A DNA stretch of 64,000 nt, taken from assembly GCF_949628265.1 (NCBI RefSeq), contig NC_088786.1:35671681-35735680 (forward strand), in the 5' to 3' direction. The stretch is from Cloeon dipterum (taxonomy: Eukaryota; Arthropoda; Insecta; Ephemeroptera; Baetidae). A program made the position numbers and the translations under genes. The notes beneath the pieces were generated by a model, which had not been told where the DNA came from, did not search any database, and saw nothing but the letters and a program-made list of their open reading frames with translations. This document shows, in pieces, positions 1-64,000 of the stretch (position 1 is the stretch's first letter; every line of letters begins with the position of its first letter).

Positions 1-1279
1 GGCGGCTCGGCGGCTGTAGAGATGAAAAAGGGAAAATTGACAAGTCAGCCCTGCTTTTTTCATCATGCGTGCGAGAGTCTCATCAAAGGCGTGCGCAATG
101 AGGAGGAACTGATGAAAGCGGACGCGTCACATAATCGTGTTTTTTTGCCAATAAGTGATTGGATGCGAGAGAGAATAAATTAGGCGTTAGCTTACTTCGG
201 TTAGTGGCAGCTCGAGGTTGTAAAGTTTTTCCCTGCGCAGTCGAGCCGCGTAATCTGTCAGAAGCAGCTATTCACACAGCACGCACACATTCGAAAGCAA
301 AAGTTTAATTAGGCTAGAGTCGATGTGAGGGCAAGTTTGTTGGGCTTTCCTCGACATGAAAGTTTGTTAAAGTGAGAATGAATGTGGTGTTAACTAATTA
401 TAGTGCCGCCGAAAAGTTGCGCCTGATTTATTTGTTGGGTTGAATTATTGTAGCTGCCCCAGATACGCGAGCGGCGCGTATATATACATAGTGTTTGTTT
501 TAGTGAAAAAAGATTCGTTGATCTTTGGCTTGTGCGTTGGATAAATATTTGGAATGGCAGTGAAATATTTAGACTGCATCATTCATTCACAATTGAGCAG
601 TTGTTCGACTCTATTTCTTTTATTTTGTAATCACTCGTCGTAAAAAATGATAAAATCAATCCCATCATTCACAAAAGCTGAAATTACAAAATTCCAATTA
701 CTTTCTCAATAAAGCACTCGTTGTTGAATTGAATTTTGTTGGCTTCTATTGATTTCCCAGTAAAAAAAAACACTCTTTCCCATGGAGCTCAACGAGCCGA
801 AAGTAAAGTCAAAACAGAGTCAATTCGGCTGGATGGAGGAATGAGAATTGTCACTCTCACAATCAGTGGACGGGCTTTGAGGTTGACAGCGCATTTAATA
901 TTCGGGAAAGCCCTCTGCCACTGCTCTTGGTCGCCCACGCTTTATTTACGCGGTCTGTCGCACGTCCCCTTGACCATCGGCCCCGGCCGGCGACCACCTG
1001 CCTCACAAAACAAAGCTATCAAATTTCCCCGTGCAAGCAGCGCCGGCGCGTCTTTCCCGAATTTTGTGTCCTCGTTTTCTTAAATGTTCGAGGCAGCTGC
1101 TCGGAGGCGGCGGCAAAATCGATGCCGCGAAGGAGAAACCGCAGAAACAACACGCTGTGTTTAACAGGTTGCATAAGCAACGAATTTTCCGGCGTGGTGC
1201 CTCTTGCAGAGTCGCAGAGAGTATGATTTCTGACAATGAGAAGTTGGGGAGACGGGGAAATGCGACTTTTTGTGCCTAC
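1..1279. other. No exon recognised left of the coiled-coil gene fragment
   Basis: I see no splice-flanked open frame here that fits the minus-strand gene to the right. By position this should be an intron or the 3' part of that gene, because its exon at 1280-1423 ends in a donor site and the downstream exons must lie further left. The overlapping short open frames on both strands between 736 and 1280 have no recognisable composition or motif. Confidence 0.4.
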
Positions 1280-4200
1280 CTTATCCACCAACTTGTCACT
1301 TTCCAGGCGTGCCAGCTGTTCCGCCCTGGCGAGCAGACTGTCCGTGTGTAGGTCAACGCCAACATCCTTGGAAATCTCATCCATGTTCAGCGCCCTTCCC
1401 AGTCTTTCCAGAAAGCTGAGATACTGGAAAAAGAGGAAAATAAATTAGAAAAGCCGCCGCAGGTGGCATGCAGGGATTGGTCCGGGAAAAGTTTATCATT
1501 GAAAATGCCCCTCAAGAAAATCGGAATGAATGGAAAAGTTTACGGAAAACGGACAATTATTATTGTTCCGCGAAGCTTTTATACTTTTGTCTTAACAGCA
1601 TCCACAAATAACTGCTTTCTAAGAAACCACAAGGGACTGCAAGAAGTTCTGCCGGCGGAGAAATTAATTTTTAACGATCAGAAAAGGAATTCCCTTTTCT
1701 CGCAAAGAAGGAAAGAATATCGTATCTATGCACTTAACTCTGTGAGCGGTTAAAATTTCGATAAAAGCTGCCTTTTTGTGCGCTACTAAAATACTTTGCC
1801 GCGCGGCAATAAAAAAGCGCAAAAGCAGAGCGGATCGGCGAACAAACCTACATAAAAATGTGCCGAGCATGGAGGAGTATTTCGCGGAGTGCATTGTTCC
1901 GCTTCATTCTGCCTCGCCAATAAATGCCGCAATTTTTCTGCACAGCAACATCATTGGCATTGTCTCGAACAATGGTGAAGCCGCAAACTTTATGCATGAT
2001 ACAAAACGCTTGCCAAGTTTGCAGCAATAAGTCTTCATTTGGCGCTGGAAATTTGTCGTTCATGACGTGCAGTGAACATTTTGCAAATTATTTCCATTTT
2101 TCGAGTGCAGATGAACTTTTTGCCAGTGGTTTTTTTGCGCCGCAGCGCTCATTAATGGCCTCCCCGGCCAATTACGCTTCCTTTCTGATGTAATTGCTGA
2201 TTACTTTCCCAATGAAAAAGCTATTCAGTCATTTTTCCAAGGGCGCAAGAGAATTATAGAGGGCGAAATTTATGAGAACAAATGGTCATTATAAAAAGGC
2301 GAAATTTCCAGCATTAATGGAATGAGGAAAGCTAAAAGAAGAGCAGAAGGCTGTGCGGTTGCAAAATTTAATCATCAACAAAGACGACAGCGAGCAGTTT
2401 CTTTTGAATTACATCTTCTCATGGATATGAAATTATTTTGGCTGGTGCCTCCTCGTGAATTTCCTTTAAAAATAAAGACAGAAGGGGATCCTTTCCAGGA
2501 ACAAATGCTTGATTAATTTAATAAGTTTTTGAAACTACTTTGGAAGTTTGCACGCCCTTGAATAACCTGACCTCAGCCTAATTTAACTTGCAAATTTCGC
2601 TGCGGCGGGCTTTTGCTTCGAGTCAAAATATTTTCATGCCGCTTTAGTGCCTTTATATTATGCTATGTTGTAAAATATGAAATGACCAGGCCATTTCAAG
2701 GGACAGCAGCTGCCAAACGAGTTAGGGTAAGGTCAAAAGTGGTGTCCCTGATGCAGCACGCTGCCAATTTTACGAGATCATTCGCATTTAATGAATAAAT
2801 TCCAGTTTTTTGGTTAGAATTGTGTGGTAAAAAACAATCCCAGACCAGAGGAAAAGCACACTGCCTCAATTAGTACGAGATGGATGAAGACGGAGTGTTT
2901 AGCACTCGATTAGTTTCGCCCAATTACATCCCTCCTTGAAAGCAGACGCTGCACTCGAGGGAAAAAAAGCGAGTCTGTATGGCCACGCATTGGAGAAGAG
3001 CGAAATGTTTCCTGCAGTGGAGCACTCACGATGCTTTTGTCTCGGCGGAGCGCGTCCCTGGCCGCGTCGGCAGCCGCCAGCTCAGACTCGACTTTGGAGA
3101 GGCGAGACTCGACGCTGGCCTTGTCGTCCTCCAGGACGTGTACCCTGCGAGCAGATGCGTCGCTCTGCTCTAGAGCACGACTCAGTTGTTGGCTGCTCAA
3201 GTTGGACTTCTCACGCAACGCCTCCGCTTGCTGTCGAACAAAAATCGCGTTAATTGGGTCATAAGTCTCAACGATTTTGCGAGAGCGCGCCACTCGCAAT
3301 CAACGTAACGTGCAAATTGGAACTTTATTGATTGCAATGGAGCCTTTGACTGTCAATGAAATTGAATCTAAATTTTATCAAAGGAAGGCTTTATGCGTTC
3401 TCTGAATTTGCTTCATCATTAATTTCAGATCATGCAGAACGCATTAATTTATTCATAAACGTTAACTGTTGCCTTGAATGCGTTTAATGCTCTCAGGCCC
3501 TAATTAAAATTCGCGCCACTTTCAAAGGAAGGAAATAAACAGATCTTACAATGCTCCGTTCTTTGCACTCGTGTTGCAGTTCTCTGATTCGCTCTCTGAT
3601 ACTCTCTTCCTGCGCCTCGACGAACCTGGCTGGTGAGCTGAGTTGGACGGCGAGGCCCTCAAGCACCCTCCTCAGTTCGCACTGGCTCCTCGACGCCTTT
3701 TCTTCGCGACTCTTCACTTCCTCTGCAAAGCCAGAGTGGCAATTGTCAGATATATTAGCATTTCTTGAGTATATTTCCCTTTGTTGACTTGTGTTTATTT
3801 AATTATTAATCCTTTTGCAGCTGTTTCTTTTGTAAAAAAAACCTGTATAGAGAAACGAAATTATTAATAAAGAAATCTCACGCAGAGAATTTTATGAAAG
3901 GAAATATCCTCATGAAATTGATATTCAGCTTACGCAACTTTTCCTCCTGCGATCAATACAACAACAAAAATGAAGGCGATTATGACTGAACATACGTCAG
4001 ACACAAATTGGTGTCTCCTCCATTACACCCTGACACAACGGTGACGCCTTTGTTAGGCCCAGGATAAATCTATGAGAGCCCCGAAGGCCACCTTGGCATC
4101 ATTGCACAAAGAGGTCTAATTTGTGGCTTTTGATGTGTGTGTGCGAATGCGCTCCCTCTTGGGCTTCCTCTTTTTGGCCGCGCGCAACAACAAATTGTAA

Positions 4201-6929
4201 TGAAAGCGAGAGGCGCAACAACGACAAAACTACTCTCAAGCCGCAAATAACGCAGCACTATTAAATGTACCGCACTGCACTGGAGAGCAGGGAGCGGCAG
4301 TAAAAGTGAATATAAGGCAATTATTTCGGCCGTCCTGTGCGTCATCTGGCGTGCGCCTTTAATCTCGCTTTTACCACGGAACCAATTGGCGGCGAGCTCG
4401 TTTATATCCGCGGTAACATCTCTCTTGTTTTATTATTTCGTGCGACGGTCCATTTCGCAAATTAGTTTCTGCCTCATTTGCAGTTACGTGGGGCGCGCGA
4501 CGGCGCACACGAAAACGTAATTCCGGCGACAAGTCTCAAAACTGTACCTCTGAGTTGGGCCATTTGCGCTTCCTGAGCGGCCAGAGAGCCAGTTGCGTTG
4601 CCCAGCGTCCTGCTCGTCACTGAAATTTTCTCTCTGAGGTCAGACAACTCTCTTTCCGTCACTCTATGCTGCATTTCCAGCGTCTCTTTATCCTGCAAAA
4701 TCCCTTCAATTACTCTCTGGCGCACCACTGGATTATTAATTGCCCTCCAAAAAGTTTGTCGTCTGGAAAATTCGACCGACGCGGCTCACCCAGCCAACTT
4801 TTCTCCTTCAGAAATGGGTCAGCGGGTGTTTAATATAAAAAAGTTTCAAGGAAAATCGAGAACTGCTCTGGAAAGATTTATCGGAATACAGTATATAGAA
4901 ATAACACATTAAAAACTGTCAAAATTAGTTTCAAGTAGAGACCGGTTCTTACTTTTTCTTTGTGCTTGCATCTCTTTTCATTTGTTCTTCCTCCAAAAGA
5001 AGATTAATATTGTAGATAAATAAAGAACGACTGAGCATGAAAACAGAATTTCACAAAGAAACGCGTCTCTTATATAAAATATCGCTCAATATTCCTTTGT
5101 GCGTGCCAGGAGTGTGATTAATTCGGGCCAGTTCGAATTTTAATTAAGGGTGTGCGTAATATCGTCATTTGCCGACACCCACCTGTCTCAACCGATCGAT
5201 TTCTATCAAATTGCCGGCCACTTGTCTCTGCAGCGTGTCTCTGTCCGCGGCGCTTCTTTCGAGAGCATCTCTGCACGTTCTCAGCTCGACTTCAGATGCT
5301 GTTAGGCTGTCGCAAGTGTTTGCAGCTCGTGTTCTCAATCTCGCCGTTTCCTATAAGAGCATCCATATTAATGTGTGCGAATTACAGGCCTTCATTAATC
5401 AACGCAATCTGTGCTAATCAGAAGGAGAGAGCGTTACGCGCGAGAGGCGAAGCGCATGACGAACATCTGCCACTTGGGATTTGAAACACTAAGCGCTGCG
5501 CCACGACCGATGAAACTCAGAGAGCTAACTATAAAGGGTGTCTTTTGAGCTCCTAGAAACGGAACTTCTGACGTGGAAAATAGCTCACAACCCAACTTTA
5601 AATTGTCTTAAATAAATTCAGAATTCAGATAATCTAAATAAAATAACCAACTCTATGAATTAATTTAAATAGAAATAATTGGAATTTCTAAAATCACGGG
5701 TTGGAAATTGAACCGCATTTAATTTCCATAAATATTGTGCATCCCACGATAAGGAGGTGGAGTAAGTTTTATTATGCATCGTTTATGCGTGCCGCAACTC
5801 CGAGGAATGCCTTTGTTGGAGACATTTTCCGAGAACAGCGATGATAGACTGACTTACCTGCACCAGTTCAGAGGCTTTGTGCACCAGCGACTCGGGACAG
5901 GAAACCACCGAGTCGCAAAATTCCGTGCCGAGGGCCACAGAGAGGCGCCGCACCAAATCGTGCATTGATTTTCTGGCGATGTCCTTCTGCTGCTCCTCCG
6001 AGTTGCATTCCAGCTCCAAGCATCTGTCACAAAACATTTTGTGCCAATATTCGGCTGGCTGGAATGAGACTAACACGACGCTTCTTACCTCACCCTTTTT
6101 TCCAGCTCTTTGATATTTTCCTCGAGATAGCGTTTGTCCCGCTGCACCGTCTGCAGGTCGGCCTCGATGCGGCCGCTGCTGACATTGAGACATCGCTCTC
6201 GATCCTCTAGCTCGGTCTGTCGCTTTTTCAGGGAAGCTATCACGGCGCTCTGCCTGGCGGACTGTTCCCTCAGGTTTTCGCACTCGGCTTGAAGCTCCAG
6301 CGTCCGCTGGTCCCGACCGCGCAGCTGGCTGCGAGCATCTTGTAACTGCCAAAATATTAAATATGAAGTTGGGAGTTTCAAAAGAATCTATTTGACAGGG
6401 TTTCCCGGTTGATTTTTTTAAAGGCTGTCATTGACGAAGATTCTGAGCTCACCAATCGATTCCTGAGGGTCGAATTAGGTATAGTGGATGTTTTTTCCGA
6501 CCAAAAAGCCCAGCGCGACGTGCGAACTTTTTTTCCCGCCAAAACAATATGAATGCGAGAAGTGCGCATGCGTGAGAGCTGGTTTAAGCACTTGCAGAGA
6601 GAATAACTTCTTTAACAGGTCCAGCCAGCTCTGACGCATGCGCAGCTCTCGCATTCATATTGTTTTGGCGGGAAAAAAAGTTCGCACATCGCGCTGGGCT
6701 TTTTGGTCGGAAAAAACATCCACTTTACCTAATTCAACCCTCAAGAATCGATTGGTGTGCTCAGAAACTTCGTCAAAGACGCTGTTTAAGACGAACGAAA
6801 ATTTTAATTAATTCAGCAAATATTGTTTAAACGTACTTCTGCCTGTAGGCGCTCCTTCTTATATTGCAAAGCAGCTAACTCGCTGCGTAGCGCGGTAGCC
6901 ATATCGTGGGGCATGTCATCAGCTTCCAT
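1280..6929 (-). CDS. Coiled-coil protein, 3'-incomplete (possibly CCDC170-like)
   Basis: Eight minus-strand exons in transcript order: 6929-6837, 6345-6089, 6023-5858, 5350-5183, 4692-4548, 3722-3550, 3230-3030, 1423-1280. Each is bounded by AG and GT, and all intron phases agree (split codons after exons 2 and 5). They total 1347 nt, 449 codons without a stop. The product is rich in Glu, Arg, Gln, Leu and Ala in long heptad-like stretches, so it should form an extended coiled coil. Two exons look more globular: exon 3 (MHDLVRRLSVALGTEF) and exon 8 (YLSFLERLGRALNMDEISKD, then LLARAEQLARLE). I infer a cytoskeletal or centrosome/cilium-type protein. CCDC170 is my best guess from this mix, and rootletin-like proteins are the alternative. 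The first exon listed starts with ATG directly after an acceptor, so it may be internal. The C-terminus lies outside the window. Confidence 0.75.
6418..6789. mobile_element. Palindromic MITE, family A copy 1 (TA-flanked)
   Basis: A non-coding, largely self-complementary element of about 370 bp. The left arm reads TTAAAGGCTGTCATTGACGA and the right arm is its near reverse complement, ending GACGCTGTTTAA. Both arms also contain a CCAATCGATTC-type block, a TTTTTTCCGACCAAAAAG block and a GCGCATGCG block. Related copies lie at 23032, 30670 and 40628. It sits in the intron between exons 1 and 2 of the coiled-coil gene. TA flanks suggest a Tc1/mariner-type element moved in trans. Confidence 0.85.
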
Positions 6930-7821
6930 CTGAAAGAGCGAAAATAGAGTTCTTTTAAAAATTTCAAACATTCTGCGAATTTTCAAATTAATTCGTTTGG
7001 GAAACAGAACAAAAAGTGGAATTCGTAGCAGTATCCCACACACCAAATAATGCTCTGTTTAATAATACTGAGGCCTTTGACGAAATATTCCAATGGTTAT
7101 TTCGCAGAAAATGAATATTAACATAACTTAAATTTCCACTTAGGGAAAGTCAAAAAGCGTGCTGTGAAACACAAAACTCCTGGCGCGAATTTTTTGTTTT
7201 ACGCGTGAATAGAGCTTGAATTGAATTGCCTGAATTGCATTTATTTCTCCTTTCACCGGGCGGAATATTAGAAAAAGTTTCTGAATTCACAGTTGTATTA
7301 AAATGAAGCCGTATTCAGCTTTTTCCGGGTTAAATATGCTGTGAGGAGAGACCTTTGAAATTGCACCCCAGGTAGTTTCGCGAATTGGAAGCAATTTCTG
7401 CATGCCTTACTTTGCCTCGCTGCTAATTAAAGCCGCGCGTTGGTGTATGCGGTCGCGAAATAGGCAAATGCTCGACGCAAACACTAGGAGAGGAATGAAA
7501 ACCGGGCATTAATTGAAGCTGTCGGAAATTCCTCGCGTCAAGCGAAACATTTGCGCCAAAGCATAGACACCGAACTCCCGAAAATTTGCATGCGCGTATG
7601 TTGCTTCCTAACGGCTTAACTCATAAAATAAACGTCAACGCTTTTGAAAAGGAGCTTTCTCTGAATAATTTAAGAGCTATTTTCAAGGATTAGGGAAGTG
7701 TGTGCACAGGGTGTGTTTATTTTCTGCTCCACGACTGCTTCGCATTTCACGAATTAAAATGCTGCCTAATTTGGAATAAAGCTCAACAACGTAATATTCT
7801 TGAAATTTTCATTAAGAGCTG

Positions 7822-8263
7822 TTTAAAGTGGAATGATACTAAGCAACAATTGAAAATTATTTAAATTGTTGGAAGCCTTAAACAACTGACCGATAAACAA
7901 TTTGTTCAACAATCTGCAATAATAAAAAAGGACCTTCCTACAATAAAAATTCAAATTTTGCCAATTTTCTCCAAAATTTACGGTGCTTGAACATATTTTC
8001 TTGGCATATTCCAATTCCTCTGGTCGAGATCTGTCCAACGGTGTATGACACTTATTGGGGAAACTCTTGGTTTTGAAAATAAATCGGATTTCAAGTAAGG
8101 AGACAGCCATTACCATTTGAAAAGCACGCTAACTTTCCAGCCAATTTTCTCAAAAAAATACAGCGCTTCTTAGGTCAATTTAGGCTTTAACTGAATCCTA
8201 AGGGATGAGTTTATGAATTGGCAACAAGCATTTTCCAGGCTTTTCCAGTATCATTCCTCTTTA
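7822..8263 (-). mobile_element. TIR repeat family C, copy 1
   Basis: A dispersed repeat of about 440 bp with short terminal inverted repeats (AAAGTGGAATGATACT on the left, AGTATCATTCCTCTTT on the right) flanked by TA. Close relatives lie on the plus strand at 44461-44902 and 46890-47226. All three carry the same degenerate open frame (MVMAVSLLEIRF... then TKSFP), which I read as part of the repeat and not as a gene. I infer a non-autonomous DNA transposon. Confidence 0.75.
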
Positions 8264-8642
8264 TTTGCGTTCTTGATAATCGAACTAAATGGCGCGTGAC
8301 CTAGTTTCGTCCGCATTGACATTTTAAGCTGGCGCATGCACAGGTTGCAGAAATGCCTGCAGCAATCTCACTCAGCCAGCCAAACTGCCGGTCAGCAGGT
8401 GCGACAAACGCGGTTGAATTAACGCTCTGTGTCATACCTGTTGCCAGCAGGCGAGTCATGCTAAAGCGTGGGCTGCGTCGTCCAGATTTGAAATCAGCAA
8501 CTCGAAATGAAATGGCGCGTGTGTCTGTTCGTGAACACACTACCCTGTGTACTAACTGGTATCAGCCGCTCGCAATAATAATGTGCATTCGACTCACCCC
8601 ATAGCTATAGCAGCTCGGAAACGGTGGTGGTAGCCCGCCCCG

Positions 8643-8667
8643 AACACACACACACACACACACACAA
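8643..8667. repeat. (CA)n microsatellite
   Basis: About 12 uninterrupted CA units in non-coding DNA. Confidence 0.95.
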
Positions 8668-10313
8668 TCAGGCCAAATTTAGAAACACACGCGCGCGATA
8701 GGATCGGCAAACTTTTCAAACTGGGTAAATCAATACTTTTTCTTTGTGCGACGCAAGAAGAGACTGTTTTGAATTGCTTCATTGCAAATTGAAACAGGCT
8801 TCTCTCGTAAAACACTGAATAGATTTAGACAAAAAATATTCACAGCTAAATTTTTTTGAAAAGGAAAAATGGGAAAAATTAATTTTGGTTCTTTAACATT
8901 GTTATTAAAATGCTATCATACATAGAAGATAGAGTTGTTGCACCCTCAGCATAATATTTAGGAAATTTTAAATCCAGAAAATTAGCATTAATTGTGAGAA
9001 AAAATATTTTGACAGTGTAATTATTCTTGTACTGCGTATTTATAAAAAATAAATAAAAATCACAGTTCTGGACCACGCAGCTTACGACATCTCTACCAAA
9101 CAGGGTGCTTCTTGTTAATTTTGTAGAACGATTTTAGTGATTTTAGCAATTCCATTTTGATTTTAGCATCCTTGTTTGTAAAAAAAACAACGACACGATG
9201 CCAGCGTTGTTAGTTCAACTCTCGCTTTTAGCAGTGCATGAGTACCATTATTAATTTAAATTTCCGTTTTGGCTAGTACTTATCAATCTAGTTAATTTAA
9301 TTTTACAAAAAATGTGATGATTACATTTTCCTCTGTAGCAATTTATAGGTATAATAATGCTTTTCTGTGGCACTTAATCATAATGGTTTACGCATCGCTC
9401 CATTTAAGCCAATTTCGGCGTGAATACAGCGCACTTACAGAGACACTTAGAGCACATTTAGCTCGCCATTAACGATCACGACCAAATCAATTTATGCCCA
9501 TGGTGGGGTGTGCTCAAACTGCTCGATAAAGGAACGATAACAGATTGGAACAGACGATTCGACTTCTGTCTGCAAACTTTAATAATTATTGGAACTTTCG
9601 CCGCACAACATTTTCAATCTAAACACCAAGCCATTTCCAGCAAAATAAACAAGAATGTTGTTTCTAATTTTCGGGATCGGAAAAAAAGCTCTTAGAAGAC
9701 ACGTCTAGAGTTTCTCTGACACAATTGACTGGCGAGAAAGGGCAGGGGCAGGTTGAGTTGCGGGATGATTAGCCTCCACCATGGAAACGGCGCGCCTGTT
9801 TGTTCAATACGACGTCGTGGCCGTTTTTCACCGGCCGAGCTGACTGCTCTCATACACAAAATTGCATTCGCAGCATTGTTGACTGAAGCAAACTGGCAGT
9901 CTTTACGGCGGCATAAAAGTCAAAATTTCAGCAGGCTGCCTTTTGCCTTCGGGCAACGTGTTTAATAAAGTTTAGGCGGAGGATGCCTCGGTGCGCCCTA
10001 TCATGAATTTTGATATAATATATGAGGCTCAACTTCCCCTTCGTCCTAACGAAATACAAAGGGCAGATAAGACTTTTTTATTTCATTTAGCAAAGCGAAG
10101 AAGAACGCGGAATGCTTTGATCCCTTCTAACGCAATCAACGCTGACTGAGTGAGGGGGACCAAGAAACAAGAGAGATATGCCAAACTATTCTGCCTAGCC
10201 CTAGAATTAATATATTTCACGGCACAAAACTAGACCCTTGTCCCCGGCGTAATTGGACGTGGGCAGGTACTTGCATTGGAAGAAGTGTTGGCCGAGCAGA
10301 GCAGCTGAAACAC

Positions 10314-10361
10314 CTGCCAGTCCTCTTGCTGCTCCTTCAGCCTGTCGTCCGACTCGCTCAT
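10314..10361 (-). CDS. Candidate first coding exon of the coiled-coil gene
   Basis: On the minus strand an ATG at 10361-10359 opens a 16-codon stretch, MSESDDRLKEQQEDWQ, that ends at CAG followed by GTGTTT. It is in phase 0 and joins in frame to the exon at 6929-6837. The acidic, Gln-rich start fits an N-terminus of the coiled-coil protein. The donor is weak (GTGTTT) and the same frame runs on for another 27 codons to a stop. This is therefore an inference from phase, composition and the head-to-head position next to the COX7A-related gene. Confidence 0.35.
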
Positions 10362-10639
10362 CGCTCCACCGCACCGGCCCCTTTCCCATGGAATTTTCCT
10401 GGCCCTCAACGGGGGCCGGGGTCACAGGCCGTTGGTAAACATGCTCGCACCGCTCAGCACGCGGCCCTTATTGCGATCGCGTCTTTTTGGCCGACGCTCC
10501 GCCAGAGGCGTTGGTTGCACTCCACGCGCTTGCATGCGCCCTGCGCCCCCGGGTTATTTTTGCATTCAGATTCGGTTCGGCCGGCGGCACGAGTGCAACT
10601 AACTCCAATTTGAAGAGCAAACGACAACACGATTGCGAA
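10362..10639. promoter_or_regulatory. Candidate bidirectional promoter, GC-rich
   Basis: GC-rich DNA, notably around 10360-10570, between the plus-strand start codon of the COX7A-related gene and the candidate minus-strand start of the coiled-coil gene. No clear TATA box was seen for either side. It should at least contain the promoter and 5' UTR of the COX7A-related gene. The shared-promoter idea depends on the neighbouring minus-strand exon being real. Confidence 0.35.
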
Positions 10640-11161
10640 ATGTATTACCAGTTTAATAATTTCACTGGAAGCATCTCCCCAGCCACGCACACAATGTGGC
10701 CGTATTATCCCCTGGTGAGTTTCAATTAAATTAATTACAATTGCTGGAGCTTAAGAATAATAACAATAATTAAAACTGGGATTATTTAGAGCCCGCGGCC
10801 CTACTCGAAAGCCGACTCGTCCGAATTCTTTTTCGACCAAAAATCGACTCGAGCCGCGCAGGTTAAAGGAACGACCAGGGTTGTGCAGAGAAAATGCGTT
10901 CCTGGATCCAACAATTTCTATTCGCCCCTCGACGAACGAGTGCGCCAGAAAATGGAGCTCTTCCAGGTTATTATAAATTAATTTCCACGACGGACATGAC
11001 CTAAATAATAATTTTTCCAGAAACCGAACGGAGTCCCGATCCACCTGAAGGGTGGCCAGGCCGACAAGGTGTTGTTCGGCGTAACACTTGGCCTCTCGGC
11101 AGTCGGCGTTATTTTAGTCGCTCGCTTGATCTACTCGATGGCTGTGCCAAAGAAGCAGTAA
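10640..11161 (+). CDS. COX7A2L-like: Cytochrome c oxidase subunit 7A-related protein (COX7RP/COX7A2L type)
   Basis: Three exons, 10640-10714, 10790-10966 and 11021-11161, all joined in phase 0, encode 130 aa. The N-terminus MYYQFNNFTG closely resembles the start of vertebrate COX7RP (COX7A2L/SCAF1), which also begins MYY-F--FT. The middle is a basic, Ser-rich mitochondrial-type linker. The C-terminal third has the COX7A signature: a GVPIHLKGG block, one membrane helix (VLFGVTLGLSAVGVILVARL) and a short KKQ tail. COX7A subunits sit in the inner mitochondrial membrane. COX7RP bridges complexes III and IV in respiratory supercomplexes. I infer the COX7RP subtype from the N-terminus and the length of 130 aa, longer than ordinary COX7A precursors. 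A tissue COX7A isoform is the alternative. Confidence 0.88.
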
Positions 11162-11342
11162 TAAGAGCGACAGTTTGCGACACTGATGCGGCCATAAAAG
11201 TGTGTGACACAATAATACTAGCGCGCGGTTATTGCTACCACAAGTAATAACACACACGTTCCGCCAATTTGATTTCAATCAAGTTGGCTTCATGAAGTTT
11301 GTCTTTCAAATGCTGTGTTTTTACAGACATAGAGGTTATTTG

Positions 11343-11348
11343 AATAAA
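11343..11348 (+). terminator. Poly(A) signal AATAAA after the COX7A-related gene
   Basis: A canonical AATAAA lies 182 nt after the COX7A-related stop codon and is followed by T-rich DNA. It is the best candidate for the 3' end of that transcript. Confidence 0.5.
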
Positions 11349-12057
11349 GAAAATGTGATATTGCTAATGCAGTCTCGTAGTTTCCCTGCCAACTTATACT
11401 GCTCACGTTTAAGCAACGTGCTAGCAATTTTTATCTGAATAATAATATGCATTTTTATAAAAATCATTGAGCCGCATGGAGACTGAGGAGAATTCCGTCA
11501 CTTATTTGATACATTTTATCGCTCTCTGGACAAGTACAGTGTACAATCAAACTTTTTCCAGTCCACATTCTTTATTGATTTTGTTTCGCGTCACTGCCAA
11601 AACGGGGAATTTTTCTCTGTTGAACTTTCTCTTTTTTGTCTGTCCGTCCGGGGGTATTAAAACAGTTTACTCCCCCATCCATGTCGCTCTTCCAAAGCAT
11701 CGATCTGCCAACTAACCGCAAACCACAAACACCAAACCCCTTTGCTAAATAAGCCCGAGCTGAAAAACAGAACTTTTCGTATCTGTCAGCAGCCGGACAT
11801 TATTCGTCCCCGCCCGCCCACCCGCCCGCCGAGAGTTTTAAATCGGTGGCACAGGTGTATAATAAAATGTAAATCAGCAGGCCGGTTCATGGAATGCGCG
11901 AGCTGGAATCCTCGGCTCGCGCCGCACGCATCGCAGCGGCAGTCATGCGCGCGTCCGAAAAACGGCAGCGCGCGGCTCTGGAGCAGATTCAGTGGCACAG
12001 TCAGTCGATGTGCGTGGCTGCAGGACGAGAGCATGGAGTAAGGGAGCAGCCAGCACC
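11349..12057 (+). promoter_or_regulatory. Globin X upstream region
   Basis: No exon was recognised between the COX7A-related 3' end and the globin X start codon. The last 250 bases (about 11800-12057) are GC-rich with CCCGCCC runs, and no convincing TATA box was seen. It presumably carries the globin X promoter and 5' UTR. Confidence 0.35.
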
Positions 12058-15000
12058 ATGGGCAACAAGCACGTCAAGTCGGCCGCCGAGAGCAACGGCT
12101 CGTCCAACTCGCACGAGCAACAGCCCCCCAGCAGCAGCAGTCCTGAACTCGTCAACGGGGTCGAGCCGCAGCCCCAACTGACCGAGCAGCAGGTGCTGGT
12201 CCTCGAGGAGACTTGGAAGGAGCTCGAGTCAAATATTTCCAAGGTTGGAGTTATCACGTTCATCAGGTGAGCACGCATTAAGCAAAGGAGGGTAATTTTT
12301 TGCAATACATTTCGCTAGTAAATTATAATTATTATTAATTGTTTTTTAATAGCTATACAAACTTTGTGTCTTCACAATAAGGTCTACTGTAAATTCATAA
12401 AATGAAGAGGAGCATTGATTTTCCCTCAAAATCTGCTTCTATCTTAATTAAATGAACAAGTAATTAAATTTTTCTTTGATAAAATAAATGTCAATGTTTG
12501 ATTTGGGTGGAGTTTATGGACTAACTAACTTAATTAATTAGAAACATCCTTAAAAAGAAACATTTCCTTTTTCCTCTTGGAATAATATTTGTGTTCCAGA
12601 GTTTCATTCCCTTACCACTGGTTTTAAACGGGGTTTACCACTCAATTTTTACCAATTTCTTGCGTGAGAATTGCAAGAAATTAATTTATTCCATGTTTCC
12701 CCTGTGAAAATCTAAACTTTGTGGTCGAAATTTCCTCTAAAGTCCAGAAATTTTCTTTTAAATTGTCAATATCTCCAAAAAGTTCTCTCTGACAACTTTT
12801 CAAGTCAAGCTAATAATTAGAAAATTATTTAAAACTGAGGTGCAAACATTGCCGTCAAGAATCTGGTAAAAATTCAATAATCCCACTTTTTGCAAGCCTG
12901 TATTTTCTCAATTCACTGTTTTTAATGGGGAAACAGGGCTCCACGTTTTTTTAAAGATTTTCCTCTTTAATATTGATCTCGAATCTCATTTGCGCGTTCG
13001 GTCGGAAATTTGGTACATGCAGTGAGAACTTAATGCTCCTTCACTTTCGTCGCAGATATCGCACCAATTCCTACGATCAGCCATTTGTTCAATAAAACTG
13101 ATTGAGCTGGTTGGGTTCTGCTTGAAGTGACACATTCGGGCTTGACGCACAAATCGCCTCCGTGATGCTTCGTCGCAGATGCCGACTCTCCCATTAATTC
13201 GAATTGAACGCAGGAGTGGCGGCTGGTGTAATCCAAAAATTAACGCTCTGGCTCGATTACCGCTCACGCCCTCACCCTCTTGCTTGTGCGATGAGATATT
13301 TCCAGAGAGCAAACAGTATTTTGTAATTAGTCTTTGCTTAGCCGGTCCAAAACGTAAATGAGTGCGTGCCCGACACGGAAAACTTTCTACAGCTTTAATG
13401 AACTTTTAACCTCTGCGGAATCCAACGAGCCGCTGGTTAATTCCCTCGTTTCACGGCCGGAAATAATCACCCTCTGTTGCTAGAGCGAATATCAAATACA
13501 AAAAATAAAATTAAGCTCTCTTTGAATTGTGCACGGATTTGCCGTGTGAAGCACTTTAATTTCTCTCTCGATACTCCGCCGTCTTTTGACAGCAGAGTTG
13601 ATAATCCTTTGCCAAATTCAAGCGAATCACTTATTAAGAATTTCCGGCGCGCACTCGAAAGGATTAGAGACTCGCAAAAAGAGAGAATCCCCAGCTGAGG
13701 CAAGTCGCGCGAAGATTATACTTTCCCCGTTGCAGAGCACGCAGATTTGCTCCTGCTCGTGGAGCCATATATGATATTAAATTTATTCCGGGAAAACTCT
13801 CAACGCGCGATTCAATTTCTGCTGTTGTTCGCACGCGCCTGCCATTTGTCGGAACAATATTGTATTCCGCCCGTGTGGCGCGCACATTCGCATTTGTTTG
13901 AGGTCGTGAGGGTATGTTTTGTGTGTGTTTGTGCAAAACTCGCGCAAATGGTTACCCGGAACTCAGCGTTTCTGTAATTAGTATTTGCTAACAACAAACT
14001 CCGCTCGGTCAAATAAAATCCGGGGGTGCAGTCTGCATGGAGTAATATTTTAATATTCCAGCATCAGAGTTTATTTGTTGTTCTCTCTGGACCTAAAATA
14101 AAATACGAACCTCTAATTTCAATGTGAAATAAATATTTCTGTCTAATTGCTCCTTGCATGCAATTGAAGAAAACTAAAAAAGTCTCACGATTGAAATTGT
14201 TTGCTTATTGTTAGACAAGACAAACATTCGCAACAATGGTCATAACGAGAAGGATCGCTGTGCAAATCCTGGAACTGCATTGAAAGTTTTATTATCGAAT
14301 TAGGACAAAACTTTTGAGACAGTGTGTCAAGGCAAAGTTTGCCCAACATTATATCCCCGTTTTGTGCGAGTGTCTGTCAAAAGGAGACGGCAAAGATATC
14401 TCTTTTCATAGGTAAAAAGCGCATTGATCAAAAGAAACATTTTTGTATAGAGTGCGTGCCTTTCTACACATCATTTAGATAATTCCGCAGGCAGAGGTCC
14501 GGATATTATACACGACCCACCAGTACTGAAAAAGATAAACACGCACTGTAAATAGAAAATTCTCTGTGTCTGCTAAAAAGAACTCGTATTTTCAACAGCA
14601 CGCAAGAATTTTTTGGATTGATTTTTCAGCCTTTGGGTTGGCAAAGCAGAAAAAATGCGTTGAGAATTATGCTCAGCGCGGAAAAACGAGTAAATTTATT
14701 CAGCAGGCCAGGGATGAGGGAGGAAACGGCTCCCTTGCTGCTGTCGGCCAGAGTTATATGGAGCGCTGGAAAAGAGTAAATTTCAGTCGGTTCGCATAGT
14801 CCGCTCGTCACTTAATCTTCGTAGATCTAATTTTAGCGCACGCCGTTATATTTGTTTTATGCGCGGACGGCACCATAGAGCTGGAGCGTATTTTGATTAT
14901 AAATTTAAATATGCACATGTAACAGAATAATTCACTGCACTCGTCGTGTTGACGAATAGAGGCAAAATAATAGAATAATCCCTCAATTATACGGAGCAGG

Positions 15001-18000
15001 CCTGAGGGTGAATAATTCAATTCTCATGCTGACAAAAAAAGAGCGGCAGCAAAGTGAAACATTACTTTTGTCCAATTGATGTTAAGTAAGATTCACGCAT
15101 GCTCAAATTTTCTCTTGTTACTATACAAATTTTAATATATAAATGCATGCTTTTCCGTGACACACGATATAGTCTAGACATTTATATGTTGGCACTTTTG
15201 GCCGGCAGGAATAGCGTATTTATTTTGCCTCGTGAAAAGAAAAGGTCGAATCAGAAGATATCTCTTCAGGCAAACAAGGACGGTTTCGCATTTCTGCCCA
15301 TCAGCAAGAAACGCACGCCCAAGTCAACCCTGCATACGAATCAAGGATACAAAAATCGATGTATTAGATTTGGCCGCCGTTACGTGACATGTGGTAAACT
15401 CTGACTCTGAAAGAAGAAACTCCACAGCAGGTGAACCAGGAACGCGACATGCAATATAAAAGCCATACCTTTTGCACAAAACGTTGAACGCAAATGGAAT
15501 ACAATCAGCAACAGCCTGTAAGCCGTAATCTCCGGGCGTACGTGTGTGCGCGCGACAGAGTCAAGTAGCGAGCCATTCAGCGCGCTTGAGCATCAAGTAT
15601 ACTAGAAAATCGCAATACTGGATGGAGATGGAGACAATCCGCGTCTAACTCGCAAGTGCTCGACTTTCTGCGGAATTAATTTAATGCCGCCTTACTATTA
15701 CTAACGACATCAGCAGCGCACAGTCAGGGCACAAACAAAGCTCACTTGAATATGGTTTATTAGATTGAGATGCAATATTGATTAAAATGTAGAGCAACTG
15801 CATTTAGTGAGTTAATCGAATCATTATTTAGTTCAAAACGTTGTAGATTGGAAGCTATTGGAGATTCCAACAGTAATATATAATTATTTGGCACCTACAC
15901 TGAAATTGAGCTGTTCTGCGACGCGCAGATATGGCGTCTGGTATTAAGGCGGGAAAATTTATCATGAAAACATCGTCAGCATAATGAATATTTTAGTTGC
16001 AATTTCTTTACTAGCAGCTGATTAGCCCGGTAATTGGCGAATTGACCGTTAGATGGCACATCAGGCTATTTGAAATGTAACAAAATGCGCGGGAATGAAA
16101 TTATTAGGTCGGCACGCCTCTTTTTCGACGCTTCTGATTGGCCACTGGGATTAGCCTCCATTATTTCGACGCCATTTTTACTTCTGACCGGCGGGAACAA
16201 ACACAGATCGCAACCCGGACCCCGGTGGTTTGCCAATTAAACATTTTCATTTCTGCAGCTTTATACAATTTGACACCAAGCAAAAAATCCTTGAAAAACG
16301 ATTTGCATGATTTTGATTCCTGACAAGTACTCGATGCTGCTTTCACTGTTACGGGCTAAACGTTCGGAGTCATTTGGTGCGTTCGTAAACGCGCCGCTCG
16401 ATATTCTCTCGCATCTATTATGAGCTGTTCAGGCGGAAATCAATGTTGTCGCGTGAACAGCGTGCGTTAATATCCGCGCGCTTTACGGCGGAAGTCGTGA
16501 AAAGTCGTCAAATGCCCGGCGACGAGTAATAATTACACTTTTTACGCGGCGGCGCAGGCTGAATTATGCCGAGCACAAACATTCCAAGCAGACTGCTAAG
16601 TACCCTTCACTTTCCAGGGGTGGCCCGAAAGCAACTGCTCTTGAGCATGCACGTCGCTGCTGCTTGATTTTGGATGGGCAGAGCGATTTTTGCCAAGTTT
16701 TGGCCTGAGAAATTTTATATTCGCTTGCGCTCCGTCAGCAATTGAATTCGCAGAAGAAAAGCAATGTTTTATCTGCTGGTCGATAGCATAAGAGCAGGGT
16801 GAAATATGCCGTATTGGCGTAACGGCAGAAAGGGAAATAAATCAACTGGAAATGTGCACCATGTGTTTATTCAGTCCTTTAGTACCGTTTATTTACCTAC
16901 TCGATGTATAAATTTGAACACGTCGCAGTGCTTTTCGTTCATTGGGACATTCTGCTTGATGAAATTGAGGTAAAAAGTTAAAAATGATAAATATATTTAG
17001 TGGAATAATAACGTTTAGTGTTTTAATTTACTAGACATAAGAGGTCTTTTATGTTATCGTCTCCTTTTAACGTTTCTAGTTGGAACTCGTGTATTTTTTT
17101 GTGATAAATTTATCAGTTTCTTTTCTGTTTTCATCAATACAACAAGGAGAAACGATATGAACGATTTGAACGAACATGCATAGTTCATAAAACGTCTGAG
17201 AGCTCTTTTGAGGCAAACTTTGCCACAATCAAAAATGCAAAGCGTTACCAAGCCTGTCACGCTGCCGGCGCATAAATTTGCTCGTACTATAAGCGCCGAA
17301 TAAATCTGCAAATATTTGCCATTCGCCAAAGAGATTAGCAAATTTGCAAAGGCGAAAAGCAACTCGCGTGTGAGTTAATTTAGGCACAGTCAAAATCTGC
17401 CCTCTTGTGTTTTCAGCCTCTTCGAGACGCACCCGGACGTTCAGGAAACCTTTTTGCCGTTCAGCGGGATGGAGTTGGAAGAGTTGAAGCAGAGCAAACA
17501 ACTGAAGGCCCACGCGTTGAGGTGAGAGTAATTTTTCAGACATTCATTCAACACTTCAATTGCACACCAGAGGCATACCGCACCCAGCATTAGAGCGTAG
17601 AATCTTCAAAGCAGCGACGTGCTTTTTGTCTTGAATTATTCATTACGCCTAAAATATTATCCGTGCCGCTTACACTTTATCTGCTAATTTGTCCTCGCGA
17701 GACAAACGGAATGTTAGATGAACGAAACTTTTCGCTCTTTCGCAAAACAAACTGAAACACAGGAACAGCTTTTGTTTGTCGAAAACAATCCGTTATCGAG
17801 AGAGAACTCGGCACTTTGCTGTTTTCTCACAGGGATTTGAAATGGCTCGCAGCCCCCGAAACTTTTAACGCTTTAACTTGATTCAAACAGCCATGGCCGA
17901 GTGAATTCATGCGCTGTTAGCACGGAGCATCAAAAGATTTACTGTCTCGTGCTGGAGACTGGAGAATACTTATTTTTCGGATTGTCGTTTAAAGGGAAAG

Positions 18001-21000
18001 CACGAATTTCCCATTATAACAGCACAATTCCAGCTATGCATATATAGATCTATTTCCGCCGCGAAGTCTCTGTGGTTTGTATATATCGTGCTCAGATTAA
18101 CTGATGCGGTTTTGCGGCGCTCGCGTTCTCCCTCATTGTTAGTGGGATTTAGAGTGGCCTTCAGAGGAAACTTACTAACTTCGCCTCAATAGGAGCGCGC
18201 GGCCGGGTGTAGCTGAAATTGACGAAAAGCACATTAATCTGTGAGGAGTGTGCTCCAACTGTTCTGCTAACAACAAGTTTCTCTCGTTTCCTGATAGGGA
18301 CTTTGAAAGAAACCAAGATTGTTGCTAATTGTACACGCACCAACTCCGCTGCTGAAAGCCATACGCGTCTCACCCTTACCCCTTACTGCCCTGCGTGGGT
18401 GGTGAAACTCGTGATGCCATCAGGCATCGCACTCAGAGCGCGTTGTGTCAATGCTTGTTAGTCTCTATATGGGGCAAATAACTAGAAATTGGACGTTTTA
18501 GAAACACATCCAATCTAAATTTATGATCCTTATATCGCAATTTTCGCCAAAATTTAAGCTTACGCGTAGTTGAAAACGTCAGCACACTCATTAGTTTAAA
18601 AAAGACTAATTTGCAGATAAATTAACTGATGCTGCTTTTTCGCAACTTTTGAAATATTGCTCCATTTCCCTACTATATTTTAATAGCAGCATCTATGATT
18701 TTGCCTGCTGCGTGGGAAACACAACGTTTAAACACGTTGACAGGAAATTTCCAAGGTTGCAATCACGTTGGAAACCGTCAGGAACGATATAAAAGGCGCA
18801 TATTCCACTGCCAGCCTGGCTCACAAATGCTATACAGGAAGATGAGTGTGCCTGTGCAAACGTTGGCTCTCATTTACCTACTCTGCTCACAGGTATTCAA
18901 CCTCAGAAGGTCTGCTCAGTTTTAAATTAAACTTACTAACCATATAGGGACAACTTTTGGCAACAGCTCAAGGCTCCATTAGCAAACACATTGTTGGAGG
19001 GAACGTTGCCTATCAAGGGGACGTTCCATGGCACGCCCTAATCGTTCCTGATGCAAGTAATCTTTGCGGTGCTTCCCTCTTGAGCACATCATGGTTGTTG
19101 ACTGCTGCCCATTGCGTTTACTGGTATATCTCAATCGCATATAAATCTACAGACAAAATACAAAATAATATTTGTGCTATAGGCACCCATCATTCATGAT
19201 TTACTTGGGAGGAACGAACAGGACCTACTTGCAACCAGGCGCTATAGGCTATAACGTCTCGAAAAAATATGTCCACCCAAAGTTCACAGGGACACAAGCG
19301 AACTATGACCTTGCGCTGCTGAAGTTTGACCAGCCTTTAAACATAACCAGTAAATTTTATTTTCGTAAAACAGAATTTTTAAAACATTTATATAAAAGAT
19401 CATCCGTATATTCGTCCAATTCGTTTGGTAAAAAAGAGTCTATCCAAAGCTACATTTGTTGGAACCAAGGTGTACGTCAGCGGATTTGGCAAGACGTCTG
19501 ATGGTTAATTCAAATTTCATAATCTTCTTGGTCTTTAGTTTAAATTTTCTGCAGACCCAAAGCCCAGTGACGTTTTAAAGTGGACAAACAACACTGTAAT
19601 CAGTAACACCGAATGTAAGAAAACGTTTGGTGCCAAAATCACAACCGAAATCATGTGCATGAGTGGAACTGGACCTAGAAGCATCTGCCACGTATAAACT
19701 TGTCAAATTTTATCCTAAAATCCGATTGAAAAAAATTCCTTTGTTCAGGGTGATAGTGGCGGAGCTCTAGTTTACATAGAAACCGACGGTAGCTTCACTC
19801 AAATCGGAACAGTTGCGTTTGTTTCGGACACCAGCTGCGTGAAAGGGCTACCCCAGGGATTCGTCCGGACTGGCGCCTATTTGAGTTGGATTTCTTCTAT
19901 CACTGGAATCCCCATGCGTCCCTGAGCAGCTTGTTAATTACCTTTAATATCCGACCAAATATGAATTAAAATATCCTTCTGAAGTCATTGATTTAGTTTT
20001 TCCTTTTTGGAAACCACCAATTTCCATCGAGGCGTTGAAAGCAGGCTTTATACAAAATGCTCGCGTCAAAAGCGTTTTGGGATCGTTTAAAACACGAGCG
20101 GCGCGCTATAAAATGTGACATATGGTCGGGCGCTGGGAAAAACACGGGAAGTTTTGGTTTGTGTTTTCGTACGTGCAATAAATCACAGCGCGCACCCTTC
20201 ATGCGAACCGTCACATTTATATTAACCAGTCAAGCCATATATATAGCACACAGAGTGACGTCGACGCGGTTGTCGGAATTTCACACACGAGCCGCTCCGT
20301 GAGGGGTTGACCGGCTAAAATGCGAGGTGATTGTGTGCTATATGGCCCGTGAAAATTTGGATCCCGAATGACATAAAAATTCATGCATCAATTGAAATAA
20401 ATCGATTCGCAGCAGTTTGTAGTACCCACTAAACCTCGTTTTAATCTTCCTGGGCGGTCAGTTTAGGGTGGAATGAATAATTTTGAGATTTTCTGATCGT
20501 TAAAAATTATCTCTAAACCCTCTGATTATGCGGAAAAATATAGTTAATTGATTATTAGAGGGAAATAAGTATTTCTCAGCGGGGGCCAGATTCATGCAAC
20601 GCGCAGGTATGGCATCACGTGAAAATGCGCAAAAAGAACCAAGTTTTGGTCAATATTGTGACGTATAATTTGCATTACTTGTACTAATTGTGCCTTTTGG
20701 ATCGTAAAAACAAACTCCTGACACTCGTACGGCAATCCAAAGAGAGCATTTTGTTTCCCATCTTGGATCTGCGCAGTGCGAACCGATTTTACCGCACATC
20801 TGGACCCCGCTGGTATTTCTAATATCTGCTTGGATGCAAGTGATGCACATTTCATGTGTGTGGCCTCGCATTAGACTTGCAAATTGAGATTTCCGACGCC
20901 TGTTGCTAGCCAAGTAATGAGAAACAGCAGTGGCAACTCCAATTTCAGCTGGTCGACTTTTAATTACTCGATGCAAATCAGGTTCAGGTGCTGACTCACC

Positions 21001-24000
21001 CGTTTGCCGTCGCAGAGTCGGGTCAAACGAACGGCACACAAGTGTCGCGAGGGTCAAAGAGGCTGCCTTTGATCTCTCGATGGTATAGGCCCTACAGCTT
21101 TTTGAAGCCGCTGCCTCTTCCCAGAAGCCAAATAGCACGTGATTTTTCCATTCTGGCGAAAAAACCCAGCTTGCAAAGAGAGCCCTTTAATCCATCAGCA
21201 TGCAGGGCATCTCTAGGGACGTATAGGAGGTGGGGAAAATTGCTGGGAAAGCTTGTTTGCTTCTGTGCCCTGACCCGATTTGAATGTGCAATTTCTCTGG
21301 AGGGCGTCGGTATCACCCAGGAGATGACGGGGTTGCTTAAGAGCGCGGGAAGCCTCTAGCTCGATGGTGATGCGGCGCCACCCGATATACCCATATATAG
21401 GATAATAACACGTGTTGCACATCAACGCGCGAGAGAATGGAACTCTTTTCAGCGTGTATAACTGTCATGCACACATGTGATTGGCTCTGAAATTCTCTCT
21501 GCAAATGTTGCAATAGTTTTCCGTGGCGATAAAAGTGGTTTGTCTGTGAAATATCTGAACTGTATCACTGACAATGTATAAAACCTACACCTGCCCTACT
21601 TTTTAAAACAGTGTGCATTGTTCGTGAATCTATAGAACTCTTCTGCAAACGACTGTTTTATGCTTTTCAATGCCCATCGCAAACAATAATATAAACCTTT
21701 CAAAATGCACCCCCGGGGCGCGCGGGCATTAGTTGTTTTACGTCAAGATTGTGACAGAGTGACAAGTTGCACACTAACACTAACACGTTTTCTTTTCTGC
21801 CTGCTGGCGGTGAAATGAGCAGACAGCAGCCGGTGTAACGCACTGGTATGCGTCTCTGTGTGTCGTTGGTAGACGCGAAATTCCAGCGCAGACGGAAATG
21901 AGACAAGCAGCAATAACGAGCTTTTTTGCACGGAGGCTAAATTGAAAAACATTTTGCAGAGAATAGTTAGGGGAAAATCGGAGCTGCAAAACTCATTGGA
22001 GAGGCAATGTGCGCATTTTCCGGCTTCCTTTCGGTTCGCTGCACCCTTTTCTGCAATTAACTCCGACCTTTTCCTTGTGCTCGATCTCTTTTGCCACTGC
22101 TGTGAAAGAAAAGAGACGATGTTATTGGAGATGTGTGTCATTAAGTGAGTTATACACTGCGCGTGCGGGAAAATTGATGTTCCAGTCTCATTATTCCTGG
22201 CTGTCACGCGGAAGCCCTCCAGTTTTTCAACTGGATCATTAAAAAGCTGCGGGCTGGAGTGCAAGCAAGAAGCATTGTCCTCATTTCCTGCTAATTCCTG
22301 CTTTCTTAGAATAAAAACGAGGCCGATCAAAGCAACGGCTGCGCCTTGATGGAGGGAAACTCGAGCGCACACACAATCGATTTTCATTTTGATTGAAAGG
22401 CGAGATAATAAAACGGTGGCAGGCAGCGAGAATAATTGCCTTATAGGAGGAATGGTCCCCTATCTCGGCGGCGAACAATAATTTGATTAATTCGCGCAAG
22501 GCAGAGAGACAAAGAGTAATGCTGGGTCGCTTTATTTGCTTTGCAGGGTGATGCAGAGTGTGCAAAAGGCGATTGCTCGGATCCACGAGCCGGAAAAGCT
22601 GGAGGCGCTGCTGCGGGATCTCGGTCAGAAGCACTACTTCTACGGGGCCAAACCCAACTACGTGGACGTAAGTACATTCTATTCGAATATAATGGGTGAT
22701 ATATGCACGGTAGTTAGTTTCCTGTCTCCCGATCCACTCCATCAAAGCGCGACACGAGCGTTTGTTTGCCGAGTTCCCATTAGCACCCGCGGTGAGGGTT
22801 AATATTTCATCGCTGAAACGTCAACAGAGAGCGAACCTAATTATAATGATTGCACTCCACCCAAAACTAATCCTATTTTGATGGTTTATAGAGTCCCTCT
22901 AGGTAAATTAATTTGAACAGCTATGCGATTAATAATTATCAGATAGATGAGCAATGAGCGGCTAAAATAGCATTAATTTTAAGCTGATTTTGTTTTAAAT
23001 CCTTTACCCTGATTGATTTAATTAAAGACCGTCTTTGACGAAGTTTCTGTGCACATCAATCGATTCTTGAGGAAAAGTGGATATTTTTTCCGACCAAAAA
23101 GTCCCAAACGCGACGTGCGAACATTTTTTTCCCGCCAAAACAATACGGATGCGAGAACTGCGCATGCGTCATAGCTGGCTGGATCTGATAAAGAGGTAAT
23201 TCGTACAAGTGGCCTCTCTGCAAGTGCTCAAACCGGCTCTGACGCATGCGCAGCTCTCTCATTCATATCGTTTTGGCGGGGAAAAAGTCCGCACGTCGCG
23301 TTTGGGACTTTTTGGTCGGAAAAAATATCCACTTTTCCTCAAGAATCGGTTGGTGTGCTCAGAAACTTTGTCAAAGACGGTCTTTAAACGTTAAATTTGC
23401 CTAAAAGCCTCACACACGTGGAGTTTTTCTTACTGCAGTGAAGGAAATCAAATTAATTATGGCATAATAATAGAAACTCATGTCTTTTCATCATGGGTTT
23501 CAAAAACTTAATTGACTAATAGTATCGGTTTATACAAGTGAAAAAATCGGAATTCGTTGGAAAACAATCCAGAATTTCTGTTTTCATCTTCTCTAAATCA
23601 AAACGACACTCCTTTTACCTCTTTAATAATTTCTCTTTCTGTACAGATTAATTAAAACTTCAAACTGATAACAGAACTAGATAAATTTACATTTAAATTC
23701 ACGAGCGGCCAATCTTCTTATTGAATCTGTGCAATTCTACAGAGGGTAACATTAATTCCGCTCTGCCAGTAGCAAGAAATTTAATCAAATGCGCTCGAGT
23801 GAGACAAAAATGTGTTCTGCAAAAATGTGCCTAGTGGAGCCGTCCTTTTTCCTCTGAAGTTCATCCAATAAATGCAAAACGCTGGGATTCTAATTACTCC
23901 CTGATCCCCCATTCGAAAAGCGTCTTTAGAAATTTAAAGCATGGTATGTGCCCCTTGAAATTAAAGAAAGGCGACTCTATGGGGATCTTCAGGTGGCAAT

Positions 24001-27000
24001 GAGCCGGAGATAAATCCAACTTTCCATTCAGCACGCGTGTGGCAGCCTTCAGAATTTTTCTCACGCGCCTCAAACAAACAGCGGCGATAAGATTTGCCTG
24101 CTCCCGAATCATATAATGTGCCTGACAGGATCACTCTCTTTTTATGATAAATATGCTTCCACGGTATACCCATTTAGACTTTTTGGGGCTCAAATAGCAC
24201 GCACGTTCTCTGAGGGGAGACGAAAAGAGCGCAATCGAATTAGTTGGTTGTGTTGCGAAACCTGCGTGGGATGAAAGCAGAACAAAGGAAAGCGCATGAC
24301 TTTCAGCAGAGAGTCCAACACTTTTGTGCGTCTTTTTCCCTTTCGTAAACAAGAGTAGAGAGACGCCTACTTTTAATTAATATGCAACCGGCGCCGCACC
24401 GCTGGGGAGAGTGTTGCCTGCCTTTTCTGTGTTACCGCGCGCCTTGGTAATTACTTCCCTGCCATATTGTGACAAGCTGTTGTAATCGACGGGGGCACTG
24501 CTCTTCTTTTATTCGCCTCCTGCGGCGACAGCCGGCATTTTTAGGCCACCGAATGAATAAAATTACCATCTTGAGATTGTAATTTGCGTCACTGAATGTA
24601 ATTTGCATGAAGCAGCCAAGAAGGGGAATTGATTGTCGGGAGGAGCGATGGCTCCTCCCGAGCAAAGTTCAAAAGTCGAGCTGTTTGTACGCAAACTTTC
24701 ATGTTTGCGGGCAAATAATATTTACATCCGTCGGGGGTCGCACTAGTGGCCACCGAAGGAAGCTCGCATCTTGTGAATCTATAATTTGCTTGTTGATTCT
24801 CCGTCGCGGAAAGCCAGCTTCTTATTTTGCATAAAGCTGTATTCAGGGTTGAATAGCATTAAGCCAATTAATTAATCCATTCATTAGTTAACCAGCCGTA
24901 ACACAAAGCAGGGCACTCGTTCATCAACGATATATTAAATTTGTCTCCCTCTTGCTTCAGTTTGCTGAAGCAACTGATGCATTTTAGGATGTATTTCCGT
25001 AATTCAATCGAGCACTAGCAGTGATTTTTTATATTAAAAAATTATATTACATGAAAATTTAACCCTAACTGAGCAATTTTTTTCATATACTTCTGACCAA
25101 AAGCGCCTTGAAATCCAAATTTTCGAATTCTACCGGCTAAGCCCTCTTTTTGAGCATAGGAAATTAATTGCTTCCGGGGTGAGAAAATCTATGAAAATTT
25201 AACAGCTAGAAGATAAAAAATAGTGCTTTTGAGTCTTGGAAGTTATTTTTTACTTTTTCAAAAATTGCAGATTTTCGAAAGGGGTTTGTGTTTGGCCTCA
25301 TTAAAATTCACCGGTTGATAGTAGCGTCAAAAACCACCTATATTCAGAAAGCTGATTTTATTTCCGGTTTTTTGTTACGGAACAAATTTTTCTCAAATTT
25401 ACTATTTTCGCACAAAATTCGTCTGAAAATTTGAACTGGGTGTTGAAGAACATTTAAAAAATATATTGGGGATGCGGGGGTTCCTAAATAAATCCCTCAA
25501 AGTTGTGCCTTTATTTTGAATCTCGGTAATTTGAATTGAAAAGAAATTTCAAAATTTAATAAGTAATTTTTGTTATTTACATGATTTTCAATTAAAAAAG
25601 TAAAAATAAATATCACAATTCATTATCAAATAAATTAAAATACAATCGGCTTACCCCGTTTAACCGGGTCAGTCAATTATTACTCTCCGCAATTTATGTT
25701 CTCAATCACACAAAAAGATAGCGGTAAAAAACGATAGTTAGTTAACATTACGATCAGAGCAATTACAAGGGTACATAATATTTATAAATCTCATGTCACA
25801 ATTATTAATTTTGTGTTACCAAGACTGTGGCACAAACTGCCGCGCGAACTGAAACACCTTAGGCTTAAAAATGAATTGAAGAAGAAAATGAAAGATTGGT
25901 TGTTATTGTGTGACTGATTATTTGTAGTATTTTTATGCACACAGTATTTTTGTAAACGACAAAACATCCATGCACATTATTTTTTGTTAAATTGCTGCTG
26001 ATGTAGCAGCTGAGCGAGAACCAGCGGATAATTTATTCTAAATTGGCTGGACTTGTAAAATTTTCTAAATAAATATATACTTAAAAAAAATTAAATTCTT
26101 ACAGAAAATGTTATTGAGCGTGGCGACCAGAGCGCTCGGCATTAAACCTACGTCGCAGGCACCTTGACATTAAAGTTGGTGAAACCTGAAGGGATGCCAT
26201 ATGTTACAACACCTAACGTATGCTATTAAAATGTTTTTGAAGATTTTTTTTTTAGATTTTTGACAAAATTAGCTGGCATTCTTCAAACGTTTCAAAACAG
26301 CACATTAGGTGTTGTAACATTTGGCATCCCTTTAGGTTTCACGCATGGAATTTCCCCAATTCGTTGCAGCAACAATTCAACATTTTTTACTTCGTAAAGC
26401 AACACATGGTGGCGGCAATAGCGACCAAAGCGCTCAGCATTATAACCTGCGTCTCAGGCGCCTTGGTATTAAAGTTGGAGCAAATCTTGACTTACAATTC
26501 CTACGAGTTCAGGAGGAAAGATATTTTTACAAAAATAAAAATAAATCAATCATTTTACACTAATTACGTGTATGCCGATTTTGCTATTGCCTTAATTCCA
26601 AGAGATTGTAACAAAATAAAGGCATTCTCTACTCTGAAGCGCAATAATAAATTGAGCGATGCATGAACTGCCGATTGGAGAGATTTTATTTGGGCTGCTA
26701 TTGTCAGCTTTGGGCCGGCAGTGCAGCGCAGAACAATTGTGGCTTGATTGAGTGCGCGCACTGGGGAAAAAATGCAGAGCTGTGTGATTATTGATGATTT
26801 GGTTTGACAAGTAGAGCGCAAAGCTTTGCTGTAAAATGTGATGAGTTCAAAGAACACGTTTGATGTAAATCCTTTTCAAAGAAAACGTTTTTATTATTTT
26901 ATTTAATTTAATTTTTGTTGGACGATTGTAACCTAAAGCTCTCAGACTTCTCAGAGGATGCCGCTTTTAAAAGATTAAGAAGTTCCTCGATCAAATTATA

Positions 27001-30000
27001 AACTTTTCACGGGTTGCGTTAAATGAAAGGAGAGACGGCAGACGCCGGCGTCTATATGTATAAAACTGCTTCATTTATTAGGAAGAAAAGTGGCACAGCT
27101 CCTTGCTTAGAGATCCTTCGTCGCACTGTAAAATCTAACTCACTTAACCAAGTTCGGAAATATCGACGGATGAGCGAGTCTCACGTGACCACAAGTTTAA
27201 ATTGGTTTTCAACTCTGTCTTTTCGCCCGCACTAATCCCCTGTAATACGAATGGCAATGAAAGTTGCGTGCAACGCACAGGAGGAGGAGAATGCATGGCC
27301 TCTTTTGAAGACGATACCGGTCTGCGGGTGCTTTGTGATAAATTAAATAAAGGCTTAATCTCGTGCATTGTGTGAGAAAACCAAATAAATTTTCCAGCCA
27401 GTGCCCCTGTATTCACTCGGCTGGCAATTTGGGGTGGCTTCTTTCGTATCGAGTGGAGTGGTGCGGCGTGGTAGATAGACTGAGCGCGCTCCTAATAGCA
27501 CAAAGGCTGTTGTTGCTCTTCTGTGCAGTCAAATAGCTTTAAGCCCTCGGGGCTGCAGCACACCACCACGCCGAGATTTTTCAATCTACCGTCATCAATC
27601 ATTCAGCTCTCGTGCCCAGCCTCAGCATGACGCACAATGCCTCCGATAAATCAGATCAAGTTGAGGAACATTGCGAAATTGATTAATTATACAGCTGTTT
27701 AAGTGTGTGGTGTAAGAGTTCCAAGAAGAGAGCTTTGGTGTGGTAAATCATGAAAAATTATCTTGCTCAAATTACCAACAAAATAGAGGAGATGGGTACA
27801 AGTGTAGCTACAATATAAAAATTATATAACTACATCTTTTGAAATAATGCTATTAATTAATGCTTAACCTAATCCACTTTATTCATAAAAAATATCCGTT
27901 ATCATAGTACGGTAGCACATCTGTGTTTTTCAATGAATTACATCACGATTCATAAAGTGCATTTTTTTTTAAATTCTTAAGCAAACTTTTTAACTCTCTT
28001 GATGGAAAATTAAAGAGCCAGAGAGGCATGAGTTCTCTATTACTTCATCTCCCAAGGCTTTTTCCCTGTCTTTTTGCACCTGCTTTGTTGTGTTTCAACG
28101 GCCATTAATTCGCAATTCGCGCTGAACTTATTTATTTACACTTCAGTTGTGCGGGAGTTGCAACAGCTGGAGTCTCATTAGTGTTTTTTTTCTTTTGCTC
28201 TTTACGATCAGCCCTTTTTTGCTTCGATGCGAGCTCGGTAACAGTGAAATCGTTCTCAGGAAGCGTAGTAATATTTTACAGCAAAGGGAGTGCGAGTCTA
28301 TTTATTTTTTATTTCACGCCGAAAATAAATACAAAAGTCCAGTGCGCGCCCTTCCCGGTCCGAGAGGACAGGGATACAAAGAGCAAAAATAAAAAAAAGA
28401 ACTGGAAGGCTTTATACTATATTCTATAAAACGAATGCTGTTCAAGTCTGTTTTGCCTTTGCTGCCAGAGAAAATAATTTTTACGAAACGTTTTTGGTTG
28501 AAAGCGCGCTGCGCATAAGTTTAGATGCTATCGGGCTAAGATTATATCACAATACGTGCCGTGGATATCAAAACAGGTTGAAAGGACAGTGTCAAAATAA
28601 CAAATTCTACTTCTTATAGCATAATATGAAATTGACCGTGAAGATATCTTTCGGATAACGGTTATTTTTCTTTGTCTGTTATTGGTGTTGCTTTACCTGC
28701 TTGCTGCAATAATATTCAATGGAAATATTTATTGAACGGACTCTCCCAATACGGACTGTTGGAAACGTATTCATATGTCACAAACAAATAAAGTTCACTG
28801 CAAATGTAAAAATGCAATAATTGATCTAACACTATAGAATAACTAAATATTAAGGCTTCAGAATTTTTTCGTCTCACTCCTTTAGCATGACAAGTTGAAT
28901 ATTTTTCAGAGCAGAGGATCAGAATTTTTGGTACATTTAGTCCCTCACAGAAATCTGTTGTGAATCCCTGGACGTGCGTGTAAACAAGCGAAGCTAATCC
29001 CAACGCACATGTGCGATGTATTTATGACACATCAACGTTGGATCACGACCTAATCCATTTGCTCAACGGAATTTAATCAAAACCAGACCAAAAGGACCGT
29101 ATATTCGTGTATGCTGTGCTCACAAAGTTGTAAGTGGCTGGAAGTAATTCTAGATAGAGATTGTTTGCTTTTCATTTAGAGCAAATTATTTCTCCACGAA
29201 TGCTGAGTGAGCCGAATATATTTGTTGTGGTTAAATCAATGTACGCCTGCGCTGAAATGAGGGCAGCAAAATAAAGAATCCAATTATATCTAAAAACGAA
29301 AAAACCGGGGGGAAATAAAAATATGGCTGCTGACATGAGCAAAATTAGTCTTGGTTTTTTTATCATGGTCCAGTCTATTACATTAGGGAAAATAGCTGAA
29401 AAAAAAACTAAATGCGTGGCTCTATATTAGGCACCCAAACGCGTTCGTTCAAGTACCAAATAATATACGTGTTTTAGAAAAAAGAAATTATGCATTATTT
29501 TTAGGCCACGACCACCCTCAAAAGATGACACTTTGATGACATAATCCTCCCTTTCCCAACATTTGTATGGTGTTTTATCTTTTGGTACTATTGCCGCTAA
29601 TAGTCACAGTTGACACAGTGTATTAGTCACCTTTCTTTTGTCCCGGTGACAAAAGCGGCAACACAAAAAGCGCTTTGAAAGCCATAAAACCTATTTTTCA
29701 TTTCTAACTCGCGTTCCTTGCTGTTGTCAAATGTGGCGATCGGCTCAGAAGTGCTTCTTGGAAATTGATTAATAAAATATATTTTCTAGCAGCGGGGGCC
29801 AGATGTGCGATAAAATTGGTTCGCACTGCGCAGATCCAAGACGGCGTCTGCATGGGGGGGGGAGCAAAAAGCTCTCTTTGAATTGCCGCACGAGTGTCAA
29901 GAGTTTGTTTTCACGATCCAAAAGACACAATTAAGTACAAGTAATGCAAATTATACGTCACAATATTGACGAAAACTTGGTTCTTTTCGCGCCATACCCC

Positions 30001-30310
30001 ACCGGACGCCATATCTGCGCGTCGCACGAATCTGGTCTAGAAAAACATTGCTGAGACCAAGAGCACTGGATAAACAAATAAAAATTGCATTATTTATCGA
30101 ATCCTATAACAAGCAAGAGTGAAAAATAATGTTATTCTGTTTCAGCTGATTGGTCCTCAGTTTATTCAAGCTATTCGACCCTCACTCGAAGAAAAATGGA
30201 CCGAGGAGCTGCAGGAAGCGTGGCTGCAGCTGTTTCGATACATGAGCTGCATAATGAAGTCTGCCATGGAACAAGAGCGTATAACAAGTGGAGTGGCGCC
30301 CACAAACTGA
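12058..30310 (+). CDS. GbX: Globin X, four exons over 18 kb
   Basis: Exons 12058-12266, 17417-17521, 22547-22667 and 30146-30310 splice in frame to 199 aa. The start MGNKHVKS has Gly2, so N-myristoylation is likely, and a Ser/Gln/Pro-rich extension of about 45 residues follows. The globin fold then runs VGVITFIS-LFETHPDV (helices B-C), FLPF with the CD1 Phe, KAHALR with the distal His E7, GQKHYFYG with the proximal His F8, and LQEAWLQLFRYMSCIMK (helix H). Introns fall at B12.2, E10.2 and G7.0 by my count, matching known globin X genes. Globin X is a heme protein, membrane-attached in vertebrates, with proposed redox or lipid-protection roles; the role here is inferred. The introns measure 5150, 5025 and 7478 bp and hold transposons plus a nested protease gene. 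The ATG was chosen for its MG start and its CACC context. Confidence 0.93.
12267..17416. other. Globin X intron 1
   Basis: I see no nested gene in this 5150-bp intron. It is AT-rich and contains only short open frames. A piece around 15920-15945 (GACGCGCAGATATGGCGTC) matches the end region of the family B hAT MITE found at 20577, 29790 and 49548, so it is probably a decayed fragment of that family. Confidence 0.7.
18788..18795 (+). promoter_or_regulatory. TATA box of the nested protease gene
   Basis: TATAAAAG lies 54 bp before the chosen protease start codon. A TCACAA initiator-like motif at about 18821 is 33 bp downstream of the first T, the normal TATA-to-start distance. This predicts a very short 5' leader. 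Confidence 0.6.
18842..19925 (+). CDS. Secreted S1-family serine protease, chymotrypsin-like, nested in globin X intron 2
   Basis: Seven exons (18842-18892, 18948-19123, 19183-19349, 19399-19503, 19555-19691, 19749-19925, with the first carrying the signal peptide; six of these boundaries are GT..AG and all phases match) give 270 aa. The order is: signal peptide MSVPVQTLALIYLLC, short propeptide, activation site IVGG, LTAAHC with catalytic His, NYDLALL with catalytic Asp, and GDSGG with catalytic Ser. The residue six before the catalytic Ser is Ser (SICHGDSGG), and the AFVS...C segment resembles brachyurin-type enzymes. Chymotrypsin-like cleavage is therefore likely. It is probably a digestive or immune protease, which the sequence cannot decide. 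An in-frame ATG at 18827 would add MLYRK; 18842 has the better context. Correction of the count: the six exon ranges listed are the complete model. Confidence 0.9.
19965..19970 (+). terminator. Poly(A) signal variant ATTAAA after the protease gene
   Basis: ATTAAA lies 40 nt after the protease stop codon and fits a short 3' UTR. It is weaker than AATAAA. Confidence 0.35.
20577..20812 (-). mobile_element. hAT-type MITE, family B copy 1, with intact 8-bp target duplication
   Basis: Terminal inverted repeats CAGCGGGGGCCAGAT and ATCTGGACCCCGCTG enclose about 236 bp. The exact 8-bp duplication GTATTTCT flanks both ends (20569-20576 and 20813-20820). An 8-bp duplication with CAG..CTG ends is characteristic of the hAT superfamily. 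There is no transposase frame, so it is non-autonomous. It lies inside globin X intron 2. Related copies are at 29790 and 49548. Confidence 0.9.
23032..23387. mobile_element. Palindromic MITE, family A copy 2
   Basis: The cleanest copy of family A. Its ends TTAAAGACCGTCTTTGACG and CGTCAAAGACGGTCTTTAA are perfect inverted repeats with TA at the edges. It lies in globin X intron 3. Confidence 0.9.
25792..25917 (+). pseudogene. C-terminal relic of a non-LTR retrotransposon reverse transcriptase
   Basis: An open frame of about 40 codons reads LPRLWHKLPRELKHLRLKNE and ends WLLLCD-stop. The RLWxxLPxxI/L pattern followed by a Lys-rich helix is typical of the extreme C-terminus of jockey/CR1-type reverse transcriptase polyproteins. 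No catalytic core was found nearby, so this is a 5'-truncated copy, as is usual for such elements. It lies in globin X intron 3. Confidence 0.55.
26120..26480. repeat. Direct repeat pair flanking a small TIR element
   Basis: About 60 bp at 26120-26180 (starting GCGACCAGAGCGCTC) recurs at 26418-26480 (GCGACCAAAGCGCTC) in the same orientation. Both end in ATTAAAGTTGG. Between them, 26177-26342 is bounded by a roughly 40-bp inverted repeat (GTGAAACCTGAAGGGATGCC on the left, GGCATCCCTTTAGGTTTCAC on the right), which looks like a MITE. The arrangement suggests an element inserted at the edge of a tandemly repeated piece. Confidence 0.65.
28340..28397 (+). repeat. 3' fragment of SINE-like family D
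   Basis: Only the terminal piece is present (CAGTGCGCGCCCTTCCCGG, then GAGCAAAAAT and an A-rich run). It is severely 5'-truncated, as expected of retroposed copies. Confidence 0.7.
29790..30034 (+). mobile_element. hAT-type MITE, family B copy 2
   Basis: It begins CAGCGGGGGCCAGATGTGCG and runs in the opposite orientation to the copy at 20577. The right end is truncated or decayed after AATCTG, and the 8-bp flanking duplication is no longer clear. It ends about 110 bp upstream of globin X exon 4, close to the acceptor region. Confidence 0.8.
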
Positions 30311-30669
30311 GAAGCCCATATATACGGGTAAGTATAATACATAGAAAAAGCAGCACGTCTGCTCTTGACCACATTGAAAAATGAGAAGGGACTCCTCGCT
30401 ATATGTAATGTGTCCGTCACTGGAGACTAAGGAGAGCAAAAGTTAATTTGTATTCCGGCATTATATACATGCAGCAGGCTCGCTGCCTGTGTATTGGATT
30501 ACTTTCTGATATATGGACATTTGCCCAGCCTGCTCCTCCGCAAATTGGATCTTTTTCTCTTGGGGTTGATCGGAAAAGAATTCTAGTGCGGTGTGATTTC
30601 CTGACGTCGCCAAAGTGAGGAAACGGCTACTCAAGTAAAATTACCCAATGTAAAGTGAGGTTGTTTTAA

Positions 30670-31030
30670 TTACAGACCGTCTTTTATGACGTTTCTGAGC
30701 ACACCAATCGATTCTTCAGGGTCGAATTAGGTAATGTGGATCATTTTTCTCACCAAAAAGTCAATATAGAGCGACGTGCGAACTTTTCCCCGCCAAAAGG
30801 ATATGAACGAGAAGTGCGCACTTGCAGAGAGACCGCCTGTACGAATGACTTCTTTGGCAGATCCAGTAAGATCTGACGCATGCGCACTTATCGCATTCAT
30901 ATTGTTTTGGCGGGAAAAAAGTTCGCATTTCGCGCTGTACTTTTTGGTCGGAAAAAATATCCACTTTACCTAATTCGACCTTCAAGAATCGAGTGGCGTG
31001 TTCAGAAACTTCGTCAAAGACGATCTGTAA
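30670..31030. mobile_element. Palindromic MITE, family A copy 3
   Basis: Ends read TTACAGACCGTC and GATCTGTAA, so the outermost bases differ from other copies (C/G in place of A/T) while staying complementary. That shows TA is the target duplication and the next base belongs to the inverted repeat. It lies 360 bp past the globin X stop codon. Confidence 0.85.
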
Positions 31031-32774
31031 CTATTTTACATAGTTCTAGAAATTCCGACTGCACAAAACGTTTAAATAACTAAATATAGTAACGTACTTT
31101 GCTGAATTCAGCAATCCTTTTGACTTGATAAACCTCAATCACGTAAATTTTTCAAATAGATATTTATCTCTGCTGGCCAAATTCTGTTTTAGGAATAAAC
31201 GTACTGACATAGCATGTAGAATGGATTGTTTGCTCATTTTGTAGCATTGCCATGTCTTTTTCATTTGAAACAGCTGCGGCTGATTCTGTTGCACAGAATG
31301 AGCGCCAGCCATACACTCTTGATCCCAAGTTTCATCAAACCTCGATTCGTCCACCTCTGACAAGCCCCTCTGAGGCCATATATGACTCGCGCATGCGACC
31401 ATATATACTATATTAGGAAATAAAAACAAGTTGCCAGAAGGGTTGTTGACACTCGTGTCATCCAAAATCTCTAAAATAAACAATTTGAAATTCGTACATG
31501 TCGTAAATCAATTTTTTCGTCATGCGCAAGTCAAACTAGCCTCGAAAATATAGTACATGACGCACGTTGCATGTTGTGATCGACCAGGCCTGTCCCTGGA
31601 TGATTTTGATTAGTGACATCAACATAATTCCGCGGGGCTTCTGGGCTTATGCCGTGAGTCAAAATGTGACGTGTGTTGTACGAGATTTTCGCGACAACTC
31701 ATGGGGGATGAAGCAAAATGCGTCCGGGTGAAACATTGCGGGGAAAGCGACTGCTCCATCCCTCTTTAATTCCATTGTCATGAGGCGCACGCTGCGTGCT
31801 TTCTGCGTAACCAAACTAATTATTGTTGTTTCACTTTTTTCTGCTGCGTATGGAGCATGGAATTTGGCGGTTTGAGGTTTGGACGATATTGAAATATGCC
31901 AGAGTGAAATAAACTTTTTCAGAGGACGGAAATTCTCCATCAGAAAAAAATAATACCTTTTTATTTTTGTTGGGCATGCTCAACTCACATTTATTGTATC
32001 GCAAACTCTGCTCTACTCGATGATTTAGGGATGCCAGCTATTGAAACTCCAATAGCAGAGGAAAAACACTAGATTCTAATCCAGATTAAATCCAAATTAA
32101 TAGAAAATGGGTTCGGTGCAGACCTCGGTTCCGTGTATGGAAAATTAAATATAAGCTCACTTTGAAAAGACGAAAAAATGAATAAGATTGGCGAAATCTT
32201 TAGATAAAAAGAAAATATATTTGTCGAATTTATTACACACTTAACGAGATCTATGGTGATGTGCGTAGCGAAAATGTGTAGCGACAAATATATAAAAAAT
32301 TGGAAAGGCTTAGTAAAGGGGTAAAAATTTAGATATTGAAATAATTGCGCTTATCAAAAAAGGTTCTACTCAACAATTCTTCTAGCAGCCGTCTCTCTAA
32401 TCACAAAATCTGTATTGTCGTCGTTCTTCTCACGGCTCAAAAAGTGTGGTCGGTTTGGCGCATGCAGAGTGGAAATAGGTTGGTCATTCCACACGGACAC
32501 AATAATTGGCGATGTCCGTACCTCTCCTGTACGATGCCCAGGAAGGCGCTGCAGGAAATTTTGTTATATTTAAGGAAATAAAGCAAGTTAAAACATTTTC
32601 AGAGTGTGATGAATAGGGCTGTGAATTTTAGACGATTTTTTTGGCTAAAATAGTTGACTATTTTTAGACTGTTTCTAATAGCTAAAAAATACGGTTTTTG
32701 TCAATTTAGACGGTTTTATTTTTCATTGTTACCTTCGCGTTTTATTATATATTTCAGACAAATTCATGTCACTT

Positions 32775-32856
32775 TTTGATCCGAAAAAATATCAAATTTG
32801 CCTAATTCGAACCTCAAGAATCGGTTCGTGTGCTCAAACTTTTCGTCAAAGGGGTG
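32775..32856. repeat. Half-element fragment of MITE family A
   Basis: Only one arm is present (TTTTTGATCCGAAAAAATAT through CCTCAAGAATCGGTT to TTTCGTCAAAG). The other arm is missing. Confidence 0.6.
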
Positions 32857-33351
32857 AATTACGGCTACGCTGGGTAACAATGTTTCAAAAAGTCGTTTCA
32901 AAAAACGGTGCCGTAATCCCGTTTTAAAAAAAAAATATTTGTTCATAATGGTAAACACGGACTAAATTAAAATATTAGAATACCTATAATTGTTTTTAAG
33001 GACTATTTCTCAAGAACAATCGTCATGCTTTATTAGATTCTACAATTATTACTAAATAACATTATTTGCTCTCTATAGAGGTTTAATTACGTCGAAATTT
33101 TGTAACCGTAAGTTAACAACATAATGGGCTGTTTAATTTCTTTTATTTTGTGATCTACATATGCTTATGATGTCATAACACCTTACTTAAGGCATTTATT
33201 ACAACTTAACTGTATTAAAGTTTTAAAATAAAAAAAAAACAACGATCGAAATGCATAGTTGAAAACTTCTTTTTTCATTTTTTTATATAACTGGAAGAAG
33301 GGATATTTTTTTAATTATCTCTAGCTTTGAAATTGACATTCGTTCTAGTGC

Positions 33352-33402
33352 AGTGCGCGCCCTTTCCGGTCCTCGGACAGGGATAAAAAGAGCAAAAAAA
33401 AA
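33352..33402 (+). repeat. 3' fragment of SINE-like family D
   Basis: It contains CAGTGCGCGCCCTTTCCGG, CTCGGACAGGGATAAAAAG and a GAGCAAAAAAAAA tail. This is a truncated copy of the family seen in full at 38511. Confidence 0.75.
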
Positions 33403-36299
33403 GAAGTTGCCACTGCACGAGTAAGAAAAAAAATCCATATTGACCAGCGTAGAAATTAAATTGCGCTTGCTGGCTCTTCTTGCTATCTCACGTTGAGTGG
33501 CCATGGACAGCAAGCAATGTGTGGTGGCAAAATAAACTAGTGTGTGCTTGTGTGCGTTGAGCCAATATTTTCATGCACTCCATTCGCGGCATTCGTCAAA
33601 CAGACCGCGCAGCCAAAATGTGAGCTTTCTGGGTGACAAAGCCAGCAAAATTGCTTTTTCTCTTTTCCACTTTTCTTCTTACTGTCGACATGCTGGAAGC
33701 TGATGCGAGAAAAAGTTGGCATTCCTCGCCCACCCCACACGTGCACCTGAAAATTCTAATATTAACCTCGTGTGCTCTGCACATTTTCATCTCGCGAGAA
33801 TTTCGTGCGATACTAAAATACCGATGCTTATTTGCTTACAGGACCTGTCTCGGCCTGCAGCTCAAGAAAAATGCGTCATCCGCGTACTTTTCTCGTCGCT
33901 GCTCGGGAATATTACCTCGGAGAATGTCTGCTGCTGGAATCCTTCAAGATACGCACGTGGACAAGACATCAGACATTATATTGTGTTTTAAAACTCATTT
34001 TTTAATACTAACTAAAGCGCCTCTCTGAACTGCGAAACGGAAACGACTCGTTTTAAGGAGGGGGTTTAAATTTGCATTTAAATACGAGCTGTTTCCCGCG
34101 AAACCGCACTTGAGAGAAGTGCTTTTGATCCTTATATTTAATAATGTGTTGAAGTTATCCTAATTTCAACCCTCACACAGGGAATATTTGCAAGTGCTCG
34201 CATAATTACGTGCCAGCCACGCGTGCACTTCGGCTTTTCTCCACAATATCAGGACAGCTCCTCGCTTCTCGTTGTTTTGCTCCCTTGGTTTGAAGTTACT
34301 GCTAAAAGCCCTTTCGATTTGCGCCACCAACATCGCGTATCGAGGCTTTTTCGCTAATGGCAACCACTCTGAGCGCGAGGCGATAAACAACACACGAGCT
34401 TTCGAATAGGCAGGGGGAGTGCATTGTTTTTAAAATATCCAATTCAGGAAAATTAATACAGCAAAATTTTCCAATTATTTTGATTATTATAAGTGCTGTT
34501 CAACATCAAAGTTAATTTTCAATTACTCCACCGATATTAAATTACGCTGCACCGTCATTTATCGGATATTTGCCTGTAATAACAGCATAGAAACTCGATA
34601 AAGTATATATTAAATTTGATCGGTGCACGATGTAAATTTTGCGTCCGCCAGCAGCGCTATATTTCCAAGATCGGATTGGTAATGTTTCTAGCATACGGAT
34701 AATTGGTGTTTCTGTTGTCTTGCACCCATTTGCAGGCGTCGAATTAAAAAAAATTATTTACGCAATCGAGCAACATGATTAATTATGTTACGAAAGAGCT
34801 CTATAAATAATTTGAATTTTCCATTAAATTCTTGCAAGGAAATCCAAGTTTTACGATGTGTGTGTTTGGAAACATATGCCTAATGACTATAATAAAAAAT
34901 TTATAGGAATATAGTGTAAATAAACATGACATTGCTCTTTATATTAATTGAATTAAATATATTGTATGAATGTAAGTGGTTAGTCAGTAATGTATCCTAA
35001 AATAAATGTGATGTTATCCTTGGGAAGAAAAAAAGTTCGTTTAATTTATTAAATTAATTGGACGGTGCCATATATGCAGCTCAAATGCAATGGCCTCGGC
35101 TTCTTTAAGAAGTGCATTATTGTGAGAACGAATTGCGGCGCGATGATGTGTATTACCCTGGGGTGACAACCCTTCGCACCCCAAACTCCAGCAGCCACCC
35201 GCCTGAACTGAGCTCGGCCAAAACGTGTTCGACTTCCACGTTGTCACTTCGATTTAACTAAAAACTTCCACTCAATCAATTGTTACATATTTTTGCCGCT
35301 TCTCTCAAAGTCAATTTTCTTGCTGCATACTTTTGAATAATGATAATTTTCACAAGTCTGTAACTAGAAGAGGAATATCACATCTGCAATCGTTTTTAGG
35401 TTCGTTATTCAAATTAAATCGAATATAAATATACTTTTTTGTACGCAGCATGATGAATAAACGGCGTTCATTTCTCCAAATTTAATTAAAACCAACAGTT
35501 TGGCGTCGTCTGTGGCGAGAAATCGATTTCCACTTAGGCTTGTCGAGCATTGACGCCACACTCAAGCGCCCCATCGCTAAATTGAATGTTGATGAGGGGA
35601 ATATTGTCCCTTTTAAAGGTCAAGCATGCTGTGCCTTCAGGAATGCCATAATAATGCAGATTTGGCCTTAGTATTCAGGGCACGGAGAGGCGATTATCAA
35701 ACCTATGGTGTGGCATTATATTCTGTCGAGAGGGAAAAAGAAAAATACAGGATTTTTAGCTGTCCTGGCATATCATCAAAGAAGGACATATAATCAGAGC
35801 TATTTTCTTGCATAAATAATTATTGTATAAATGGAGTCGTCGCCTACGATCATTTTTGGCAATATTTTGCTATTTCTGTTGGCCGTTTCTTGCATTATTT
35901 TTAATATACTTTGACTATGCACTAAGCAAGAATAGAGGGGTGAATAAAATATAAACGAAACAAAGAAAAACAGCTCCTATTTCCAGCTTGTGGTGCAAGT
36001 CTCGGCACACATCAATACGCATTTTATGCTTGCTTTAAAAGTGTTAAATGTAGGAAAAACAAGTTTCTAGAACCATAGAGGTTTGAACCTATATAATCAA
36101 GTGTCAGCTTAAATTTTAAAAGCACAATTCACGTGTTTTTAAAGCAAACGGGATTAAGGATGTGTCCTATAATAACATGTGTTTGGTATTTAAAAATAAC
36201 ATTTGTGTTTTTGAACCCTATATTTTTATAATAGCCGCGCAAAGATGTGTGCTTATAGGTGCAGTGCGTAACGAGGACAGTGAAAAAGAGAAGAACCCC

Positions 36300-36400
36300 C
36301 GAATGGAGTGCACCCCGTTTCAAGATTTTGCCGTGAGCCAGCAGCCGCCTGTATTAGATTTAATCGGCTAAGCTGGTTTAGCCAGCAGCCGACAGAAATT
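36300..36400 (+). repeat. Repeat family H, copy 1
   Basis: The segment with GAGCCAGCAGCCG and CGGCTAAGCTGGTTTAG matches, in opposite orientation, the segment at 59140-59260 (GTCGGCTGCTGACTAAACC, then GGCCGCTGCTGGCTC). Both neighbourhoods also carry a (C)CCC-TTTCA type block. The class is unknown. Confidence 0.5.
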
Positions 36401-37496
36401 GGGCGGACCTCTAGCTCCCTGCCTAGCTGTGCGAACCTTTTGTATCATCCAGGCAGAGGGACTCTATTTTTAACGTGTCTTCCCTTTTTCCCTGCCCTTG
36501 CTAAACACAGCACGCCACTCTTCACTATTCAACACTCAACAAACAGAAAAATAGAGGGTTAAGAAAGGGGCAATCGCATCAATATTATTTTCAACATTGC
36601 CGCAAATCCTCGCCTATATTCGTTCCATTATTCCATTTAGGATCAACAGGGAGATCCGACAATAAGGCGACAGACGGGTTTCGAACAAATAAATAAGGTA
36701 TCAAGAAATCCGACAAAAGATTGTTAACACGTCATCGAGGGTTTCAGCATACAAATAATGACCGCTTACATTTTATCTTTTAAAATCTTTCATTTTTCAT
36801 TTATATAACAAAAACATTTATCCCAGACCCATTGGCCCAAGTGACCGACCCAAAGGTTAATCCGGCTAATGGTTTCTTTGTAGGCATTTTATCTGACAAC
36901 GCGACAAACCTATTATATATATATATTTTTTTGGTTGAGCTTTAACTGTTCTTTTACAAATTCCAACTGACAAGTTATTTATGAGTCATGTGTACTATTG
37001 GGTGACCCTCTAATGGATACCAAGCCCCACCGCACGCAGCTGCCACACCTCGCACAGCCACCGAAAGAGCTAAAAATAAGCGATCTAGAAACAGTCATCA
37101 GGTGGCGCGACCTGAGGAAATTCGGTAACATGCGAGGGTTTAAAATCGTCCAAGTACAGTAAAATAATTAAAAACGCGCAGCGGAACTGATTTCAGGTCG
37201 CGCTACCTTGAAAGGCAAATTTGCACCTAAAAGTGCATAAAAAGCCCTGTCTGATGAGGGGTCGTGGTCGACGATAGCACAAACGGTAGAATTTTGACTA
37301 CAATCTGGACAGTGGCGTGCATGCGAGCGAGTTCACACGTCGTCGAGGGCAAATCTGAAAAATAAATTCCTTAAGCCATACAATGACTAAACTCGAAAAT
37401 GTGAAAACCCTAAAAATCGTTTTTGATAAAACCCTCACGCGCATTTTTCAAATAGTTCATGGCACCTAAAAAAACTTACAAAAATTTAGAAGCGTA

Positions 37497-38025
37497 ACCC
37501 TAGAGAAAATAAGAGTACAACTTGTTAAGAGCTTAATCGTGCCTCAGTTTGACTATGGTGAGATATTGTGTTGTAATCTCAGTACCTGTCAATTAAATAA
37601 GCTACAAAAACTTTCTGCTCTCTATTAAAAATGTCCAATAATATTTAATGTAGTCGATAGGAGAAATCTGTACGTGTATGTGCAGACACACAAAATTCTG
37701 TATAAAAATTGTCTTCTTATCTGTGCCCTTTAGTAACCAAAATGTATGATGTAAATCTTTTTGGCAGGACGGAAGATTGCATCGAATGAAACTGCTGGCC
37801 CATTTATAAGTGTTTATACCGATATGTAGGTTCGTTTGGTGCACAGAATTTCACGAAAAGAATAAACGGTTTATAAAAATCAGGAAAACGAACGTTGTGA
37901 GACCCTATTTCGCCACACATCGTTTAACGTTGAAGTGCCTGAAATTTTTTCCACCTGAAGTACCGGATGTGTCTCAACGACAACCTAAACGCTTCTCAGG
38001 AAGTTTTAAAAGAATGTTTTTTTAA
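37497..38025 (+). pseudogene. Broken reverse transcriptase C-terminal region of a non-LTR element
   Basis: The first piece, 37497-37628, reads KIRVQLVKSLIVPQFDYGEI, a pattern typical of the thumb/connection region of CR1/jockey-type reverse transcriptases. Several stops and frame changes follow. A second piece ending at 38025 reads ATHRLTLKCLKFFPPEVPDV, then GSFKRMFF-stop, resembling the C-terminal end of the same proteins. The element is inactive. The catalytic core is absent from the window. Confidence 0.5.
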
Positions 38026-38510
38026 AAGAATTATCGAATCACCTGAATCTTTCAAACAATCATGAGCAAACCGAAATTGTTTGTCTGTATAAGGTAATGT
38101 ATTGGGAAATTGTTCTGCAGAACCATAATAAAGATTACTTTGAAACTAAACTTGAGTTTTGAGTTAAGGCACTCTGCGTTTTATGTATTTCCTTACTTTT
38201 CCTTGAACGACAAGCGAGCACTGTTTAACTTAAAGTAGTTTTCCACCTCAAACTGTATTGGCCAACTGGCCGCTGAAGAAATTAAAGAGAAATAGGGAAG
38301 ACGAACCACCGCGGCAGCGATAATCGAGCTCTGCTTGGCATACGTCAGGAATAGTCCCAGTTCTGCAAGCTGTGAATTACGGGGTCTGACGGTACTAATA
38401 ATATTAACTTGTTTCTCTGTGTTGCACATGCTTAAATTTAATGTTAATGCCCAGAGTGTCGGTGGCGCAATGTGCCCATTTCAGCGATTCGTGCGCAAAA
38501 CTCCCCCATA

Positions 38511-38930
38511 AGCTTGGCTCGCATTTTTAAGGCATTCTCAGGAGTGTCAAAGCAATGGGAGGTATATTTGAGCAGTTCGGAGATCTAATACTGGCTACCC
38601 AAAATGTGAGAGATGGCAAAAAGTGGTTAGTTTAGTGACTCGAAATGCTCAAATTGCTCAACGGGCTGGGAGGCGCACCTGCGCCGACTCGCTACTTGCT
38701 GGTTTGCACCTTTCCAGCATGCGTGATTTGGCTTCACGGGACAAATGTCTAGCGTTTCAATGCAGTCCTCGGTGCGGAGGCAAGTGGCCCTTCAGTGGGC
38801 TGGGTCCCTGTGCGGCCTGGTGCGCCCATGTCATCCGTTCGCGGTGTTATTGGCACCAGGGTTTCAGCATTCGTGCTAGTGCAGTGCGCGCCCTTCCCTC
38901 TCCTCGGACAGGCATAAAAAGAGCAAAAAA
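38511..38930 (+). mobile_element. SINE-like retroposon, family D, full-length copy
   Basis: It runs from GCTTGGCTCGCATTTTTAAG to CGGACAGGCATAAAAAGAGC with an A-rich end. It includes the 33-bp internal block (GAGGCGCACC...TACTTGCTGG) that is absent from the copies at 53705 and 59391. No protein is encoded. A one-sided A-rich tail and frequent 5' truncation of other copies support retroposition. I found no convincing tRNA-type promoter boxes. Confidence 0.75.
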
Positions 38931-41900
38931 CCTGACACAAAGCGATCAAAATTTGAAACTGATCCAGAGTTCAACACGCTGCGTGCAATAGCAGAACTCA
39001 AACGCACAACAAATATAATAAAATGCAGGCTCGCCACAAAGTTCCTACTTTTACACGAGAGGGACAAATTCAAATGAGCTGGAATGGCAGCAGAGCATAT
39101 ACTGTTTTGAGCGCGTAAAAGGGGAATAAAACGGCAAGTTCGCAGTCTAGCTTTTTATTAAAACGGCTTTTGTGCGCTGCGCACACACAAAAGGGTCAAC
39201 AATTCAATCTTTTTATTGCTTCCAGTCATACTGGGCTCAATATAATCTTTCTTTACCTATGCAAAATGAGACTAGTGCAAATTCCAAACTCAACAGGACG
39301 GATTTTTTGCTCTGACTTGAAGATTGATTAGGAATCAGTAAGAAGTAAGCTGAAATCACGTCAAAAGTATACCCAAAAGTGCTGCAATAAATTATTGAAA
39401 TGTTGCAAAAGAAATTCTTGAGTGGTATGTAATATGATAGCAAAATATTCAATCCTTTTGTGGCTATATCAGATATCAATTTGTTGCGACACTCTCTTGC
39501 CCGCACTGATCCTAGAGGCGCCATGACCAGGCGCTCGGATCGGCACGTTAACCAGACACTGTTACTCAACCATGCTTATGCCACAATATACTTGTTATTG
39601 GCATGTTTTCCTGAAGAAACAGCTTCCCAAAAATAGTCTCTGAAACATGAAGTTTCAGTAAGTTGAGAGTTACCTGATAGTGTTGGCTAAAGAATATAAT
39701 ACATCACGCAATTTCCGGAACACAATCTTCTTAATGTTACTGGCCGATCATAAATCACAACTTGCGCAAAGGGTTGGGTTTTAAAGGTAATCTTATACAT
39801 TCGCGCTTTTCAACATTTTTAAGTGCCGGAAATACAGAGCGACAAGCTGGAGCCGAAATATAAATCTCGAATTTAATCCCGGCGTTATCTGAGAAATTAA
39901 GCTATGGAAGTTTTTAAAAATAAATTTTGTATTGTATCATATTTTTTCATCTCGAATTTTATACTCAAGAAGAAGACTTATAAAGGTTTTCCTTGTATAT
40001 TTGGCTGTTTGAAATGCATTACGAGTAAGCTATTTCAATAGACATTGTCATTGGTTGTAGTTGTCCTTCTAAAAAGTAACAAAAGCTGCTTTTGTGTAAG
40101 TGATAATGCATGCTTTACCTATAAATAGCCTGAAAGACAAGCTAAAACAAATTAATAGCTTGATGGCTGCAATATTTTCCTTGCCAAGGGTGTAATAAAA
40201 AGACAGATTTCGGAACAAAATGCATAAAAGTAATATCAACTATCCGACTTATATTAATATTTTGCAGTTTTCTTGTACATTATTTTATTAAATAATAAAT
40301 GGTTTTGGCAAGCCATTAGTATTGATTTTAATGGTGATGGTTGAAAATCTCTGTGGCATTTAATTTATAGCATTCCTGGCGCGATGTAAGATTCGCGGAA
40401 TTTTTCCAACCTGCTTTTGGCATAAAACGGACAATTTTTCAGCAGAAAATCGAGGCTATATGCGGTCTGTAATGAACAATTCGCAAGCAACTCACGCTTT
40501 TTAACGCTTATTGCTTGTGAAAAATGAGATAGCAAACAACATGAAGGCGTCTGAGAATTTTGCACGCGCTATTTACACGCTTTGTTACACTGGCCTATTT
40601 TTAATTGGATGAATGATCACATAATTTTTAAAGACCGTCTATTTGACGAAGTTTCTGAGCACACCAATCGATTCTTGAGGGACGAATTAGTTGAAGTGGA
40701 CATTTTTTCCAACCAAAAAGTACAGCGAGACCTGCGAACCTTTTTTCCCGCCAAAACAAAATGTATGCGAGAACTGCGCATGCGTCAGAGCTGGTTTAAG
40801 CATTTGCAGAGAGACCACCTGTACTAATGAGTTCTTTGTCAGATCCAGTCAGCTATACGCATGCGCACTTCTCGAATTCATATTGTTTTGGCGGGAAAAA
40901 AGTTCGCACGTCACGCTGGACTTTTTGGTCGGGAAAAATGTCCCTATTACCTAATTCAACCCTCAAGAATCGATTGGTGTGCTCAAAAACCGTCAAGGAC
41001 GGTGTTTTATATCGCGAGTAGCAATTTGCACCACTGGGAATTTCGTTTTATGTTCTCAGTGCACAGGGACATGGAAGATCTTCACGAACACATTATTCTA
41101 GGCTACTTTACGAGGTTTCTTGTCCCTTACACAGGGTGTTCAAGGACATATTTAGACATTTTGACATTTTTTGTCGTAGAAGCTCTGAAAGAACTTGTAT
41201 CGCCATCGCCAAGCACTTTGCTCACCTTGTTGAATGAAAAACCATAGATATTATATGGTCCTGAAAATCTTTTTAAACTCAATGCAATTTCTTATGGTGG
41301 AAGGAAAATATTTATGACATGAATGAACCCTGGTACAGGTACAATAACGGTCCTCAAAAAGGTTCATCGTTTTCTATCCCATAATAATAATTCGGAATGG
41401 CTCACTCTGTAAACAATTAAAATGTAAGCGATGGATAAAAGCCATCATAAAATAATAATTTTCTTAGAACCTTTCATAATAGATACAAGCGCGCACGCAT
41501 TCTTTGAACAAATTGTTTTCGTTTGCGTTTATCTTAATTTCTTTTTATCTGCTAAAATATTGAGCACAACATACGAGGCAATTTGGCAATTTATCATGAT
41601 TCATCTGTGTCATCTAATCTTCTTTAATTGCCAATGGAAAAGCGTCATTCAAGGGGAGACGAACGCAGCACTCACATAAGCGTGAATTAAATTTTGCTAA
41701 TTTTTCCTGCTACTAGACCTTTGTGTTTCCCCAATCAACTGCATCAGACGTACGTCTCTCTTCTCATAATCAACGGCCAAATGGGAAAATGCGGTAAAAG
41801 ATAGATAGGTGATGAATTGTAGTCTCGCGGTCATCCAGATAAGACTTTGTTTGCAACACAACGCATATCTGGATTGCACTTTTATTTCCACCCGGCAATC

Positions 41901-41958
41901 TGAAAAGGTCGGACGCTCGAGTTTGGAGGCAGTGAAATAATTTATTACAATAAGAAAA
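38931..41958. other. Gene-poor stretch before the tetraspanin cluster
   Basis: No exon was recognised. Family A copy 4 lies at 40628-41009. The last few hundred bases should contain the promoter of the first tetraspanin gene, but no TATA box was identified. Confidence 0.5.
40628..41009. mobile_element. Palindromic MITE, family A copy 4
   Basis: Left end TTAAAGACCGTCTATTTGAC, right end GTCAAGGACGGTGTTTTA, with the family's inner blocks in order. The right TA is mutated to TT. Confidence 0.85.
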
Positions 41959-43227
41959 ATGTGCTGCTCGTCTTGCTGCTGCTGTTTCCCGTGCACGCCT
42001 GGCAAAATAAGATGCATTCTTATTTTCTTCAACATTCTCCTGGCGGTAAACATGCAAAATATAATAATAATTATTCCTAAGCTAATTTGATTTGATCGTA
42101 TTTAGGTGGCTGGTGGACTTTTGGTTTTTGTTGGCGCTGTTATACAATGGAACATATCCGAATACGACCAATTTATCAGCAGTATTAGCGCCTTTGTGAG
42201 TCAAACCGAACGATTCAATACAATTATTCACAGCATCAATCGATTGCATGTATATTATAGCTGTCTGCTCCAGGCTATCTTCTAATTATCGTCGGCGTCG
42301 CGCTGTTGATAGTGGCCATTGTTGGATTCTGTGGAGCGGTTAATCATTCTCATTGGGTCGTAAGTAGCGCAATTTAGCTTCATACTCGCTCGACGCAATT
42401 AATTGACTTCGATTATAATACAGTACATTTTGTCGCTCGTCATTGTGATCGCCCTGCAAGTGGCTGGCGGAGTGCTTGCGTTTGCAATTCAAGACAAAGT
42501 CGACCAGGCAATAATGACAACGATGAAAGACTCGATGGTTGTTTACAATGCACAGACACCACAAGGACAAGTTGCAAGAGAAGGCTGGAAATTCGCCCAG
42601 CAGAGCGTACGTTTTTCTTTTATAAATCTATCACACCCTTTTTCGGTTCTTTGCCGCAAAAGAGATTAAATCGTCTGCCGCCACTTGAGCAAAAGGATCA
42701 AAACGTTTGTGTAAATACAAATAGCCTCTTCTAACTGGCAACCTGACCCGACCCATGTATTCTTGACAGCTACAAAATAGTAAAAAACAATAAATCATAT
42801 TTTTTCTAATACATAAGGTATAATATCCTCCCAACAACAGCTCCCAACAAGCGATAATAAAACTCTTTATGTAATTATTTCGCCTTTTCTTCCAGTTCAA
42901 GTGCTGTGGAACTGAAAGCCAAAGCGACTGGGACAGCATTTTAGGGCTTGGCCTACGTCCAGGTTCGTGTAACTGTGAAATTGGTTCAAACAATTGCGAT
43001 GCGCAGGGAAGATATTCAAAGGGATGCTTTAGCAGAGTGAGCTATTGGTTTAGGCTAATAGAAAGCGCGCTTGGCTATCTCGCGCTCTCTTTCGCCCTCT
43101 TACAGGTATGGTGCAACACCTCAGAAATAAAACCAAAGTCTGAACAAATTTTAATTCGCAGCTCATATCAGCGATCTTCATTTGTCTGTGCAGAGGAACG
43201 TGCAGCTGTCTGAAGTGTTGTTGTTAA
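41959..43227 (+). CDS. Tetraspanin 1 of the cluster (Cys-rich at both ends)
   Basis: Exons 41959-42045, 42106-42195, 42261-42359, 42424-42606, 42896-43105 and 43162-43227, all phase 0, encode 244 aa. Layout: short N-tail, TM1 across exons 1-2, small loop, TM2 (YLLIIVGVALLIVAIVGFCG), TM3 (exon 4 start), large extracellular loop with FKCCG, RPGSC and KGC (six Cys in all), TM4, short tail. Tetraspanins organise membrane microdomains. The N-terminus MCCSSCCCCFPC and the tail CLCRGTCSCLKCCC are unusually Cys-rich, which suggests heavy palmitoylation. TM2 ends GFCGAV in place of the usual GCCGA. It is first of five tandem paralogues. Confidence 0.9.
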
Positions 43228-43338
43228 AATAATTCTACGTTTGCGCAGCTGATAATTTATTTATTAAATTGATTGTACAATTAAGAAAACAACTCAAAAC
43301 CTTAAGATAGTAAATTAATTGATATATCAAGCTTTACC

Positions 43339-43344
43339 AATAAA
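43339..43344 (+). terminator. Poly(A) signal AATAAA after tetraspanin 1
   Basis: AATAAA lies 112 nt after the stop codon and 330 bp before the next start codon. Confidence 0.55.
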
Positions 43345-43676
43345 ACGGAAAACAAAATAACGAAAACAAGTACTTTAATATTTTCCTTTCCTCAAATAAT
43401 ATGACTCACGCTCGACGCGCCGTTAGCACTAAATTGGTTATCGCACTCGCCTTATTTTCCTACTGACGTTGCCGCGGACGCAAACACGGACTAGGCCGTT
43501 TTAAAAGTGTCGCACCTCCCCTGATATAAAGATAACACAAAAAAAATATTAAAGCCAACACATATGAGCAGATAAGCAAGCCATTCACCGACTTCAGCTT
43601 TAGCGTCTACGTGTGCTCATACAGACCCTGGGAGTGTCACTTGCTTGCAAAAAGACCGAAATTCATCGCAAGCATC

Positions 43677-45945
43677 ATGGGCTGCGGCACAACAACAATT
43701 AAATATCTCCTGTTCATCTTTAACCTGATATTTTGCGTGAGTAACAAGTTTTAAAGAGAGTTTTTAACTAAATTCGATGACCGTCAGCTCGGAGGCCTCG
43801 TCATTCTTGTTCTTGGCGCTGTGATTCAATGGAATATAAACTTTTATGAGGCCACTCTATCAGAAAAGGTATTATTAGTTTATCTTTGCTACAAAAAGCT
43901 TTTGAATTGCCCTCCGTAAAGAGAGTAATCACAATTAAGCTTTTTTAAACTCATAGGTCACGGTGCCTGCGATAGTGCTGATAGTCGTTGGAAGCATAAT
44001 TTTCTTTACTTCTCTCCTTGGATGCTGCGGTGTGTTGCAAGAATCAAATTGCATGATCACCACGGTGAGAATAATTAATTATGTTCACATACAGTTACAA
44101 GAACAAGTTTTTTTTCTAGTTTGCAGTTATTTTGATAATATTATTTTTGATTCAAATCGTCGGAGGAGCTCTCGCATTTGCCTTTCAAGATGAATTCAAC
44201 GAATTTCTGAGAACTAGCTTGAAGAACTCCATGAAGCAATATAACGAGCCGAACGCAGAAGGAGAAATTGCTCGGCAATACTGGGACACAATCCAAAAAG
44301 AGGTATTTAATTTATATTTCGCAATTTCTTTCCCATCCAAGTGAAAAAATAATCCTTTCAATTATTAAAAATTGATGTTTGAAATTTACTAAAAATAAAA
44401 AATTTAGAAATAATATTTGGTGTCAAAATTGTTGATATCAGCGATAGAGCTAGCGTACAAAAAGAGGAATGATACTGCAAAAGAATGGAAAATGCTTGTA
44501 GCCAATGCATAAATTCGTCCCTTAGAATTCAGTTAAAGTCAAAATTGACCTAAAAAGCACTGTAATTTTTTGAGAAAATTGGCTGGAAAGTTAGCGTGCT
44601 TTTCACATGGTAATGGCTGTCTCCTTACTTGAAATCCGATTTAATTTCAAAACCAAGAGTTTCCCCAATAAGTGGCATACACCGTTGGACAGATCTCGAC
44701 GAGAGGAATCGAAATATGCCAAGAAAATATGTTCAAGCGCTGTAAATTTTGGAGAAAATTGGCAAAATTTGAATTTTTACTGTAGGAAGGTCCTTTATTA
44801 TTATTGCAAATTATTGAACAAATTGTTTATCGATCAGTTGTTTATGGCATCCAACAATTCAAATAATTTTCAATTGTTGCCCTGTATAATTTCACTTTAA
44901 ATTGGGTGAGTGTTATTTTTAATTGGAGATCAGCAGTTTTTACCGCAGAAATACCGCCTACTGCTTTCTAATATCTCAATATTTGAAAATGTATCGTTAT
45001 TATTGTTGAATTGATGTTAAAATTCAAAATTTTCCTTAATTTCAACGAGCCCGTTGGCTCGCATTGTTAAGCCATTCTCAGCGGGAGGCACCGGCGCCGA
45101 CTCACGACTTGCTGGTTTTCACACCTTCCCAGCGGCTTCAGGGAAAAATGTCTGGCGTTTCAATAAAAGACCGAAAAGTGTGGGAAGCCGAAAAGATTGA
45201 CACATGGGGCCCAAGCTCCTCTGCGGCCACTCGGGCCCCATGTTATCCGGTTGGCGGTGTTATTAAGACCTCTCAAAATTAAAAAAATAAATAAATAAAA
45301 AGAATATAAGCCTGGCCGGATACATAATTTTGCCTTGGGTAAATATCTCGCTCTATTATCTTGATATTGATTGTTTCCTGCTACTCGTATAGATATGAAA
45401 ATGTGCAATAGAGTGAAAATAGAATGAGATAAAATGTTTGCTGTTTCTCACACGGTAAATAATATGCTGCTTGCAGAATGGCTTGGCATAAGGAAATAAT
45501 GGAAATAAATTACACCACATGTAGTTTATTAAAAGCCTAGCTGTTAATCCGACTCCAGTTTGTGTATGTGTATGATTCTCCTAATAATTAAAAATTACTG
45601 TCTCTCGCAGTTCAAGTGCTGTGGCGTGGACGGGCCGACCGACTGGACGATAACTCTGTCAAACAAGGGTATTCCTCCAGCATCGTGCGGCTGTGATGAG
45701 CTTTTTGGAAACGGCTGCCTTGCCGGTATCTACACCAAAGGCTGCTATTCAAAGCTGAGTCAATGGCTAAAAATGACGCAAAACGTGCTAGGTGGAGTTG
45801 CCATAGGCGTTGCAGCTGTAGAGGTAACAAAAAATGCCCTTTTTCCCCCTCGTCCTTGACTGTTCTAATTGTCAATTTTCAGTTGATTGGAGCTGTATTT
45901 GCCCTGTACTTTGCCAGCTCGATCCGAAGGCGGTATGGATCGTAG
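43677..45945 (+). CDS. Tetraspanin 2 of the cluster
   Basis: Exons 43677-43736, 43788-43868, 43957-44064, 44120-44302, 45611-45823 and 45883-45945, all phase 0, encode 235 aa. The start MGCGTTTIKYLLFIFNLIF is a typical tetraspanin N-terminus and TM1. TM2 ends LLGCCGVLQESNCM. TM3 is VILIILFLIQIVGGALAF. The LEL has FKCCGVDGPTDW, PPASCGC and KGCYSKL, with six Cys. TM4 is followed by the basic tail RRRYGS. The exon pattern is identical to tetraspanin 1 and includes an intron between TM1 and TM2 exons that genes 3-5 lack. Intron 4 (44303-45610) is expanded by a family C element and a diverged family D copy; the other introns are under 100 bp. Confidence 0.92.
44461..44902 (+). mobile_element. TIR repeat family C, copy 2, in tetraspanin 2 intron 4
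   Basis: It starts AAAGAGGAATGATACTGC and ends near TAATTTCACTTTAAA, the diverged inverse of the start. It carries the same pseudo-frame (44607-44900) as the copy at 7822. Confidence 0.75.
45047..45275 (+). repeat. Diverged, internally deleted family D copy in tetraspanin 2 intron 4
   Basis: It begins CCCGTTGGCTCGCATTGTTA like the full-length family, then skips to the GGCGCCGACTC block and a variant tail. It shares ATGTCTGGCGTTTCAATAAA with the segment at 49817-50010, so these two form an older subfamily. Confidence 0.6.
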
Positions 45946-46045
45946 ATGAGCGTCTATTGAGACATGTAACCAGGAATAATTAATTCATTTTTTAAATATA
46001 TTACTTTTTATATATTATGTGCACTGCCAATCATAATTCTTACAT

Positions 46046-46051
46046 AATAAA
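46046..46051 (+). terminator. Poly(A) signal AATAAA after tetraspanin 2
   Basis: AATAAA lies 100 nt after the stop codon and is followed by T/G-rich DNA. Confidence 0.6.
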
Positions 46052-46164
46052 TTGTGCTTGTGAAGCAATAATTGTTTTGTTGTCGTGTCACTCGTCGCTG
46101 AATCAAAAGCAGTGTAAAATCAGAAAAAATAATTAATTTGGTCTAGAGGGTGTGGGGGCCGCAT

Positions 46165-46362
46165 AACTCGAGGCCGACTCGCTACTTGCTGGTTTGCACC
46201 TTTCCAGCGTGCGTGATTTGGCTTCACGGGACGAATGTCTAGCGTTTCAATGCAGTCCTCGGTGCGGAGGCAAGTGTCCCTTGAGTGGGCTGGGTCCCTG
46301 AAATGTGCGGCCCGGTGTCTCTTCCTTCCCGGCCCTCGGAGAGGGACAAAAAGAGCAAAAAA
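46165..46362 (+). repeat. 5'-truncated SINE-like family D copy
   Basis: It starts at CCGACTCGCTACTTGCTGG and ends CAAAAAGAGCAAAAAAATTG. A gap removes part of the 3' third. Confidence 0.75.
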
Positions 46363-46889
46363 ATTGTGATTTAGCAGTTTGTGAAATACAAAAAAAAAAT
46401 CAAGGCGAGTCATAAATTTCAGGGACCCTCAGGAAGCGATGTGACGAAACACTTCGTCGCCTCAGACGTCAGACGTCTGGACAGAAAGTCGTAAACTCCA
46501 TGCAGGCGCCGAACAGTTAATTAAGACAGGCATTAATAAAAAAAATTGTTTTCTACAGTAGTTGATTCTTTTGTGAAATTTAAAGTATCAAACTTTTAAT
46601 GAGCTTCCATTATCTATAAATGGGACTCTCAAAACAAGCATGATTCAGACAATTTGAGTACTGTAATATTTATCTCAAACCGAATAAAACTGCCAGAAGC
46701 GTGTGCAAAAATCAATGTTGAGCACAAATTTTTATACTCGCATGTAAGGAAATGATTTTCGTGGAGTTTTTGGTCCAAAATTTATTTTTCACCATGCAAC
46801 GCATTGCACTCCCCTTATGCACCTGCGAGGTATCCCAAATATCGCAATAATATTGGGGTTCTCCGCATGCTGAGAACTTATCAATACTT

Positions 46890-47226
46890 AAAGAGGAATG
46901 ATACTGCAAAAGCCTGGAAATTGCTTGTTGCCAATGCATAAACTCGTCCCTTAGGATTCAGTTAAAGCCTAAATTGTATTTTTTTTTAGAAAATTGGCTG
47001 GAAAGTTACCGGGCTTTTCAAATGGTAATGGCTGTCTCCTTACTTGAAATCCGATTTAATTTCAAAACCAAGAGTTTCCCCCAAAAAGTGGCATACACCG
47101 TTGGACAGATCTCGGCCAGAGGAATCGGAATATGCCAAGAAAATATGTTTGAGCACTGTAAATGTTGGAGAAAATTGGCAAAATTTGAATTTTTACTGTA
47201 GGAAGGTCCTTTTTTATTATTGCAAA
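46890..47226 (+). mobile_element. TIR repeat family C, copy 3 (3' truncated)
   Basis: It begins AAAGAGGAATGATACTGC and matches the other two copies until about TTATTGCAAATTTCTTAAC, where similarity stops and the right inverted repeat is missing. Confidence 0.75.
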
Positions 47227-47605
47227 TTTCTTAACAAAGTCTTAGCACTTTCAAAATACATGAAATCTTAGACTGGCACATGAGCTGGCGGACAATGACT
47301 TTTTTTGTTGATGATCTTCTTCAGAAATTTTCACTTCCGGAAACTGCTGCTTACAATAGTTTAACTAATAATAGACTTTTCAAGCTCTCGGTGGGAATTT
47401 TTATGGCACCCCTGCAATGGGCGATCCGGGCTGGAAAAATACCTGATTTCTAAATAGACAGGTTTTCATCAGGCACGCCTGTCATAAAAATACCTTGATT
47501 TGGTTTAAAAAATACTTAGACCTGTTTACACAGAGTTCAAATCTATATCGGGTAAAATTCTGGCAAGAAAATATGGTGTTATATAATTTAATATATTTTC
47601 AAATA

Positions 47606-48046
47606 TTTTTTTTTTTTTTTTTGCTTTGCTCTTTTTATCCCTGTCCTCTCGGACCGGGAAGGGCGCGCACTTCACTGGCACGAATGCTGAAACCCGGGTC
47701 CCAATAACACCGCGAACGGATAACATGGGCGCACCAGGCCGCACATTTCAGGGACCCAGCCCACCGAAGGGCCACTTGCCTCCGCACCGAGGACTGCATT
47801 GAAACGCTAGACATTCGTCCCGTGAAGCCAAATCACGCATGCTGGAAAGGTGCAAAGCAGCAAGTAGCGAGTCGGCGCCGGTGCGCCTCCCAGCCCGTTG
47901 AGCAATTTGAGCATTTCGAGTCACTAAACTAACCACTTTTTTGCCATTTCTGACATTGGGTAACCAGTATTAGATCTCCGAACTGCTCAAATACCTCTCA
48001 TTGCTTTGACACTCCTGAGAGTGCCTTAACAATGCGAGCCAACGGG
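47606..48046 (-). mobile_element. SINE-like retroposon, family D, full-length inverted copy
   Basis: Read on the minus strand it goes from CCCGTTGGCTCGCATTGTTA to a tail of about 17 A residues (T run at 47606-47622). It contains the 33-bp internal block. The long pure tail suggests a fairly young insertion. Confidence 0.8.
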
Positions 48047-49547
48047 TATTAAACACATGGTCGTAAAATACAAAAAATAATCTTGTTTGCTTTGGAAGTT
48101 ATGCAATAAATCTAAAATTCCAAAAAATACCAAACTAATTAAGGTGCGAAGGATTAATTTTGAAAGCCTAATGATAAAGAAGCGTTCAACGTAAGGAATT
48201 CTCCATTTTTTTCGTAAAAATTCTCCTTCCTTGTTAAAAATATGTCATTGTTTTATTTATGGCTTCTAGTTTCGGCTCACCACAAGGAATTCCGAATTTA
48301 TCTCGATCTCGAGTGCGCGATGTTAAATATAAATGATTAATTTTAACAGAAACAAGATAATTATAAGTTAATTTGGCTTAAACGATGTCTCAAAGCCATC
48401 TCAATTGGTTCAGAAACCGATTAAAACCGTCTAATTTGCTCGGAAAAACAATCTGAAATAAATAAATAGATAAAAAAAACGCTTGACATGCGCGCAGAAG
48501 AGCTTAAAATTTGTTCCCTTTGATGTATTATGTCAGCTTGATGGTTTTCGTTCGAAAGGTTCAACAGGAAGTTACCCCAAGTATATTAAAATGTTAAAAA
48601 TAACTATTAGAGCACGTGTGGATGGAAAACATAATTTTGAAAGAGAGGGATACTTTGTTCTTTAAATCCTTCAGTAAAAAACTAGTAACCACGCCTTGTG
48701 ACGAAATTTTTTACAACATTTCGACAGCACTTAATTATTATTTTGTTTGCGTTTCAAGGCTGCGTATGGATTTGGAGCGCTTGGAAAAATTTCGTTTCTA
48801 CACGTAACAGGAAATTCTAACAAGATTGTCGGTTTGAAAAGCAGCTGTGCCATGAACTGGCTGGCACGTCGTTAAATTCAAACGAATATACCGTCAGGAA
48901 AACTGTTCTTAATTCTCTAAAGCCTTGAATTCCAACATAAGCCTGGGTTTGAAGGCGACGGCGGCTATCATTCACTTACATTTGATTTCCTGCGTTGCGG
49001 TTCACATATCCGCTAGCAAAAGGGAATCACATGGGGAAAAATAGCTCGTTTTTTTCAAGAGACCAACAAGGTACTAAAAAGAATTCCCATGAAATCCAAT
49101 CAACGCTAATACAAATATGGAACCATTAGATAAAATTGGCTCTTGTTATAACATAGAAATATCAGAGAAAAGCAATAGGAGATATTTGAGCAGTTGAGCG
49201 ATTTAATTCGTTACTACACATATATAATACAGGGCACGGCGGCGCATGATTCAATGCCCAATAGAAAAATTAAATATCAAATATTACGCTGGATACAAAT
49301 TGATCGATAGAAAGTTGGATTCTTTTTTGCTAAAATTCAACCGCTCGCCCGATCGTCGACCACGACCCCTTGTTAGACTCGTCTCGGAACCGGCTTCCAC
49401 CTGACGAACCCTGACACACCAGGGTGCCACCTGGCCTCGGGCGGCGACGCGTGCTGCGCGCTCGTCATCGACGGTCAGTCGCTGCGAGGAACGACTGCCA
49501 CTTGTTAATACTTAATAATGTCAGAGATGAGAAAAGGTGGTTAATTT

Positions 49548-49808
49548 CAGCGGGGCCCAGATGTGCGATAAAATTGGTTCGCATTGCGCAGATCCAAGAT
49601 GTCATTTGAGTGTGGGAAACAAAAAGCTCTCTTTGGATTGCCGTACGAGTGTCAAGAGTTTGTTTTTACGATCCAAAAGACACAATTAGTACAAGTAATG
49701 CAAATTATGTCACCATACTGACGAAAACTTGCTTTTTTCGCGCATTTTCACGAGACCGTACTCCACCGGACGCCATATCTGCGCGTCGCACGAATCTGGA
49801 CCCCGCTG
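49548..49808 (+). mobile_element. hAT-type MITE, family B copy 3
   Basis: Ends CAGCGGGGCCCAGATGTGCG and AATCTGGACCCCGCTG. Flanks GTTAATTT and GTTAACTT differ at one base and represent the 8-bp target duplication. Confidence 0.85.
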
Positions 49809-49816
49809 GTTAACTT

Positions 49817-50010
49817 TGAATGACTCGAAATACTTAAATAGCTCATCAGGTAGCGAGGTTTTCGCACCAGCGGCTTCAGTGACAAAAATGTCTGGCGTTT
49901 CAATAAAAGACCTCGTTGAGGGGAATCGACAGATGACCTAACTGGGCCTAAGCTCCTCTGCGGTCACTCGAGCATCGTGTCATCCTGTCGGCGGTGTAAT
50001 TGGGACCTGG
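49817..50010 (+). repeat. Diverged family D-related segment
   Basis: It contains GACTCGAAATAC, GCGGCTTCAGTGAC and ATGTCTGGCGTTTCAATAAA, shared with the old copy at 45047, then GTGTAATTGGGACC at the equivalent place. It starts just after the hAT MITE. Confidence 0.45.
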
Positions 50011-50447
50011 TGAGCTCATAGCCCACGGGATGTGCTGATAACTGCTCTCCTTGCCTTTTCCGGCTAATTGCGGCAGGAGATTATCAATTAAGTAATTAAT
50101 AGTTTTTGCAAAATTTCGGTAGCTATGTTTGCCTTTCAATTAAATGTATTGTTGGCTCTGGGTACTAAATTTCGATTTTATTTTGTGCATTAATAAAATT
50201 AAAGAAATAATGTATTTGGCATAACTCCTATGGGTATTTTTAATGCGGAATTTCAAGGCGAGTATATTTTATGATAGACAGAAATGCATATAACAACAAA
50301 AATGTGGTCAGCCCCGCAGGATATGACTTACTGGGCTTTCAGTGAGTAACAGGAAATAAATGCGTGACTGTCTCCACACTATCGTTCTTGAATTCATCCG
50401 TCAGTTCAGATTTTTTATCCAGTTGAAACGCAACAACTCGAAAGACA

Positions 50448-51473
50448 ATGGGAGCGGCATCAGTGATCAAATATTTGCTATTCTTTTTCAACCTGCTCAT
50501 TTGCGTAAGTAGAAAAGGTTCATTTTTAGAGTGCGCGTCATTAAATTTTCGCTGCTACAGACTGGAGGTCTAATTTTGCTCGGCTGCGGAGTTTTGCTTC
50601 ACATCGAGCTCGCCAAACAGGACGGGGCCCAATGGAAATACATAGCCATTGGTTTCATCACGCTAGGAGCAATTATCTTTGCGATAGCGTTCCTGGGGTG
50701 CTGTGGCGCGCTGCGAGAGTCGACTTGCATGCTCAACACGGTAAGCCAATTTTCACTTTTCCGGCAATATTTAAAACAAAATCAATCGCATCTTTACAGT
50801 TTGGAACTCTGCTGCTGTTTATATTCCTGATCCAAGTGATTTGCGCGGTTTTGCTGGTTGTCTATGAAAATCAATTTATCGATGGAGTCGGAAAAGCTTT
50901 GAAAATTTCTCTCGGACAGTACAAGGAAAAGCCCGACGCAAAAGAATTCTGGGACAATATCCAACCATCGGTGAGTAAATTAAATTTCAAGTCCTTGGAG
51001 AAACCCGCCGCGTATATCCTGTTGTTCTTTAGCTTGCATTAAATACGAAAAAACACTGTCAACCACGAACGGATATAAAAAGGCTTCAATACTAAAATAA
51101 AAGTTTTTTTTTTTGCCTTGTAGCTGGGGTGCTGTGGCAGCGCCAAACCATCAGACTGGCAAGAAAGCGGTTTGCAAATTCCAAGTTCTTGTGAATGCAA
51201 AGAAAGCGATGGAAACAAGAAGTGCGGAAATGTTGGCAACCAGAAAATTTATACTGAAGGGTGCTATAATAAGCTGTTGCACGCCGTGAAAAGCTCCATC
51301 ATCATTGTCGCCGCAGTTGCTTTCGCTGTCGCCCTCGTTGAGGTGTGCATTTATTTATTTATTTTGATAAAAACTGCATAATCCACTTGAAAATTTGATT
51401 GCAGCTGATCGGGGCAATATTCTCATTTCGTCTTGCTTCCACTATCAGAAAGAGAGAGCATGGGTTCTACTAG
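50448..51473 (+). CDS. Tetraspanin 3 of the cluster
   Basis: Exons 50448-50504, 50561-50740, 50800-50970, 51124-51342 and 51405-51473, all phase 0, encode 231 aa. TM1 is in MGAASVIKYLLFFFNLLIC and exon 2. TM2 ends FLGCCGALRESTCML. TM3 is LLLFIFLIQVICAVLLVV. The LEL has LGCCGSAKPSDW, PSSCEC and EGCYNKL with six Cys. TM4 is followed by the basic tail RKREHGFY. Exon 2 corresponds to exons 2 plus 3 of genes 1 and 2, so one intron differs between the two subgroups. It is a canonical tetraspanin and its partners cannot be predicted. Confidence 0.92.
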
Positions 51474-52458
51474 AACGAACTTCAAATTCCACAGAGCGAA
51501 AGATTTGTAATGAAGTATATATATTATTATGTTAAAAATTTAAATGTCTATTTCCCAATAGAAAACATAATTAGAATTATTATACTGATTGAGGATATCC
51601 TGTTATACAGTATGCTTATAATTTACACAAAACACTCCATTGTAAGTTGCAATGTAACGTGTTGTATAGATTAATTGGTTGTAACGTACGTAAATAATTA
51701 AAAAACAGATAATTAACTTTAGTTTCTTAATATTTCCGTGCCGTTTAAATCAGTGACAAAACGTTGAAAGCTTTGAGCAACGAATAATATTTACACATTT
51801 AATCGATATAAAGCGTTATTGCATCTGTCAGTTATCAGTTAAAATTTGTTAATGCAATATATATTTTGTGTTCCTTATAATTATCTTGAATTTTTTCAGC
51901 GAAATTAAGCAAGTTACAAGTTTAGTTTTAAATTTCTCAAGATTCATTTCGTAAACTACAAAAGTTTCCACTCTACAAACAGTGCCTATTCTAGGAAATT
52001 TAGTAATTAAAAACCATTATAAAAATAAACCAGATTTTATTTCTACACATTTCTCTGAATTCTTACTGAGAATAAATCCAAAATTCAATCAATTAATGTC
52101 GCGCACACATAAGTTCACTCAAACCATTTAGATGTGTATGTGATTGCGTGTGCTCTCTTCCTCTCCCTCTGGCCAGCGCCGGCACGCTTGATGACACGCT
52201 TCGGGATTTCTAATCTCTTTCCATATCACCGACAATGAGATTGCTTCAAACTCAAGGACAGTCCAGGAGCCTTGTGAACATCTCCGCTACACCTACCTTG
52301 GGGTTGTTTGTCCCTGGACAAACAATGAGAAAAAGAGAAAAATGTGGAGCAGGAGCAGTAGCATTGTTTGCGACGCGTGCTGGCTGAGCCGAGCACGCGC
52401 CGCTGACTACCTGCGAGCGTGCGAGCCACCTGCCGAGACCAAAACCTGCCTGCGCGGA

Positions 52459-52896
52459 TTTTTTTTTTTTTTTTTGCTCTTTTTATGCCTGTCCTCTCGG
52501 ACCGGGAAGGGCGCGCACTGCACTAGCACGAATGCTGAATTCCGGGTGCCAATAACACCGCGAACGGATATTATTAGCGCACCAGGCCGCACATTTCAGG
52601 GACCCAGCCCACTGAAGGGCCGCACTTGCCTCCGCACCGAGAACTGCATTGAAACGCTAGACATTCGTCTCGTGAAGCCAAATCATGTATGCTGGAAAGG
52701 TGCAAACCAGCAAGTAGCGAGTCGGCGCCGGTGCGCCTCCCAGCCCGTTGAGCAATTTGAGAATTTCGAGTCACTAAACTAACCACTTTTTGCCATCTCG
52801 GACATTGGGTAGCCAGTATTAGATCTCCGAACTGCTCAAAATACCTCCCATTGCTTTGACACTCCTGATAATGCCTTAACAATGCGAGCCAACAGG
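52459..52896 (-). mobile_element. SINE-like retroposon, family D, full-length inverted copy
   Basis: It is a close match to the copy at 47606, with the A tail (T run about 52459-52475 on the plus strand) and the 33-bp internal block. Confidence 0.8.
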
Positions 52897-53704
52897 CTGG
52901 TTCATTTCATGTTTAATTAACCCTTAATTGAAAATTATTTTTCCTGTTCTTATTGCAAATTCAATAAACTGGTTCTTTAAAGATTTTGGGATGCAAACGT
53001 ATTTTAATTATTTGCCTAAGTTTCCTCGAAAATAAAACAGCTTAAACTTGTATGCATAATAAACCGATCCCTGTTTGCCTACTGAATATCGTAATTCATC
53101 TTATAAAAGGAGAATTTACCTCACCATTAGCAGATAATAGAGACCCTTACTGGGTTGAATTTTTATTGCCCCATGTGGTGGAACTACCACGAAGACGTCT
53201 AAAGGAAAAATATTACCCATTGTCAGAGACTCCCCTTTGTCGTCAAAGAATAGTGCGTTGAACCTTTCCAGGCAGGGTGCAGAAAAAGTATAATTTCACT
53301 CAGGTTCGTTCACCTTATTGATGCTCTTTTCACTTTAATATTACGAAATTTATTTATGACAAAGTTATTCCTTAAGAAGGTTTAATATAGTTGAAAAAAG
53401 TAGATAAATCTGTTTTTGCAGTTTCGTAACCTAAAAGGAAGAAATCTGTACGGAGAGGCATAATTGAAGGCTCAAAAAGACTTTAACACCCCGAGTTGCC
53501 GAGTTGGAGTGGAATCGAAATTCCAACGACGCGCGTCATGCAGAAACTATGAAAGTTGCTCGGATTTTTAAAAACCAAACATTTTTGAATCAGCACTTCA
53601 TGACGAGTCTAAAAAAGTCGACCATTTTTGGATAATTTCGATTTTTTTCTGGTTTTTCCAGGTGGGCACTTGGGAAATCGCGCGCAACACGAAAAAAAGG
53701 CATT

Positions 53705-54036
53705 TTGAGCAGTTCGGAGATCTAATACTGGCTACCCAATGTCAGAGATGGCAAAAAGTGGTGGGTTTAGTGACTCGAAATGCTCAAATTGCTCAACGGG
53801 CTGGTTTGCACCTTTCCAGCATGCGTGATTTGGCTTCACGGGACGAATGTCTAGCGTTTCAATGCAGTCCTCGGTGCGGAGGCAAGTGGCCCTTCAGTGG
53901 GCTGGGTCCCTGAAATGTGCGGGCTGGTGCGCTAATAATATCCGTTCGCGGTGTTATTGGGACCCAGGTTTCAGCATTCGTGCTAGTGCAGTGCGCGCCC
54001 TTCCCGCTCCTCGGACAGGGATAAAAAAATAACAAA
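53705..54036 (+). mobile_element. SINE-like family D copy, short subfamily
   Basis: It begins within the unit at TTTTGAGCAGTTCGGAGATC and ends in CTCGGACAGGGATAAAAAAA. It lacks the 33-bp block (CAACGGGCTGG is joined directly to TTTGCACC), as does the copy at 59391. Confidence 0.75.
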
Positions 54037-54190
54037 ACGGATTGCACGAATGTTTTTATTTTTTCATGAGATGTTAATGAAGAACCCAGCTAAATTTTGG
54101 CTATCTTGAAATTTTTTCTCGATATTTTTCAATCTCTTTATCTTTATCATTGTCGTGGCTATTCCGAGACAGGCATTCGAAAAGATCCCA

Positions 54191-54636
54191 ACTCGCTACT
54201 TGTTGGTTTGCACCTTTCCGGCATGCGTGAATTAATATTTCGCGGAAAAGGTATAGAGTTTGAATAAAAAGACCCCGGTGCAGATGCACGGCGATCCATT
54301 AAAATGGTCCCGGGCATATGTGCTATATGCCTCAAAGTTATTGTTTGCGGTGTTATTGCGGGCGCACATTGCTCTTTGCCGGCTGTGGCTCAAGCAGGCG
54401 CACCATTATTTACTTCCTGAAATAAACCGGAAACCGTCACATGAAAAATTATATTTTGAACAAATTTCGTGAAAATCTGGAGTTTCTCTGCTTTTTGCTT
54501 CCTGCGTTTTTTGATTAAAAGCCATTTTTTAATATCAGATTGGTTGATAAAAAGTTGTGTTTCGCTCTTTTCAATTTATTATTTGACTTGCCCTTGCTGG
54601 AGTCCGTGCCTATCTGAAAGCCAATTTAGCCTGGCA
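54191..54636 (+). repeat. Upstream region of tetraspanin 4, duplicated upstream of tetraspanin 5
   Basis: It contains a family D fragment (CTCGCTACTTGTTGGTTTGC), then unique sequence including GCGGGCGCACATTGCTC, GGCTGTGGCTCAAGCAGGCG and TTTTTGCTTCCTGCG, leading to the start codon. The same order is found at 56683-57126 before tetraspanin 5. It probably holds the promoter of gene 4. Confidence 0.8.
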
Positions 54637-55259
54637 ATGGTTTGCAAAAATTGTATTGTGGTTTTCTTCACTATTCTCACCACCGTAAGAATCCATTTAA
54701 AACTCCTGAATTATTTAGAGATGAGATCGTGTGTTTGAAAAGGTCAATGGATTAATTCTATTTGGCGTCGGAGTAGCCGGGATTACAAAGGAGAAGCCGG
54801 ACACTGCTCCAGAGTTTGTGTTGATAGTTCTTGGAGTTACCGTATTCGCAATATCCTTCCTCGGCACTTATGGTGCGATCAAAGACTCTGAGTTCAAGCT
54901 CAACTCGGTAAGGCTTTAGTTTTGACATAACTACTTGTAAATTGATTTAACTGGGCGTTCACAGTTTGGGTCAGCCATGATGGTAATATCCTTTTTCCAA
55001 ATCATTACTGCAATCGTGCTGTTTACGAGGAAGGACGGCCTAGGAACTGCGGCAATTACGCTGTTCACTGCAGTAATTCAGGTTTGTATACTTAAGATCC
55101 ACTCCAAGCCCTTAAAAATATAGGAAATTTGTCTATCAGGTTGTTGGTGCTGTTCTGGCCTTCGTCGTGGCAATTAAAGGGGAAATCAAAATATGCCACT
55201 TTGATTCCGGACCTGTTGAAACCCGGCCCAATGAAACCAGGCCCAGTAACACTGCATGA
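54637..55259 (+). CDS. Tetraspanin 4 of the cluster, lacking the large extracellular loop
   Basis: Exons 54637-54684, 54743-54907, 54965-55081 and 55140-55259, all phase 0 with GT..AG sites, encode 149 aa; the other cluster members have 213-244. TM1 (CIVVFFTILTT and exon 2), TM2 (FVLIVLGVTVFAISFLGTYG) and TM3 (SAMMVISFFQIITAIVLF) are recognisable. Only TRKDGLGT then separates TM3 from TM4 (AAITLFTAVIQ-VVGAVLAFVVAI). The CCG-bearing LEL is gone. Compared with gene 5, its third exon joins the start of gene 5 exon 3 to the end of exon 4, so one deletion removed the LEL and an intron without breaking the frame. TM2 also has GTYG for GCCG. The tail carries a PVETRPNETRPS repeat. It could be a new four-TM protein or a decaying gene; intact splicing favours expression. 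Confidence 0.75.
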
Positions 55260-56290
55260 TGAAAAACCAAAAAATAGTCATTTTGGGGCAAAATGGTTAA
55301 TTTAACCATAGTTTAACGCAGACCCACCGTGTTTTTCGGAACCTTGTCTAATTCATTGCTTCAAGATGACGTTAATAAAGAAGTTTCGCTTGCTATGACA
55401 GTTTTAAAAGTACTGCCATTTATTAATCCAGCATGTATCAAGAAAAAATGCCATTCTCTGTGTTCTACGTATCGCTTGCTAAATCTGTTTCGCATAATCA
55501 TAACTATCTAGATTGATAGGTTTAAAATAATTGCAACTCTACTGCTTTGGGAGCACAGGTGTAATATCTCATATTTTATTTGGTAACCAATAAAACGCTA
55601 TTGCTTCATATTGAAATGCGGAGTTTAATTGCTAGAGACCATCCCATAATATCGAGAGTTGAATCCCACAGCTCCGTCTTTGAAAATTGATTATAAATTA
55701 ATAATTTAAAAACCAGCCTGTTGGCTCGCATTGTTCAGGCATTCTCATGAGTGTCAAAGCAATAGTAGATATTTGAGCAGTTCGACACACCAAGACAATT
55801 TCTTCTCGGACCTTATAGCACTATTTCTTTATCGCAAAAACAAATAAAATCGTCTGTTTCCCCGGTGCAGCTCTTGCCTTCAAACTAACGTGGAAAATAA
55901 AAGCGTGATAAAAAGATTGCTATCTGAACTGCTTTGGTAGCAGAGGCGTAATATCTTATATTTTATTTTGTAACCAATAAAACGCTGTATTGCTTCATAT
56001 TGTAATGCGGAGTTTAATTGCTAGACCATGTCTTAATATCAAGAGTTGAATCACACAACTCCATTTAGATAATTAATTTAAGTACGTTTGGAGTGATTTT
56101 CACCACCAAAAAGGGATATGGGGAAGAAGAATCAACTCGACATTTCCAGCAATTAAGTAGGACTGAGCACTAAGTGAGAACACACGAGCACACACAATTA
56201 GGGGAGAGAGCGTCACACCACACCTTAATATCGAGTTGAATCACGCAACTCCGTCGTTTGAAAATTTATCATAGATTAATTCTTCCAACT
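55260..56290 (+). repeat. Downstream flank of tetraspanin 4 with repeated segments
   Basis: After the gene, ATGTATCAAGAAAAAATG and CATAATCATAACTAT match the flank after tetraspanin 5. A unit with ACCAATAAAACGC, TGCTTCATATTG and GCGGAGTTTAATTGCTAGA occurs at 55545-55705, again at 55933-56075 and partly at 56215-56290. A fourth relative is at 58960-59110. A short family D fragment lies at 55713-55780. No exon was recognised. Confidence 0.65.
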
Positions 56291-56682
56291 CAAGAGAGAT
56301 TGGTAGCTTCACATAAAGCTGCAGTATTTTTTCAGTTCAAATGGTGGTGTAATAGGCATATCACAGTTGATACAAAAGTTGAAAATAGATAAATTTACTC
56401 CATATTTCAAAATAAAGCATGCACATTGAAACGAGCAAAGCTTAACGATGCAGTTCCAGTCGCATGCTGCACAACCCCCCGGGTAACTTTTAATTTTCTC
56501 TGTTTAAGGACTTGAACTCGTATTTTTGAGTGCTTTCCTTGGTTAGCTTGCTGTGTGAGAATCCAAGCAATGTCTGGGTTTTGGGTCGAGTGCGGACTGA
56601 TTTGCGCCTAAATTTGAGTCTTTTGCATTGCAATGACGCGAGTTCACTAGGATTTTGGGATGATTGCGAAGACTTTCCGACT

Positions 56683-57126
<444 letters not shown>

Positions 57127-58053
57127 ATGGGTTTTGCGAAAGGTCTGCTGATTTTCTTCAACCTTCTAATCAGCGTAAGAATCCATTTGAACATTTGATT
57201 TATTATGAGATTGTGTGTTTCGATATAGATCAATGGATTGATTATACTCGGCGTTGGAGTATTCTTGAAGGTTCAGAAGGACGTGGCCACTGATGATTGG
57301 AATGCTCAAGCGATTGCGTTCATCTTTATTGGAGGGACCGTCTTCGCAATATCTTTTCTCGGCTGCTGTGGTGCAGTCAAAAAGTCTAAGTGCATGCTTT
57401 ACACGGTATGGCGAGAAAAATATCTTGGCGCATTTAGTTTGACATAATTTTTCTGTGATAATTTTGCAGTTTGGGTCAATCTTGATTGTAATATTCATTT
57501 TACAAACTATTATTGCAATCGTGCTGTTGACGAGCAAGGACAAAATAATTGAACATTTGAAATATGATGTCTTTGCTAACGCTACAGCTGAAAACAGAGA
57601 AAACGAAGTAGTGAAAAGCATCCAAACGAACGTAAGTTTTTTTCCTATGTTTTATTTGAATGCCAATGAAAAACGCTTAAAATATGAATAAATTAAATCA
57701 TCTTTTTGTCGCTTTTCCAAATAATTACGAACTTTACAGTTGAAATGTTGCGGAATCAATGGGACTGAAGACTGGGGAACTGTGCCTGATTCCTGTAAGT
57801 ACTCAGAACCAGGAGAAAACGAAAGTGTAGTAGTATACACTGATGGATGTGGCGAAAAAATCGAAGCTCTCGTGTCAAAATACAGCAATAATGCCGGAGC
57901 AGGTGTGATGGTCACTGCATTCATGGAGGTTTGTGCTAATTATGGTCCAGTGTAATTCCTGTAAATTATCGGAAATTTGTCTAACAGGTTATTGGTGCTC
58001 TTCTAGCCTTCTACGTGGCTAAAAAAATAGTTAAGGTTAATAGAAAGAAGTGA
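57127..58053 (+). CDS. Tetraspanin 5 of the cluster
   Basis: Exons 57127-57174, 57229-57405, 57470-57631, 57740-57928 and 57988-58053, all phase 0, encode 213 aa. TM1 is in GLLIFFNLLIS and exon 2. TM2 ends SFLGCCGAVKKSKCML. TM3 is ILIVIFILQTIIAIVLL. The LEL is short with four Cys (LKCCGINGTEDW, PDSC, DGC) and has N-glycosylation sequons at NAT and NGT. TM4 and a Lys-rich tail (KKIVKVNRKK) follow. It is the closest paralogue of the LEL-less gene 4, sharing upstream sequence, exon layout and 3' flank. Four Cys places it in the simplest LEL class, unlike genes 1-3 with six. Confidence 0.92.
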
Positions 58054-58321
58054 CATCTATGACAACAACACAGCATTGCCGCATGTTAATCCTGCTTATG
58101 ATATATATGTATCAAGAAAAAATAATGCACACACCCATATTTATGTGTTCTACATATTATATCGCTTGAAAAAACTGTTTCACATAGTCATAACTATATA
58201 TATAGGATTGATATGTTTAAAATATTTGCCATACTCGTGACCGCATCGTTCAGATCGTTGTTTATAGGTTCAAAAATGGTGCCAAGAATGTTATGTACAT
58301 CATGTTAAAATAGCATAATGC
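58054..58321 (+). other. Downstream flank of tetraspanin 5
   Basis: It shares TTAATCCTGCTTATGAT and TGTATCAAGAAAAA with the segment at 60982-61080 and, in part, with the flank of tetraspanin 4. It probably contains the 3' UTR of gene 5. Confidence 0.5.
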
Positions 58322-58506
58322 TACACTGCAAGTCAGGGGTGAGAAAATGTCAGTGCGCTGCATTGAGAAAATCTCACCCCGTCGTATGTCACTATGCCTG
58401 GGGTGTCAAAGGTGAGTTTTTCGCACCGAGCAGCAGTGACATGCGGCGGGGTGATATTTTCTCACTGCAGCGCAGTGTCATTTTCTCACCCCTGACTTGC
58501 AGTGTA
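58322..58506. mobile_element. Small TIR element (MITE) with TA flanks
   Basis: TACACTGCAAGTCAGGGGTG on the left and CACCCCTGACTTGCAGTGTA on the right are perfect inverse copies. The complementarity extends inward for about 70 bp, so most of the 185-bp element folds into a hairpin. A TA target duplication fits the Tc1/mariner type. Confidence 0.88.
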
Positions 58507-59139
58507 AAGTCAATTAAAATGATCATGTCGGAATTTGTTCTCATGTATTTCATAAAAAAACATTTGTCAACCTTCGTAATCTTAAAAAGCGTAAGAACAT
58601 AATAGCGGGATAAAAAACGTTTGTTACTGTAGTGCCTGTCAATAGGTGGCACTACTCTCCTCCTCCTGTTCCCTGAGCTGTGAACCTTTCCTTATAGTGT
58701 TAGTGACATTACAATACTTCCCTTTAGCGTGATACGTCATATTTACTCACGCCGCAGACGCTGTGAATAATTTCGCTCAAGACTATTTAATTCGCTCGTC
58801 TGTGTAAAATCGAGAATATATTTTGTGAGCCCAATTGTATAATTGACTGACCCGGATTAACGGGTCCAAATTTGAGGCATTAATAAAAGGCATTCGAAAG
58901 ATTTGAGGAATTTACTTCAACCATTTCCCTCATTACCAAGTTGAAATATCAAAAATTTTAGTTTATATAACAAATAAAACGCGATTGCTTGATATTATAA
59001 TGCGGGGTTTAATTGACATAGACCATTACCTGAATATCGAGATGAATCACAAAACTCTATCGTTAAAAATTTATCATAAATTAGTAATTCTTCAAACTCG
59101 AGAGTATACGCATTGAACTATTGAATTGAGGTCTGAGCT
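58507..59139. other. Spacer, no gene recognised
   Basis: It contains AATTGACTGACCCGGATTAACGGG-like sequence around 58843, related in inverse form to 25645-25682, and a unit at 58960-59110 related to the repeats downstream of tetraspanin 4. No exon was seen. Confidence 0.45.
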
Positions 59140-59260
59140 ATTTAATTTTTGTCGGCTGCTGACTAAACCGGCTTAGCCGCCTAAATCTCGCGGATGCGGC
59201 GGCTCGCCTAATATAGGCCGCTGCTGGCTCACGGCGCGGCTCTGAAATGGGTTGCTCTGC
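59140..59260 (-). repeat. Repeat family H, copy 2
   Basis: It is the inverse of the segment at 36300-36400. The block CTGAAATGGGTTGC near its end recurs inverted at about 59359-59378 and direct at 59816-59834, on either side of the next family D copy. That copy therefore seems to be inserted into this older repeat region. Confidence 0.5.
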
Positions 59261-59390
59261 ACAAAAAGATTTCTGGATTGAGGTGCAAAATTTGAAAAAG
59301 TGCTTGAAACCACTCAGAATGAATAAAAAATATCTAATTGAATAAAAAAAAAATGATCGCAACCCATTTCAGAATTCATAATACTTAAGC

Positions 59391-59794
59391 AGCCCGTTGG
59401 CTCGCATTGTTGAGGCACTCTCAGGAGTGTGAAAGCAATGTGAGGTATTTGAGCAGTTTGGAGATCTAATACTGGCTACCCAATGTCAGAAATGGCAAAA
59501 AAGTGGTTAGTTTAGTGACTCGAAATGCTCAAATTGCTCAACGGGCTGGTTTGCACCTTTCCAGCATGCGTGATTTGGCTTCACGGGACGAATGTCTAGC
59601 GTTTCAATGCAGTCCTCGGTGCGGAGGCAAGTGGCCCTTCAGTGGGCTGGGTCCCTGAAATGTGCGGCCTGGTGCGCCCATGTTATCCGTTCGCGGTGTT
59701 ATTGGGACCCGGGTTTCAGCATTCGTGCTAGTGCAGTGCGCGCCCTTCCCGGTCCTCCGGTCCTCGGACAGGGATAAAAAGAGCAAAAAAAAAA
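59391..59794 (+). mobile_element. SINE-like family D, complete copy of the short subfamily
   Basis: It runs from AGCCCGTTGGCTCGCATTGT to GATAAAAAGAGC plus nine A residues. It lacks the 33-bp block. A CGGTCCTC duplication is visible near the 3' end. Confidence 0.82.
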
Positions 59795-60017
59795 TACTGA
59801 AATGGACTGCAAATTCTGAAATGGGTTGCACCCCATTTCATAAATAATTTGAATTTAAATTAACCAATGAATTAATAACCCAAAAATTTTTCGGTTTTTC
59901 TTTATTTCATAACATTTCTCGCCGCTGCAAAAATGCAGGCTGATAAGTGTAGAGTGCTTTTATTATTATAATTCAAGAAATTCCATTACGAAAAATAAAA
60001 AAACGAAATTCTTCGAA

Positions 60018-60370
60018 TTTTTTGGTTACTTGTACTTCTAAATCTTAGGTTCTAGTCGTCAGAATTGCAAAAACCACCAACCGTTTGACACGTCTTGACC
60101 TCTTCTGAGCAGCTAAAGGGTTTAGGAGGTGAATGCTCCCATTCCTTTTCAACCCCATTGCTTCAATTTTGATAAAAAGCGACCACCGTTCGCTGCGCCG
60201 CTCCATGTGCATCTTTTAGGCTGTATATGTCAACTTTGGGGTTGAGAGAAAACACCCCTAAACCCTTCAGCTACTCAGAGGAGGTGGAGATGAGTCCAAC
60301 AGTGGGTAGTTTTTGTAATTGTGATGCTTAGAACCTGAGATTTGGAGGTGTATAGAAACCAAAAAACCGA
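60018..60370. mobile_element. Palindromic MITE, family G copy 1
   Basis: The left arm (TTTGGTTACTTGTACTTCTA, then CAGCTAAAGGGTTTAGGAGG) is complementary to the right arm (CCCCTAAACCCTTCAGCT, then TATAGAAACCAAAAAACC). No coding content. Confidence 0.7.
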
Positions 60371-60391
60371 AAAAATATATAGGAATTGTTT

Positions 60392-60790
60392 AAATTTCGT
60401 TGTTTATGAAACTCGAAATCTCGGGTTGTAACCATTAGAATTGCAATAAATACCCACCGTTAGACTCGTCTCGACCGCCACAAAGCAGCTAAAGTGTTTA
60501 GGAGGTGCTCACCCCAATCCCCTTTCAACCCCATTGCTACAATTTTTTATCATGCTCTTTCTGTGGGCTTAAAAATGTTTTATCCTAAAAACTCTTCTAT
60601 GTTGACACTATTCCTCGTCCCTAAACATAATTTTTTTTTTAAAGAAACTTTAGGGGTGGAGGGTAAGCACCCCTTAACCCTTCAGCTGGTTAGAGGAGGT
60701 CGAGACGAGTTCAAAGTTTTGTGTATTTTTTGCAATTCTATTTATTAGAGCCCGAGATTTCGAGTTTCATTAACAAAAATTTGAAATTTG
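60392..60790. mobile_element. Palindromic MITE, family G copy 2
   Basis: Arms ATGAAACTCGAAATCTCGGG and GAGATTTCGAGTTTCAT enclose CAGCTAAAGTGTTTAGGAGG and its inverse CCCCTTAACCCTTCAGCTGG. It sits about 20 bp from copy 1 in the same orientation. Confidence 0.7.
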
Positions 60791-60915
60791 ACTTTAAGAA
60801 TATGGTATTTCTTGAACAAATCCATCTTAATGAAACTTTCTGCAAAGTAATCGATACATGGAAACTTTCACAGCGGCACTTTTGCAGTGGAAGTCACAGT
60901 TTTTAAAATAGTACC

Positions 60916-60936
60916 CGGCTGGCTGGCTGGCTGGCT
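60916..60936. repeat. (GGCT)n short tandem repeat
   Basis: About five GGCT units in non-coding DNA. Confidence 0.85.
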
Positions 60937-60981
60937 CAAAATTGGAGCAAAAAATGCGGCTGCGGCTGGCTCAGACCTCTA

Positions 60982-61080
60982 ATTGTCGTTTATTAATCCT
61001 GCTTATGATGTATCAAGAAAAAGATTGATATATGTTTAAAATAATAATTGTCAAACTCGTGATTGCATCATTCGAATAAT
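60982..61080 (+). repeat. Third copy of the tetraspanin 3' flank
   Basis: TTAATCCTGCTTATGATGTATC, AGATTGATATATGTTTAAAA and CAAACTCGTGATTGCATCATTC-type sequence match the flank after tetraspanin 5 (58090-58260) with internal deletions. No tetraspanin exons precede it, so it may mark a lost duplicate. Confidence 0.6.
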
Positions 61081-61439
61081 TACTATACGTTTGAATTTCA
61101 ACAACAAGAAAATATATCTTGTTGGAATTTTTTTAGATATATGTACTATCCTTTTTAGAGAAATTACAAATTAAATTTGTGTGCAGGCAAACCTCATCAG
61201 TGTTCAAATAATTGTGGAACTAATAGCGGTTTTAATTGTTTGCTGTCAAGATTGGGACTGCCGTGCAACCTGTAAGGCAGGTTACCTTTGCTCCGTCCTC
61301 GTCGCTGCAGCAGGTAACATAATTATACGGTCGAGCAGTCACAAAAGTTCATTACTTAATTCTCTCGGAGCAAATTCAAGAATTGAGTGTTGCACGCTTG
61401 TAATTAGTAACAAGCGCTTCGCACTTGAGCTCCGATGTG

Positions 61440-62640
61440 GGGGTTAACTCCAATCGGGGACCGACTCGGAGTCGCCGCGATAGCGGTGGCGGGCGGCGGC
61501 GCCGGAAACGCACTTTAAATGCGCCGAATGAAGCGAAATGAGTCGTTGCGGCCGGCTGAATCGCGCAGTAAAAGTGCTCAGGGTGGGCGACCTGGGGAAG
61601 GTTGGTGGTCGGAAGTGCGGCTGGTGGACGCAAAGCAGCGTCAAACTTGCCTGAAAACGCCGAAATCGCTATTAAATTCGGCCTGCGGAAGGGTCTCAGG
61701 ACGGGGGACCCTGGGGAAGGTCGGCCGGTTGCTTCAGGTTGAAGCGCTCGGCGGGCGCTTTCGAATGAGGGGTCGCGGTCGTTGCTGCGGCGAAAACTCG
61801 AATTTTGGCAAAAATAAATCTGTGCGGCTCGGTGCCGCGCCGCACGATTTTTCTGCCGTGCACGCGATTCGCACACCAAAAACCGAAAATCGCCTATAAA
61901 ATGAATTTGGAAAGAGTTAGACCGCTCAAAATTCTGTTTCAGACCCCCGCGCACTCAGTCGTGGGCGTCCGATGGTCAAATTGGAGATTAAATGCGCGGC
62001 GGCTCCGCGGCGCCGCCGCGCGTATTTTCAGCCTGTCCATTTGCGTGCACGGCAAATCGCGGATTTTCAATGCTCCGCCGTGATTCGCCTATGGGCCGGA
62101 TTTCCGCCAAAATCGGTTTGCAGGGACTGTTGGTCGGGCGACAGATTATAGCACAGCAATCGCGGCCCAAAAGAATTTTTTTCCGCCCGAAATCCGAAGT
62201 CGAAATTCCCATGTTAAGCTTATGGGCGGCGAAAAACCGTTCCACGCCGCGCGCCAAAGACTACTCCTCCCAGGTTTTTCATCCGATCAGGTCGAATTTG
62301 GTCTTAAAATGCTCGTCGATAAATTCCGCATCGATGGTTGAGCCATTTTTTTCATTTATTGCCCAGGTCCGAAGATATGCCTGCCGAAAGGTACGGAAGG
62401 GAAAATGGGCAAAATTTGCCCGCTTAATAACTTTTTCGCTATGGGGCCAAAAAATCTTTTCCGCACACCGTTGGATTCTTCTACACGTTGCCTGATCGAA
62501 TCTCGAGTTTGGGGGCCCTAGGGCTCATAGGGACCCCGCGGGGGGACCGCGAGTACCGAAAAATCGCGTTTTCGAACTCTGAGGGGTCACCGCTGACCCT
62601 GAGGAGGTCACCCGGATTTCATACTCGCAGGGCCTTAGTT
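61440..62640. other. GC-rich island of unknown nature
   Basis: About 1.2 kb of clearly higher GC than its surroundings, with GCGGCGGCGCC-type runs, several palindromes (GGCGGCTCCGCGGCGCCGCC) and repeated motifs (GGGGAAGG preceded by CCTG at about 61590 and 61710). Overlapping open frames occur on both strands (up to 192 codons minus, 167 plus), as expected where stop codons are rare. None has a recognisable domain or convincing splice context. It could be a promoter CpG-type island, a satellite-like unit or a GC-rich repeat. Confidence 0.55.
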
Positions 62641-63671
62641 TTTTAGCCAACCCTGAGGATTGGCTATCTTGGAATTTTCGTCAGGTGATTCGAAAAACGT
62701 GGGTTAATCTTATGGGAGCTTCGACTTTTGCCTGTTTTTGACCCTTTCGGCCCTTCCACCTTCCGCGCGGTTCGAGCAGGATGGCAAACTCGCAAATCAA
62801 AATGAAGCTAATTGCAGCCTCTTTCGAATGAGGTGCAACATTTATTTGTGCGTGTTGAAACACGTAAAAAGGTCACCAAAATATGGGGAAAGTGAAAAGA
62901 TCCCATAAATTCCACAAATTCTTGTTATGCCGTTAATTATTGTTACATGGTGGTATTGGGACTGAAATATCATAAATTTTTGGGAAAGGGGGAAAACATT
63001 AATCTCTCGGAGATCTTTTAAGGGAAATGAATTTGATAAGCAAGTCAGCAGCTTTAGAAAAAAAATCAAAAGTTTGTTTTCGGAACTCTAGGAAATGCGA
63101 AATCTGAATAACATTTAAAAACTCTATTTGTTGCTTTTACGAATTTCTAACAAATAACGCCTAACCAACAATTATTCCTAACAATACCCTGAACCAAAAA
63201 TGATACAGGAGTAGGTGCTTGGTGCTCGGCTCCGCATCCGCTACAAATTCAATAAATACACAGAAACACAATGTTTTCTAGAGGGCTTCCTCCATTGAGA
63301 CCTGGTGCCATGCCATTTAATTCGTTCGAGAATTTAATGGCACGCGGAGTTTTTCGCTACCGGCGTCAAATTTTTCGGATTTATCCTCGTTTTCAGTTGT
63401 CACACACAATAAGTCATTCTTTTTCATTTCATCGCTGCGTCAAATTCATTTATTTCTATGCAATTTAATTACAATGCGAAAAGGCTTTCGGGCTTCTTTA
63501 ATTAATTTTAATTGCTTGTTCGCGGAAGAGATAAGCGCGTGCATTGAATGCAACAAAACGTGTGCGTGTGCAAGTGCATGTGGCCAAGCAGAAAAATTTT
63601 ACTTTCGTCAAGTCGGAGAGGAGAAAGAGAAAGTCCTATTATTATTATGCTAGGGCGTATGTAGGTTACAG
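62641..63671. other. Spacer, no gene recognised
   Basis: AT-rich DNA after the GC island. A short hairpin (TGCCATTTAATTC / GAATTTAATGGCA) lies at about 63311-63345. Nothing else was recognised. Confidence 0.4.
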
Positions 63672-63801
63672 AGAGAGATAGAAGTGGAGGCAAAGGCCCC
63701 GCTGCTTTACTTTCTCGAAAACCGCGCAGATCTTCTCATTCGAGCGGAGACCCCAGCTCGAGTCGTCCTTCGGATTTGGACACGCCGAAGGAACTCTTCA
63801 G
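63672..63801 (+). CDS. Weak candidate exon, Ser/Arg-rich
   Basis: Between a TTACAG acceptor and a CAG|GTACAA donor, one frame is open and reads SRKPRRSSHSSGDPSSSRPS followed by DLDTPKELF. This composition looks like a disordered, phosphorylatable segment. No neighbouring exon is visible before the window ends, so the gene cannot be named and the exon may be spurious. Confidence 0.3.
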
Positions 63802-64000
63802 GTACAATATTCATTTCATTATTTTTCCCATTTCTTTTAAGAATAAGCGGAGTTGTTAATTTATTTAATTCACTGTGAATCAGCAGAGAAACGTTTCCAG
63901 TGTTCAGAAAAATTAACAGGAAATTTTTAAAGCAAGTCAACCATTTGAGATTAATTTTTGTAAATTCCCCAATACCACATCCGTTTTCTTTCTAATATCT

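Follow-up and report, generated by a model that had tools for sequence, protein, structure and literature searches.

A loop-less tandem tetraspanin duplicate with a probably repeat-derived tail in Cloeon dipterum that may still encode a four-helix membrane protein

The analysis of a tandem tetraspanin cluster in Cloeon dipterum points to a gene, g4 (54637-55259, plus strand), which would be a tandem duplicate without the large extracellular loop (LEL) and with a rewritten tail. On the sequence evidence its most likely product is still a small membrane protein with four helices, a reading to which we give about an even chance. This reading draws on an intact gene structure, on deletions that keep the reading frame and on membrane segments that have stayed uncharged through extensive sequence change.

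The tetraspanin cluster and a dispersed copy

The window, i.e. the whole 64,000-nucleotide stretch analyzed (C1:35671681-35735680, devoid of any N), contains five tandem tetraspanin genes, g1 to g5, all on the plus strand. Gene models were built for g1 (41959-43227) and g2 (43677-45945); g3 (50448-51473) is intact and served as outgroup; g5 (57127-58053), the intact neighbour of g4, has five exons and encodes 213 residues including a LEL with its CCG motif. The genes g3 and g5 share with g4 their gene layout, intron phases, TM1-TM3 sequence and a common origin, but both keep a CCG-containing LEL, the GCCG motif in TM2 and a short basic tail, and g4 differs in all three. Copies of a dispersed repeat, GCACCTTTCCAGCATGCGTGA...GTCTAGCGTTTCAATGCAGTCC, were spotted by eye in both orientations between and beyond the cluster genes (46180-46340, 47640-48030, 52480-52780, 53770-54030 and 59480-59780).

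The genome searched amounts to 190 Mb, nearly all of it in five contigs of 33-43 Mb. It gave 48 matches to the tetraspanin profile, among which genes were modelled for this cluster and g6 was also inspected. The latter, found by a DNA search of the genome, is a second copy of the g4/g5 unit at about C1:9.818 Mb on the minus strand, 26 Mb away (approximately C1:9817.6-9819.4 kb, within locus L028, C1:9815500-9821500). This dispersed copy is decayed: it carries both loop exons, but GG stands at the exon-3 acceptor, the exon-3 donor has been lost, and no last exon was detected behind exon 4.

Structure of g4 and of its predicted protein

The gene consists of four exons, all in phase 0, separated by three GT..AG introns and encoding 149 amino acids followed by a TGA stop. 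Exon 1 (54637-54684) provides the ATG and the first part of TM1 and ends at the donor gtaaga. Exon 2 (54743-54907, acceptor aaag, donor gtaagg), which was aligned with g5 and g6, encodes the remainder of TM1, a shortened small loop and TM2. Exon 3 (54965-55081) contains TM3, a short turn and the first part of TM4, and unites parts of ancestral exons 3 and 4 (g5 counterparts 57470-57541 and 57884-57928). Exon 4 (55140-55259) contains the end of TM4, a new C-terminal tail and the stop. Four hydropathy peaks were found (residues 7-25, 41-59, 72-90 and 104-122, mean Kyte-Doolittle 2.09-2.63). Exons, splice sites, phases and membrane segments are thus as an earlier note on this DNA had described them. 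The note had also counted about eight residues between TM3 and TM4; the short turn without a LEL stands, and its length is about ten residues (TRKDGLGTAA), with no cysteine and no CCG loop.

The Pfam Tetraspanin profile (PF00335) matches g4 with 48.2 bits against a cut-off of 32.1, over profile positions 2-103 of 225 only; it matches g5 with 153.3 bits over positions 2-223. Solved structures matching g4 are two CD81 chains, tetraspanin-15, CD53 and CD9 (E 6e-5 to 0.026), and these matches are confined to residues 5-101, which correspond to the first three helices. No remnant of the LEL was detected by tblastn in 51500-57126 (five cluster proteins as queries, that of g1 being an incorrect model, E up to 1), in line with the complete loss of the loop claimed earlier.

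Tetraspanins typically carry polar residues in TM1, TM3 and TM4, and cysteines near TM2. In g4 the Asn of TM1 is replaced by Thr, the Cys pair of TM2 is lost (GTYG, compared with GCCG in g5 and g6, a loss already pointed out in the note), the Gln of TM3 is kept and the Glu of TM4 is replaced by Gln. A disabled frame, start or splice site was not found in g4; g6 shows several such defects. The descent of g4 from a tetraspanin is indicated by DNA homology to g5 and g6 over exons, introns and flanks. Since g4 combines this descent and a profile score above the cut-off with four hydropathic segments, but lacks a LEL with CCG and disulphide cysteines, its predicted product is most aptly described as a loop-less four-helix protein derived from a tetraspanin.

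Loss of the large loop and trimming of the small loop

The junction of the loop deletion was located at 55036/55037; as the aligned blocks were placed by hand, the exact point is uncertain by a few bases. In g5 the counterpart of the missing piece spans 57542-57883; of these 342 bp, 90 belong to exon 3, 108 make up the intron and 144 belong to exon 4. That a single in-frame deletion fused ancestral exons 3 and 4 and preserved their phase, as proposed in the note from a comparison with 57470-57631 and 57740-57928, is supported by the alignment: these intervals are g5 exons 3 and 4, and the event is polarised by g6 and g3. Judged in this way, loop loss is the derived state in g4, because g5, g6 and the outgroup g3 all carry the loop.

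To the earlier description we added two changes, a repeat-supplied C-terminal tail and stop (see below) and the in-frame removal of 12 bp from the small extracellular loop (54806/54807), visible as a 12-base gap that g4 alone shows in the alignment with g5 and g6. The two deletions in the coding sequence both leave the reading frame intact. In an exon-by-exon search of the genome with the g4 protein, a fused TM3-TM4 exon was found in g4 only; this uniqueness falls short of proof because the search proceeded exon by exon and only the best candidates were scored. One candidate for a second loop-less gene, at C1:9989078, was rejected: its weak match over TM2-TM4 (E 1.37, 24% identity, three stops) is probably fortuitous.

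A tail probably derived from a repeat

The last exon of g4 overlaps the relic of an interspersed repeat (55199-55346, plus strand) with inverted ends CAGGGTTCCGA..TCGGAACCCTG and an internal deletion, which would supply g4 with its 19 final residues and its stop. The region from about 55257 to 55357 matches three other places with 74-77% identity. A search with one of the copies (L027) placed the family at no fewer than 26 sites besides g4, i.e. at least 26 (e.g. L033-L050), and the copy in L033 is 266 bp long with the same inverted ends. Alignment of the relic with 15 copies indicates that homology reaches both ends of the element, g4 having an internal deletion. On the left the relic can be delimited only approximately, near 55199, and this limit comes from the multiple alignment, pairwise matches there being weak (E 0.72 and above).

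This insert is absent from g5 and g6. The displaced end of the ancestral gene was recognized at 55371-55385, where g4 aligns with the VNRKK-stop region of g5 and a polyadenylation-like AATAAA occurs at 55374. Because the counterpart of the g5 ending has been displaced to about 55371, the insert sits within the ancestral last exon, so that a repeat origin is probable for the 19 final residues of g4 and for its stop. The relic lies at a Jukes-Cantor (JC) distance of 0.211 from the family majority over 114 columns; the corresponding values for the 15 other copies are 0.065-0.238, these copies being nearer the majority by construction, since they define it. Taken as a rough clock, this distance suggests that the insertion is old. 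Further downstream, the 3' flank of g4 is locally duplicated (55523-55692 and 55909-56078, 84% identical).

Substitution rates

Changes unique to one gene were counted over the 109 codons common to g4, g5 and g6. At codon positions 1, 2 and 3 they number 29, 23 and 21 in g4, 7, 4 and 8 in g5, and 6, 6 and 9 in g6. The counts for non-coding DNA, in the same order of genes, are 16, 17 and 16 in 238 upstream sites, 7, 4 and 4 in 52 sites of intron 1, 12, 7 and 1 in 40 sites of intron 2, where the alignment is poor, and 8, 31 and 9 in 150 downstream sites. NG86 estimates for the g4 branch are dN 0.34 and dS 0.244, with a non-coding K of 0.106 (281 sites of upstream DNA and intron 1). The resulting ratios, with ranges from 600 bootstraps, are dN/K 3.2 (2.05-5.2) and dS/K 2.3 (1.1-4.2), and dN was not above dS in 13% of these bootstraps. 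Because dS exceeds K too, the excess may come in part from conserved or gene-converted flanks rather than from positive selection. The upstream DNA of g4 (54340-54636) is much less diverged than the gene body, with 16 unique changes in 238 sites versus 73 in 327 coding sites, which suggests conserved control DNA or gene conversion.

At codons identical in g5 and g6, g4 has 38 replacement and 5 silent changes (binomial P 0.037 against the numbers of sites). When positions 1 and 2 are set against position 3 and compared with g5 and g6, there is no significant excess (Fisher P 0.15). A three-taxon codon model gives g4 an omega of 2.04 (2dlnL 4.44 against omega 1). With g3 added, omega depends on how the other branches are tied: the best tree gives 1.6 (2dlnL 1.97) or 6.4 (8.1), and another tree gives 1.9 (3.9) or 2.0 (4.6). 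Rooting with g3 is poor, since in the free model the synonymous branch of g3 reaches saturation (length near 10) and one omega runs into its bound. None of the fits giving g4 its own omega placed it below 1. Tajima counts against g3 for g4 and g5 are 36:16 at positions 1 and 2 and 13:12 at position 3 (total 49:28, chi-square 5.73); for g4 and g6 the total is 45:31 (chi-square 2.58, not significant). In summary, purifying selection on the identity of residues is not seen in g4, and the evidence for an omega above 1 varies (2dlnL 2.0-8.1). The intact g5 has likewise been little constrained since the split (branch dN 0.075 against a non-coding K of 0.092).

Retention of membrane character and of an open frame

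The membrane segments of g4 contain no D, E, K or R, although 35 of their 76 residues differ from g5. These windows were chosen on g4 and favour it; the test was repeated with g5-defined windows (74 residues, mean hydropathy 2.22 for g4 and 2.39 for g5), and the conclusion was unchanged. Stop-free neutral change was simulated 2000 times from g5 up to all 67 g4-g5 differences: the runs acquired 6.9 charged residues on average, only one of them had none, and none reached the hydropathy of g4. Runs started from g6 agree. The 67 differences include changes on the g5 branch, 53 being nearer the share of the g4 branch. At 53 differences, with g5 or g6 as starting point, P is 0.001-0.0015 for charge and 0.002-0.005 for hydropathy (0.001 and 0.005 from g5). 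At half the differences (33), P is 0.0095 for charge from g5 and 0.034-0.058 for mean hydropathy (0.058 from g5). When a neutral stretch is begun from g4 itself, the segments stay uncharged with P 0.106 at 26 amino-acid changes and 0.053 at 33; a neutral phase over up to about the last half of the amino-acid changes of g4 would pass the membrane test.

The absence of stops taken alone is weak evidence (P 0.21-0.61 at 0.067-0.25 substitutions per site). Under neutrality, a frame free of stops and frameshifts would survive together with intact start and splice sites with a probability of 0.002 at 0.085 and 0.00075 at 0.106 substitutions per site, given an indel rate that comes from a hand count, 11 g4-specific non-coding entries (9 of the 11 not multiples of three) being taken as 10 events with 80% out of phase and three entries bordering the insert at 55359 being omitted. 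Membrane character and the survival of frame, start and splice sites are both improbable under neutrality, so g4 was preserved as a protein of four membrane helices through most of its time as a separate gene. This selection may predate the loss of the loop. The earlier suggestion of a gene on its way out agrees with the lack of purifying selection on residues; chance survival of the frame over the whole branch is unlikely.

Known loop-less tetraspanins

Isoform 2 of human CD53 (PMC6773723) is a splice form without exons 6-7 and lacks the entire LEL; it is reported to traffic to the cell membrane nonetheless, and in natural killer cells its mRNA amounts to 5% of that of the conventional form. 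The authors of that paper suggest that loop-deletion forms might enter tetraspanin domains and disable them, and the same text mentions a dominant negative effect of a CD81 mutant lacking one loop helix (PMC6773723). CD53 isoform 2 and g4 are alike in being tetraspanins with the LEL removed, but the former results from exon skipping in a gene that mainly makes the full form, whereas for g4 the search detected no remnant of the loop and the tail, too, is new. A CD9 mutant lacking EC2 has reportedly been engineered. In the CD81 and CD9 mutants the loop or parts of it are likewise deleted, but these are laboratory constructs and not natural genes. A tsp-7 deletion of C. elegans was considered and set aside as a match to g4, since it loses TM2-4 as well (PMC12127881). 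A gene-encoded loop-less tetraspanin was not found in our literature searches, with most subscription papers outside their coverage.

A live gene or a recent pseudogene

What counts for a live gene is the intact frame, start and six splice dinucleotides, the in-phase deletions, the uncharged segments, the old-looking repeat and the precedent of CD53 isoform 2. Against it stand the omega of 2.04 with a dN that is not firmly above dS, the Fisher P of 0.15, the hydropathy P of 0.034-0.058 at half the differences and the lost family-typical residues. The main rival, to which we assign a probability somewhat short of one half, is that g4 died recently: selection would have acted until the loop deletion, and a stop would be missing by chance. 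The almost even spread of unique changes over codon positions (29, 23 and 21 in 109 codons) is as expected for such a gene, and so are the loss of a whole domain and of conserved residues, the repeat in the last exon, the pseudogene state of the sister copy g6 and the probability (0.106 at 26 changes, 0.053 at 33) that neutral change starting from g4 leaves the segments uncharged. Death across the whole branch is unlikely in view of the membrane and frame tests. Relaxation alone, moreover, would not lift dN over the non-coding rate (dN/K 3.2) unless the flanks are constrained or converted, a proviso to which the dS/K above 1 (2.3, 1.1-4.2) lends weight.

Two other explanations appear far less probable. 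An assembly error or an allele private to the sequenced animal is very doubtful: g4 shares 72% DNA identity with g5 over the matching stretch, a divergence that makes a collapse between the two unlikely, and three distinct structural changes, all specific to g4, speak for a genuine locus with a long history of its own. Slightly more remote is the idea that read-through transcripts splice the first half of g4 to exons 3-5 of g5 and so restore the loop; the two neighbours lie on the same strand and all their introns are in phase 0, but g4 has a last exon of its own and the AATAAA at 55374.

The preferred reading, that of a live loop-less gene, supposes that g4 arose as a tandem duplicate of a cluster tetraspanin, that one in-frame deletion removed its LEL and that an inserted repeat rewrote its cytoplasmic tail. 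We infer that g4 is transcribed and that its product would take the normal topology in the membrane, with its helices packing against full tetraspanins. Unable to bind loop partners, the protein might dilute or tune tetraspanin assemblies, an action already suggested for human splice isoforms that lack the loop. That it could join such assemblies by its helices is suggested because CD53 isoform 2 reaches the membrane without its LEL and because the authors of that work considered a disabling of tetraspanin domains.

Significance

The specificity of tetraspanins is attributed mainly to the loop, and the helices and tails are regarded as contributing to their assembly. Tentatively, and with a chance that we put below even, g4 may be a natural, gene-encoded tetraspanin that works permanently without a LEL, with the membrane bundle alone under selection and a tail taken from a repeat; as part of this tentative proposal, its residues would be replaced at least as fast as under neutrality, with the membrane character retained. 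If this is true, g4 would give a minimal core of natural origin with which to ask what the helices can do alone. Its position, with helices and no loop, beside an intact sister gene offers a direct test of the bundle by itself. It also illustrates the stepwise remodelling of a tandem duplicate, by deletion of the large loop, trimming of the small loop and acquisition of a probably repeat-derived tail.
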